Assembly (NCBI GenBank): GCA_012729595.1 | Contig: JAAYCU010000255.1 | Span: 1 to 41,971 of the forward strand | DNA: 41,971 nt | Source: Phycisphaerales bacterium | GTDB lineage: Bacteria > Planctomycetota > Phycisphaerae > UBA1845 > PWPN01 | Direction of reading: 5' to 3' | Shown: positions 1 through 41,971 of the stretch, piece after piece | Numbering within the stretch: position 1 is the stretch's first letter | Layout of the letters: each line of letters opens with the position of its first letter | The notes under the pieces: generated by a model | Seen by the model: only the letters and a program-made list of their open reading frames with translations | Told to the model about the DNA's origin: nothing | Database searches by the model: none | Position numbers and translations under genes: made by a program

Positions 1-1490
1 ACCGTCTCTCCCAGCTTCATCGCGAGCTGGAAGAGGCAAGCATGTGGGGCAACGTGGAGGCCGATCAGCTTGCCCGACTGCGCGAGGTGGGTCTTGAAGT
101 GCGTTTTTTCGCCGTGCCGAGCCGGAACTTGGGTCAGGTGCGGGCGGATGTGGTGCAGGAGTTGTGGTCCTGGCCGGGCAAACGAGTGTTGACGGCCATC
201 GTGGTTCGCTCGGGAGCGCCCGAAGTGCCCGAGGGCAGCGAGGAGATCATGCCTCCGCGACGCGGGGTTGACCGCATTCGAGCCGAGGCTCACGAATGTC
301 AGGCCACCTTGGAGAAGGACGCCCAGCGGCTTAGGCAACTGGCCTATCTCCAAGCCCGGATGCAACAAGATGTGGTCCGTCTGACCCATCAGGCGGAGTA
401 CGAGGCGGCCTTGCGGGGGGGGGTTGGCGACGATCATCTTTTCGCCCTGCAGGGCTGGGTGCCCGCGGACATAGCCCCTACTCTGGAAACGAAGTTGGCC
501 GAGGCGGATATTCCCAGCGCGATGCGTTTGGTGGAACCCGCCCCGGACGAGCAGCCCCCGACCCTGATCCGTTATCCGCGTCTGGCCCGGCCGATCGCCG
601 GTCTATTCGACATTCTGGGAACCGTCGCCGGGTATCGTGAATTCGACGTTTCCATAGCCTTCATGATTGCCCTGCCGCTGTTCGCCGCGATGCTGACCAG
701 CGACGGCGGGTACGGCCTGGTGTTTCTCGTTGGCCCGTTCCTGATGTACCGGAAGGCCTGTGCGGCCCTGGGCCAGAGCCTGATCCACCTGGTAATGGTC
801 GTGGGGGCGGCCTCGGTCGTCTGGGGCTTGTTATGTGGCAGCTTCTTCGGACACACCTGGTACACACCGCTAATTGAGGTCAATTTGAGCGAAGGCTCCC
901 GTATCCTGCTGATGCGGATCAGCTTTATCCTGGGAGCTATCCACCTTTGCCTGGCCCATTTGTGGCATGCGGTTCGGCTGTTCCCCGACCTGCGTTTCCT
1001 GAACAAGGTCGGGTGGGCTTTGATTATCTGGGGCATGTTCGGCGTAGTGCAGAATTTCGTGATCAAGTCCCCGTTCAACTGGGGCACGCCGTGGCCTTAC
1101 CTGTTGCTAGTGGGAGCCGCACTTGCGGTAGTCTTTCGGCAACCCTCGCGGCGCGTATTTCATGCCCTCGGCGTCGGCCTGGCGGACATGCCTTTATCGA
1201 TCCTCTCGGCGTTTTCCGACGTGATCAGCTATGTGCGGCTTATGGCCGTCGGGCTGGCCAGTACGGTATTGGCCATGAATTTTAACGAGATGGCCTTCGA
1301 TATGCCGCATTGGGTGTTGACGGTCTTGGTACTCGTTTTGGGACATGCGTTGAATCTCGGGCTCGTGATGATCGCGTTGTTCGCACATGGCGTTCGTCTG
1401 AATATGCTGGAGTTCTCTAATAATCTGGGAATGCAATGGACGGGGCATCCGTACAAGCCCTTCCTCGAGCAAACTACACAGGAGCATTGA
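1..1490 (+). CDS. ntpI: V-type ATP synthase subunit I, 5'-truncated by window edge
   Basis: Membrane stator/proton-channel subunit (a-subunit homologue) of a V-type ATPase, carrying ions between the K ring and the membrane. The reading frame is open to the left edge, so the visible 495 or so residues are the C-terminal part of a protein that is normally 600-700 residues long. The first half is a soluble, partly coiled-coil domain (charged and Gln-rich around the ATG at 42 plus 100-130 residues). From about nt 620 on come roughly seven hydrophobic segments, including the family-typical stretch with FSDVISYVRLMAVGLA and the late HALNLGLVMIALFAHGVRLNMLEF segment region. The conserved Arg of SYVRLMA corresponds to the essential arginine facing the K-ring carboxylate. 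The stop overlaps the start of the K-subunit gene (TGATG), so the two are translationally coupled. Family assignment is firm. Confidence 0.93.
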   Translation, partial: RLSQLHRELEEASMWGNVEADQLARLREVGLEVRFFAVPSRNLGQVRADVVQELWSWPGKRVLTAIVVRSGAPEVPEGSEEIMPPRRGVDRIRAEAHECQATLEKDAQRLRQLAYLQARMQQDVVRLTHQAEYEAALRGGVGDDHLFALQGWVPADIAPTLETKLAEADIPSAMRLVEPAPDEQPPTLIRYPRLARPIAGLFDILGTVAGYREFDVSIAFMIALPLFAAMLTSDGGYGLVFLVGPFLMYRKACAALGQSLIHLVMVVGAASVVWGLLCGSFFGHTWYTPLIEVNLSEGSRILLMRISFILGAIHLCLAHLWHAVRLFPDLRFLNKVGWALIIWGMFGVVQNFVIKSPFNWGTPWPYLLLVGAALAVVFRQPSRRVFHALGVGLADMPLSILSAFSDVISYVRLMAVGLASTVLAMNFNEMAFDMPHWVLTVLVLVLGHALNLGLVMIALFAHGVRLNMLEFSNNLGMQWTGHPYKPFLEQTTQEH

Positions 1491-2053
1491 TGATGTTGGT
1501 TGAAGGCGCATTGTTTGGGACCGGGGCTTTGGGCGGGGTCACGCTGTTGGCCGCCGCGGACAATTTCTGGCAGTACCTGGGTCAAATGGGCGACGTACTG
1601 GCCCTGGGGCTGGCGGCCTTGGGCAGTGCCATCGGCATCGGCATGGCCGGTCAAGCGGCGGCCGGGGCCTGGGCCCGTGAAAGCAGGGCGGGCAAAACCC
1701 TGAGTTTCACCTACATCATTCTTCTGGGCATGCCCATCAGCCAGACCCTGTACGCCATGATTGTCATGAACCGGATGCATAGTGTGTTCGAACATCCGGA
1801 GTTGGCGGTGACAAATGCCGGGTTGATGCTGGGGATCGGGCTCGCTACCGGACTGGGAGAAATGTTCTCGGCCTGGATGCAGGGTTTGGTCGGAGCGGCA
1901 GGTATCCGAGCGCTCAGCGAGGGCGAGGGCAAAGGCTTTGCTTTCGTGATTATCGCCATGGGCGTCGTCGAGACCGTAGGTATTTTCGCCATGGTATTCA
2001 TGCTCGGCATGATTCCCGCGTTGCCCGAGGCGGCCGCGGCTGTTGGCGGATAA
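1490..2053 (+). CDS. ntpK: V-type ATP synthase subunit K (rotor ring proteolipid)
   Basis: Proteolipid that forms the ion-carrying rotor ring of the V-type ATPase. The 187-residue product has four transmembrane helices, i.e. the duplicated 16-kDa form with one carboxylate per hairpin pair. I place the start at ATG 1490: it overlaps the subunit I stop and has GGAG five bases upstream. Helix 2 carries S84-Q85, helix 3 Q131 and helix 4 E161. Their spacing (46 and 30) is very close to that of the sodium ligands T64/Q65, Q110 and E139 of Enterococcus hirae NtpK, so sodium coupling is plausible but inferred. I-K as the last two genes resembles the E-x-A-B-D-I-K order of spirochaete and chlamydial operons. 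A run of T bases after a long imperfect CGCCGT/ACGGCG stem near 2070-2118 may end the operon, but this is weak. Confidence 0.93.
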   Translation: MMLVEGALFGTGALGGVTLLAAADNFWQYLGQMGDVLALGLAALGSAIGIGMAGQAAAGAWARESRAGKTLSFTYIILLGMPISQTLYAMIVMNRMHSVFEHPELAVTNAGLMLGIGLATGLGEMFSAWMQGLVGAAGIRALSEGEGKGFAFVIIAMGVVETVGIFAMVFMLGMIPALPEAAAAVGG

Positions 2054-2132
2054 GCGTACTCAGACACGCGCCGTCCGGTCTCTATCCTGATCTCTCGCGA
2101 GTCACGGCGTCCCTTTTTCGGAGGGTACGCTG

Positions 2133-2819
2133 ATGCGGCGTAACACGCTGAATTATCTGGTGGATTTCGCGACTTTGCTGGCGATCCTCGTCATGGTCGC
2201 CACGGGGTTGGTGATCCGTTTCGTCCTTCCGCCGGGGACCGGTGGAGGGCGCGGCGGGCGCGGCTTCGTGCTATGGGGGTTGGGGCGCCACGACTGGGGT
2301 GACGTGCATTTCTGGGCGTCGGTCGTGCTCGGCGTCCTGCTGGTCGTTCACGTCGCCCTGCACTGGTCGTGGGTCTGCACCGTGTCCTATCGTCTGCTGC
2401 GGGGGGCCGAAGCGGCGGGTTCGCCCAGCCCGGCCAAACGCAATGCTTACGGGGTCGCGTTTCTCGTTATTCTCATCGTTATCTTTGGAGGGTTTACCTG
2501 GTACGCCGGGACCACGGTGCGGGAAGTCGCATCGTCGGAGGATGTTGAAGAACATGTGCGGCCCATCGATTCAGACCATTTGCAGGACGAGCGCGGACGG
2601 GATCGGGGAGGCGGGCATTCCTTGGTTCAGGGTTCGATGACTCTCGCGGAAGTCGAGGCCGCCACCGGCGTGCCCGTCGCCATTCTGAAATCCGAGCTTG
2701 GATTACCCGAGAACGTCGCCGACGGCGAGCGCCTCGGGCGGCTGGGCCGTCAGTACGATTTCGATATGGACGAAGTGCGGGACATCGTGACCAAACACCG
2801 TTCCCGCCCGGCCCGTTGA
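2133..2819 (+). CDS. DUF4405-type membrane protein, putative b-type cytochrome-like
   Basis: A 228-residue membrane protein with three clear hydrophobic helices (about residues 8-31, 58-84 and 106-126). H53, H59, H73 and H77 lie in or at the second segment (WGDVHF, VVHVALH). This is the DUF4405 pattern, and the family is thought to resemble the heme-binding helices of cytochrome b561-like proteins; heme binding here is inferred. A charged linker and a soluble C-terminal part (residues 165-225) follow, predicted to be cytoplasmic or periplasmic; it has a regular helical look and ends in an Arg-rich tail. The start at 2133 has GGAGGG about eight bases upstream. It converges on the ferredoxin-ATPase operon with only 8 bp between the stops. 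It could pass electrons to that system, but nothing in the sequence proves it. Confidence 0.75.
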   Translation: MRRNTLNYLVDFATLLAILVMVATGLVIRFVLPPGTGGGRGGRGFVLWGLGRHDWGDVHFWASVVLGVLLVVHVALHWSWVCTVSYRLLRGAEAAGSPSPAKRNAYGVAFLVILIVIFGGFTWYAGTTVREVASSEDVEEHVRPIDSDHLQDERGRDRGGGHSLVQGSMTLAEVEAATGVPVAILKSELGLPENVADGERLGRLGRQYDFDMDEVRDIVTKHRSRPAR

Positions 2820-2827
2820 TCCCACGA

Positions 2828-3838
2828 TCAGGCCGCGTGGTTTGAAAATTGCAGCAAAGTGGCGCTGATCGCAGCCCAGAGGTTTCGGAGGTCGGCCGCG
2901 GCGCCGTGTTTCTCGGCTTCCACCACCGCCTGACCCTGTATCTGGCTACGGGTAAGGGCCTGGTCATAACGGATTTTCCCGGCCAGCGGAATGGATTGCT
3001 CGTTGCAGAACGTCTCGATGCGTGCGGACATGTCTTCGTTGATATCCCACTTATTGATACAGACCGCCATAGGTATACCGAAGTGGCGGGCCAACTGTAC
3101 GACACGCTTGAGATCGTGTTCGCCGCTCGGCGTCGGCTCGGTCACCGCCAGGACGAGATCGGAACCGGTGATGGAAGCGATGACCGGGCAACCGATGCCC
3201 GGCGGCCCGTCCACGATAATCAGCTCGTGATTTCGCTCCTCGGCGATCCGCCGGGCCTCGCGACGAACGGTGCAGACCAGCTTGCCGGAATTTTCGGCGG
3301 CGATACCCAGCCGGGCATGGACCATCGGGCCACAGCGGGTATCCGAGACCATCCATTCACCGCAAAGACATTCGGGGAAATCGATGGCCTGCACCGGGCA
3401 GAACTGCACGCAAACCCCGCACCCTTCGCAAGCGACGGGATCGATATAAAAGGCCGCCTCATCTCCTTGATAACCGGAGGATTCCCTCATGGCCCGGATC
3501 ATCTCGTTCACTCTGACCGGGCAGGAACGCACGCAGAATTCGCAATCCTTGCAGACGCTATTCGAGCCGAACGTCGTCGGCATGCGTACGACCGCTTCGA
3601 ATCGACAATGAGCCAGACAAGCCCCGCAACCGATGCAGTCCTCCTGGCGGATGACGGCCTCGTGGCCGCTATGGAACTCATGGCGTTCGTTGATCCGGGG
3701 CGACATAAGCAGATGCAGATCCGCCGCATCCACGTCGCAATCGGCGATGACGGCCGGTTGGGCCAGCACGGCGAACGAGGCCGCCACGCTCGTCTTGCCC
3801 GACCCGCCCTTGCCGCTGATGATGACCAGTTCCTTCAT
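2828..3838 (-). CDS. MinD/ParA-type P-loop ATPase with three inserted [4Fe-4S] motifs (ORP cluster)
   Basis: A deviant-Walker P-loop ATPase of the MinD/Mrp superfamily with a ferredoxin insertion, the type found in ORP loci of Desulfovibrio (DVU2103/DVU2104 family). The Walker A loop is ISGKGGSGKTS (residues 7-17), and switch II is IVDGPPGIGCPV. Between them lie three cysteine motifs of the CX2CX2CX3C kind: C68/71/74/78, C96/99/102/106 and C137/140/143/147, plus C157 and C159. Its partner upstream has only two. The start is ATG 3838, preceded by AAAGGAC; a TTG further upstream would only add five residues. It lies 11 bp after the sister ATPase and is the last gene of the minus operon. The likely role is ATP-dependent assembly or electron delivery for a metal cofactor. 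That role is inferred from family and context. Confidence 0.88.
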   Translation of the reverse strand: MKELVIISGKGGSGKTSVAASFAVLAQPAVIADCDVDAADLHLLMSPRINERHEFHSGHEAVIRQEDCIGCGACLAHCRFEAVVRMPTTFGSNSVCKDCEFCVRSCPVRVNEMIRAMRESSGYQGDEAAFYIDPVACEGCGVCVQFCPVQAIDFPECLCGEWMVSDTRCGPMVHARLGIAAENSGKLVCTVRREARRIAEERNHELIIVDGPPGIGCPVIASITGSDLVLAVTEPTPSGEHDLKRVVQLARHFGIPMAVCINKWDINEDMSARIETFCNEQSIPLAGKIRYDQALTRSQIQGQAVVEAEKHGAAADLRNLWAAISATLLQFSNHAA

Positions 3839-3849
3839 CCGCTGTCCTT

Positions 3850-4722
3850 TCAAGCGCCCATGCCCGTCTGCCGCGGTGATTGTGCGACTTCCAGGATTCG
3901 GTTCAATAAATTCGCGAATGCTTCTCGATATTCGTCCATGCCGACACAGGCAAGTTCGCCGCGCGAATAGGCTTCGGCCACCCGCCGATCGTCGGGAATT
4001 TCCAGGAGGATGGGGATCCGGTTGCTGGCACAGTACGCTCTGGTGCGCTCATCACCCGAGTCCGCCCGATTGATGACCACGCCGAAGGGAAGTTTGAGGG
4101 CCCGGACCATATCGACGGCCAGTTTCAGATCGTGCAGTCCGAACGGCGTCGGCTCCGTCACCAGCAGCACATAGTCCGACCCCCGCAAGCTCGCGATCAC
4201 CGGGCAGGACGTTCCCGGAGGGGCGTCGATCAGGACCAGATCGGTGTGCGGGGCGGCCGCGAGCACCTTCCGGATCAACGGAGGGCTCATGGCTTCACCG
4301 ACATTCAGCAAGCCGCGGACGAACTGAACTTTTGCGGCGTCCCCGCGATCGATCCTGCCCATTTCGCGCGGGACTTCGGTGATCGCGCCGGTCGGGCAGA
4401 CCAGCTTGCAACCCCCGCAGGCATGGCACATATCCGGATTGACCACGATCGCGCGTCCAAGGCATACAATGGCGCTGAACTGGCAGATTTCACCGCATCG
4501 GCCGCAATAGGTGCATTTCGCTTCGTCCACCTCCGGCACCAGGCGGGTGGCCGGCTCGCTGACGCTGATTCGCGGATTGAGAAAGAGATGGCCGTTGGGT
4601 TCCTCCACGTCGCAATCGAGGTAAGCCACGCCGTGTCCACGATCCGAGGCCACCCAGGCGAGATTGGTGGCCACCGTGGTCTTGCCCGTCCCGCCCTTGC
4701 CGCTGGCCACCGCGATTTTCAT
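3850..4722 (-). CDS. MinD/ParA-type P-loop ATPase with inserted 2x[4Fe-4S] ferredoxin domain (ORP cluster)
   Basis: A 290-residue MinD-superfamily ATPase with a ferredoxin insertion. Walker A is GKGGTGKTT (residues 8-16); two CX2CX2CX3C motifs are at C70/73/76/80 and C99/102/105/109; the switch region IDAPPGTSCPV follows, and then VTEPTPFGLHDL, typical of the family. I chose ATG 4722 (MKIAVASGKGG), which puts the P-loop at the very N-terminus as in homologues; AGGG lies nine bases upstream. ATG 4731 is also possible. It is a paralogue of the next gene downstream (2828-3838), and the two probably act as a heteromer, as such pairs usually occur together. The gap to the DUF89 gene upstream is 58 bp. 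Function in cofactor assembly is inferred. Confidence 0.88.
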   Translation of the reverse strand: MKIAVASGKGGTGKTTVATNLAWVASDRGHGVAYLDCDVEEPNGHLFLNPRISVSEPATRLVPEVDEAKCTYCGRCGEICQFSAIVCLGRAIVVNPDMCHACGGCKLVCPTGAITEVPREMGRIDRGDAAKVQFVRGLLNVGEAMSPPLIRKVLAAAPHTDLVLIDAPPGTSCPVIASLRGSDYVLLVTEPTPFGLHDLKLAVDMVRALKLPFGVVINRADSGDERTRAYCASNRIPILLEIPDDRRVAEAYSRGELACVGMDEYREAFANLLNRILEVAQSPRQTGMGA

Positions 4723-4780
4723 GCCTTGCATCCCTGTCTGATTGGCCGGGTCGTTAACAGACCGACCCGGATTACAATAC

Positions 4781-5686
4781 TTATCTTTCCGCGTTTGCAT
4801 TCAGTCGGGTATGCCCTTGGGGATCATCCGACGAATCGCTTGTCCGGATGGCCAGTTGGCCGACCTCGATGCCGATATCGCGAGCAATGATCGGGCATTT
4901 GACCTTGAGCAGGAAAACGATGCGGTCGTCGGCCTCCGACAGCGTTTCATAATTACCCTGGCCTTTGGCGATAATCAGATCGGCCTGTTCGAAACGCTGG
5001 CGGAACTCGGCGGAACACATCTCGAGAATCGTGCCTGGTACGTCGCTGCCGTTATCGATCACCTGAACCAACTCACAAAGGCCGGCAGCCTCGGCATCCG
5101 CTCGGGTCGCGTCGTTGATTATCGGTGCGCCCTTGACCACGACGGTGACGCGTTCCAGCGACATTTGTTCAATCAGCAACCGATCGAAGACAATTTCTCC
5201 GGCGTTATCCGCCAGATAGAGAATATCCCCTGCCTCTTGGATGCGCCGGTGCAAGGCGTTGACCGCCATCTCATCGATCGGGCTGTCGACAGCGTGCTCG
5301 ATCGCGGCATGAATCTCGTCGTCGGCCAGATGACTCTTGGCCCCAAGATCAATGATGTTTCCGGCGATAGCCATGCGGACGGCGGCACAAAAGGGGTTCG
5401 CGGACGCTTCGATTTCCCGTTTCAGACCGGGATACAATTCCAAAGCATGGGCGTTGGCCTCCTGCTTGGCCTGCCGGTATGGGTCCGCCTGACCCGTCAG
5501 TTCGCGGAGCCGGCGGTGAATCCTCTGGCCCATCCAGGGCGGCGGTTTATCGAACGGCATCTCGGCCGCCAAACGCAAGGTTTCCCGGAGCAGGCGTTCA
5601 TGGATCGCGGGGTCTTCGGTCACCCGCCGGGCCGCATCCAGCGTCTGCCGCACAAAACAAGGTATACACTCAAAGTAAGTCCGCAT
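4781..5686 (-). CDS. DUF89 (ARMT1-like) family protein, archaeal/bacterial subfamily
   Basis: A 301-residue protein of the DUF89 fold, a metal-dependent phosphatase family proposed to remove damaged phosphometabolites. The recognisable family blocks are N-terminal CIPCFVRQTLDAAR, then AGNIIDLGA, LADNAGEIVFDRLLIE, KGAPIINDAT, and DLIIAKGQGNYETL. The Asp and Asn residues in ADNAGE, NDAT and the final block are the expected metal and phosphate ligands. The ATG at 5686 has no strong Shine-Dalgarno sequence and is 78 bp after the ferredoxin gene, so some internal initiation is possible. Bacterial members of this subfamily often sit beside Mrp/MinD ATPase and iron-sulfur genes, as here. The substrate is unknown. 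A second, distant DUF89 protein is encoded at 35814-36869. Confidence 0.85.
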   Translation of the reverse strand: MRTYFECIPCFVRQTLDAARRVTEDPAIHERLLRETLRLAAEMPFDKPPPWMGQRIHRRLRELTGQADPYRQAKQEANAHALELYPGLKREIEASANPFCAAVRMAIAGNIIDLGAKSHLADDEIHAAIEHAVDSPIDEMAVNALHRRIQEAGDILYLADNAGEIVFDRLLIEQMSLERVTVVVKGAPIINDATRADAEAAGLCELVQVIDNGSDVPGTILEMCSAEFRQRFEQADLIIAKGQGNYETLSEADDRIVFLLKVKCPIIARDIGIEVGQLAIRTSDSSDDPQGHTRLNANAER

Positions 5687-5764
5687 TCGGGTTATTCAGC
5701 TTTCCCGGGTACGCTCCGTCAGCCCCCCGACAATTATAACCATAGGCATTTGCCGGAGGCGCGG

Positions 5765-6259
5765 CTAGGAAGCAACCGGCCCCAAATGAATGGCCTCACT
5801 GGGGCATTCGCGAACGCAGATTGCGCAGCCCGTACATTTGGGGGGATCGACCCGGACGGCATCCTCCATCGTAATCGCCCCGGTCGGGCAGACGGAGACG
5901 CAGACGCCGCAAAGCGTACACAACGCTTCGTCAATGATGGCAATCTGCCCCGACGGTTGCGCATCGAGTTCGGCCATACGCGAACGAAGCGAGGTCAGCT
6001 CTCGTTCGAGGGCGTCGGCCTGTTGCCGCAGACCCTCAAGTTCTCCGGTACCCGGCGATCCCGGAGGCGAAACCGACGGCGGGGGTGAAGGTCGATCGTT
6101 GATCGGCTCCTGCATCCATCGGCGGCCTTGGCCACCTTGTCCGCGACCCATGCCGCGTCCTCCACCACCTCCACCTCGCCCCCCACCGCCGCGGCCTCGG
6201 CCACCACCTTGTCCACCACCACCCCCTTGACCTCGTCCTGCACCTCGGCCCCCGGGCAT
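5765..6259 (-). CDS. Ferredoxin with Gly/Arg-rich N-terminus and coiled coil
   Basis: A 164-residue protein in three parts. Residues 1-47 are almost only Gly, Arg and Gln (RGG-like low complexity). Residues 52-72 are Pro/Ser-rich, and 74-100 form a charged heptad-like segment likely to be a coiled coil. Residues 108-158 are a bacterial 2x[4Fe-4S] ferredoxin with C114/117/120/124 and C142/145/148/152. The start at 6259 (MPGGRG) has AAGGAG seven bases upstream and follows the DUF5320 stop by one base (TGATATG), so the two are coupled. The layout echoes the DUF5320 neighbour, which also has a Gly/Met-rich start and a C-terminal coiled coil, so the two proteins may pair through these segments. 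Electron transfer to the ATPases or cofactor proteins is the likely role (inferred). Confidence 0.85.
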   Translation of the reverse strand: MPGGRGAGRGQGGGGGQGGGRGRGGGGRGGGGGGRGMGRGQGGQGRRWMQEPINDRPSPPPSVSPPGSPGTGELEGLRQQADALERELTSLRSRMAELDAQPSGQIAIIDEALCTLCGVCVSVCPTGAITMEDAVRVDPPKCTGCAICVRECPSEAIHLGPVAS

Positions 6260-6260
6260 A

Positions 6261-6623
6261 TCAGTTCTCCTTGACCTGCGATGTTTCAAGTTCGGAAATC
6301 CGCTTGCGGATTTCGTCCAAGGCCCGTTCCATCTGTTCCGCTTGGGTTTTGAGGGCCTCGGTTTCCTGTTGCGGCGCGGGGCCGAAGCCGGTCGCGGCGT
6401 AATTCGGGTTAGGCCACCAGCCTTGTCGAGCCCAGAGCGGCTGGCCTGTCATATAATACCCATGCCGCCAGCCCCGTCCTCGTCCACCGCCACGGCCCCA
6501 GCCCATCCCACGCCCCGGCCCTCCATTCATGAAGCCCGGCACCGGATAACCGGCACAGTAACCCATCGCTCGGCCCGTCATGGGGCCCATCCCCATCGGT
6601 CCGGTTCCATCGCCTGCTGGCAT
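6261..6623 (-). CDS. DUF5320 domain protein (Gly/Met-rich, coiled-coil tail)
   Basis: A 120-residue protein with the DUF5320 signature at its N-terminus: MPAGDGTGPMGMGPMTGRA followed by GYCAGYPVPG. The middle (residues 35-80) is rich in Gly, Arg, Trp and Tyr, and residues 88-114 look like a coiled coil. I start it at ATG 6623, which has AAGGAGG eight bases upstream and matches the family start; ATG 6629 would sit only two bases from the ribosome site. Proteins of this family are common beside NifX/ORP-like and Mrp genes in anaerobes. Their molecular role is not known. C23 is the only cysteine. Confidence 0.85.
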   Translation of the reverse strand: MPAGDGTGPMGMGPMTGRAMGYCAGYPVPGFMNGGPGRGMGWGRGGGRGRGWRHGYYMTGQPLWARQGWWPNPNYAATGFGPAPQQETEALKTQAEQMERALDEIRKRISELETSQVKEN

Positions 6624-6676
6624 GATCATTTCCTCCTTTTCATCGTGTTGAAGTACCAGGTACTTCTTCCTGAAAC

Positions 6677-7042
6677 CTATATCCAGTAATACATCTCGTT
6701 ATGTTGTCCGCGGTCCGGAACATTCGGATCCGCCTGGTACGCATTCAATGCTTCTTTGATCTGGCCGGAACTCACGGTTCTGACCCGGATGTTTTCCGCA
6801 TGCAAGGCCGCCAGAACCTCGTCCCCGACCTTCCCGGTCAGAACCGTATCGATACCCAACTGTCTGATTCTTTGCGCGGCCATTTTTACAGTGTCTTGAG
6901 GGCTCCCGAGACATCGTATGTTGCCATAGGCCGTACACTGTTCGGTTTCGGTATCCACCACCACCAGAAATTTCGCCCGGTCGAAACGCGGATCGATTTC
7001 GTCGGTCAGGTTCGGTCCGTGGGCGGTAATCGCCACTTTCAT
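6677..7042 (-). CDS. NifX/NifB-family (MTH1175-like) metal-cluster-binding protein
   Basis: A 121-residue single-domain protein of the dinitrogenase iron-molybdenum cofactor family (PF02579), which includes NifX, the C-terminal part of NifB and the Mo-Cu orange protein. MKVAITAHGPNL..DPRFDRAKF is the typical first strand and loop; TVLTGKVGDEVLAAL is the central block. The start ATG 7042 overlaps the upstream stop (ATGA) and has TGGAGG six bases before it; the longer upstream frame is not supported. It closely resembles the plus-strand paralogue at 9186 (AHGPNL/AQGPTL, DPRFxRAK). C36 and C44 are visible. It probably carries or protects a metal cofactor made by the nearby ATPases (inferred). 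Confidence 0.88.
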   Translation of the reverse strand: MKVAITAHGPNLTDEIDPRFDRAKFLVVVDTETEQCTAYGNIRCLGSPQDTVKMAAQRIRQLGIDTVLTGKVGDEVLAALHAENIRVRTVSSGQIKEALNAYQADPNVPDRGQHNEMYYWI

Positions 7043-7446
7043 GACTGGCCTCCAGGCTTGTTCGCATTCCTTCGACCACCGTGACAACCAGCCCGGAAGC
7101 GCCGGCGGCGGCCGCAACATCCCGGCATCAGAAAGGATTGGTGGTCAAGTCGCCCTTCGGCGAAGGCCGCCAATACCTCATCCACCTGGCCGCAGACCTG
7201 GGCGATGACCCGCACACCCTCGGCGGACAAGGCCATCTCCAGCGGCCGGGAAATCGCTCCGCAGATCAGGGCATCCGCCCCGAGCCGCCCGAGCCACCTG
7301 GCCCGCTCCATGGGGTTGTCGATGGTCAGGGGGTATTCGCCGCGCCAGGCTTCCCGGCCGTCCTGCATCTCGACCAGCAGCAACCTGGCCGCCACATCGA
7401 ATACCGGGGACACGCGTCCCTGCCATTGGGGTATCGCCACTTTCAT
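7039..7446 (-). CDS. NifX/NifB-family metal-cluster-binding protein with CC(R)n tail
   Basis: A 135-residue member of the PF02579 family. The N-terminus MKVAIPQWQGRVSPVFDVA, the block GADALICGAISRPLE and the C-terminal MPGCCGRRRRF motif are characteristic of a subgroup found in ORP-type loci of anaerobes. The tail after the CC pair is Arg/Gly/Cys-rich. ATG 7446 is used as start since it begins the family domain, although no good Shine-Dalgarno sequence lies before it; a TTG at 7464 would add six residues. It is the first gene of the minus operon and faces the sigma-54 activator gene. A candidate -24/-12 promoter (7460-7475) would start transcription only a few bases before this ATG, which would give a nearly leaderless message. 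Confidence 0.85.
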   Translation of the reverse strand: MKVAIPQWQGRVSPVFDVAARLLLVEMQDGREAWRGEYPLTIDNPMERARWLGRLGADALICGAISRPLEMALSAEGVRVIAQVCGQVDEVLAAFAEGRLDHQSFLMPGCCGRRRRFRAGCHGGRRNANKPGGQS

Positions 7447-7459
7447 CAACCGAACATGT

Positions 7460-7475
7460 CTCAAGAATCATGCCA
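7460..7475 (-). promoter_or_regulatory. Candidate sigma-54 promoter of the minus ORP-type operon
   Basis: On the minus strand the bases read TGGCATGATTCTTGAG. The -24 half matches TGGCACG except for one base; the -12 half has TTG but GA instead of GC. Spacing between the two halves is correct. It would fire close to position 7450. The weak -12 element and the very short leader lower confidence, but the same layout (divergent sigma-54 operon) is known from the Desulfovibrio ORP loci. Confidence 0.45.
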
Positions 7476-7554
7476 ATCGTTCCAGAACAGTGGTTATTGT
7501 TGTAAGATGTATTGTGACAATAAGTTAAATATCTTTATCGATACGCCAACAGAG

Positions 7555-7598
7555 TTGCATAATGCAATACATATATATTTATAGATTGCATTATGCAT
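7555..7598. promoter_or_regulatory. Paired palindromic operator / upstream activator sites
   Basis: Two near-palindromes, TTGCATAATGCAA (7555-7567) and TTGCATTATGCAT (7586-7598), lie 31 bp apart, about three helical turns. Together they form a 13-bp inverted repeat (7556-7568 and 7585-7597) around an AT-rich spacer. A third copy with 11 of 13 matches, TTGCATATTGCCA, is at 9014-9026 ahead of the second operon. Position (about 80 bp upstream of the -24 element of one operon and about 60-100 bp upstream of the activator start) fits binding sites of the sigma-54 activator encoded at 7656. Confidence 0.65.
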
Positions 7599-7655
7599 TA
7601 TTCCGATTATAATGGAACAGAGAGCATTGATTTTGGCTACCGGGAGATGCAGGGC

Positions 7656-9008
7656 ATGAAAGCAGATCAATCGCAAGACGTTATCCTCGACTCGATCAAT
7701 GAAGGGGTCTTCACGGTCAATCTGGATTGGCGGATCACGGCGTTCAACAAGGCCGCCGAACGGATCACCGGCGTTCCCCGCCGGGACGCCCTGGGCCGTC
7801 CCTGTTGCGAGGTGTTCCGGGCCAGTATCTGCGAAAGTGCCTGCGCCCTGCGGCAGACCCTGAGCACGGGCAAGCCGATCGTCAACGCGACCGCGCATAT
7901 TGTCAGCCATACGGGGCAGCGTATCCCGATCCGCATTTCCACCGCCTTGCTCAAATCGCCGGACGGGAAAGTCATCGGCGGGGTGGAGTCCTTTCAGGAC
8001 CTCAGCCAGGTCGAGCAGTTACAGAAGCAGCTCGAGGCCCGGTACACGTTCGAGGACATTGTCGGGCGCAGTGCCGCGATGATGAATCTTTTCCAGATTC
8101 TGCCGCAGATCGCCGAAAGCTCCAGCACCGTACTGATCGAGGGGGCCAGCGGTACGGGCAAGGAGCTTTTCGCCCGGGCCATTCACAATCTTTCTCCGCG
8201 GAAAAAGAAACGTTTCGTGGCCATTAACTGTGCGGCATTGCCCGATACGTTGCTGGAATCGGAGCTTTTCGGGCACAAGGCGGGAGCGTTTACCGACGCC
8301 CGTCGCGACAAGCCTGGACGCTTCGCCATCGCCGACGGAGGCACGATTTTCCTGGATGAAATCGGGGATATTTCGCCGGCCATGCAGGTGCGGCTGCTCC
8401 GCGTTCTGCAGGAACGGGCCATCGAGCCGCTCGGCGCGCTCGAATCGATCAAGGTCGACGTTCGGGTCGTGGCGGCCACGAACAAGGATCTGGTCAAACT
8501 CGTGCGGGCGGGCAAGTTTCGCGAAGACCTGTTCTATCGAATTCGCGTGGTCCATCTGAAACTGCCCAGTCTGCGGCAGAGACGCGAGGACATCCCGTTG
8601 TTGATCGATCGTCTGGTAGCCAAATTCAATCGCCTGCAGGGCAAGGATCTCGCCGGGGTGTCGAGAGAGGTGTTGGCCCGGCTGATGGATCATGATTATC
8701 CGGGCAACGTGCGTGAGCTGGAAAACATCATCGAACAGGCGTTCGTGCTGTGCCGGGGGGGGCTGATCGAGCTGCACCACCTGCCCCCCGAATTGCGGCC
8801 CGCGGCCGGGCAATCGACCGGTGAATATGGAGGCCCCGCCACCCTGGAGGCCATGGAAAGGCTACTGATCGCCGAAGCCCTGCACCGCCATAAGGGGAAT
8901 CGCAAGCAAACTGCCCGCGACCTCGGCATCGACACCAGCACGCTCTACCGCAAACTCAAGTCCCTGGGGATCGAAACTCCGTCGTCGGATGGACGCAGCC
9001 GGGGATAA
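7656..9008 (+). CDS. Sigma-54-dependent transcriptional activator, PAS-AAA+-Fis
   Basis: A 450-residue enhancer-binding protein. Residues 8-130 form a PAS sensor domain with several cysteines (CCEVF, SICESACAL), which could sense redox state or a metal cluster. Residues 140-370 are the AAA+ motor with Walker A GASGTGKE, the sigma-54 contact loop GAFTDA (210-215) and Walker B GTIFLDEIGD. Residues 415-440 are a Fis-type helix-turn-helix (RKQTARDLGIDTSTLYRKL). The canonical loop is GAFTGA; GAFTDA occurs in some PAS-linked activators. I start at ATG 7656, with GGGAG nine bases upstream; an ATG at 7593 lies inside the operator repeat and is unlikely. It sits between two divergent operons, as DVU2106 does in the Desulfovibrio ORP locus, and probably controls both. 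Confidence 0.92.
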   Translation: MKADQSQDVILDSINEGVFTVNLDWRITAFNKAAERITGVPRRDALGRPCCEVFRASICESACALRQTLSTGKPIVNATAHIVSHTGQRIPIRISTALLKSPDGKVIGGVESFQDLSQVEQLQKQLEARYTFEDIVGRSAAMMNLFQILPQIAESSSTVLIEGASGTGKELFARAIHNLSPRKKKRFVAINCAALPDTLLESELFGHKAGAFTDARRDKPGRFAIADGGTIFLDEIGDISPAMQVRLLRVLQERAIEPLGALESIKVDVRVVAATNKDLVKLVRAGKFREDLFYRIRVVHLKLPSLRQRREDIPLLIDRLVAKFNRLQGKDLAGVSREVLARLMDHDYPGNVRELENIIEQAFVLCRGGLIELHHLPPELRPAAGQSTGEYGGPATLEAMERLLIAEALHRHKGNRKQTARDLGIDTSTLYRKLKSLGIETPSSDGRSRG

Positions 9009-9013
9009 CAACA

Positions 9014-9026
9014 TTGCATATTGCCA
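9014..9026. promoter_or_regulatory. Third copy of the putative activator site
   Basis: TTGCATATTGCCA matches TTGCATAATGCAA at 11 of 13 positions. It lies about 110-120 bp upstream of the -24 element at 9136, a usual distance for a sigma-54 enhancer. This links the plus operon to the paired sites at 7555-7598. Confidence 0.5.
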
Positions 9027-9135
9027 TACTGCGTTCAGGCTACCGATTCTCTTTGCCACCATATTTCGTCGCCCATTACCCCTAATATCTTTTCATATAG
9101 CATCTTATGACTGACTCGTTCACTATCGGCATTAT

Positions 9136-9151
9136 TGGAACGTCCTTTGCA
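9136..9151 (+). promoter_or_regulatory. Sigma-54 (-24/-12) promoter of the plus ORP-type operon
   Basis: TGGAACGTCCTTTGCA matches the consensus TGGCACGN4TTGCW at every fixed position but one (A for C at the fourth base), with correct spacing. Transcription would begin near 9162, giving a leader of roughly 24 bases before ATG 9186 and its AAAGGAG ribosome site. Confidence 0.85.
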
Positions 9152-9185
9152 TGACAATCCCATGTCGAATTCGAAAGGAGAAGCT

Positions 9186-9548
9186 ATGCGCGTGGTAGTC
9201 ACTGCTCAAGGGCCGACGTTGGACGCACTGGCCGACCCCCGGTTTGGTCGGGCCAAGTACCTGATTTTGGTAGACACCGATACGGGTGAACACTCGGCGG
9301 TGGACAACGAGATTAATTTGAATGCCGCCCAGGGCGCGGGTATACAAACGGGCCGTAAAGTCGTGGAACTGGGAGCCCAGGCGGTCGTCACCGGGAACGT
9401 GGGGCCGAAGGCGTTCGCGACTCTGAATGCCGGCGGGGTGGCCATCCATACCGGCGCGTCGGGAACGGTTCGCGAGGCCATCGAGGATTTCAAGGCGGGA
9501 CGACTTCAACAGGCCCAGTCCGCGAATGTCGAAGGCCATTGGACTTGA
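9186..9548 (+). CDS. ORP-like / NifX-family metal-cofactor-binding protein
   Basis: A 120-residue PF02579 protein and the best candidate in the window for the orange protein itself (DVU2108-like). It shows MRVVVTAQGPTLDALADPRFGRAK region features, the GAQAVVTGNVGPKAFATL block, GASGTVREAIEDFKAG, and a C-terminal NVEGHW ending typical of this subgroup. There are no cysteines, as expected for an ORP-type protein where the Mo-Cu cluster is held non-covalently. ATG 9186 is the start, five bases after AAAGGAG, directly behind the sigma-54 promoter. The Mrp-type ATPase gene follows after 67 bp. Cofactor identity is inferred from the family, not visible in the sequence. Confidence 0.85.
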   Translation: MRVVVTAQGPTLDALADPRFGRAKYLILVDTDTGEHSAVDNEINLNAAQGAGIQTGRKVVELGAQAVVTGNVGPKAFATLNAGGVAIHTGASGTVREAIEDFKAGRLQQAQSANVEGHWT

Positions 9549-9615
9549 TAGGGCGGTAACGAGTCCGTTTGCTCCTTATCCCCATAGTTAACGAGAGAAA
9601 GGTAATATCTGGAAC

Positions 9616-10491
9616 ATGAGTCAGACTTGTTCACAAGCCAATCCCCATGATGAAGCCCATCGCCAGATGGAGCAGGCCGTCCTGGAAAAACGAATGGATG
9701 GAATCCGTCAGAAAATCCTGGTGATGTCCGGCAAGGGCGGAGTCGGCAAGAGCACGGTGGCGGTTCGACTGGCCGTGGGTCTGGCCGAGGCCGGCTGGTC
9801 GGTAGGGCTGCTGGATGTCGATATCCACGGCCCGAGCGTACCGCAACTGATCGGATTACAGGGACGGGAAGTTATTACGGACCATCAGGCCATGCAGCCG
9901 GTGAAGGTCCATGATCGGCTGAAGGTGATGTCGATCGGTTTTCTGGTCTCGTCTCCCCGGGACGCGGTTATCTGGCGCGGGCCGATGAAGTACAACATCA
10001 TTCGCCAATTTCTGAAAGACGTGGATTGGGGATCATTGGATTATCTGGTGGTGGACTCGCCTCCGGGCACGGGCGACGAACCGCTGGCGGTCGCGCAACT
10101 GGTCGGCAAGCCCGCGATGGCCCTGCTGGTGACGACGCCTCAGGAACTGGCGGTCAACGACGTACGGCGAAGCGTAAGTTTCTGCCGGGCGGTCGATCTG
10201 CCCGTTTTGGGTATCGTGGAGAATATGAGCGGGTACGCCTGTCCGTCCTGCGGCCACCACGTGGATATCTTCAAGACCGGCGGCGGCGAAGCCTTGGCGG
10301 CCGAAATGGAGGTGGGCTTTCTGGGCAAGGTTCCGTTGGATTCCAATATTGTCGCGCAGGGTGATGCCGGCCATCCGCTGACCGATCGGCCGGAGCCGCG
10401 GGCTTCGGAGCAGGGCTTTCGTCAAATCGTGGAGACCGTGCTGGAACGTACCCGGGCGGGACGGGTCGTGTTGAATGTCTTGAATGGATAA
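9616..10491 (+). CDS. Mrp/NBP35-family iron-sulfur carrier ATPase
   Basis: A 291-residue P-loop protein of the Mrp/NBP35 family (DVU2109-like), which carries Fe-S clusters or takes part in ORP complex assembly. Walker A is SGKGGVGKST (residues 38-47), switch II is VVDSPPGTGDEP, and the bridging CXXC pair is C209/C212 in MSGYACPSCGHHVDIF. The N-terminal 30 residues carry a single early Cys (C5) but no ferredoxin motif. The start ATG 9616 has only a distant AAAGG; the exact start is less sure than the gene. It lies 11 bp before the next NifX-like gene. Confidence 0.92.
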   Translation: MSQTCSQANPHDEAHRQMEQAVLEKRMDGIRQKILVMSGKGGVGKSTVAVRLAVGLAEAGWSVGLLDVDIHGPSVPQLIGLQGREVITDHQAMQPVKVHDRLKVMSIGFLVSSPRDAVIWRGPMKYNIIRQFLKDVDWGSLDYLVVDSPPGTGDEPLAVAQLVGKPAMALLVTTPQELAVNDVRRSVSFCRAVDLPVLGIVENMSGYACPSCGHHVDIFKTGGGEALAAEMEVGFLGKVPLDSNIVAQGDAGHPLTDRPEPRASEQGFRQIVETVLERTRAGRVVLNVLNG

Positions 10492-10502
10492 CAGGAGGAC
10501 AA

Positions 10503-10841
10503 ATGAAAATCGCCATACCGCTAACCTATGGACAATTATCCGCGCACTTCGGACATTGCGAGCAGTTTGCGCTGGTCGAGGTCGATCCGGCCGACAAGAA
10601 GATCACGGCGACGGAATACCTCACCCCACCCGCCCACGAGCCGGGCGTTCTGCCTAGCTGGCTGCACGATCTCGGAGCCACGGTGATCATCGCCGGCGGC
10701 ATGGGGCAACGCGCACAGCAGCTTTTCGCCCAGAACGGAATCGAGGTGATCGTGGGCGTATCGTGTCGGCCGGTGGAACAAGTGGTTAACGATTACCTTG
10801 AGGGCGCGCTCCAAGCGGGCGAGAATATCTGTGACCACTGA
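10503..10841 (+). CDS. NifX/NifB-family metal-cluster-binding protein
   Basis: A 112-residue protein of family PF02579, the fourth in this locus. MKIAIPLTYGQLSAHFGHCEQFAL has the HFGHCE motif of one subgroup of these small proteins; the block ATVIIAGGMGQRAQQLF follows, and the end has C82 and C110. ATG 10503 is preceded by ACAGGAGG with correct spacing. Its 3' end overlaps the thioesterase start by 11 bases, suggesting translational coupling. Likely to handle the same or a related metal centre as the protein at 9186 (inferred). Confidence 0.87.
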   Translation: MKIAIPLTYGQLSAHFGHCEQFALVEVDPADKKITATEYLTPPAHEPGVLPSWLHDLGATVIIAGGMGQRAQQLFAQNGIEVIVGVSCRPVEQVVNDYLEGALQAGENICDH

Positions 10842-11283
10842 CCTGCAAGCCGGATGTGTTCCCGGAACCACCCATCACAGCCATGCGCGTTGCATTGTCT
10901 GCGGATGGGCGAACCCCCTGGGGCTGCGGCTGGCCTTTCGCCTGCAGCCCGACGGCCGCGTGGAAGCCACCTTCGGCGGCAACGGGATCTGCGAAGGCTA
11001 CCCGAACCGCCTGCACGGCGGGGTCATCTCGCTGTTGCTGGACGGGGCGATGACCAATTGCCTTTTCGCCCACCAATGCACGGCGGTGACGGCCAAGATG
11101 GAAGTCAAATTCCGCTACCCGGTGAAAGCGAGGGTTCCCGCCATCGTACGGGCATGGATCGAGAAGGCGTATCCGCCTCTTTACCGGATGAAAGCCGAAT
11201 TAGAGCAGGAGGGCCAGACGAAGGCGACGGCCAGCGCGTTATTCATGGAGCAACCCGAACTGGACGAGGAGAAGGCATCGTGA
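10831..11283 (+). CDS. PaaI-type hotdog-fold thioesterase
   Basis: A 150-residue protein of the hotdog thioesterase superfamily (PaaI/YbgC-like), hydrolysing an acyl-CoA or acyl carrier thioester. The signature is HARCIVCGWANPLGL near the N-terminus, then GICEGYPNRLHGGVISLLLDGAM, where HGG and the following Asp are the active-site region. I place the start at GTG 10831, which overlaps the upstream stop; a longer frame from 10798 would run inside the previous gene. The stop overlaps the start of the next gene (GTGA). The cysteine pair C21/C24 near the start is frequent in this subgroup. Substrate unknown. Confidence 0.85.
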   Translation: MTTDLQAGCVPGTTHHSHARCIVCGWANPLGLRLAFRLQPDGRVEATFGGNGICEGYPNRLHGGVISLLLDGAMTNCLFAHQCTAVTAKMEVKFRYPVKARVPAIVRAWIEKAYPPLYRMKAELEQEGQTKATASALFMEQPELDEEKAS

Positions 11284-12128
11284 GGGAGCAGACCGTCCGG
11301 ATTTCCGTATTGGTCGAGAATTCCGTCAAGCAACAGAGCCTGTTGGCCGAACACGGCATGGCTTTCTGGATCGAAACAGCCGGTCGGCGGATACTTTTCG
11401 ACACCGGCCAGGGGATGGTCCTGCAACACAACGCCAACACGCTGGGCATCGCCCTGAGTACCGCCGACGACGTGGTCCTCAGCCATGGGCACTACGATCA
11501 CACCGGCGGCTTATATCAGGCTCTGGATTCCTTCAAAGATGCGCATGTTTACGCCCATCCGGCGGCGTTCACACCTCGCTTTTTCCAGAACCCGGACAAA
11601 AAGAGCGTCCGATCGGTCGGATCACCTTTTTCCTCGCCCGAGGATTTACGCGGACGGGTTGGACAACTGGTCTTGACCGGAGCGAAGCCCGTGCAGATCG
11701 CCGACGGCATCCGGCTTACCGGCGAAATACCACGGCGGAATGATTACGAGGATACGGGCGGCGCTTTCTATCTCGATGAGGCGTGCAGCCAGCCCGACCT
11801 TCTGCCGGATGACCAGGCGCTGTTCATGGAGACGGCCCGGGGTATGATTGTACTATTGGGTTGTGCACATTCCGGAGTGGTCAATACTCTGGATCATATT
11901 CGAACCCTGACGGGCTGTACCCGTATCCATGCCGTGTTGGGCGGCATGCATCTGTTGGCAGCCGATGAGAATCGGCTTCGCCGGACGATTCAGGCGTTAC
12001 GGGAGGCAGAGGTACAAAAGGTAGGTCTGGCCCATTGCACGGGCTTCGCGGCGATGGCCCGGTTGTATACGGAGCTGCCGAACCGCTGTTTTCCTTGCGT
12101 GGCCGGCACGCAGGTGACTTTTTATTAA
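11280..12128 (+). CDS. Metallo-beta-lactamase-fold hydrolase (COG1237 type)
   Basis: A 282-residue member of the metallo-beta-lactamase superfamily. The metal motif LSHGHYDHTGG gives H69, H71, D73 and H74, and GCAHSGVVNT is the late family block that marks the group including the dihydropterin-ribofuranosyl-aminobenzene phosphate synthase of methanogens. GTG 11280 is the start: it overlaps the thioesterase stop as GTGA and has GGAG eight bases upstream. A longer in-frame extension back to 10854 is a shadow of the thioesterase gene. Specific activity is unknown; a role in small phosphate-ester or pterin chemistry is only a family hint. Confidence 0.87.
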   Translation: MREQTVRISVLVENSVKQQSLLAEHGMAFWIETAGRRILFDTGQGMVLQHNANTLGIALSTADDVVLSHGHYDHTGGLYQALDSFKDAHVYAHPAAFTPRFFQNPDKKSVRSVGSPFSSPEDLRGRVGQLVLTGAKPVQIADGIRLTGEIPRRNDYEDTGGAFYLDEACSQPDLLPDDQALFMETARGMIVLLGCAHSGVVNTLDHIRTLTGCTRIHAVLGGMHLLAADENRLRRTIQALREAEVQKVGLAHCTGFAAMARLYTELPNRCFPCVAGTQVTFY

Positions 12129-12151
12129 TGGATCAGAAAGGAACGAAAAAC

Positions 12152-12826
12152 ATGTGCCACGAAAATAAACTACCGTTGATCGGCGAGAAGGCCCCCTGTT
12201 TCAAGGCCGAAACCACCCAGGGACCGATCAGTTTTCCCGAGGACTTCAAGGGCAAATGGGTTATTTTCTTTTCCCACCCTGCCGACTTTACCCCGGTCTG
12301 CACGACGGAATTCATGACCTTCGCGCACATGCAACCGGAATTCGAGAAACTCAACTGCAAGCTGCTCGGCTTGTCCATCGACAGCACGTACAGCCACATC
12401 GCCTGGCTGCGCACGATCAAGGAAAAGATCGAATACAATGGGATGAAAGGCATCGAGGTGACTTTCCCGGTAATCAGCGACCTGACCATGGAAGTCTCCA
12501 AGGCGTTCGGTATGCTTCAGCCGGCAGCCAGCACCACCCAGGCGGTGCGGGCCGTGTTTATCATTGACCCCGAGGCCGTCGTACGGGCCATTCTGTATTA
12601 TCCGCTCAGCAACGGCCGTAATATGGAAGAGGTCAAGCGGCTGCTGGTGGCTATGCAAATGTCCGATCAGCACAAGGTCGCAACCCCCGCCAACTGGCAA
12701 CCCGGTAACGAGGTTATCGTACCGCCGCCGGGTTCCTGCGGGACGGCCAGTGAGCGCGTCGCCAAGCCGGGAGCTGACGCCAGGGTGCTCGACTGGTTCA
12801 TGACCCTGAAAAAATGCCCGAAGTAG
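12152..12826 (+). CDS. Prx6-type peroxiredoxin
   Basis: A 224-residue peroxiredoxin that reduces hydrogen peroxide and organic peroxides. The peroxidatic cysteine is C50 in SHPADFTPVCTTEF; GLSIDSTYSHIAWL is the conserved Prx6 block. Two C-terminal cysteines (C196 and C222) could resolve the sulfenic acid, as in archaeal Prx6 enzymes. I use ATG 12152, eight bases after AAAGGAA, rather than the TAATG-overlapping ATG at 12128. It lies 23 bp after the metallo-hydrolase gene. It fits an oxygen-defence function alongside the PerR-type regulator and the cytochrome c peroxidase-like gene further on. Confidence 0.93.
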   Translation: MCHENKLPLIGEKAPCFKAETTQGPISFPEDFKGKWVIFFSHPADFTPVCTTEFMTFAHMQPEFEKLNCKLLGLSIDSTYSHIAWLRTIKEKIEYNGMKGIEVTFPVISDLTMEVSKAFGMLQPAASTTQAVRAVFIIDPEAVVRAILYYPLSNGRNMEEVKRLLVAMQMSDQHKVATPANWQPGNEVIVPPPGSCGTASERVAKPGADARVLDWFMTLKKCPK

Positions 12827-12848
12827 CCGTCCGGCGAAGGAGGCGATC

Positions 12849-13328
12849 GTGTCCATGACTTTATCGCTCAGGCCCATCGGCATCATCCACACGCCTTTTC
12901 GCGAACCGGCGGGTACGCCGATCCAGCCGGTGTATGCCTACGGGGCCGAGGGGACGGTCGAGGTCTACGATCATTTCGCCGAAGGCCTCGCGGACCTTGA
13001 GGGGTTCGAGCGTATCTGGCTGATCTATGTATGCGATCGAGCGGTTGATCCGAAAATGCGGGTGGTGCCCTATCGCGATACGCGGGAGCGCGGGCTGTTC
13101 GCCACGCGGGCCCCGGCCCGGCCCAATCCGCTCGGGCTTTCCTGCGTGCGCTTGTTGCGTATAGAAATAAACGTATTGCACGTTGGCGATCTGGACATTC
13201 TCGACGGCACCCCCCTGCTTGATATCAAGCCCTATGTCCCCGCGTTCGACAGCTTTCCGGAAGTTCGCGGCGGCTGGCTGGGCGAACGAAACGCCGAACG
13301 AATCGTCGCAGACGAACGATTTCACTGA
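12849..13328 (+). CDS. TrmO/TsaA-family protein, putative tRNA t6A37 N6-methyltransferase
   Basis: A 159-residue protein of the TrmO (TsaA, YaeB) beta-barrel family, which methylates t6A37 of some tRNAs using SAM in Escherichia coli. Family landmarks are LRPIGIIHTPFREPAGTP, the block DLEGFERIWLIYV, and TRAPARPNPLGLSCVRLL with DILDGTPLLDIKPYVP. It is the short form without the C-terminal domain of the E. coli protein. GTG 12849 has AAGGAGG five bases upstream; ATG 12855 is the alternative. In anaerobes such short TrmO proteins often sit among radical SAM and metal genes, so a function other than tRNA methylation is possible. Confidence 0.87.
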   Translation: MSMTLSLRPIGIIHTPFREPAGTPIQPVYAYGAEGTVEVYDHFAEGLADLEGFERIWLIYVCDRAVDPKMRVVPYRDTRERGLFATRAPARPNPLGLSCVRLLRIEINVLHVGDLDILDGTPLLDIKPYVPAFDSFPEVRGGWLGERNAERIVADERFH

Positions 13329-13415
13329 TGGTCTGAAACCAGTGATCAGCGAGGCGCTCAGAAAAGAGGCCGCGGCCGTCTTCATGTTGAAGCGTCCGCG
13401 TCCCGAGGTCTGGTC

Positions 13416-14366
13416 ATGAATTATACTTTCGGTCCCGTGCCTTCGCGTCGGCTGGGTCGATCATTGGGCATCGACCTGGTTCCCTTCAAGACCTGCACAT
13501 ACGACTGCATCTATTGCCAGTTGGGACGAACAACGGACCAGACCGTGCAGAGGCAGGATTATGTGCATTGGGAATTGGTTATTGAGGAAATCCGCCGCAA
13601 ACTCGATACCCGCCCCGATTACATTACGCTCAGCGGCTCGGGCGAGCCGACCCTTTGCGCCGGGCTGGGCGAGTTGATTCAGCGCATTCAGGCGATCGCC
13701 AACATCCCCGTGGCCGTGCTTACCAATGGTTCGCTGCTCTGGCGCAAGGATGTTCGGCAGGAGCTCCAGCATGCGGACCTCGTGGTTCCCTCATTGGACG
13801 TGGGCGACGAAGCACGATTTCGGTACATCAACCGGCCGCACGCATCCCTTTCGTTCGACCAACTAATCGAAGGCCTGGTTGCGTTTCGGCGCGAGTATCG
13901 CGGGGCCTATTGGCTTGAAGTCCTGCTTTTGGCTGGCTACACGTCGATCGAGTCCGAGGTCAAAAAAATCGCGGAGCTGGTACGACGGATCGCTCCGGAC
14001 CGCGTGCATTTGAATACGGTCACGCGCCCGCCGGTCGAATCGTTCGCCGAGCCGGTCCCCCTGGAACAGTTGACTCGGCTGGCCGATCTCTTTGAACCGC
14101 GGGCTGAGGTCATCGCCGACTACGCCCGCGATCCGCATGAGAGTGAATCCACGGCAAGTGAAAGCGATATTCTGGAGATGCTGCTGCGGCGGCCGTGTTC
14201 CATTCAGGATATCGTGGCTGCCCTCGGCTTGCACAATAACGAGGCCATCAAATATGTGGAACACTTACGTCGTCAGAAGCGGGTTGAATCGGTCGTGAAA
14301 CCACGAGGAGTTTACTACCGGGCCTTGCGTCCGGAGGATCAACCGCCCGAGGATCCCCAAGGTTAA
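13416..14366 (+). CDS. Radical SAM protein with C-terminal winged-helix-like domain
   Basis: A 316-residue radical SAM enzyme. C27, C31 and C34 in CTYDCIYCQ bind the [4Fe-4S] cluster; TLSGSGEPTLC is the GGE-like SAM motif region. The N-terminal block FGPVPSRRLGRSLGIDLVP marks the COG0731-like subgroup, often loosely annotated as wybutosine-related. The last 60 residues (ESDILEMLLRRPCSIQDIV...) resemble a winged helix and may bind nucleic acid or a partner. The ATG at 13416 overlaps the stop of a short upstream frame as ATGA; there is no strong Shine-Dalgarno sequence. The 87-bp gap after TrmO holds only a 25-codon frame of doubtful value. Substrate unknown. Confidence 0.88.
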   Translation: MNYTFGPVPSRRLGRSLGIDLVPFKTCTYDCIYCQLGRTTDQTVQRQDYVHWELVIEEIRRKLDTRPDYITLSGSGEPTLCAGLGELIQRIQAIANIPVAVLTNGSLLWRKDVRQELQHADLVVPSLDVGDEARFRYINRPHASLSFDQLIEGLVAFRREYRGAYWLEVLLLAGYTSIESEVKKIAELVRRIAPDRVHLNTVTRPPVESFAEPVPLEQLTRLADLFEPRAEVIADYARDPHESESTASESDILEMLLRRPCSIQDIVAALGLHNNEAIKYVEHLRRQKRVESVVKPRGVYYRALRPEDQPPEDPQG

Positions 14367-14391
14367 TCCGTGTTTGAGAGGAACATACGTC

Positions 14392-15003
14392 ATGAAAATA
14401 CTGGGCATCTGTTGCAGTCCGCGTCCGGGACAAAGCACCTTTCAAGCCATGCAGACCTGCCTGGCGGCCGCCGGCGAGCAGGGTGAGGATATTGAAACCG
14501 ACTTGCTCGAGCTGGCCGGGCGCGATCTGCGCCCCTGTCTGGCGTGCGGAGAGTGCAAGACCCAACTGGCCTGCCCGATCGATGATGATTTCGGCTCGCT
14601 GATTCCGACCCTGGCCGATCCGGAGGTGGCCGGCATGATCGTCGGAACGCCGGTTTACTTCGGCATGATGACCGCCCAGTGCAAGACCCTGATCGATCGC
14701 TGCGTCATGTTCCGCCGGAATGATTGGATTTTTCGGAATCGGGTCGGCGGAGTGTTGGCGGTGGGTGGGGTGCGTAATGGGGGGCAGGAACTTACCATCC
14801 AGGCGGTGCAGGCGGCCATGATGTGCCACGACATGATCTGCGTCAGCGACGGGCAGCCGACCGCCCATTTCGGGGCCACCCTGTTCAGCGGCGGCGGGGG
14901 CGTCCAAACCGACGATTTCGGGCTGGCAACAGCCCGCCACCTGGGGCGGCGGGTGGCGGAGGTCGCCCGGCGAATGCGGGGCGGGGCCGAAAAAGGGGGT
15001 TGA
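14392..15003 (+). CDS. Flavodoxin-fold NAD(P)H-dependent FMN reductase family protein
   Basis: A 203-residue flavoprotein of the NADPH-dependent FMN reductase/iron-sulfur flavoprotein group. MKILGICCSPRPGQST is the phosphate-binding loop. CLACGECKTQLACPIDDDF is a cysteine cluster (CX2CX2CX5C-like), as in iron-sulfur flavoproteins of anaerobes, and may bind a [4Fe-4S] cluster. GTPVYFGMMTAQCKTLIDR is the flavin loop. ATG 14392 is chosen, eight bases after GAGGAA; an ATG six codons earlier lacks support. Likely role: electron transfer or reduction of O2/peroxide, consistent with neighbouring peroxide genes (inferred). Confidence 0.87.
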   Translation: MKILGICCSPRPGQSTFQAMQTCLAAAGEQGEDIETDLLELAGRDLRPCLACGECKTQLACPIDDDFGSLIPTLADPEVAGMIVGTPVYFGMMTAQCKTLIDRCVMFRRNDWIFRNRVGGVLAVGGVRNGGQELTIQAVQAAMMCHDMICVSDGQPTAHFGATLFSGGGGVQTDDFGLATARHLGRRVAEVARRMRGGAEKGG

Positions 15004-15028
15004 CCTGCGTTGCCGGATGGTACATAAT
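15000..15028 (+). promoter_or_regulatory. Sigma-70-like promoter before the PerR/Fur gene
   Basis: TTGACC (15000-15005) and CATAAT (15023-15028) are separated by exactly 17 bases. Transcription would begin about 15035, some ten bases before ATG 15045. It would allow the regulator and the cytochrome gene to be expressed apart from the long upstream operon. Confidence 0.5.
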
Positions 15029-15044
15029 ACCAACCGAGCAAGTC

Positions 15045-15587
15045 ATGGAACCTGTAGCGAAATCTCGGCGGATCGAACAGTTCGAGCAGGCCTGCCGGAC
15101 GCGGGGGTTGCCGGTAACCACCCAGCGACGGACGGTCCTGGAGATGATCCTCGAGCGCGAGGACCATCCGACGGCCGACCAGGTGTACGAGCAGGTGCGG
15201 ACCCGGCTTCCGTCGCTCTCGCGTACGTCGGTCTATCGCATCCTGGATACGCTGGTGCGGCTCGGCATCATCGCGAAAATCTGTCACCCCGGCGCGGCCA
15301 CCCGGTTCGATCCGAAGATTCGCCAACATCACCATTTGATCTGCATGCATTGCGAGAAAATCCTGGATATCGAGGATCAACGATTGGACAACATCACCCG
15401 GCCGAACGTTCGCGGGTCCGGGTTTACGATCCACGATTACCATATCCACTTTCGGGGTCTTTGCGCGGATTGTGCAAGCCCGCCGAGGAAAGGAGGTGAC
15501 GCGGCCTCCGTGAAGGCCAAACAAGTCCGTAAGAAAGCGGCGCGGATATCCAAGCGTACGAACAAGAAACGGAGATCAAAACCATGA
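15045..15587 (+). CDS. Fur/PerR-family transcriptional regulator with basic tail
   Basis: A 180-residue Fur-family repressor. The winged-helix DNA-binding part spans residues 1-85 (TTQRRTVLEMILERED, HPTADQVYEQV, SRTSVYRILDTL). The dimerisation part has the zinc-binding pairs CMHC and CADC and the regulatory histidines in RQHHHLIC. Sequence style and the partner gene (a diheme peroxidase) suggest PerR rather than Fur. The last 30 residues are unusually rich in Lys and Arg, longer than the roughly 130-150 residue family norm, and may add nonspecific DNA contact. The stop overlaps the next start (ATGA). ATG 15045 has a poor Shine-Dalgarno sequence. Confidence 0.9.
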   Translation: MEPVAKSRRIEQFEQACRTRGLPVTTQRRTVLEMILEREDHPTADQVYEQVRTRLPSLSRTSVYRILDTLVRLGIIAKICHPGAATRFDPKIRQHHHLICMHCEKILDIEDQRLDNITRPNVRGSGFTIHDYHIHFRGLCADCASPPRKGGDAASVKAKQVRKKAARISKRTNKKRRSKP

Positions 15588-16996
15588 AAGATCAAACAGG
15601 AAAAAGGGCTTGGGGCCCGATCGTGGCCCTGGGCGTTGCGGCCGTGGGCGTATTGATCGCCCTGCCTCTGGTGCGGGCCTGGGCGAACCCGCCGTCGAGT
15701 TATTCCCCGGTCGTGATGACCGAGGACTTCAGCGCGACCATGGCCCGGATGGAGGCGGCCAAGCCCGAGATCATGAAGCGGCAGATGGAACTGCTGGACA
15801 AACGGTACGACATGAGCGACAAACCGGCCGCCGGCGTCCAGATGGCCGGAGGCAAGGCGGTCCAGGGTGGCGTGCGGGTAAAACTGCCACAAGGCATGAC
15901 CTGGGAGAAGCTGGCCGAGATGTCCCCCGCGGAAATCCGGGAAAAAGATGTATTTCCCGCAGGGTTTCTGCCTCTTCCGCATCCGAACCATCCGGAAGGG
16001 GGTATGGTCTTCCCTCAGCACCACATCGACGAGATCAATAAACAGGAAGCGCGGGATCTGACCCGCTTCGACCTGGATTACGATCTGCCGGAGCATTTTC
16101 TGCCGGAGTTTCCGCCCCCGATTTTCCTGACCACCCGTCCCGATCTGGGCGACGTGTCCCAGGGCAAGGTGGTTACGATCATGAACTTCTTCGAGCTGTT
16201 CAACGGCATCCTGAACCCCAAGCAGTTGGAGGGCATGCGCCTGCTGGTCACGCCGTTCCCGCAGCAGCAGTTCAACCAGACGGATGATCGCCGTTCGGCC
16301 CTGCCGAGCCGCGGCGTGACCTGTTTCGATTGCCACGTCAACGGCCATACCAACTCCACCACGCATCTGGTGGGTGATATTCGCCCGCAGGAGTTCCGGC
16401 ACGGCCTGGACACCCCCACTTTGCGGGGCGTGAATATCCAGAGGCTGTTCGGGTCGCAGCGAGCGTTGAAGAGCATCGAGGACTTTACCGAGTTCGAGCA
16501 GCGGGCGGCCTACTTCGACGGCGATCCGGTCATCGCCACGAAGAAGGGAGCCAACATCCTCGAGCGCGGCAGCCAGGTCCATTTCATGGCCGAGGTCATG
16601 GCCCTGCTCGATTTCCCACCCGCGCCCAAACTGGACGTGTTCGGGCGGCTCGATCCGAGCTTGGCCACCGAGTCCGAATTGCGCGGTGAGGAAGTGTTTT
16701 TCGACAAGGGCCGCTGCGCCGAATGTCATCCGGCCCCGTATTACACGGACAACCTGATGCACAATCTGCGAACGGAGCGGTTCTTCAAGCCGCAAATGAT
16801 CAACGGGCGGATGGCCGCTCAGGACGGTCCGATCAAGACCTTCCCGCTCCGCGGCCTCAAGGATTCGCCGCCTTATCTGCATGATCGGCGGCTGCTGACC
16901 ATCGAGGATACGGTCGAGTTCTTCAACCTCGTAACCGACGTCAAGCTGACCGAACAGGAAAAGCAGGATCTGGTAGCGTTCCTGCGCTGCCTTTAA
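15584..16996 (+). CDS. Diheme cytochrome c peroxidase-like (MauG/CcpA family) exported protein
   Basis: A 470-residue exported protein with an N-terminal membrane/signal segment (residues 10-32). Two heme c motifs are present: C247-F-D-C250-H251 and C378-A-E-C381-H382. The region between, with HGLDTPTLRGVNIQRLF, and the end with FPLRGLKDSPPYLHDRRLLTIEDTVEFFNL, follow the bacterial diheme peroxidase pattern, where the last part contains the conserved LRGL-x-S-PYLHD block. It probably reduces peroxide in the periplasm using cytochrome or other donors. It begins inside the last codon of the PerR-type gene, making a regulator-target pair. The roughly 215 residues before the first heme are longer than in classical CcpA and unrecognised. 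Confidence 0.85.
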   Translation: MKDQTGKRAWGPIVALGVAAVGVLIALPLVRAWANPPSSYSPVVMTEDFSATMARMEAAKPEIMKRQMELLDKRYDMSDKPAAGVQMAGGKAVQGGVRVKLPQGMTWEKLAEMSPAEIREKDVFPAGFLPLPHPNHPEGGMVFPQHHIDEINKQEARDLTRFDLDYDLPEHFLPEFPPPIFLTTRPDLGDVSQGKVVTIMNFFELFNGILNPKQLEGMRLLVTPFPQQQFNQTDDRRSALPSRGVTCFDCHVNGHTNSTTHLVGDIRPQEFRHGLDTPTLRGVNIQRLFGSQRALKSIEDFTEFEQRAAYFDGDPVIATKKGANILERGSQVHFMAEVMALLDFPPAPKLDVFGRLDPSLATESELRGEEVFFDKGRCAECHPAPYYTDNLMHNLRTERFFKPQMINGRMAAQDGPIKTFPLRGLKDSPPYLHDRRLLTIEDTVEFFNLVTDVKLTEQEKQDLVAFLRCL

Positions 16997-17300
16997 TTTA
17001 CTGTAGCTTGACCTGCCATAGCGGGTAACCCGGTTTATTTACCTGCTACGAATATGGCAGACTTGGAGACGCGGGGAGGGGGGAAATGGGCTTGCAGGCC
17101 CCCTCCCCGTATCGCCAAGTTCTCTCTCATCTCCAAGTTGCGGGGCCGGCTTTCGCCCGCTCATCTCATCTTTCGTACCGATGTAAGTCTGAACTGCGCC
17201 GAGGATAATTGCCGGCCATACGCGCTGTGCAATATGACTACTGGTATATAGAATGAGCTCCTTAGGCCTGATACTGGACTCATAAACAAGGAGGTGTTGT
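16997..17300. other. Intergenic region with a large hairpin
   Basis: No gene is seen. At the left a small CGGG-TAA-CCCG hairpin followed by TTTATTT (17022-17040) may be a weak terminator. The main structure is listed separately (17062-17119). The right end carries the AAGGAGG ribosome site for the GTG start at 17301. Confidence 0.5.
17062..17119. repeat. Long imperfect inverted repeat (hairpin)
   Basis: Arms 17062-17082 and 17099-17119 pair at 18 of 21 positions; the ends are CTTGG/CCAAG and the core is CGGGGAGGGGG/CCCCCTCCCCG. The loop is 16 bases. There is no T-run after it, so it is not a standard terminator; it could be a dispersed intergenic repeat or an mRNA 3'-end structure for the peroxidase gene. 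Confidence 0.7.
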
Positions 17301-19748
17301 GTGAATAGTATCGCCCGTTCAGAAAGCACACCCTGGGATCGCCAAACAGGCAACAGACTGCTTAACGTTTCCAGAAACCTGGTCCTGCGTACATCGTTCT
17401 GTTTATTGCTGGCGGGAGGGTTCCTTGCGATATACACGGATAGCGTGCACGCCGGGGAATTGAATGCCATTTGGATTGAAGCTGACGCAACGGACCAAGA
17501 CTACTATGTCGCGTTCCGTGGGCATTTCACGCTTGATGAAGAGATGGACGTGGAAATCCGCACTTTGGGCGCAAGCTGGTTCGTTGCCTGGATGGATGGG
17601 CAATACTTCACCGAAGGCCCGATTCGATTTTCCGCGAATCATCCACAATACGAATCGAAACGAATCCGGCTTAACGCTGGTCAACACATCATTGCGGCCC
17701 AGGTCCACCACGTGGGCGAGGAAACGCGTATGATGCCGAACCTGCCGCCGTTTTTCTCGTGTTATGTTTATGTCAACGGCCAGCAGCGTCCGGTAGACTG
17801 GAAGGCGTTCCGGTTGCCCGGTTACCAACAGTGCGTGCGGCGGATTAGCCCGATCCTCGGCTGGATCGAGTGGTGCGACACGCGCCAGCTCCCGGCGGAT
17901 TGGCAGTCTTGCGCTTTCGACGACAGTACCTGGACGGAACCCGTGCCCGTAAAACCGTCGATCGGCAAGCCCGCCCCAAGCACGATCGGCCTCGTTCAGC
18001 ATTTCGAGCATAAGCTGCAACCCATGGGGCAAGGGCCCTTGGCCAACACCTACGGATACGAACGCGATGATATCCCGGCGCGTTTCTTCCTCCGTGATCA
18101 GAAATGCGACCAGGTTCCGTCCCAAGGCCTCTGGCGTCGGTACGATCTGGGCAGAGTGCGCCTCGGTTACCCCGATTTCACGTTCGACTTGCCTGACGGA
18201 GCCATTGTACAATTTGCGATCGCCGAGACACTCAGCCACGGACGAGTTGCCCCGTACATCAATCTTTCCACCGGGCCCTCGTGCAATCTGGATCATTACG
18301 TCGCCCGCGGCGGACGGCAGACGTTCCGCCCGCTTACGCCCAAGAGCGGTCGCTACCTGGAAGTGCATGTCCTGGTCGATCCTGACTCGATCCGCTTTGT
18401 CGAGGAACGGTTCATCGAGCGGGGTTATCACGGCCAGCCCGAAGGCGACCTGCAAACCGGCGATCCGCTGCTTGATCGGATCTGGCTGACCGGTGTCGAA
18501 ACCTATCGAGCTTGTACGGAAGATGCGCTAGTGGACAATCCCACCCGCGAACGCGGCCAATGGACCGGTGAAGTGGTATCCGTGGGCATGGACATTGCCT
18601 CGGTTACATATCGCGATCTGCGATTGTTTCGTCGCGGGCTCATTCAGGCAGCGGAATGCGCCCGCGAAGATGGACTCGTGGCTGGTCTTTCGCCCGGCAA
18701 CATCCTGTACATGGCCACCTTTGCCTGCCAGTGGGTACCGGCCTGCGTACATTACTATGAGCTGACCGGAGATCGAGCCTTTTTGGAAGAGATGTATCCG
18801 GCCGCGCTAAGGAACCTCGGCGCGTTCGAACCGTTCATCAAGGAAAATGCCCTGGAGGACGGTGCCGGATGGATCTTTATCGACTGGGGCTATGTAAGAA
18901 ACGAAGGCCCAGCGGACATGGCGTACAACATGCACTTCCTCGCAGCCTTGGAAGCCATAATTCGTTGGAGCGATATACTTGGGCAATCCGACGCGCTCGC
19001 CCGGTTTGAAAAAATGGCTGGAGATATCCGGTCAAACATCAAGGGGTGGTTGACCAGTCAGCGGTTAAACAGCCCGGAAGACTGGGACAAGGTCGGTTAT
19101 CACCGTCTGGCGCTGGCCTTGTCGCTGGGGTTGATTGAATCGTCCCAGGAGTCGGCTTGTATCGAGGCCGTTAAACGTCACATGATGCGTTGCTTTCCCA
19201 ATGCTCCGGATGCTCCTCGATTGGCCGATCCGACATGTGAAAATCCGCAACTTATTACGCCCTACTTCGCACACTTCGCTTTCCCGCCACTCATCGAACG
19301 AGGCGAAATGGATTACATATTGAACCAGTACCGCACCTGTTGGGGATGGGCGCTGGGCGAGGATCGAACGACCTGGGTTGAGGTTTTCGATACACGCTGG
19401 TCGCATTGTCATCACTGGGCCGGGGCGCCTACCTGGCAGCTTTCGCGTTATTTGCTAGGCTTGCACCCGCGATTCGATCTGGGGATGAATCATTTTCATT
19501 TCAACCTGTGCCCCGGATCGTTACGGCAGGTGCGCGGGACACTTCCGCTAACCACTAAGGACGGCTCGATTCGTATCGAATGGGAGCGGCAAGGCGAGGC
19601 TCTTCGCTACACCTTGCTTACGGATGCCCCCCTGCATATCCACAACCTGCCCGGTGAGAAAGCCGGACACATCCGTACCGTTTCGGCCAACCAGCGACAC
19701 GAAATATCGATACCCGTTCCATCCAAGAGCGAAAATGCTGCTCAGTAA
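17301..19748 (+). CDS. Secreted GH78-like (alpha-L-rhamnosidase-type) glycosidase
   Basis: An 815-residue protein with an N-terminal signal segment (about residues 25-52, LVLRTSFCLLLAGGFLAIY) after a 24-residue hydrophilic start. The N-terminal half is beta-rich. The catalytic (alpha/alpha)6 barrel begins near residue 400 with the motif DNPTRERGQWTGEVVSVGMD, the GH78-type signature (usually D-x-PTRER-x-x-WTGD; here GE replaces GD), and later acidic residues such as WVEVFDTRWSHCHHW. A short beta-sandwich ends the protein. GTG 17301 is the start, with AAGGAGG about seven bases before it. The fold is clear, but the exact sugar is not: GH78 and neighbouring families share this core. It stands alone, with no transporter or sulfatase beside it. 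Confidence 0.8.
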   Translation: MNSIARSESTPWDRQTGNRLLNVSRNLVLRTSFCLLLAGGFLAIYTDSVHAGELNAIWIEADATDQDYYVAFRGHFTLDEEMDVEIRTLGASWFVAWMDGQYFTEGPIRFSANHPQYESKRIRLNAGQHIIAAQVHHVGEETRMMPNLPPFFSCYVYVNGQQRPVDWKAFRLPGYQQCVRRISPILGWIEWCDTRQLPADWQSCAFDDSTWTEPVPVKPSIGKPAPSTIGLVQHFEHKLQPMGQGPLANTYGYERDDIPARFFLRDQKCDQVPSQGLWRRYDLGRVRLGYPDFTFDLPDGAIVQFAIAETLSHGRVAPYINLSTGPSCNLDHYVARGGRQTFRPLTPKSGRYLEVHVLVDPDSIRFVEERFIERGYHGQPEGDLQTGDPLLDRIWLTGVETYRACTEDALVDNPTRERGQWTGEVVSVGMDIASVTYRDLRLFRRGLIQAAECAREDGLVAGLSPGNILYMATFACQWVPACVHYYELTGDRAFLEEMYPAALRNLGAFEPFIKENALEDGAGWIFIDWGYVRNEGPADMAYNMHFLAALEAIIRWSDILGQSDALARFEKMAGDIRSNIKGWLTSQRLNSPEDWDKVGYHRLALALSLGLIESSQESACIEAVKRHMMRCFPNAPDAPRLADPTCENPQLITPYFAHFAFPPLIERGEMDYILNQYRTCWGWALGEDRTTWVEVFDTRWSHCHHWAGAPTWQLSRYLLGLHPRFDLGMNHFHFNLCPGSLRQVRGTLPLTTKDGSIRIEWERQGEALRYTLLTDAPLHIHNLPGEKAGHIRTVSANQRHEISIPVPSKSENAAQ

Positions 19749-19792
19749 ATGCAGGGTATGCAATTTGCCTACTAATCCCTGTGCTTGGTCGC

Positions 19793-20488
19793 TTATCGCG
19801 AGCGGCCGAGCAGTCCGGAGCGCATGAGGAAATACAGCAGGGTCAGGATCGAGGTAATGGTCGCGGCCACGTAGGTCATGGCCGCCGCGTTCAGCACGCG
19901 GGCGACTTCGCGGTCCTCCTGCTCGGTGACGAGGCCGTTCATGACCAGAGTATCGCGGGCCCGCCGACTGGCGTTGAACTCGACGGGTAGATTGATGATC
20001 TGAAACACGACGACGGCCGCGAAGAGCAAGGCGCCGATCCCCACCATATTGGTCAGGCCCATAGCCAGCCCGATCATTGCCAGCATCATGCCGAAGCTCG
20101 ATCCGATGTTGGCGACCGGCACGACCGCGTTACGCAGACCTAGCGGGGCGTATCCCCGGGCGTCCTGAATTGCATGGCCCACCTCATGGGCGGCGACCCC
20201 GGCGGCGGCCAGGGAACGGCCGCTGTATACGTCGGGACTCAGCCGCAGCACCTTGGCCCGCGGATCGTAATGATCGCTCAGGTGGCCGCGAATCGGCTCG
20301 ATGGATACGTTGCGGATCCCGTTGGCGTCCAGAATGGCCTGGGCGATCTGAGCCCCGGTCCAGCCGCGGCGGGCAGGGATTCGGCTCCCCCGGGCGAACG
20401 CGGATTTCACTTTCATCTGGGCATAGAGGCCGATCAGCAAACCGGGCAAGGCCACGTAGAGCATGTACATCGGGTCAAAGAACCACAT
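19793..20488 (-). CDS. YugP-type membrane zinc metallopeptidase
   Basis: A 231-residue integral membrane peptidase of the Zn_peptidase_2 (YugP) family. An N-terminal transmembrane helix (residues 8-24) is followed by the zinc motif HEVGH (101-105) in GVAAHEVGHAIQDA. Two central helices (about 118-165) lie around GLTNMVGIGALLFAAVVVF, then comes LPVEFNASRRA, where the Glu is the usual third zinc ligand, and a last helix. ATG 20488 is used, with AAGGAGGT seven bases upstream; three extra codons in the longer frame are not needed. Family members are widespread and of unknown substrate. Confidence 0.9.
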   Translation of the reverse strand: MWFFDPMYMLYVALPGLLIGLYAQMKVKSAFARGSRIPARRGWTGAQIAQAILDANGIRNVSIEPIRGHLSDHYDPRAKVLRLSPDVYSGRSLAAAGVAAHEVGHAIQDARGYAPLGLRNAVVPVANIGSSFGMMLAMIGLAMGLTNMVGIGALLFAAVVVFQIINLPVEFNASRRARDTLVMNGLVTEQEDREVARVLNAAAMTYVAATITSILTLLYFLMRSGLLGRSR

Positions 20489-20661
20489 CGAAACCACCTC
20501 CTTATGGTTGCTCGCCGACCGAGGGCGAAAGTTACAAATCAGTCATTTATACGCCTATAACAGGCTGCAAGATTAGTACCAGAATCGAAAAATACATAAA
20601 CCTATTAACAACAGTCATTTATAAACACTTGCGGCGATTAAGGAGCGGCCATTATGGCAGA

Positions 20662-21141
20662 TCAGCATTGATTTTTCAGGTCGGATTCGCTGAGGACATC
20701 GAATTTCTGCTTCCGCAGCGTTTCGGCCGCCGCCTCGATATTGTCCACGGACAATGCAATGGTCGGGCCGATATTGGCGGATATCAATGGGTAGGTGTAT
20801 GCGACATTTATTTCGCTGGAAAGCAAGGTAGCGAATATCGACAAAAGACCGCGTTTCCCGTGAGGCAGCGAGACAATAAGCACCTCGGCGACACTAACCG
20901 CGAATCCCTCGTTTTTGAGTACCTCGATCGCCTCGTCGAGATCATCAAAGAGCAGGCGAACAACCGAGCAATCGACCGAGTCGATCACCGATATACCAAG
21001 AATCTTAACTTCTTTACTTTCAACTACTTTCGTCAGCTTGAGAAGCTGTCCAACCCGGTTATCGAGAAATACGGAAATCTGCCGTACACCTGCATACCCT
21101 TGGCCTTCAAGAGTCTCATAGGGCAGTCTGGCTCTGGTCAT
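20662..21141 (-). CDS. Tandem ACT-domain protein
   Basis: A 159-residue protein with two ACT domains. The first spans about residues 17-80 (QISVFLDNRVGQLLKLTKVV, LGISVIDSVDCSVVRLL), the second about 85-150 (VLIVSLPHGKRGLLSIFATLLSSEINVAY in part). Such proteins are small amino-acid or ligand sensors without a catalytic domain. ATG 21141 is preceded by AAAGGTG at good spacing. It is divergent from dnaK, sharing a 263-bp intergenic region with a palindrome at 21203-21219. Ligand and target are unknown. Confidence 0.83.
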   Translation of the reverse strand: MTRARLPYETLEGQGYAGVRQISVFLDNRVGQLLKLTKVVESKEVKILGISVIDSVDCSVVRLLFDDLDEAIEVLKNEGFAVSVAEVLIVSLPHGKRGLLSIFATLLSSEINVAYTYPLISANIGPTIALSVDNIEAAAETLRKQKFDVLSESDLKNQC

Positions 21142-21202
21142 GATGTTACACCTTTCGCTGTTCGGTGCCTCGATTCAACGGCATGCCATGGGAGCGTCGC
21201 TT

Positions 21203-21219
21203 CCTGCCAGTCTGGCAGG
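21203..21219. promoter_or_regulatory. Palindromic operator between the ACT gene and dnaK
   Basis: CCTGCCAGTCTGGCAGG has 7-bp perfect arms around GTC. No T-run follows, so a terminator is unlikely. It lies about 86 bp upstream of the -24 element of the dnaK promoter, the usual place for a sigma-54 activator site, and about 60-80 bp upstream of the ACT gene start. Confidence 0.5.
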
Positions 21220-21304
21220 CTAACCGTTATGATAAATTATCGGCACATAACACAAAGTTCTGCAAATAAATGACTTACAATACAATCAAGCACTTTTAAA
21301 GGCA

Positions 21305-21320
21305 TGGCACTGTGTTTGCA
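21305..21320 (+). promoter_or_regulatory. Sigma-54 (-24/-12) promoter of dnaK
   Basis: The bases TGGCACTGTGTTTGCA are an exact match to TGGCAC-N5-TTGCA, with the GG and GC dinucleotides 10 bases apart. Transcription would start near 21332, leaving a 73-base leader before ATG 21405. No CIRCE inverted repeat was seen in the leader. Confidence 0.75.
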
Positions 21321-21404
21321 TAACTCCATGGCATTGCGGTAATTGTGATGTACGCGCTCCATCGGTTGATGGCTTCGCGACTTATAGCCAGGGAGATTCA
21401 AGGC

Positions 21405-23318
21405 ATGTCGAAAATCATTGGCATCGATCTGGGGACCACGAATTCGGTAGTGGCGGTCATGGAAGGTGATCAGCCGAAGGTCATCACCAACGCCCAGGGT
21501 TCGCGTCTGACGCCCTCGGTGGTGGGTTTCACGGATAAGGGCGAGATTCTGGTCGGCCAGATTGCCCGGCATCAGCAGGTGACCAACCCCCAGAACACCG
21601 TTTTTTCCATCAAGCGCTTCATGGGCCGGCGGCATGACGAAGTCCAGTCCGAGGAAAAAATCGTACCCTATGCGGTCGTTGGTGGTCCGACGGATCTGGT
21701 CAAGGTCGACGTACGCGGCAAGCAGTACACACCGCCGGAAGTCTCCGCGATGGTCCTGCGCGATCTGAAAAAGACCGCCGAGGATTATCTGGGCGAGCCG
21801 GTCACTCGGGCTGTGATAACCGTTCCGGCTTATTTCAACGACTCGCAGCGGCAGGCCACCAAGGACGCCGGCGAGATTGCCGGTCTGAAAGTCGAGCGGA
21901 TCATCAACGAGCCGACGGCGGCGGCGCTGGCTTACGGGTTGGAGAAGAAGGCTAACGAGAAGATCGCCGTGTTCGACCTCGGCGGCGGCACTTTCGATAT
22001 TTCCATCCTCGACATCGGCGACAACGTGTTCGAGGTGCTCAGCACCAGCGGCGATACTCATCTCGGCGGCGATGACTACGACGAGGAGTTGATTAACTTC
22101 GTGGCCGAGGAGTTCCGCAAGAAGGAAGGCATCGACCTGCGCAAGGATCCAATGGCCTTGCAGCGTTTGAAGGAGGCTTGTGAGAAGGCCAAGTGCGAGT
22201 TGTCCACGACCCAGGAAACGACGATCAATCTGCCGTTCATCACGGCCGACCAGAGCGGGCCGAAACACCTGCAGGAGACCATCACCCGGGCGCGTTTCGA
22301 GCAGTTGACCCTCCAGTTGACCGAGCGTTGCCGCGGGCCGGTGCTCAAGGCCCTGGCGGACGCGAAGCTTTCGCCGAGCGAGGTCGATGAGGCGGTGCTG
22401 GTGGGCGGTTCGACCCGGATGCCGGCGGTACAGCGGCTGGTCAAGGAAATCTTCGGCAAGGAGCCGAACAAGAGCATCAACCCGGACGAGGTGGTGGCCG
22501 TCGGGGCCGCCATTCAGGGCGCCGTTCTGTCCGGCGAAAAGGACGATATCGTTCTGCTCGACGTGACCCCGTTGTCGCTCGGCGTGGAGACGCTCGGCGG
22601 AGTGATGACCAAACTGATCGAGCGGAACACGACGATTCCGACGAGTAAGAAAGAGACCTTCAGCACGGCCGCGGATAATCAGACGGAGGTGACCATCCAC
22701 GTGCTGCAGGGCGAGCGGGAGATGGCCTCCAACAACCGGTCGCTCGGCCGCTTCAACCTGACCGGCATTCCGCCGGCGCCGCGGGGCATTCCGCAAGTCG
22801 AGGTGATCTTTGACATCGACGCCAACGGCATCCTCAACGTCTCGGCCAAGGACATGGCCAGCGGCAAGGCCCAGTCGATCCGCATCGAGGGTTCCAGCGG
22901 ATTGAACAAGCAGGACATCGAGCAGATGCGCAAAGAGGCCGAAGAGCATGCCTCCGAAGACAAGGCCCGGCGCGAGCTGGTGGACCTGCGCAACCATGCG
23001 GACAACGCCGTCTATCAGACGGAAAAGACGTTGAAGGAATACGGCGACAAGGTGCCCGCCGACGAGCGCAGCAAGATCGAGTCGGCCTTGAATCAGCTCA
23101 AGAGCGTGATGAAAGGCGACGACAAGGACGCGATCTCCAAGTCGCTGGAACAAGTGGCCAGCACCTCGCAGGTGATCGGCAAGATCATGTACGAGGAGGC
23201 GGCGAAGCAAGCCGGCGGAGCGGCCCCGGGGGAAGCGGCCCAAGGCGCCGGCAGCGAAAGCGCCACCAGCGGCAAAGATGCGGACGTGATCGACGCCGAG
23301 TTCGAGGAAAAGAACTGA
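21405..23318 (+). CDS. dnaK: Molecular chaperone DnaK (Hsp70)
   Basis: A 637-residue Hsp70. The nucleotide-binding domain has [14 protein letters not shown], the second phosphate motif [12 protein letters not shown] and the [13 protein letters not shown] adenosine block. The linker [14 protein letters not shown] leads to the substrate-binding domain, and the C-terminus is a helical lid with a Gly/Ala-rich tail ending in DVIDAEFEE, the usual bacterial DnaK ending. ATG 21405 is the correct start ([12 protein letters not shown]); the upstream 20 codons in frame are leader. No grpE, dnaJ or hrcA is adjacent, so this is a solo dnaK. Together with the sigma-54 promoter this suggests control other than HrcA or sigma-32. 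Confidence 0.98.
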
Positions 23319-23918
23319 GGCATTGATCCACGGTATCGAGATACGGCGCAGTGTTCCATGCACCCCGCCCGTCCCAGAACTATCGCGGAAGACGATAGGT
23401 TCCGACAGCAACCCTGCGGATAATCTCCGCGAGGTTGCGGCCACGCGTTTTCCGCTCGATGAACCGTAAGTATCCAGCGGGCTTTCAGCGTATTGCCTGC
23501 TCGTCGCGTTCATGCTCTGGCCGTGGATTAAAGCCTTGCGCCCCCCGCCGACAAGATCGTTCCGTTGCGGTTTATCGCAAACCAGGAAACCTTGAGGATT
23601 TGGTGAGCGTAAGGTATTTCGTTCGCGAGGATGAACCGGCACAATTCCAGTTGAGGGGCGAGATTCCGGGGCTGACATACCCCACCGCTCAGTGCATTGC
23701 ATGGGTATAATGGACGCTCGGAGGCAACGGGTCGGCATGCGATGTTGACTAATCCTTTCTGTGGGAATTATAAACATGTACAATATGACCCTTTCGTGAT
23801 GCCATTGCTTGTGAACAACGAACAGGCCCAAGGGCAATATGATGGCAAGGTCGATTAGCACGTGGTCGGCGGTGCGCGTCTCGAACAGGGTATCGAACTC
23901 GATAAAAAGGATGCACCC
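23319..23918. other. 600-bp intergenic region, no supported gene
   Basis: No ORF here has a ribosome site and a recognisable product; a 91-codon plus frame at 23435-23710 is Arg/Cys-rich and looks non-coding. A bulged inverted repeat (GAACTATCG with CGATAGGTTC, 23377-23402) might be a 3' end structure for dnaK, but no T-run follows. The right end carries the ribosome site AAAAAGG for galE. Confidence 0.5.
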
Positions 23919-24902
23919 ATGGCAGTATTGGTAACCGGTGGAGCGGGCTATATCGGCAGTGTATGCGTCGACCTGCTGCGGCATGGTGGCCAGGAGGTGG
24001 TGGTACTGGACAATCTGTATCGCGGCCACCGGGCGGCGATCGATGCGTCCGTCCCGTTCTACGAAGGCCGCATCGGCGACCGCGCCCTCGTGGCCCGCAT
24101 CGCACGTGAACACAAACTTGAGGCCTGCATCCATTTCGCCGCCCTGGCCTACGTCGGGGAATCGGTGCAACAGCCGGACCGCTATTTCGCCAACAACGTC
24201 GAGCAGGGTATCGCCTTGTTCGACGAGCTGCTCAAGGCCGGGGTACGTCGCGTGGTGTTCAGCTCGACCTGCGCGACTTACGGCGAGCCGCAACGCGTAC
24301 CCATCGCCGAGGACCATCCGCAATCGCCGACGAACCCTTACGGCTGGGGCAAGTATTTCATCGAGCGCATCCTGGAGAGCTATGACCAGGCCTACGGCCT
24401 CAAGTTCGCGGCCTTGCGTTACTTCAACGCAGCCGGAGCCACAGCCCGATGCGGCGAGGACCATGAGCCGGAAACGCACTTGATCCCAAACGTATTGTCC
24501 GCCGCCGTCGGCAAGTTGCCTTTCGTGTCCGTCTTCGGAAACACCTATCCGACGCCCGACGGAACGCCTATCCGCGATTACATTCATATCGCCGATCTCA
24601 ACCGGGCGCACCTTCTGGCCCTGGATTATCTGCGCGGGGGTGGGGAATCGTGTTTCCTCAATCTTGGCACGGGCAGCGGGTTCTCCGTGATGGAGGTTAT
24701 CGAAACTTCGCGACGGGTTACCGGCCGTGATATCAAGGTCAAAATCGAACCGCCACGAGCGGGCGACCCTTCGCGGCTCGTGGCCCAGGCGGACAAGGCC
24801 CGGCTGGTTCTCGGCTGGCAGCCGGAATACACGGAGTTGGAAGCGATCATCCAATCCGCCTGGGACTGGTATCAGGCCCATCCGCACGGGTACGCGCAGT
24901 AG
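23919..24902 (+). CDS. galE: UDP-glucose 4-epimerase
   Basis: A 327-residue short-chain dehydrogenase/reductase-type epimerase interconverting UDP-glucose and UDP-galactose. The NAD-binding loop is TGGAGYIGS (residues 6-14); the catalytic group is S116/T117, Y141 and K145 ([15 protein letters not shown]); RYFNAAGA and [13 protein letters not shown] are classical GalE blocks. ATG 23919 has AAGG eight bases before it. It is separated from dnaK by 600 bp and converges with the esterase gene two bases on (stops at 24902 and 24905). It may supply sugar nucleotides for the glycosyltransferases further right (inferred). Confidence 0.95.
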
Positions 24903-24904
24903 TC

Positions 24905-25666
24905 TTACGGGGCCTGTTGGTTGGTTGATGGTCCGGGGCGGCGGTGTTCGAGAAACCAGTCGTAGAGTTTCGGATTGTTGTAGGTTGCGGTCCACGAGTC
25001 GTGGGTAGCCTCGGGATACACGGTCAACCTGGCCTGCCCGCCCATTCTTTCGAGAACATCGACCATACGTTTTGATTCGAAGAGGGGCACGACATTGTCG
25101 CGGGCTCCGTGAAAAGCCCACACGGGCAGGTGCCTGATCCGGTCGAGCAGATAGGGAATCCCACCGCCACAGACAGGAGCGATGGCCGCGAACCGATCGG
25201 GATGCTCGATGGCCAGGCTCCAGGTGCCGAATCCGCCCATGCTCAGGCCGGTCAGGTATACCCGTTCGGGATCGACCGCGTAGCGGGCCATGATCTCATC
25301 GAGGAGGGCAATCAAGACCCGGTTATCCCACCATCGGCCTCGGGGGCACTGGGGCGAGACCACGATGAAGGGGAAATCCGTGCGGTTCTGAATGATTCTG
25401 GGCAGGCCGTGCTTTTTGACCAGTTCAAGATTATTTCCGCGCTCGCCGGCTCCATGCAGGAACAGAATCAGCGGCCAGCGCTGCTCGTCGCGGCCGTAGT
25501 CGCCGGGCAGATAGAGCAGATAGGGACAGGCCACGTCGAGGGCGACTGTGGCCTCGAACTGTCGGGGATGCTGACCAATCGAATCCGGACTTGGCATCAA
25601 ATCATTTCCTCCGCCACTCAAAAGGTTCATTCCAAACCAGACCAAAGCCATACCATGTGGTATCAT
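24905..25666 (-). CDS. Alpha/beta-hydrolase, PHB-depolymerase/phospholipase-like esterase
   Basis: A 253-residue alpha/beta-hydrolase. The nucleophile is S142 in GLSMGG, with D190 (GARDNVVP) and H222 (EATHDSW) completing the triad; LILFLHGAGERG is the oxyanion region. The N-terminal hydrophobic stretch MALVWFGMNLLSGG could be a weak signal or membrane anchor. ATG 25666 is chosen from GAGGAG eight bases before it; the frame continues 35 codons upstream without support. The fold matches 'peptidase/poly(3-hydroxybutyrate) depolymerase-like' esterases with a typical feruloyl/acetyl-esterase context; the substrate is unknown. Confidence 0.85.
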   Translation of the reverse strand: MIPHGMALVWFGMNLLSGGGNDLMPSPDSIGQHPRQFEATVALDVACPYLLYLPGDYGRDEQRWPLILFLHGAGERGNNLELVKKHGLPRIIQNRTDFPFIVVSPQCPRGRWWDNRVLIALLDEIMARYAVDPERVYLTGLSMGGFGTWSLAIEHPDRFAAIAPVCGGGIPYLLDRIRHLPVWAFHGARDNVVPLFESKRMVDVLERMGGQARLTVYPEATHDSWTATYNNPKLYDWFLEHRRPGPSTNQQAP

Positions 25667-26129
25667 CGATCGATCTCCTCGTAAACCGGCTTTTCTTACG
25701 GGCCAGCTCCCCACGCTATCGCCATCCGGCACCGAACGCAAACATTCCTGGCCCACCTTTCGCAAGGGCACGCCTCTGGCGGTTGACTACCTATCGTTAT
25801 ATCGCGCAATAGCTTATCCCCAATTCCCAAATTGGCTTCGTTTGGCGCTTTTTGTTTTTTACCACGGTCGCCGACGCTCCATCCGCCGTCGGTCGCCGAC
25901 GCGCCATAGCTATGGCGACGGAGCGCCGAAGCCTATGGCGGAGGACGAAGCTATGGCGACGGAGCGAGACACGGCAGGCACGGAGGGTCGGCGTATCCAG
26001 AGAAATATGAGGGCTGAGGCAAGAGGATAATACCGGGCTGTTGGTCATGGTCGTTGCGGCCTCCTCCATGACGTGGAACGGGCAGGGTCGGTCGGTCGGA
26101 TGTAAGAACACATTTTCGTGAACCGGACG
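25667..26129. other. Non-coding region with short repeats
   Basis: No supported gene. A 139-codon minus frame (25797-26216) is repeat-derived and has no ribosome site. The stretch 25860-25970 is made of short GC-rich repeat units (next entry). The start of the region is the esterase 5' leader. Confidence 0.5.
25866..25966. repeat. Cluster of short direct and inverted repeats
   Basis: AGCTATGGCGACGGAGCG occurs at 25908-25925 and again exactly at 25949-25966. GGTCGCCGACG occurs at 25866-25876 and 25891-25901. The sequence CGCCATAGCTATGGCG around 25902-25917 is a perfect palindrome, so arms of one unit can pair with the next. This looks like a small mobile or recombinogenic intergenic repeat rather than a coding region. 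Confidence 0.7.
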
Positions 26130-26255
26130 ATGTGGAATGAACGGTTCGTGGTCAGATTGGAGGCGAGCCTGGGGCGGCCGCCGGCTCCTAAGCGGCCGGG
26201 GCGGAAGCCCAAACATACGGCAGTACCATTAGTATGGTGTCCGCCGAATTATTAG
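26130..26255 (+). pseudogene. Probable C-terminal remnant of a REP-associated tyrosine transposase
   Basis: A 41-codon frame begins ERFVVRLEASLGRPPAPKRP and continues GRKPK. The block (F-V-x-RLE-x-x-LGRPLAPKRPGRKPK style) resembles the C-terminal tail of the RAYT/TnpA-REP transposases common in planctomycetes. The catalytic HUH region and the rest of the protein are absent; stop codons lie just upstream in the same frame. It is adjacent to the repeat cluster. The recognition rests on memory of the family tail and is tentative. Confidence 0.45.
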
Positions 26256-26511
26256 TCGGCCATCAAATCCAGGCAGGCGACATAGTCTTCCTCTCAGAAG
26301 AACGTCTGTTGCCGTCGATTCCCCGCTGGGTAATACTATGCGGATAACCTGGAACAATCACGCGTGCAATTCGAGCCAGGAGCACATTATCAAAACTCCT
26401 TGACATTCAGTCATGATATTGGCATGGTGTACCTTGAATTCAGGATTGACGTTGCGCGAGATCGCCACTGGTGCTCATGATGAGGAGACGGCGTACCTTA
26501 AGAGATATTCC
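26256..26511. other. AT-richer intergenic region, no supported feature
   Basis: GC content falls here compared with the flanks. A TTGACA (26400-26405) is the only promoter-like element, without a good -10 hexamer 16-18 bases on. Nothing else was seen. Confidence 0.4.
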
Positions 26512-26928
26512 ATGAGCGATAAGAATAAGTGTCATCATGATGACTTTCTGCCCCTGTCGCATGGTCAAACCCTTGACCCAGTACCTTTATATACCCCCAT
26601 ACTCCAGGTGCGATTGCCCAAATGGCTTACTTGGTAGTCGATAGTCAGCTTGGCGCTCTGTGCACCGTTGGCCATGGTCAATATTATTTCCTTCGCAGTA
26701 CCGGAAACCTTAGATCGAATGATCGAGAGTGACCCCAGCTACTTTGCATGTCTGGTCGCTGTTCCCGTTCTACTGAACCAGGCATTGGTGGTAATCAGCT
26801 TGATCTACTTTGTACAACGCCCTCGTCGACGTCAGTGTATCTGGCATCTTTGCTTACATTCTGTTGTGGCGGTTCTTGCGGTTCGCGGATTGCTTATGTT
26901 AGCCGAGCAATATGTTAGCATTCATTGA
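26512..26928 (+). pseudogene. Small membrane-protein ORF interrupted by an in-frame TAG
   Basis: Two frames in the same phase, 26512-26637 (41 codons, starts MSDKNKCHHDDFLPL) and 26638-26928 (96 codons), are separated only by a TAG stop at 26635-26637. Read through, the product would be about 138 residues with three hydrophobic segments (SLALCAPLAMVNIISFAV, YFACLVAVPVLLNQALVVIS in part, and VVAVLAVRGLLMLA). ATG 26512 has an AAGAGA-like ribosome site. It is either a gene broken by a nonsense mutation, a sequencing error, or less likely a readthrough. No family recognised. Base composition is lower in GC than the neighbours. Confidence 0.45.
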
Positions 26929-27196
26929 AATAATGATGCAGAGGCCCTTGACAGTGTATCAGGTTTTCAATCCGGGAACACCATAGACATCTTTACGTCC
27001 GAACCTGATAAGTCCATATGCTCGGGATTCCGCATGAACCGATTGGAGCAGTTCAAGCAGAGGCGCGAAGCTTTAGTTCGGAGTATACGGCGTTTCCAAT
27101 ATAATGCAGTGATAGGCTGATGATTCAGCGTACTTTCAAGCTTGGGCGATTGCCCATGATCGGAATTGCGATCATCCAGGAGAAGGGTGGAATCCG

Positions 27197-27595
27197 ATGT
27201 CCACGATAGGCAGGAGATCATACTATGCATACGCGCTCCTGAGTTTGATGTTCATGCTTATACTGGGGTCAGCATGCCATGTAACTTTCGTGCCTTTTCG
27301 CTGGCGGGTATCCGATCTCGGTATTCTGTTGCCTTTACTGATGTGCTTCGGTGTAAGCATTGCTGGAGGAAAAGGGATCACTTTTTCCGAGCGTTTTGCA
27401 TATGGTACCGCACAAAGCCTGCTTGTCGCTTGGATATTCGAAGACGCTTATCGTCGTGAGCTTGCGTTCGGAAGTCACTCAACGGTCTATCTGATTCTGA
27501 TAGCTCTTGTATTCGGTTACGCTTTTCTGTTCGCGTGCTTAACACATGCTCTATTGGCACAAAGTGATACGGGCGGAGGAAGTGGCCATAACTGA
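27197..27595 (+). CDS. Small four-helix membrane protein, unknown function
   Basis: A 132-residue protein with four hydrophobic segments (about residues 9-30, 38-58, 66-84 and 96-121) and a Gly/Ser-rich tail. ATG 27197 follows GAAGGGTGG with good spacing, which supports a real gene. I do not recognise the family. It lies in the AT-richer stretch with the interrupted membrane-protein frame and repeats, so it may be a recent acquisition. The 268 bp before it (26929-27196) and 260 bp after it (27596-27855) show no other gene. Confidence 0.55.
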   Translation: MSTIGRRSYYAYALLSLMFMLILGSACHVTFVPFRWRVSDLGILLPLLMCFGVSIAGGKGITFSERFAYGTAQSLLVAWIFEDAYRRELAFGSHSTVYLILIALVFGYAFLFACLTHALLAQSDTGGGSGHN

Positions 27596-27855
27596 TTATT
27601 GACAAGTGGGTCGGGTTCGTGCTGGTTTGTTGTGCGTGCAAGGACGATTTGGGATCAGAACTTGAACAGTTTTAATCCGGGGCAAACACTCACGCTATCC
27701 CGGATTGTTCACTACGGAAACCGCTCTTGCGGAAGCTCGACCACCTTGAGGCCGCGCCATGAGGGGGGCAGGGAAATACTCCGGCAAATGCTCGGGGTAA
27801 GCGCGACCCGCGTTGTACCGGGACCGGTTCGATGATCCGCGCCGACGGTTGCGGA

Positions 27856-29091
27856 TCAAAACTCCTTGGGCAGTTCGACGGGGCGGCCGGTTTTTTTGGC
27901 CTCGCAGGCCAGGGTGTAGGCCTGGTTATACTGCTCGGCGACCACGTCCCAGCTAACCACCTCGTCGAGATAGTGTTCGAGGCGGGTACCCAGATCAAGG
28001 CGCAGATCCTCTTCCCAGGCCAGACGCAGGACGGCCTCGCGGAGCATTTTCTTGTTGGTGAACAGCAGGCCTCCACCGCTTTCGATGGTCTGGGCGGTCA
28101 GACCCTCAAGCGGGGCGGTGGTTATATAGGGCTTGTTGAGAGCGATGATCCGGGCAAGGGTGCCCGATTGGGTTTCATCGGTGCTGGGCAACACGATAAA
28201 GTCGCAGATAGCCATCATCTTGTAGTAATTGTCTCCGCGGGGGATGAACTCGTAGTAATGGGCCAGCCCTTTTTTCTGGAGACGCATTACGTCCTCGCGA
28301 TAGCGTTCGTAATCGGCCCGATGGTTGGGATCGCGCATGGCCCCGGCAGCGAGCAGGTCCCAGTCCTGGCCGGTGCGCTGCTGAATCTCCTCGGCGATCT
28401 CCTCCCACATGCTGGTCAGGATGTCCCAGCGCTTGTTGCTCTGGATCCAGCCGATCAGGCCGACGAGATGTTCGGCCAGGTGGCCGTTGCCCGTCGCCGC
28501 GTCCAAACCGAGATCGTGGCGGAGCTGAGGTACCTCGTGCAGGGCGAACCGCCGATCGGGCCGGGCCCCGTGGGGCACGATCATGATATTTCTCGGGGTC
28601 TTCCAGCCGTGCCCCGGAAACGTCCAGTCCAATCGCCATTTCTGATAATGGCATTTGAAAAGCACCACGTCGGCGGAATGGCATATCTTGTAAACGAAGT
28701 CCATCTCCTCGTCGCGCATGCGGCCGTGAACGGTATGCGGCTCGACGATTGTGGGCCAGTCGCCGATGGAATCGAGCAGGTCGATGAACCCTTCGTTGTA
28801 GTCGCCCTGGCCGCGGTCGTCATAGTATTCGTAAAGCCCGTACTCATGCTCGATATGCACCGCGTAGGGGTGCAGCTCGTCGAGCTTGGCGGCCACGGGC
28901 TTCCACCACTTGCGGCGGGTCATGTCGATTAGGGGAAATACCCCCTCCCCCTCGCCGTCGGTATGGCTGATGACCAGGACTTCGCGATCCGGGTTGTGCT
29001 TCTGGATGAATTCGCGGGCTTCCTCGCAGAAGGTGGCAATCCCGCATAATCGCGGCGTGTAACTCGATATTAATACAATCGGCTCGGACAT
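27856..29091 (-). CDS. Glycosyltransferase, GT4-like (GT-B fold)
   Basis: A 411-residue GT-B glycosyltransferase, predicted cytoplasmic. The N-terminal block VLISSYTPRLCGIATFCEE is shared with the next gene upstream, and the donor half has VGLIGWIQSNKRWDIL and FIVLPSTDETQSGTLARIIALNKPYITT, where the acidic residue before QSGT is in the place of the usual GT4 E-x7-E motif. ATG 29091 is used since it begins the domain; GGGAGGT lies eleven bases before it. The long 48-codon upstream frame overlaps the neighbour and is dropped. It follows the bifunctional gene after 61 bp and is probably co-transcribed. Acceptor unknown; exopolysaccharide or mannan-like glycan synthesis is a guess. Confidence 0.82.
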   Translation of the reverse strand: MSEPIVLISSYTPRLCGIATFCEEAREFIQKHNPDREVLVISHTDGEGEGVFPLIDMTRRKWWKPVAAKLDELHPYAVHIEHEYGLYEYYDDRGQGDYNEGFIDLLDSIGDWPTIVEPHTVHGRMRDEEMDFVYKICHSADVVLFKCHYQKWRLDWTFPGHGWKTPRNIMIVPHGARPDRRFALHEVPQLRHDLGLDAATGNGHLAEHLVGLIGWIQSNKRWDILTSMWEEIAEEIQQRTGQDWDLLAAGAMRDPNHRADYERYREDVMRLQKKGLAHYYEFIPRGDNYYKMMAICDFIVLPSTDETQSGTLARIIALNKPYITTAPLEGLTAQTIESGGGLLFTNKKMLREAVLRLAWEEDLRLDLGTRLEHYLDEVVSWDVVAEQYNQAYTLACEAKKTGRPVELPKEF

Positions 29092-29152
29092 AGTAGGCTC
29101 ATACCTCCCACGCACTCGACTAACAGATTTTAGCAATCGTAGATAATGTCGG

Positions 29153-31501
29153 CTAGTGTGACATGTCGGCTTGAGCGACGACCGTATCGGCCCTGGTCGA
29201 ATCCGCCTGTTCGAGGGCACCGCCCGGTTTGACATGCAAGGTCTGGCGGCTGACCTGGTTGAGGAAGGTCAGCAGGCTGATCAGCCAGGCCAGGGTCGAT
29301 TCGGCTCCCTGGTTGAAATTGGGGCCGCCTGGGCTTAATCCGTCCCGGCAACCGCCGGAAGCGAAATCGTAGATGGGCACGTCCAGATCGTTGCGTCCGA
29401 GAAACCATTCCACCGCCAGGCGGGATTCGGCCAGCCATTGTTCGTCGACCGTAGCCCGGTAAGCTTCGGCGCAGGCGTAGCAAAGCTGGGCGGCCTCGAT
29501 CGGCTGCTGATCAAATCGGGCTTTTTCCCCACCCCGCGGATACCAGCCGGAGTTACCGATGAAGGAGAAATAGCCTTGATCCGAACGTTGCACGTCGCAC
29601 AACCAGCGCAAAGTGCGCAGACCTTGCTCGCGCATCGGGCCGTCGGGAATCCAGGTGCCGGCCAGGATCAAGGCGTGCGGAATGGTGGCGTTGGAATAGG
29701 TAGCCGTCGTCTCGAACCAGGGCCACTCCTGATCGGCGTGTTCGCGGAACAAGGCAAAAAGTTTCTCGGCCAGCAGCAAGCGGAGCCGCCGTACGCCGGC
29801 ATCGCCCCCGTAGTGCTCCAGATAGGCGTGAATACCCAGCAGGGCGTAGGCCCAGGATCGCGGGCTGGAGAATCCCTCCACCACCCCGACGGCCGGCTGG
29901 AACAGGGAGACGCTGACCGAACGCAGATTTTCGTTGGTAGCATGGGCCGCCATCATGCCCAGACCCCAAAGGGCTCGTCCATGGCTGTCCTCGCTGCCCT
30001 CGTTGTCCAGCCACTGCCGGGAATAGGACATGAAATTATGGAACCGCCGGCTCCTCTGGATGAAGGCATGATTCAGATACGCCAGATAGACGTTGGCCAA
30101 GGCGTCGAGATCGTTGGACTGGAACAACTGGTCGTGCAGGGCGCAAACCACCAGGGCCCGCCCGCAGTCGTCCAGGCAGTAGCCGTGCTGGCGGTCGGGC
30201 GTCGTGTGCATGGCATGTTGCAGAATGCCCGTGTCGTCGGTCAGGGCCCGCAGGTGGCTCAGGTCGAGTTCGGGCAATTCCTCGATGCGGCCGACACGCT
30301 TGCGATGACGCGGCAGAGGACGAGGCCGCTCCATCCGCTCTTCCTGGGCCGCCTGAACCAGGAGCAGATACTCGCGGGCCACCTGTTTCCAAACCATGTT
30401 GCGGCAGTGATGGTAGGCTTTGATGCGCATCTGGTTGCGTTCGATGTCGTTCTCGAACAGATAGTTCGTTGCCTCGGCCATCGCCGCCGGATCGCGGAAG
30501 GGAACCAGAATGCCCCGCCCGTCGGCCAAAAGCTCCTGGGCGTGCCAATAGGGTGTGGAAACCACCGGCTTGCCCGAGCCCACGGCATAGGCCAGCGTTC
30601 CGGAGGTGATCTGGGCCTCGTTGAGGTAGGGGGTGACGTACAGGTCGGCCGCCCCGATATATTCCAGCAATTCCTCCAGGTCGACAAACTGGTTGCGGAA
30701 ACGTACGTTCTCCACCAGTCCCAGATCGACCACCCGGCGTTGCAGACTGGTGCGATACGCCTCGCCATGCACTTTCTTCAAATGCGGGTGCGTGGCCCCC
30801 AGAATGAAATAGATCACGTCGGGGAAGCGCCGGATGATTTCCGGCATGGCCTCGATCATGACCTCAATGCCTTTGTTGGGCGACAGCAGGCCGAAGGAGA
30901 GAATGACCCGCCGGCCCTCCGCCTTGAACTGGGCTTTGTGATAGTTGGGGTCCACGAAGGGCACGTCCGGTATGCCGTGGGGAATGTAGGCGATACGCTC
31001 GGCGGGCACGCCGTAGATTTCCCGCAACATGTCGATGGCTCGCTGGCTCATCACCACCAGCCGATCGCTCAGCCGCCATAACTCGTCCATCACCTTGCGT
31101 TGTTCCGGAGTGGGGGCCGCCAGCACCGTATGCAACGTGGTGATAACCGGTACGGGCACCTCCCGGAGTAGACGCAGGATGTGGGCGCCCGCCGGCCCGC
31201 CGAAGATGCCGTATTCATGCTGCACGATGAGGGCATTGGCCTGGTTGCTCAGAATGAAGTCGGCCGCCAGGCGATAGTCCGCCTGCACGTTGCTGCGAAT
31301 CTGGAACCGCACTTCGTCGGGATAGCGGTATCCTTCGGGGATATCGTCGATCGCCAGAACGTACAGTTCGCCGTGGTTGCCCAGTTCCTCGGTCATCGCC
31401 CGGGTCAGGTCCGAACAGAACGTGGCGATACCGCAACGTCGAGGCACATATGAACTGATAACAGCCAGCTTGCAATGTTTGAAGGTCGGAAGTGATGCCA
31501 T
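29153..31501 (-). CDS. Two-domain protein: GT4 glycosyltransferase fused to an (alpha/alpha)-barrel glycosidase-like domain
   Basis: A 782-residue protein. Residues 1-400 form a GT4 glycosyltransferase with VISSYVPRRCGIATFCSD at the start, IVQHEYGIFGG, SFGLLSPNKGIEVMIEA (donor loop) and the acidic motif NEAQITSGTLAYAVGSGKPVV. Residues 440-780 contain repeated helices with Trp/His-rich loops (RALWGLGMMAAHA, SWAYALLGIHAYLEHYGG, WFETTATYSNATIPHALI, GYFSFIGNSGWYPRGG) typical of an (alpha/alpha)6 toroid such as in glycosidases and epimerases. ATG 31501 has GGGAG ten bases before it and a TTGCCT/TATGCT promoter pair upstream. The fusion suggests processing or chain control of the glycan made by the first domain (inferred). 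Confidence 0.85.
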   Translation of the reverse strand: MASLPTFKHCKLAVISSYVPRRCGIATFCSDLTRAMTEELGNHGELYVLAIDDIPEGYRYPDEVRFQIRSNVQADYRLAADFILSNQANALIVQHEYGIFGGPAGAHILRLLREVPVPVITTLHTVLAAPTPEQRKVMDELWRLSDRLVVMSQRAIDMLREIYGVPAERIAYIPHGIPDVPFVDPNYHKAQFKAEGRRVILSFGLLSPNKGIEVMIEAMPEIIRRFPDVIYFILGATHPHLKKVHGEAYRTSLQRRVVDLGLVENVRFRNQFVDLEELLEYIGAADLYVTPYLNEAQITSGTLAYAVGSGKPVVSTPYWHAQELLADGRGILVPFRDPAAMAEATNYLFENDIERNQMRIKAYHHCRNMVWKQVAREYLLLVQAAQEERMERPRPLPRHRKRVGRIEELPELDLSHLRALTDDTGILQHAMHTTPDRQHGYCLDDCGRALVVCALHDQLFQSNDLDALANVYLAYLNHAFIQRSRRFHNFMSYSRQWLDNEGSEDSHGRALWGLGMMAAHATNENLRSVSVSLFQPAVGVVEGFSSPRSWAYALLGIHAYLEHYGGDAGVRRLRLLLAEKLFALFREHADQEWPWFETTATYSNATIPHALILAGTWIPDGPMREQGLRTLRWLCDVQRSDQGYFSFIGNSGWYPRGGEKARFDQQPIEAAQLCYACAEAYRATVDEQWLAESRLAVEWFLGRNDLDVPIYDFASGGCRDGLSPGGPNFNQGAESTLAWLISLLTFLNQVSRQTLHVKPGGALEQADSTRADTVVAQADMSH

Positions 31502-31551
31502 AATCCAAACGCTCCCGAAATAGACGAATAGGAAAGGACTTCTCAACGGAT

Positions 31552-31580
31552 AGCATAGTCGATTTTCCGCAGACAGGCAA
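31552..31580 (-). promoter_or_regulatory. Sigma-70-like promoter of the glycosyltransferase operon
   Basis: On the minus strand TTGCCT (31580-31575) and TATGCT (31557-31552) are spaced by 17 bases. A start near 31545 would give a leader of about 44 bases before ATG 31501. Both hexamers are moderately close to consensus. Confidence 0.45.
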
Positions 31581-31689
31581 AATGCCCGGCGCGCTGCGAC
31601 CATCACGCGACATGGATTACGCGCGGAAGTTATCGAAACTCACCAACTATCCATGAGCGTAATGTGGTCTCAAATTTGATTGCGCAGGT

Positions 31690-32322
31690 TCAAGGAGTGG
31701 GAAGCTCTTCGGAAACGGGCGGCTCAAGAGTTTCGAATCGGGCCACGATCGCATTGATCAGCAGGCGCTCGAACTCGGCATCGCGGCCCAGGAGAATGCG
31801 GTATCCGGAATCCTCGGCCCTTTCCATCTGTCCGGAAGCCGTCGGGGCGGCGCTGCCGAACAGCCGCATGGCCGCCGCGGAGTTATCGATCTGCCGTTCC
31901 TCCAGGGCGTAGCGATAACGATCCACCTGTACGTCCAGTTCGAGCAGATCATCCTGTTCAGTTTGGTGTAGTTTAACCGTGGCCAGACGATGAATGGTCT
32001 GGAAGTTGGATTCCCACCAATAATACGCGGTTGACGGCTGGGTTCGCCAAAATTCGAACCAACTGGCCGACGTGTCCGGCAATGTGGTAATCACACCCGC
32101 CATACGATCCTGACGGTCCAACTCGAAATGATATTTACGCAATGTATCGCCGGCCGCATCGTACAACAGATCGCGATCGACAGGACCAGCCGCCCTTACG
32201 TAAGCAATGGCCGGACCCTCGGGCTGGGCCGGAGCCTGGCAACCGGCGGCCGCCAGCAACGCCACGAGCGGTAACAAACCCCACGGCGTAATCATACGTT
32301 GGACAAAGTTCCGGGCCGACAA
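31690..32322 (-). CDS. Putative lipoprotein
   Basis: A 210-residue exported lipoprotein. The N-terminus has a basic start, a hydrophobic core (TPWGLLPLVALL) and the lipobox LAAAGC, so the mature protein would be lipid-anchored at the cysteine. I propose a TTG start at 32322: it is eight bases after an excellent GGAGGT site and gives a normal-length signal; ATG 32295 and ATG 32352 lack good sites. The mature part is a single soluble domain with many charged residues and aromatic motifs (TAYYWWESN), not assigned to a family. It lies just downstream of mutM and is probably co-transcribed. Similar small lipoproteins are common in planctomycetes. Confidence 0.7.
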   Translation of the reverse strand: MSARNFVQRMITPWGLLPLVALLAAAGCQAPAQPEGPAIAYVRAAGPVDRDLLYDAAGDTLRKYHFELDRQDRMAGVITTLPDTSASWFEFWRTQPSTAYYWWESNFQTIHRLATVKLHQTEQDDLLELDVQVDRYRYALEERQIDNSAAAMRLFGSAAPTASGQMERAEDSGYRILLGRDAEFERLLINAIVARFETLEPPVSEELPTP

Positions 32323-32359
32323 GTGTTTTACCTCCAGATCAGCGGTTTGCATGCCCTCT

Positions 32360-33229
32360 TTATAATCGACGCCGAGGCGTTTGGCCAGAGCCCCGCCGAC
32401 GAGATACTGGTTGACATTGGGGGCAGATAAAGGTGCCGCGGCCGGCCACCGCGATCCGCTGGATACGAGTCCCGCACTGGCGACAGGGGTGGCCCGTCCG
32501 CTGATAAACGCGGAGTTTATGCTGATACCATCCGGTGGTGTTGTCCGCGCTCCGATAGTCGCTGACCGTGGTTCCGCCAGCCGCGATCGATTCATTAAGT
32601 ACACGGCGCAGCGCCCGCCAAAGTCGACCGACCATACTGGCGTCGAGGTCCGCCGCCCGGGTGCCTGGGTGGATACCGGCTCGGTAAAGAGCTTCGTCGC
32701 AGTATATGTTTCCCACTCCGCTCAAGGGTTGCTGGTCGAGCAGTAAAGCCTTGATCTGACGGTCTCTGTTCAACAAATCGCGGAAATCGGCCAGTGATAT
32801 CCGCAAGGGGTCGGCGGCCACCGGTGGCGGGCGGCGTCCGATCCAAGGTCCGTCCGGCTCGGCGTCCAAGATCAGCCATATCCGACCAAAGCGTCGTGGG
32901 TCGACGAACCGAAGCTCGATCCGCCGGCGCCGGAAGGTCAGCCTTAAATGGGTATGCCGGGCGATCGGCTCGTCCCGGTCGGCAACCAGCAACTTGCCGG
33001 TCATCCCCAGATGCACAATCAGACAGGCGCCGCCCACCAAATCCAGATGGACCTGTTTCCCCCTGCGGACCACCTTTTGTACCCGCCGACCGCGCAAGGC
33101 CGCGCACAGTGGGGCGGGGTGGCCGTAAACAATATCCTTTCGTTCCAGATGTACCCACTCGACGGTCAGGCCGGCAATATGCCGCCCTACCCCCCGCGCC
33201 ACCGTTTCCACTTCGGGTAATTCAGGCAT
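32360..33229 (-). CDS. mutM: Formamidopyrimidine-DNA glycosylase (MutM/Fpg)
   Basis: A 289-residue base-excision repair enzyme removing oxidised purines such as 8-oxoguanine. P2-E3 at the N-terminus are the catalytic residues, K58 (RRGKQV) contacts DNA, VGNIYCDEALYRAGIHP is the helix-two-turn-helix, and the C-terminal zinc finger is CRQC-x16-CPQC. The ATG at 33229 (MPELPEVE) is the standard start. A basic tail follows the zinc finger. The lipoprotein gene starts 37 bp after its stop. Confidence 0.97.
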   Translation of the reverse strand: MPELPEVETVARGVGRHIAGLTVEWVHLERKDIVYGHPAPLCAALRGRRVQKVVRRGKQVHLDLVGGACLIVHLGMTGKLLVADRDEPIARHTHLRLTFRRRRIELRFVDPRRFGRIWLILDAEPDGPWIGRRPPPVAADPLRISLADFRDLLNRDRQIKALLLDQQPLSGVGNIYCDEALYRAGIHPGTRAADLDASMVGRLWRALRRVLNESIAAGGTTVSDYRSADNTTGWYQHKLRVYQRTGHPCRQCGTRIQRIAVAGRGTFICPQCQPVSRRRGSGQTPRRRL

Positions 33230-33412
33230 GATGATCCACCACGGTCGCCTTGTCAGTGCTCGTTGTACGGCGCTGAGACCATAACTCTGGAGACAATCGG
33301 AATCAACGGGCTATCAATATATAAATACATATCGAGGCGTTCCCATCGAGTTACAACTGGAGTATGATACCAATCCACGATACATCTTTTCGATAATCAG
33401 TGGTGGCCTATC

Positions 33413-33994
33413 ATGTCCCAAAACGTTGCACCATTACTAACGATAGAAACCCCCCGTCTCAACCTTGTCGCAGCAACCCTGGCCCACCTCGAGGCGGAGC
33501 TTGAAGCACCGGCCCGGCTTTCGACCGTGCTGCAAGCGCTGGTTCCGACGAGCTGGCCTCCGGGCGAGTATGATCGCCCGGCCATTGAGTTCTTTCGTAC
33601 ATGTGTCGCGAAGAAACCGGAGGATGTCGGCTGGTACGGTTGGTACGCGATTCAACGCCCCAGCCAGGGGCAGGACGCCGTATTGGTCGCGGCCGGCGGT
33701 TACCGCGGTCAACCGCTACCCGATGGAACGGTGGAAATAGGGTACTCTGTTCTCCCCGAATACCGCTCGAGAGGATACGCCACGGAAATCGTACACGCTC
33801 TTGTGCAACGCGCTTTCGCGATCGTGGAAATCACCGCCGTCATCGCCCACACCCAGGCTAACAATCTCGCCTCGATCAAAGTCCTTGAACACTGCGGTTT
33901 CAAGCTTGCAGGCTCTGGAGGAGATCGCGGCTTGGTGAGGTATTTGTGCTTGCGCAACGCATCTGAATCTGGCGGTGCACATAATTCAGGGTAG
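33413..33994 (+). CDS. GNAT-family N-acetyltransferase (RimJ/RimL-like)
   Basis: A 193-residue acetyltransferase using acetyl-CoA. ETPRLNLVAATLAHLEAEL is the usual N-terminal block of the ribosomal-protein/small-molecule acetyltransferases; YSVLPEYRSRGYATEIVHALV is the CoA-binding motif (R-x-x-G-x-A) and AHTQANNLASIKVLEHCGF the end block. ATG 33413 lacks a strong ribosome site. It stands alone between mutM (divergent) and the histidine kinase gene (convergent). The substrate is unknown. Confidence 0.9.
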   Translation: MSQNVAPLLTIETPRLNLVAATLAHLEAELEAPARLSTVLQALVPTSWPPGEYDRPAIEFFRTCVAKKPEDVGWYGWYAIQRPSQGQDAVLVAAGGYRGQPLPDGTVEIGYSVLPEYRSRGYATEIVHALVQRAFAIVEITAVIAHTQANNLASIKVLEHCGFKLAGSGGDRGLVRYLCLRNASESGGAHNSG

Positions 33995-34047
33995 TTTTCC
34001 GCTGCAATATGAAGGAGCGTGAAGCCTATCCCGAAGGATGAGCGGTT

Positions 34048-34938
34048 TTAATCCGCCTGGGGCAGTGTGATGGTAAAGGTGGTGCCGGTGCCGGGGCGGC
34101 TTTCGACATCGATGTCGCCGCCGAGCTCCTCGATAAGGTCATGACAGATGGACAGGCCGAGGCCCAACCCGCGTTTGTCCGGTTTGTCAGCGCTTTTCTT
34201 GGTGGTGAAGAAAGGCTCGAAAATCCGGGACAGATTTTCCGGCGGGATGCCGCAACCGGTATCGCGAACATTAATCATGACCCGGCCTTCGTGCGTGGGA
34301 GCGGCGTCGATGGTCAGGCGTCCGGGACGGCCGAGCATCGCCTGCCGGGCGTTGATCACCAGATTAAACATAACCTGCAATAACTGATTCTCGTTGGCTC
34401 TGACGGCCAGCTCCGAATCGATCTGCAGATTGACCGTGATGTTGTCCTTCTGAGGATCGCGCATCAGACAGCCGACCGCATTCTGGGCGATTTTGAGAAC
34501 ATTCACCGTCTGGATCACGCTGCTGTCCTGACGGGCGAGGCCCACCAGCCGGTCGGCCATCTCCCGGACCGCGTCCGTACCCTGAAGCGTCTTGGCCAAA
34601 GCCTTTCGCATCAAGGCCACATCATCCGTATCCAGAGCATGCTTGGCGTAGGCAACCACGGGGGCAAACAAGTTATTGAACTCGTGGGCCAGCATGGCGG
34701 CCGTCGTTCCGATGCTGGCCAGCTTCTGGGCCTGTCGCAACTGGGCCTTGAGCTGTTCGAACTGGCCGGCCAAATACTCAATCTCTTCTTGCAGAAGATA
34801 AGCGTCATTGGCTACAGTACCGGGGGCAGACGGTGGTAAAGGCAAAGTCCGCGGAGCCGTTGGCGGCGGATTCATCGGCCGCTTTTCCATTGGCGGAGGT
34901 GGAACCCGGGTAGGCGTTGACTGGGATCGCAGCGGCAT
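34048..34938 (-). CDS. Sensorless histidine kinase (NtrB-like core)
   Basis: A 296-residue cytoplasmic histidine kinase. The first 40 residues are Pro-rich and disordered, followed by a coiled coil (45-75). H85 in MLAHEFNNLF is the phosphorylated histidine; the ATPase domain shows the N-box VMFNLVINARQAM, G1 DTGCGIP, the F-box FEPFFTTK and G2 GLGLGLSI. No sensor domain or membrane helix is present, so it must receive its signal from a partner. ATG 34938 has AGGAG five bases before it; upstream codons are not used. No response regulator is adjacent. It diverges from the small gene at 35010. Confidence 0.92.
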   Translation of the reverse strand: MPLRSQSTPTRVPPPPMEKRPMNPPPTAPRTLPLPPSAPGTVANDAYLLQEEIEYLAGQFEQLKAQLRQAQKLASIGTTAAMLAHEFNNLFAPVVAYAKHALDTDDVALMRKALAKTLQGTDAVREMADRLVGLARQDSSVIQTVNVLKIAQNAVGCLMRDPQKDNITVNLQIDSELAVRANENQLLQVMFNLVINARQAMLGRPGRLTIDAAPTHEGRVMINVRDTGCGIPPENLSRIFEPFFTTKKSADKPDKRGLGLGLSICHDLIEELGGDIDVESRPGTGTTFTITLPQAD

Positions 34939-35009
34939 GAAAACTCCTGGAACAGACGTTTCGTGCGTGCAATATCGGCACTGATAGTGCATTAACTTGA
35001 GGGATTACG

Positions 35010-35279
35010 ATGGACCTTTCCTCTCGTATGGAATATTTATTAACTCTGGCTGAGCAAATGGGGGCCGAGGTAAGAGCTGAACCCATGGGTGGCGAGGGTG
35101 GCGGGCTCTGCAAGCTTCGGGGCCAATATGTCCTTTTTGTTGACTTGGCCGCTGACCTGGTTTCCCGTTATGACCGTACTTGCGCAGCCATGGCCGTGCT
35201 CCCCGATCTCGACAAGCATTATCTGCTGCCCGAAATCAGGTCCGACCTCGACCGCGCCCGCGGCCAGAATGAAGCGTAA
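35010..35279 (+). CDS. Small conserved-looking protein, unknown function
   Basis: An 89-residue soluble protein, acidic and helical at both ends, with a central GGEGGGLCKLRGQYVLFVDL block of Gly-rich strand-turn-strand type. I recall similar short proteins from planctomycete genomes, but no function is known. ATG 35010 has TGAGGG-like bases at a reasonable distance upstream. It is divergent from the histidine kinase, suggesting shared regulation. Frame bias and Gly/acid pattern support a real gene. Confidence 0.65.
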   Translation: MDLSSRMEYLLTLAEQMGAEVRAEPMGGEGGGLCKLRGQYVLFVDLAADLVSRYDRTCAAMAVLPDLDKHYLLPEIRSDLDRARGQNEA

Positions 35280-35390
35280 ACGATTGGAACATGGGATGGG
35301 CGCTCGAAATGGGAAACCGGATGACGGTATTACGTCTACCGGGTAAGCGACTTTTCTTGGAAGGCGTTGGCCGGTATTATATGCGGTTAT

Positions 35391-35813
35391 ATGGCGACGA
35401 TTGAGCAGCAAATCGAACCACACCCTACCCAGTGCCGGCTGGACGTGCGTGTCCGCTACGCTGAATGTGACCCCATGGGCTATCTGCACCACGCCAAGTA
35501 TTTTGAGTATTTCGAGATGGCTCGTACCGAGTTGCTCCGGGCTACCGGTATCCGTTACCGGGATATGGAAGATAAAGGTTTCCTGTTCGTGGTGGTTCGC
35601 ACCGAATGCCGCTTTCTCCGCCCGGCCCGTTACGATGATACTCTGACCATCGAGGTCCGCCTGGAGCGTATGACCCGGGCACGGATCGATCATGCCTACA
35701 AAATTTACCGAGATGGCTTCGTCCTGTGCGAGGCCCTGACGACGCTGGCCTGCGTGAATCGCGAGGGCCGGCCCATACCTATACCTTCCGAAATCAGCCA
35801 CTGCGAGGACTAA
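35391..35813 (+). CDS. YbgC/4-hydroxybenzoyl-CoA thioesterase-family protein
   Basis: A 140-residue hotdog thioesterase. RVRYAECDPMGYLHHAKYFEYFEMAR is the diagnostic block with the catalytic Asp (D in ECDPMG) and MARTE following. ATG 35391 is used; no clear ribosome site exists, so start is less certain. Its stop codon directly abuts the ATG of the DUF89 gene (TAAATG), so the two are co-translated. Such enzymes hydrolyse short-chain acyl-CoA or acyl-ACP. Confidence 0.9.
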   Translation: MATIEQQIEPHPTQCRLDVRVRYAECDPMGYLHHAKYFEYFEMARTELLRATGIRYRDMEDKGFLFVVVRTECRFLRPARYDDTLTIEVRLERMTRARIDHAYKIYRDGFVLCEALTTLACVNREGRPIPIPSEISHCED

Positions 35814-36869
35814 ATGCCCCTGCTCTGCCAGCTTACCGACCCGGACGGGTATCGTATTTCCGATTGGAACATCGCCGCGGATCCGCGCGACCGGGACTAT
35901 TGGATCAGCTTGTTCGATACCTTCCCCAATCACATCCAGACCCAGATCGTCCGGGACGGGCTGGACGGTGACCACTTTCCCGCTCGCTGGTCGGCGTTCC
36001 AGCGGGAATACGAGTCTGGTATGCGGCTCATTCGTGACAAGGTCGAACGCACCGGTACGCTTTCGACGATAGAGCTGGTCCGTTACCGGCAGATGCTCCT
36101 GAAAAAGTTTGACTTCCCCGACCCTTACCGGGCGATTAAGAGGCGAGAGAACACGGCCGCCGCCCGGCTTTACCCGCAGGTCATCCAGCGTATCGATGAG
36201 TTGCCCCTCGAGAAGCGTTGGCCGGCGCTTTTCCTAGGCTTGCTGGCCGGTAACATGTTCGACCTTGGGGCCCCGAAAACCATCGATCTGTTCAAACGCG
36301 GACAGACCGATTTCTTCGCCACCCTCGAGCGTATTGCGGATCAGAGCTGGTTTATCGACCATTCGGCGGTCCTCATCGATCGGCTGACGAATAGCTCTCC
36401 GTGGCGGCAGATACTGTTTTTCGTGGACAACGCCGGCTCGGATATCGTACTCGGGGTGTTGCCGCTGGCGCGCGAGATGGCTCGCGCCGGGGCGCGGGTC
36501 ATACTGGCCGCCAACGCCGAGCCGGCCCTTAACGATATAACCTACCCCGAGTTGAACTGCCTGCTCGACAAATTGCGAAACCAGGATCCGCAGTTGGCCG
36601 ACCTACTAGCCACGGACCGCCTGGCCACCGTAGATACGGGCAATGATACTCCCCTGCTCGATTGCACGATCATCACTGACGCCTGCAACACGGTGGCGGC
36701 CGCAAGCGATTTGATCGTCCTGGAGGGGATGGGCCGTGCTATCGAGAGCAACTGGCACGTGCCGTTAAAATGCGACTGCTGGCGAATCGCCTTGCTGAAA
36801 GACGAGGCTGTCGTCCGCTGGCTTGGGGCTCGGCTGTGGCAGCCGGTCAGTCGATTCGACCCCGCCTGA
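35814..36869 (+). CDS. DUF89 protein, PANK4/plant-type damage-control phosphatase subfamily
   Basis: A 351-residue DUF89-fold protein of the eukaryote-like subfamily II, similar to the C-terminal domain of PANK4 and plant homologues that act on 4'-phosphopantetheine and oxidised derivatives. Landmarks are LLAGNMFDLGAPKTI, LFFVDNAGSDIVLGVLPLARE, the metal block LNDIT, and the end SDLIVLEGMGRAIESNWHV plus KCDCWRIALLKD. ATG 35814 immediately follows the thioesterase stop with GAGGA five bases before. Pairing of an acyl-CoA thioesterase with a possible pantetheine-phosphate phosphatase hints at coenzyme A housekeeping (inferred). It differs strongly from the DUF89 protein at 4781-5686. Confidence 0.85.
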   Translation: MPLLCQLTDPDGYRISDWNIAADPRDRDYWISLFDTFPNHIQTQIVRDGLDGDHFPARWSAFQREYESGMRLIRDKVERTGTLSTIELVRYRQMLLKKFDFPDPYRAIKRRENTAAARLYPQVIQRIDELPLEKRWPALFLGLLAGNMFDLGAPKTIDLFKRGQTDFFATLERIADQSWFIDHSAVLIDRLTNSSPWRQILFFVDNAGSDIVLGVLPLAREMARAGARVILAANAEPALNDITYPELNCLLDKLRNQDPQLADLLATDRLATVDTGNDTPLLDCTIITDACNTVAAASDLIVLEGMGRAIESNWHVPLKCDCWRIALLKDEAVVRWLGARLWQPVSRFDPA

Positions 36870-37464
36870 TGCCGTCTTTCAGAAAGTCTTTCCATAATCC
36901 AAAGTCCACGGACGGGCGCATTGGTCTTTGTGCGGAGCTTCCGACCCTTGATGGCCGTGTCTACCATCTTCCCTCGCTCCGAAGCCCCCCGTTGCGTGAT
37001 TACCCCGTGGCAAGACTTTCGGAAAATGCCGCGTGCGATGTCGGCCGGTTTGGTGTCTTTCTGGAGCAACGGCACAATGCAGCAAAACCAAACGAGCCCA
37101 CCAAATATCGAAGAAAACAATATGCATTCGTGGTCGGATTATGTAACTAACTGTCCACTAATACGTTATCGCACACAAGCTCCGGCAACAACGGATTATA
37201 CCCGCATAGCCAAGTTTGGACTTTCCGCGATGGCGTCGGATAATACGCCACGCAGTCACGGGAAGCGGACAGCAACCCGGTGGCGCAATACTGTTGACGG
37301 ATAGCTGACCGGTCACCCTCGATCGGGGATAAGATCAATGCCCGGTGAATAACGTTGGGCCCGTAGCATGGCCAACGCGGAGTATCGGCTATAGTCGTTT
37401 GTTCCAGAAGCCGTACCGGTATAACCGCCGAAATGGCGGCCACCCGGGATAATGAGAGAGGATT
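36870..37464. other. 595-bp intergenic region, no supported gene
   Basis: Frames here lack ribosome sites and recognisable products. A small hairpin CCGCC-GAAAT-GGCGG (37425-37439) lies 25 bases before the lysA start; it is too short to be called a riboswitch and I see no lysine-riboswitch pattern. Confidence 0.4.
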
Positions 37465-38745
37465 ATGGATAGTTTTGAATATCGCCAGGGTGAATTGTTT
37501 TGCGAGGACGTGCCCGCCGGGCAAATCGCCGAGGCGGCCGGTACCCCGACTTTCGTATATTCCGCGGCTACCTTGATCGAACACTACGATCGGATCGCGG
37601 CGGCCTTCGCCGTGTTGCGGCCGATCATCTGCTATTCGATCAAGAGCTGTCAGAACATCCACCTGATCCGGCTGCTCGCCGAACGCGGAGCGGGGATGGA
37701 CGTGGTCAGCGGCGGAGAACTCTTCCGGGCGTTGAAAGGCGGGGCCGACCCGGCCCGCATTGTCTACGCCGGCGTGGGCAAAACCGATCGGGAGATTCAC
37801 GAGGCCATCGACGCCGGGATCGGATGGTTCAATATCGAATCCGAGGCTGAATTGGCCAACATCATTGCCCTCGCCACGGACCGCAACGTCGTCGTCCGGG
37901 CCGCGTTGCGGGTCAACCCCGACGTCGATCCGAAAACCCATCGCCATACCAGCACGGGTAAAAAGGAAACGAAGTTCGGCGTGGATATCGAGCGGGCCCG
38001 GCGGGTGTTCGATGAGTTCGGGCGTAACCCGCGGGTTCGCCTGACCGGCTTGCATCTGCACATCGGTTCTCCGGTGAATACGGTCGCCCCCTACGTCGAG
38101 GCGATTCGCAAAGCCCTCGCGTTGATCGGGGACTTGCGAGCGGCCGGCTTTACCATTGACACCTTGGACATCGGGGGCGGTTTTGGGGCGGATTACGAAA
38201 CGGACCAAGCTCCCTTCGCGGCAGAATATGCCCAACATATTGTACCGTTATTGAAGGACCAGGGTTTGCATGTGATTCTGGAGCCGGGCCGGTCGATCTC
38301 GGCCAACGCGGGCGTGTTGCTCGCCCGCGTGCTGTACGTCAAGCAGGCCGGCGACAAGCAGTTCGTGATCGTGGACGCGGCCATGACCGACCTGATCCGC
38401 CCGGCGTTGTATGACGCGAGCCATTTTCTATGGCCGGTGCGGCCGGGGACGGACCATGTACCCGCCCGGCGGCGCCATGATCTGCGTATGCCCGGCTGCC
38501 GCATGGTGGACGTGGTCGGCCCGGTCTGCGAAAGCGGCGATTTTCTCGCCCGGGAGCGTTACCTCCCGCCGGTGCAGCGCGGCGACCTGCTGGCCGTCTT
38601 CACCGCCGGGGCTTACGGCTTCGTCATGGCCAGCCACTATAATTCCCGACCCAACGCCGCCGAGGTGCTCGTCGAGGGAAACGCTTACCGCATCATCCGC
38701 CGCCGGGAAAACTACCCCGACCTGATCGAGCCCGAGAAATCTTAA
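37465..38745 (+). CDS. lysA: Diaminopimelate decarboxylase
   Basis: A 426-residue PLP enzyme making L-lysine from meso-diaminopimelate. The PLP lysine is K60 (CYSIKSCQN); HIGSPVNT, the glycine loop LDIGGGFGADYE and LEPGRSISANAG bind the phosphate; CESGDFL supplies the active-site Cys from the other subunit, and GAYGFVMASHYN is the end block. ATG 37465 follows a GAGAGAGG ribosome site. It stands alone; no dapF or other lysine gene is adjacent. Confidence 0.96.
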   Translation: MDSFEYRQGELFCEDVPAGQIAEAAGTPTFVYSAATLIEHYDRIAAAFAVLRPIICYSIKSCQNIHLIRLLAERGAGMDVVSGGELFRALKGGADPARIVYAGVGKTDREIHEAIDAGIGWFNIESEAELANIIALATDRNVVVRAALRVNPDVDPKTHRHTSTGKKETKFGVDIERARRVFDEFGRNPRVRLTGLHLHIGSPVNTVAPYVEAIRKALALIGDLRAAGFTIDTLDIGGGFGADYETDQAPFAAEYAQHIVPLLKDQGLHVILEPGRSISANAGVLLARVLYVKQAGDKQFVIVDAAMTDLIRPALYDASHFLWPVRPGTDHVPARRRHDLRMPGCRMVDVVGPVCESGDFLARERYLPPVQRGDLLAVFTAGAYGFVMASHYNSRPNAAEVLVEGNAYRIIRRRENYPDLIEPEKS

Positions 38746-38783
38746 CGCGATCATCCGCGAGCGGAATAAAATCGCGCAAAAAA

Positions 38784-38811
38784 ATACCCGCGGGTTTCGG
38801 CCCGCGGGTAT
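38784..38811 (-). terminator. Intrinsic terminator of flgM (possibly bidirectional)
   Basis: A perfect 11-bp stem (38784-38794 with 38801-38811, ATACCCGCGGG) has a TTTCGG loop. On the minus strand it is followed by seven T residues, so it is a classical terminator for flgM 24 bp upstream. On the plus strand it lies 39 bp after lysA, but the downstream bases TCGAAAATAC are a poor U-tract, so use by lysA is less sure. Confidence 0.85.
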
Positions 38812-38834
38812 CGAAAATACAGGCGAAGAAGGAA

Positions 38835-39119
38835 TTACAGCTCAGGATGTCGCAGTATATCCCAGAGTCGATCGATAGTGATGCCGATCTTCTCGGGGGT
38901 TTCGTAGGTGCCGTTGAGGATGGCCTCGCGAATCTCGGTCACCTTTTCGACCCGGATGTCGGTTTCTGGTTCAAGGGTGCTGAGCATTTGACCTATCTCT
39001 GAAATTTCCACCCGATCCATCGGCAGGTCGGGTCTTTTCGCCTCCGGTTTGGGTTCCATCTGCCCCAGGGGGACATCCGAGGGGCGCAACGCATTACTGA
39101 TTGGAGGAATGTCGCTCAT
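38835..39119 (-). CDS. flgM: FlgM-family anti-sigma-28 factor
   Basis: A 94-residue protein with the FlgM C-terminal core: DRVEISEIGQMLSTL and RVEKVTEIREAILNGTYETPEKIGITIDRLWDIL in part. FlgM binds and inhibits the flagellar sigma factor FliA and is exported through the hook-basal body. The N-terminal third is Pro-rich and disordered, as in other FlgM. ATG 39119 has GGTGAT-like bases before it. No other flagellar gene is in the window, so this is a solo flgM, or a FlgM-like regulator of another sigma-28-type factor. Confidence 0.85.
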   Translation of the reverse strand: MSDIPPISNALRPSDVPLGQMEPKPEAKRPDLPMDRVEISEIGQMLSTLEPETDIRVEKVTEIREAILNGTYETPEKIGITIDRLWDILRHPEL

Positions 39120-39521
39120 TGCGGATCACCTGCGACTGGCCCACGCCCGATCCGCTCTCCATCCGCGGATCTGTACGATGAGCCGGCCAGAACCAAGCCT
39201 AAATTATGATTACGCCGATGGATAGCCAAAGTTCACGCCGTGGGCACCAATCGTTCGTGCTCTTGGTTCGGGCATTCCTCCATGAATCGCCGGCCATTAT
39301 CGGCCCACATGCCGGGCGCGAAGGCTTATCCATCAGCCCGCTCTCGTCGATGCTTTCGCATCAGTACTAGTATCGACGATCTTTTGGGGCGTTCTACAGT
39401 AAATTATCGGCAATTGACGGTTTTACGCCGAGATATTTTCCAACATGTTGCGATTGCTGGACTTGCGCCCACTACATATTGGGCTATATCCAAGGGCATG
39501 CTACACTTATTGGGGGGTGCC
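39120..39521. other. 402-bp intergenic region, no supported gene
   Basis: A 120-codon plus frame (39240-39602) overlaps the small minus gene antisense and has no ribosome site. I saw no sigma-28 promoter of the TAAA-N15-GCCGATAA kind and no repeats. Confidence 0.4.
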
Positions 39522-39692
39522 TCAATCGGCCGCAACAAGCTCCATCAGTTCGATTCTATGCCTTTCTCTCTCAAGTTCTTTCAACTGATGAAGATACGCT
39601 AATAATTCGTCCTGGGTGAAGCTTTCCAGGAATTCGATCTGTGCCGAGCGGTTTACGCTTCGGATTTGCTCGATCAGTTCATTTTTAGTCAT
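39522..39692 (-). CDS. Small 56-residue protein, unknown function
   Basis: A short frame, MTKNELIEQIRSVNRSAQIE at its start, ends in ELMELVAAD. It is a small acidic helical protein, with the pattern (N-E-L-I/x-I-x-x-x-NRSA-x-x-E-FL-x-x-F-x-x-D-E-L-L-x-YL) of short planctomycete proteins I recall but cannot name. GAGG lies eight bases before ATG 39692. It is below usual gene-finder length limits. It is followed by nothing coding on the same strand until flgM 402 bp on. Confidence 0.6.
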   Translation of the reverse strand: MTKNELIEQIRSVNRSAQIEFLESFTQDELLAYLHQLKELERERHRIELMELVAAD

Positions 39693-39859
39693 ATCAATAG
39701 CCTCATATTATGGTGTCCTCTACCCAGAGGGTTTCCAAGGTTGCCCGGATGTATCGGACGGCGAGCAAAAACATCTTTAAAACTCTGTTATCAATAAATT
39801 TGCGCTCTGGAAGGCAAAAAATGCGCTTGGGGAATAGCGGCCGTCAGATTTTGAGGGGT

Positions 39860-41215
39860 TTATTGAATAACGCGGATTACCCGACGCTGGATTTCGGCGG
39901 CCAGATCGATCAACGAACCCTCCGGGCGGTTCCTGGCGTCCATGAGGGCAATAATCGGTCTGGTAGGCAGTCCGGTATTCGCCCGCACCACGCGGGCAGT
40001 ACGACCATCGTCCAGCTCGATAACGCTGCCGACAGGGAAGAGCGAAATGCAATCGAGCAGGGCCCGCACCACGATGATATCGAAATACTTGTTGCGACTG
40101 TCGCGTAACAGGATTTCGGCGGCCTGGTATGGCGAGCGGGCCGGCCGATAGGGCCGGGGGGAAATCATAGCGGCATAGGTATCGGCCACGGCGACGATCC
40201 GGGCATACGGATGAATACGTGTTTGAGGAAGATGACGGGGGTATCCGGTGGTATCGCCGCGTTCGTGTGTCTGCCAGGCCACGAGTCGCGCCGCATCGGA
40301 CAACTCGGTAATGTTTTCAAGCAATTGGATGGTATGGTCCGGATGGGCATGGATCATCCGCCATTCCAGGTCGGTCAGCGTGCGTGGGGCCAGGCGAATA
40401 GTTGGCGGCACGCGCGACATGCCGGCATCGTGCAGCAGCGCACCGAGGGCCACTTCGAGGATGGCCCGACGACTCAGGCCAAGCTGGGCAGCGACGGCCA
40501 TGCTCAACAGTGATACTTTTAGGGCCTGTTCCGGGAGATAATCCTCCTCTGCCGGTTTGGGGCGGCTCAGCAAGTTGGGCAGCCAGTCGAAATCGAGCAT
40601 GACCGCATCGAGGAATTCGATGACGACATTGCGAAGGGTGATGAGGCTGACGGGCTTCAGGGCGACCAGATCGGAGTAAATGTTTCGCAGCGCGCACAGG
40701 GCCCGGGAGTAAGCACGTAATCCGCGTTCCACTTCGGCTTGCAGGCTCTGGGAATCGACCCGCGGCCGGCGGTCGGCCTTTAGCGGTTGGAAGGGACGCG
40801 TCTTGAGTATCTCGGGGATCAGCCGCTCCTGAAGTGGATCAGGCCCCTTGGATGCGGCCGGATTATTCGGCGTACCGCGGGCAGGTGACGCCAAGCGCCT
40901 CGCGAATGACCGCTGGTCGTGTATGCCATGGAGAAAGTTGGAGGTAATCAAGGAGTCGGCATCCAGAGGGGAGCGGGTGGGGTTGCGCCGTGCGGCATAG
41001 GGGGTGGCGCCATCCTCGGTCGGCGCATGCGTGTATTCGTCGGGCCAATCCCGGTCGCCGAACAGGCCATTGACCGCGTAAGCCCGGAGCCGCGGCAGAT
41101 CGTATTCCTTCAGATAAACGCCGGCCGGCAGTAGAACCTGACCGGCGTGGTTCCGCAGGGCCCCGGGCAGGCACATGCCCGATTCGAGTCGGTCTTCGTC
41201 GATACGCTTGGGCAT
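39860..41215 (-). CDS. HD-GYP-type protein with degenerate active site
   Basis: A 451-residue cytoplasmic protein. The C-terminal part resembles the HD-GYP cyclic-di-GMP phosphodiesterase domain: GALLHDAGM (HD pair), HAHPDHT, the GYP loop QTHERGDTTGYP, and ARIVAVADTYAAMISPRPYR. Several residues differ from the consensus: HDIGK is HDAGM, the HHE pair is THE, and DGxGYP is DTTGYP. Activity may therefore be reduced or altered. The N-terminal 200 residues begin with a short strand-rich block (SGMCLPGALRNHAGQVLLPAG), as in DUF3391-like or related N-termini of these proteins. ATG 41215 follows GGAGGT nine bases upstream. Confidence 0.75.
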   Translation of the reverse strand: MPKRIDEDRLESGMCLPGALRNHAGQVLLPAGVYLKEYDLPRLRAYAVNGLFGDRDWPDEYTHAPTEDGATPYAARRNPTRSPLDADSLITSNFLHGIHDQRSFARRLASPARGTPNNPAASKGPDPLQERLIPEILKTRPFQPLKADRRPRVDSQSLQAEVERGLRAYSRALCALRNIYSDLVALKPVSLITLRNVVIEFLDAVMLDFDWLPNLLSRPKPAEEDYLPEQALKVSLLSMAVAAQLGLSRRAILEVALGALLHDAGMSRVPPTIRLAPRTLTDLEWRMIHAHPDHTIQLLENITELSDAARLVAWQTHERGDTTGYPRHLPQTRIHPYARIVAVADTYAAMISPRPYRPARSPYQAAEILLRDSRNKYFDIIVVRALLDCISLFPVGSVIELDDGRTARVVRANTGLPTRPIIALMDARNRPEGSLIDLAAEIQRRVIRVIQ

Positions 41216-41513
41216 AACAGTTCCACCTCCGAGGCCGGCCTGGATGACGCACACGGTCGCTGCGCGGATTCCCCTTTCCACACGTCGGCTTGGCGGAACG
41301 GTAACTTGAACTCACGGACGGCGGTCCATAACGATAACAAAACGAAATGGTCAATGGCCGATAATGGCGGAACCTGCAAATGCGTTTTTTCAGTTCGAAC
41401 GAATGGTATGGCTCACCTTGGATGTTTCGATTAATATCCGTGTAGGTAAATCAAACTACCTCGTTATCGGCTCTCCGGACGGTGTGCCGGCCTTGGGCAC
41501 GATGGGATAGAAT

Positions 41514-41957
41514 ATGCTTGGGCCAATCTTGATCTTGCTTGCGGGTTTTGGTTTCGGACAATACGAAATCGAGAAAGAGGGTTTCAAAGTCCGTGTCGAG
41601 GTTGAGGCCAGTATTTATCGTTACGAGGTTCACAATATCAACCTTCCTCCGATCCGTTCTTTTTCAATCCAACCCCACCATGCTTACAACTTCGAGGCAC
41701 CGGAGGGCTGGACAACACACGAAGAGGGCGGCTTGTTTAAGGCTGAGGCGGACGATGTATTTTCAGCGATTCTGGCCGGTCAACAGCGCACCTTTTCGAT
41801 GAGAGTCACCAGCGGAGGCGCCGTGCTGGGCAAAATGCCCTTGACATTAGGCCCTTACACCGAAACTTCTCTGCGTTTTGCGCGCATGTTATCCGGTATC
41901 AAGCGGCCGGTCGAGCAAGGGCTTGGGGATAGTGATCATCATGAATCGCCAGGATAG
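41514..41957 (+). CDS. Exported small protein, unknown function
   Basis: A 147-residue protein with an N-terminal hydrophobic signal (MLGPILILLAGFGFGQ). The mature part is mixed strand and loop, with His/Tyr-rich motifs (PPIRSFSIQPHHAYNF). I do not recognise the family. ATG 41514 has GATGGGA at a fair distance. A new ATG at 41941 overlaps the end and opens a frame that runs off the window; it may be the next gene. Confidence 0.6.
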   Translation: MLGPILILLAGFGFGQYEIEKEGFKVRVEVEASIYRYEVHNINLPPIRSFSIQPHHAYNFEAPEGWTTHEEGGLFKAEADDVFSAILAGQQRTFSMRVTSGGAVLGKMPLTLGPYTETSLRFARMLSGIKRPVEQGLGDSDHHESPG

Positions 41958-41971
41958 CGGACATCATCGCG
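41941..41971 (+). CDS. Possible start of the next gene (cut by window edge)
   Basis: ATG 41941 opens a frame (MNRQDSGHHR) that runs off the right edge and overlaps the previous gene by 17 bases. Only ten codons are visible; this may not be a gene. Confidence 0.3.
   Translation, partial: MNRQDSGHHR

Follow-up and report, generated by a model that had tools for sequence, protein, structure and literature searches.

The locus raises the question of what controls dnaK in this Phycisphaerales bacterium, heat-shock gene control in planctomycetes being so far an open point. In Rhodopirellula baltica, heat induces dnaK, groEL, grpE, clpB and hsp20 but not rpoH, rpoE or rpoN; the authors of that study suggested a different response cascade (PMC2754498). 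These data fit control through an activator, the R. baltica genome itself being outside the present analysis. We analysed the surroundings of dnaK within a stretch of 41,971 nucleotides (hereafter the window, i.e. the whole DNA analysed), for which an initial annotation, made from the sequence alone, had proposed a sigma-54 promoter upstream of the gene. Our reading is that dnaK very likely (probability about 0.86) belongs to a Planctomycetota-wide, sigma-54-dependent stress (heat-shock) regulon with a dedicated NtrC-type activator. That the activator binds DNA, that heat induces the genes and what the signal is are inferences from sequence, without binding, transcript or mutant data behind them, and parallel control by HrcA or sigma-32 is not excluded.

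The dnaK gene (21405..23318, + strand) encodes an HSP70 protein of 637 aa (Pfam PF00012, E = 8.6e-264), and its ATG start is supported by alignable relatives. The -24/-12 element, TGGCACTGTGTTTGCA (21305..21320, + strand), matches the consensus exactly (TGGCAC-N5-TTGCA), with the invariant GG and GC at fixed spacing; it begins 100 bp before the ATG and ends 85 bp before it, the latter distance being the one given by the initial annotation. From general sigma-54 geometry, a transcription start is predicted at 21331 (+ strand), i.e. about 12 nt past the GC of the -12 box (21318-21319). A pattern scan of the whole window returned this element as the sole exact match, and only three are present in the whole 4.1-Mb genome, a fragmented assembly of 406 contigs that also carries rpoN (G000:C152, PF04552, E = 2e-52) and that, by its nearest named relatives, groups with the Phycisphaerae (Planctomycetota). 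When up to two mismatches were allowed, matches were no commoner than chance in the window. Because loose matches occur at chance frequency, the consensus match alone is weak evidence, and the case rests on conservation.

Conservation in relatives was the check that the initial annotation had put forward. Start and upstream DNA were readable for 10 of 12 family relatives, and all ten (L014-L023) carry a -24/-12-like element 73-156 bp before the dnaK start, the weakest being that of L019. The survey was then set on 74 DnaK loci from named genomes (51 Planctomycetota and 23 from other phyla). With at most one mismatch, TGGCAYN5TTGC was found within 300 bp of dnaK in 46 of the 51 Planctomycetota (exact in 30) and in 3 of the 23 others, against a background of 1.5 % of 4,676 windows from the same loci (0.06 % for exact matches). 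A good element stands before a few dnaK genes outside the phylum, namely at L101, L107 and L111 (SpSt-1156 bacterium, Neomarinimicrobiota and Thermoanaerobaculia). In the same family, a good -24/-12 site was also sought upstream of the paralogous HSP70 genes, and none was found; the same control was accordingly rejected for the paralog of the genome studied here (G000:C221). The element is thus conserved before Planctomycetota dnaK genes and absent from most dnaK genes of other phyla and from paralogous HSP70 genes. Two other claims of the initial annotation also held: none of the relatives scanned has a CIRCE within the 600 bp before dnaK, and dnaK is solo as far as checked, no grpE, dnaJ or hrcA being detected among the 19 window ORFs (not every ORF) scanned with Pfam. 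Computation shows the -24/-12 element of dnaK to be real and conserved, its transcript start and its need for RpoN and ATP being inferred.

Side-by-side comparison of upstream regions revealed a feature that the initial annotation had missed, an enhancer-like inverted repeat, TGCCAGTCTGGCA (21205..21217), which is a putative activator site for dnaK. With its flanks (21204-21218) it forms a perfect dyad, CTGCCAGTCTGGCAG, located 100 bp before the -24 box, and it is the only exact match of the repeat pattern in the window. Its conserved position meets the distance criterion for an activator site (~80-200 bp upstream). Among the first 122 loci fetched, TGCCAN3TGGCA occurs in 30 others, just upstream of dnaK in all except L046, and across the class-wide dnaK set the repeat lies 89-148 bp from the -24 box; marine relatives carry weaker versions of the dyad, e.g. 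GCCAATCTGGCAG or GCCGTTCTGGCAG. The intergenic region is shared with a divergent gene encoding an ACT-domain-pair protein (20662..21141, - strand; PF19571, E = 1.1e-16), whose start is 64-76 bp from the dnaK enhancer. In 20,000 dinucleotide shuffles of this 263-bp region, TGGCAYN5TTGC appeared in 53 and TGCCAN3TGGCA in 22, and promoter and repeat together in none. From position and conservation, and without binding data, the CTGCCA-N3-TGGCAG dyad is likely to be an activator-binding enhancer. A separate observation concerns a second dyad, GTAAG-N17-CTTAC, which 34 of 90 modules (L331-L418) carry in the stretch that separates the enhancer from the -24 box when up to two mismatches are allowed, whereas other spacings gave 0-8 of 90; its positions, counted from the TGG, are mostly -43/-44, -54/-55 or -62/-63, about one helical turn apart.

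The distribution of the enhancer-promoter pair was assessed in 394 Planctomycetota genomes with the composite pattern TGCCAN3TGGCA-N75..105-TGGCAYN5TTGC, the reversed pattern serving as control. About 95 matches were obtained in 77 genomes, and the control gave 0 in any genome. The pattern is strict, and the 317 genomes without a match may still have the system. Of 90 matches inspected, 85 precede genes for major chaperones, i.e. dnaK (25), groES/groEL (44), Hsp20 (15) or clpB (1); of the remaining five, one precedes secA, another a receiver-like ORF that is followed by an ispG-like ORF, and three are unclear. The first 49 dnaK/groEL assignments relied on sequence motifs; Pfam checks were also made. 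In 6 of the 44 groES/groEL matches a receiver-domain gene heads the groES-groEL operon, the operon itself being confirmed by reading for two.

In the genome studied here, the pair is present on both dnaK and groEL. A dyad with a good -24/-12 box was found before groEL (G000:C223, also G002 and G008), before clpB (G000:C318 in a near-consensus version, also G004) and before Hsp20 pairs (G006 and G008). The dyad alone showed no clear enrichment genome-wide in the family. For the elements, their spacing, their conservation and the gene set, computation shows that dnaK, groES/groEL, Hsp20 and clpB share a sigma-54 enhancer-promoter module across the Planctomycetota.

Three observations were made alongside this survey. 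At L413, in one genome, secA sits downstream of a strict enhancer and sigma-54 composite. In family f78 (L331-L336), the groES-groEL operon, which has the same enhancer and promoter, is led by a gene encoding a receiver domain only. In the groEL leaders of three family genomes (L146, L163 and L178), a conserved block, CCCTGTCATAA-N-GCAG, lies downstream of the -12 box.

The window holds a further candidate target, a gene for a YugP-like membrane zinc metallopeptidase (Zn_peptidase_2; 19793..20488, - strand; PF04298, E = 3.3e-86). Upstream of it are a second -24/-12 element, TGGTACTAATCTTGCA (20566..20581, - strand), and a second enhancer-like inverted repeat, TGCCATAATGGCC (20647..20659, - strand), each with one mismatch. 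The repeat lies 78 bp upstream of the -24/-12 element, a spacing kept at 78 bp in L014, L016 and L017 and at 79 bp in L020. Relatives have TGGCAC or TGGCAT versions of the promoter at the same place, some of them a perfect TGGCACN5TTGCA. Besides dnaK, this gene is probably the other regulon member within the window.

The genome encodes about 17 sigma-54 activators, and BLAST orthology was ambiguous (43 % vs 42 % identity), so a tree was built. The candidate that emerged is an NtrC-type protein (G000:C276:7220-8587) made of a receiver, an AAA+ domain (Sigma54_activat, PF00158, E = 2.3e-68, with the GAFTGA loop present in the alignment) and a Fis-type helix-turn-helix (PF02954). In the tree it forms one clade with 12 activators of family f22 and 23 orthologs of other families (support 100/99), which leaves out every other activator of its own genome. 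The helix-turn-helix is near-invariant in the clade (GNRE-AA-LGIGERTLYRKIKEYGL or GNRE-AA-LGIGERTLYRK), with few changes across the phylum. A best match to the candidate was obtained in 61 of 61 class genomes searched; in other classes, one top match stood clear of the next in 38 of 40 genomes, the exceptions (G438 and G412) both also lacking the composite. A quick tree of the wider phylum, including other classes, placed no paralog from the genome studied here in the clade, with low basal support (0.28).

Eleven small f22 relatives (1.9-2.8 Mb) encode exactly one true sigma-54 activator each, other PF00158 matches being weak AAA hits that were not counted, and most small f22 genomes are enriched for sigma-54 sites (e.g. 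34 in G351 vs 4 in the reversed control). Three single-activator genomes with chaperone promoters were inspected, and sites were found before dnaK in each, with groEL and clpB in addition in G379 and groEL in G329 (in G351 the site read precedes dnaK). Since only one true activator is encoded, no rival is available for the chaperone promoters of these genomes. Gene order gives further indirect support: in G423, from another class, a histidine kinase gene and the clade activator gene are followed by the enhancer, the sigma-54 promoter and dnaK. Many genomes have a small soluble histidine kinase gene immediately upstream of that of the activator. In the genome studied here, the activator gene (L185) comes after rpsO and pnp and is followed by a histidine kinase gene and by the gene of a second activator; this downstream kinase is the only one seen adjoining it. 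The receiver of the candidate has Thr at the position of the phospho-accepting Asp, which is kept in most aligned orthologs.

Besides the degenerate receiver and the low basal support of the wider tree, some results speak against this picture. In G379 the promoters on groEL, clpB and dnaK are kept (L262, L264 and L267) without a recognisable enhancer dyad, and in f56 genomes the activator is present and the strict composite pattern was not found. The enhancer repeat was sought near activator loci and found at none, for which reason autoregulation of the activator through its own enhancer was rejected. The window itself encodes a further sigma-54 activator of PAS-AAA-HTH_8 architecture (7593-9008, + strand), which was rejected as candidate as it falls outside the clade in the tree. 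The initial annotation had suggested that sigma-54 would tie dnaK to a specific activator; this is supported, with a good candidate now identified. One NtrC-type activator clade, vertically inherited, likely drives the chaperone regulon, DNA binding being inferred and the support from single-activator genomes and from G423 synteny being indirect.

In the mechanism that we propose, sigma-54 RNA polymerase would occupy the -24/-12 box as a closed and silent complex, and the activator, bound to CTGCCA-N3-TGGCAG about 100 bp (roughly ten helical turns) upstream, would loop to the polymerase and open the promoter by ATP hydrolysis upon protein damage. The same enhancer and promoter would drive groES/groEL, Hsp20 and clpB and, in the window, probably the zinc metallopeptidase gene. 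Where the receiver is intact, the linked soluble histidine kinase likely phosphorylates the activator, kinase control being inferred. The genome studied here may use another trigger, because Thr replaces Asp in its receiver and the only adjoining kinase lies downstream; release from chaperones is one such trigger, offered as speculation. As to the signal, the initial annotation had mentioned stress or nitrogen/redox. The nitrogen/redox part is unsupported, and because the shared targets are dnaK, groEL/ES, Hsp20 and clpB, we infer protein-damage or heat stress. A bolder reading, which we consider likely, is that a single ancestral kinase/activator pair governs the core heat-shock response of Planctomycetota (dnaK, groEL/ES, Hsp20, clpB and the membrane zinc protease) as a sigma-54 enhancer regulon.

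Among rival explanations, the one with most in its favour accepts both promoter and enhancer as real and has another of the ~16 other activators (e.g. an NtrC, or the PAS-type protein encoded at 7593-9008) drive dnaK. The number of activators in the genome, the lack of linkage between candidate and dnaK there, and the lack of a recognisable repeat in G379 speak for it. However, single-activator genomes offer no alternative activator, the candidate is near-universal with a near-invariant DNA-binding helix, and kinase, activator, enhancer and dnaK stand in that order in G423, so that we hold this explanation to be unlikely.

Less plausible still, and in our view very unlikely, is that the repeat is a repressor operator, CIRCE-like with its own repressor, the sigma-54 box being minor and repression of a sigma-70 promoter being the main control. 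Perfect dyads are typical of repressors, and in Chlamydia hrcA-grpE combines CIRCE with a sigma-66 and a sigma-54 promoter in tandem (PMC8762339). Against this, a repeat that lies 89-148 bp ahead of the -24 box is in the position of an enhancer and not of an operator, it recurs with sigma-54 boxes while the reversed control gives 0, and no CIRCE was found in the 600 bp scanned. That the element is a chance match to the consensus, without role in dnaK control, could be argued from the chance frequency of two-mismatch matches in the window, but it is all but excluded by phylum-wide conservation at the same place with the paired repeat, and by the empty reversed-pattern control.

If the sigma-54 reading is correct, the regulon has been retained in genomes so reduced that its activator is their only sigma-54 activator. 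Control of this kind predicts a pre-bound silent polymerase and hence an ATP-dependent switch for chaperone induction that leaks little in the basal state. A defined enhancer, a defined promoter and a single activator make the hypothesis directly testable in culturable planctomycetes, and the 90 matched enhancer-promoter pairs, together with one activator clade, should be useful for working out the DNA code of the recognition helix.

The link between sigma-54 and chaperones in this phylum was already known as a prediction. An in-silico study (PLoS One 2025, PMC12316311) reported GroEL, GroES, IbpA, GrpE, DnaJ and DnaK as enriched among predicted sigma-54 targets in Planctomycetia, and less so in Phycisphaerae. 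That predicted regulon rests on promoter boxes only, the authors noting that not all its organisms have activator specificity available, and terms for upstream activator sites or enhancer-binding proteins are absent from the text searched. No description of a planctomycete heat-shock activator or enhancer was found in the searchable literature; the present work adds the enhancer motif, the activator clade and, as a probable target, the zinc metallopeptidase gene.

The nearest experimental precedent is the HsfB-HsfA phosphorelay of Myxococcus xanthus, acting on lonD (Ueki and Inouye 2002, cited in PMC9109919), in which, as proposed here, an NtrC-like response regulator works with a histidine kinase to activate a heat-shock gene directly. 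It differs in its hybrid kinase and in its known targets, the protease gene lonD and genes for secondary metabolites; no phylum-wide regulon comprising dnaK, groEL, Hsp20 and clpB is reported for it, and our analysis included no comparison with HsfA itself. Within the wider PVC group, Chlamydia hrcA-grpE likewise has a sigma-54 promoter on a dnaK-system operon, but there HrcA is the main heat control and heat shock lowers sigma-54 (PMC8762339). HrcA/CIRCE and HspR/HAIR share with the present system a short inverted repeat common to dnaK and groEL promoters; their operators lie beside sigma-70 promoters, whereas here the dyad is upstream of a sigma-54 promoter and no CIRCE is present. Finally, the sigma-32 (RpoH) regulon of Escherichia coli is similar in that an alternative sigma factor positively controls dnaK, groESL, clpB and ibp genes. 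In that system sigma-32 itself is the regulated quantity, whereas in planctomycetes sigma-54 would be constant and the ATP-driven activator would be the switch, which, if true, would be a class of its own among bacterial heat-shock controls, next to sigma-32 and to repression by HrcA or HspR.
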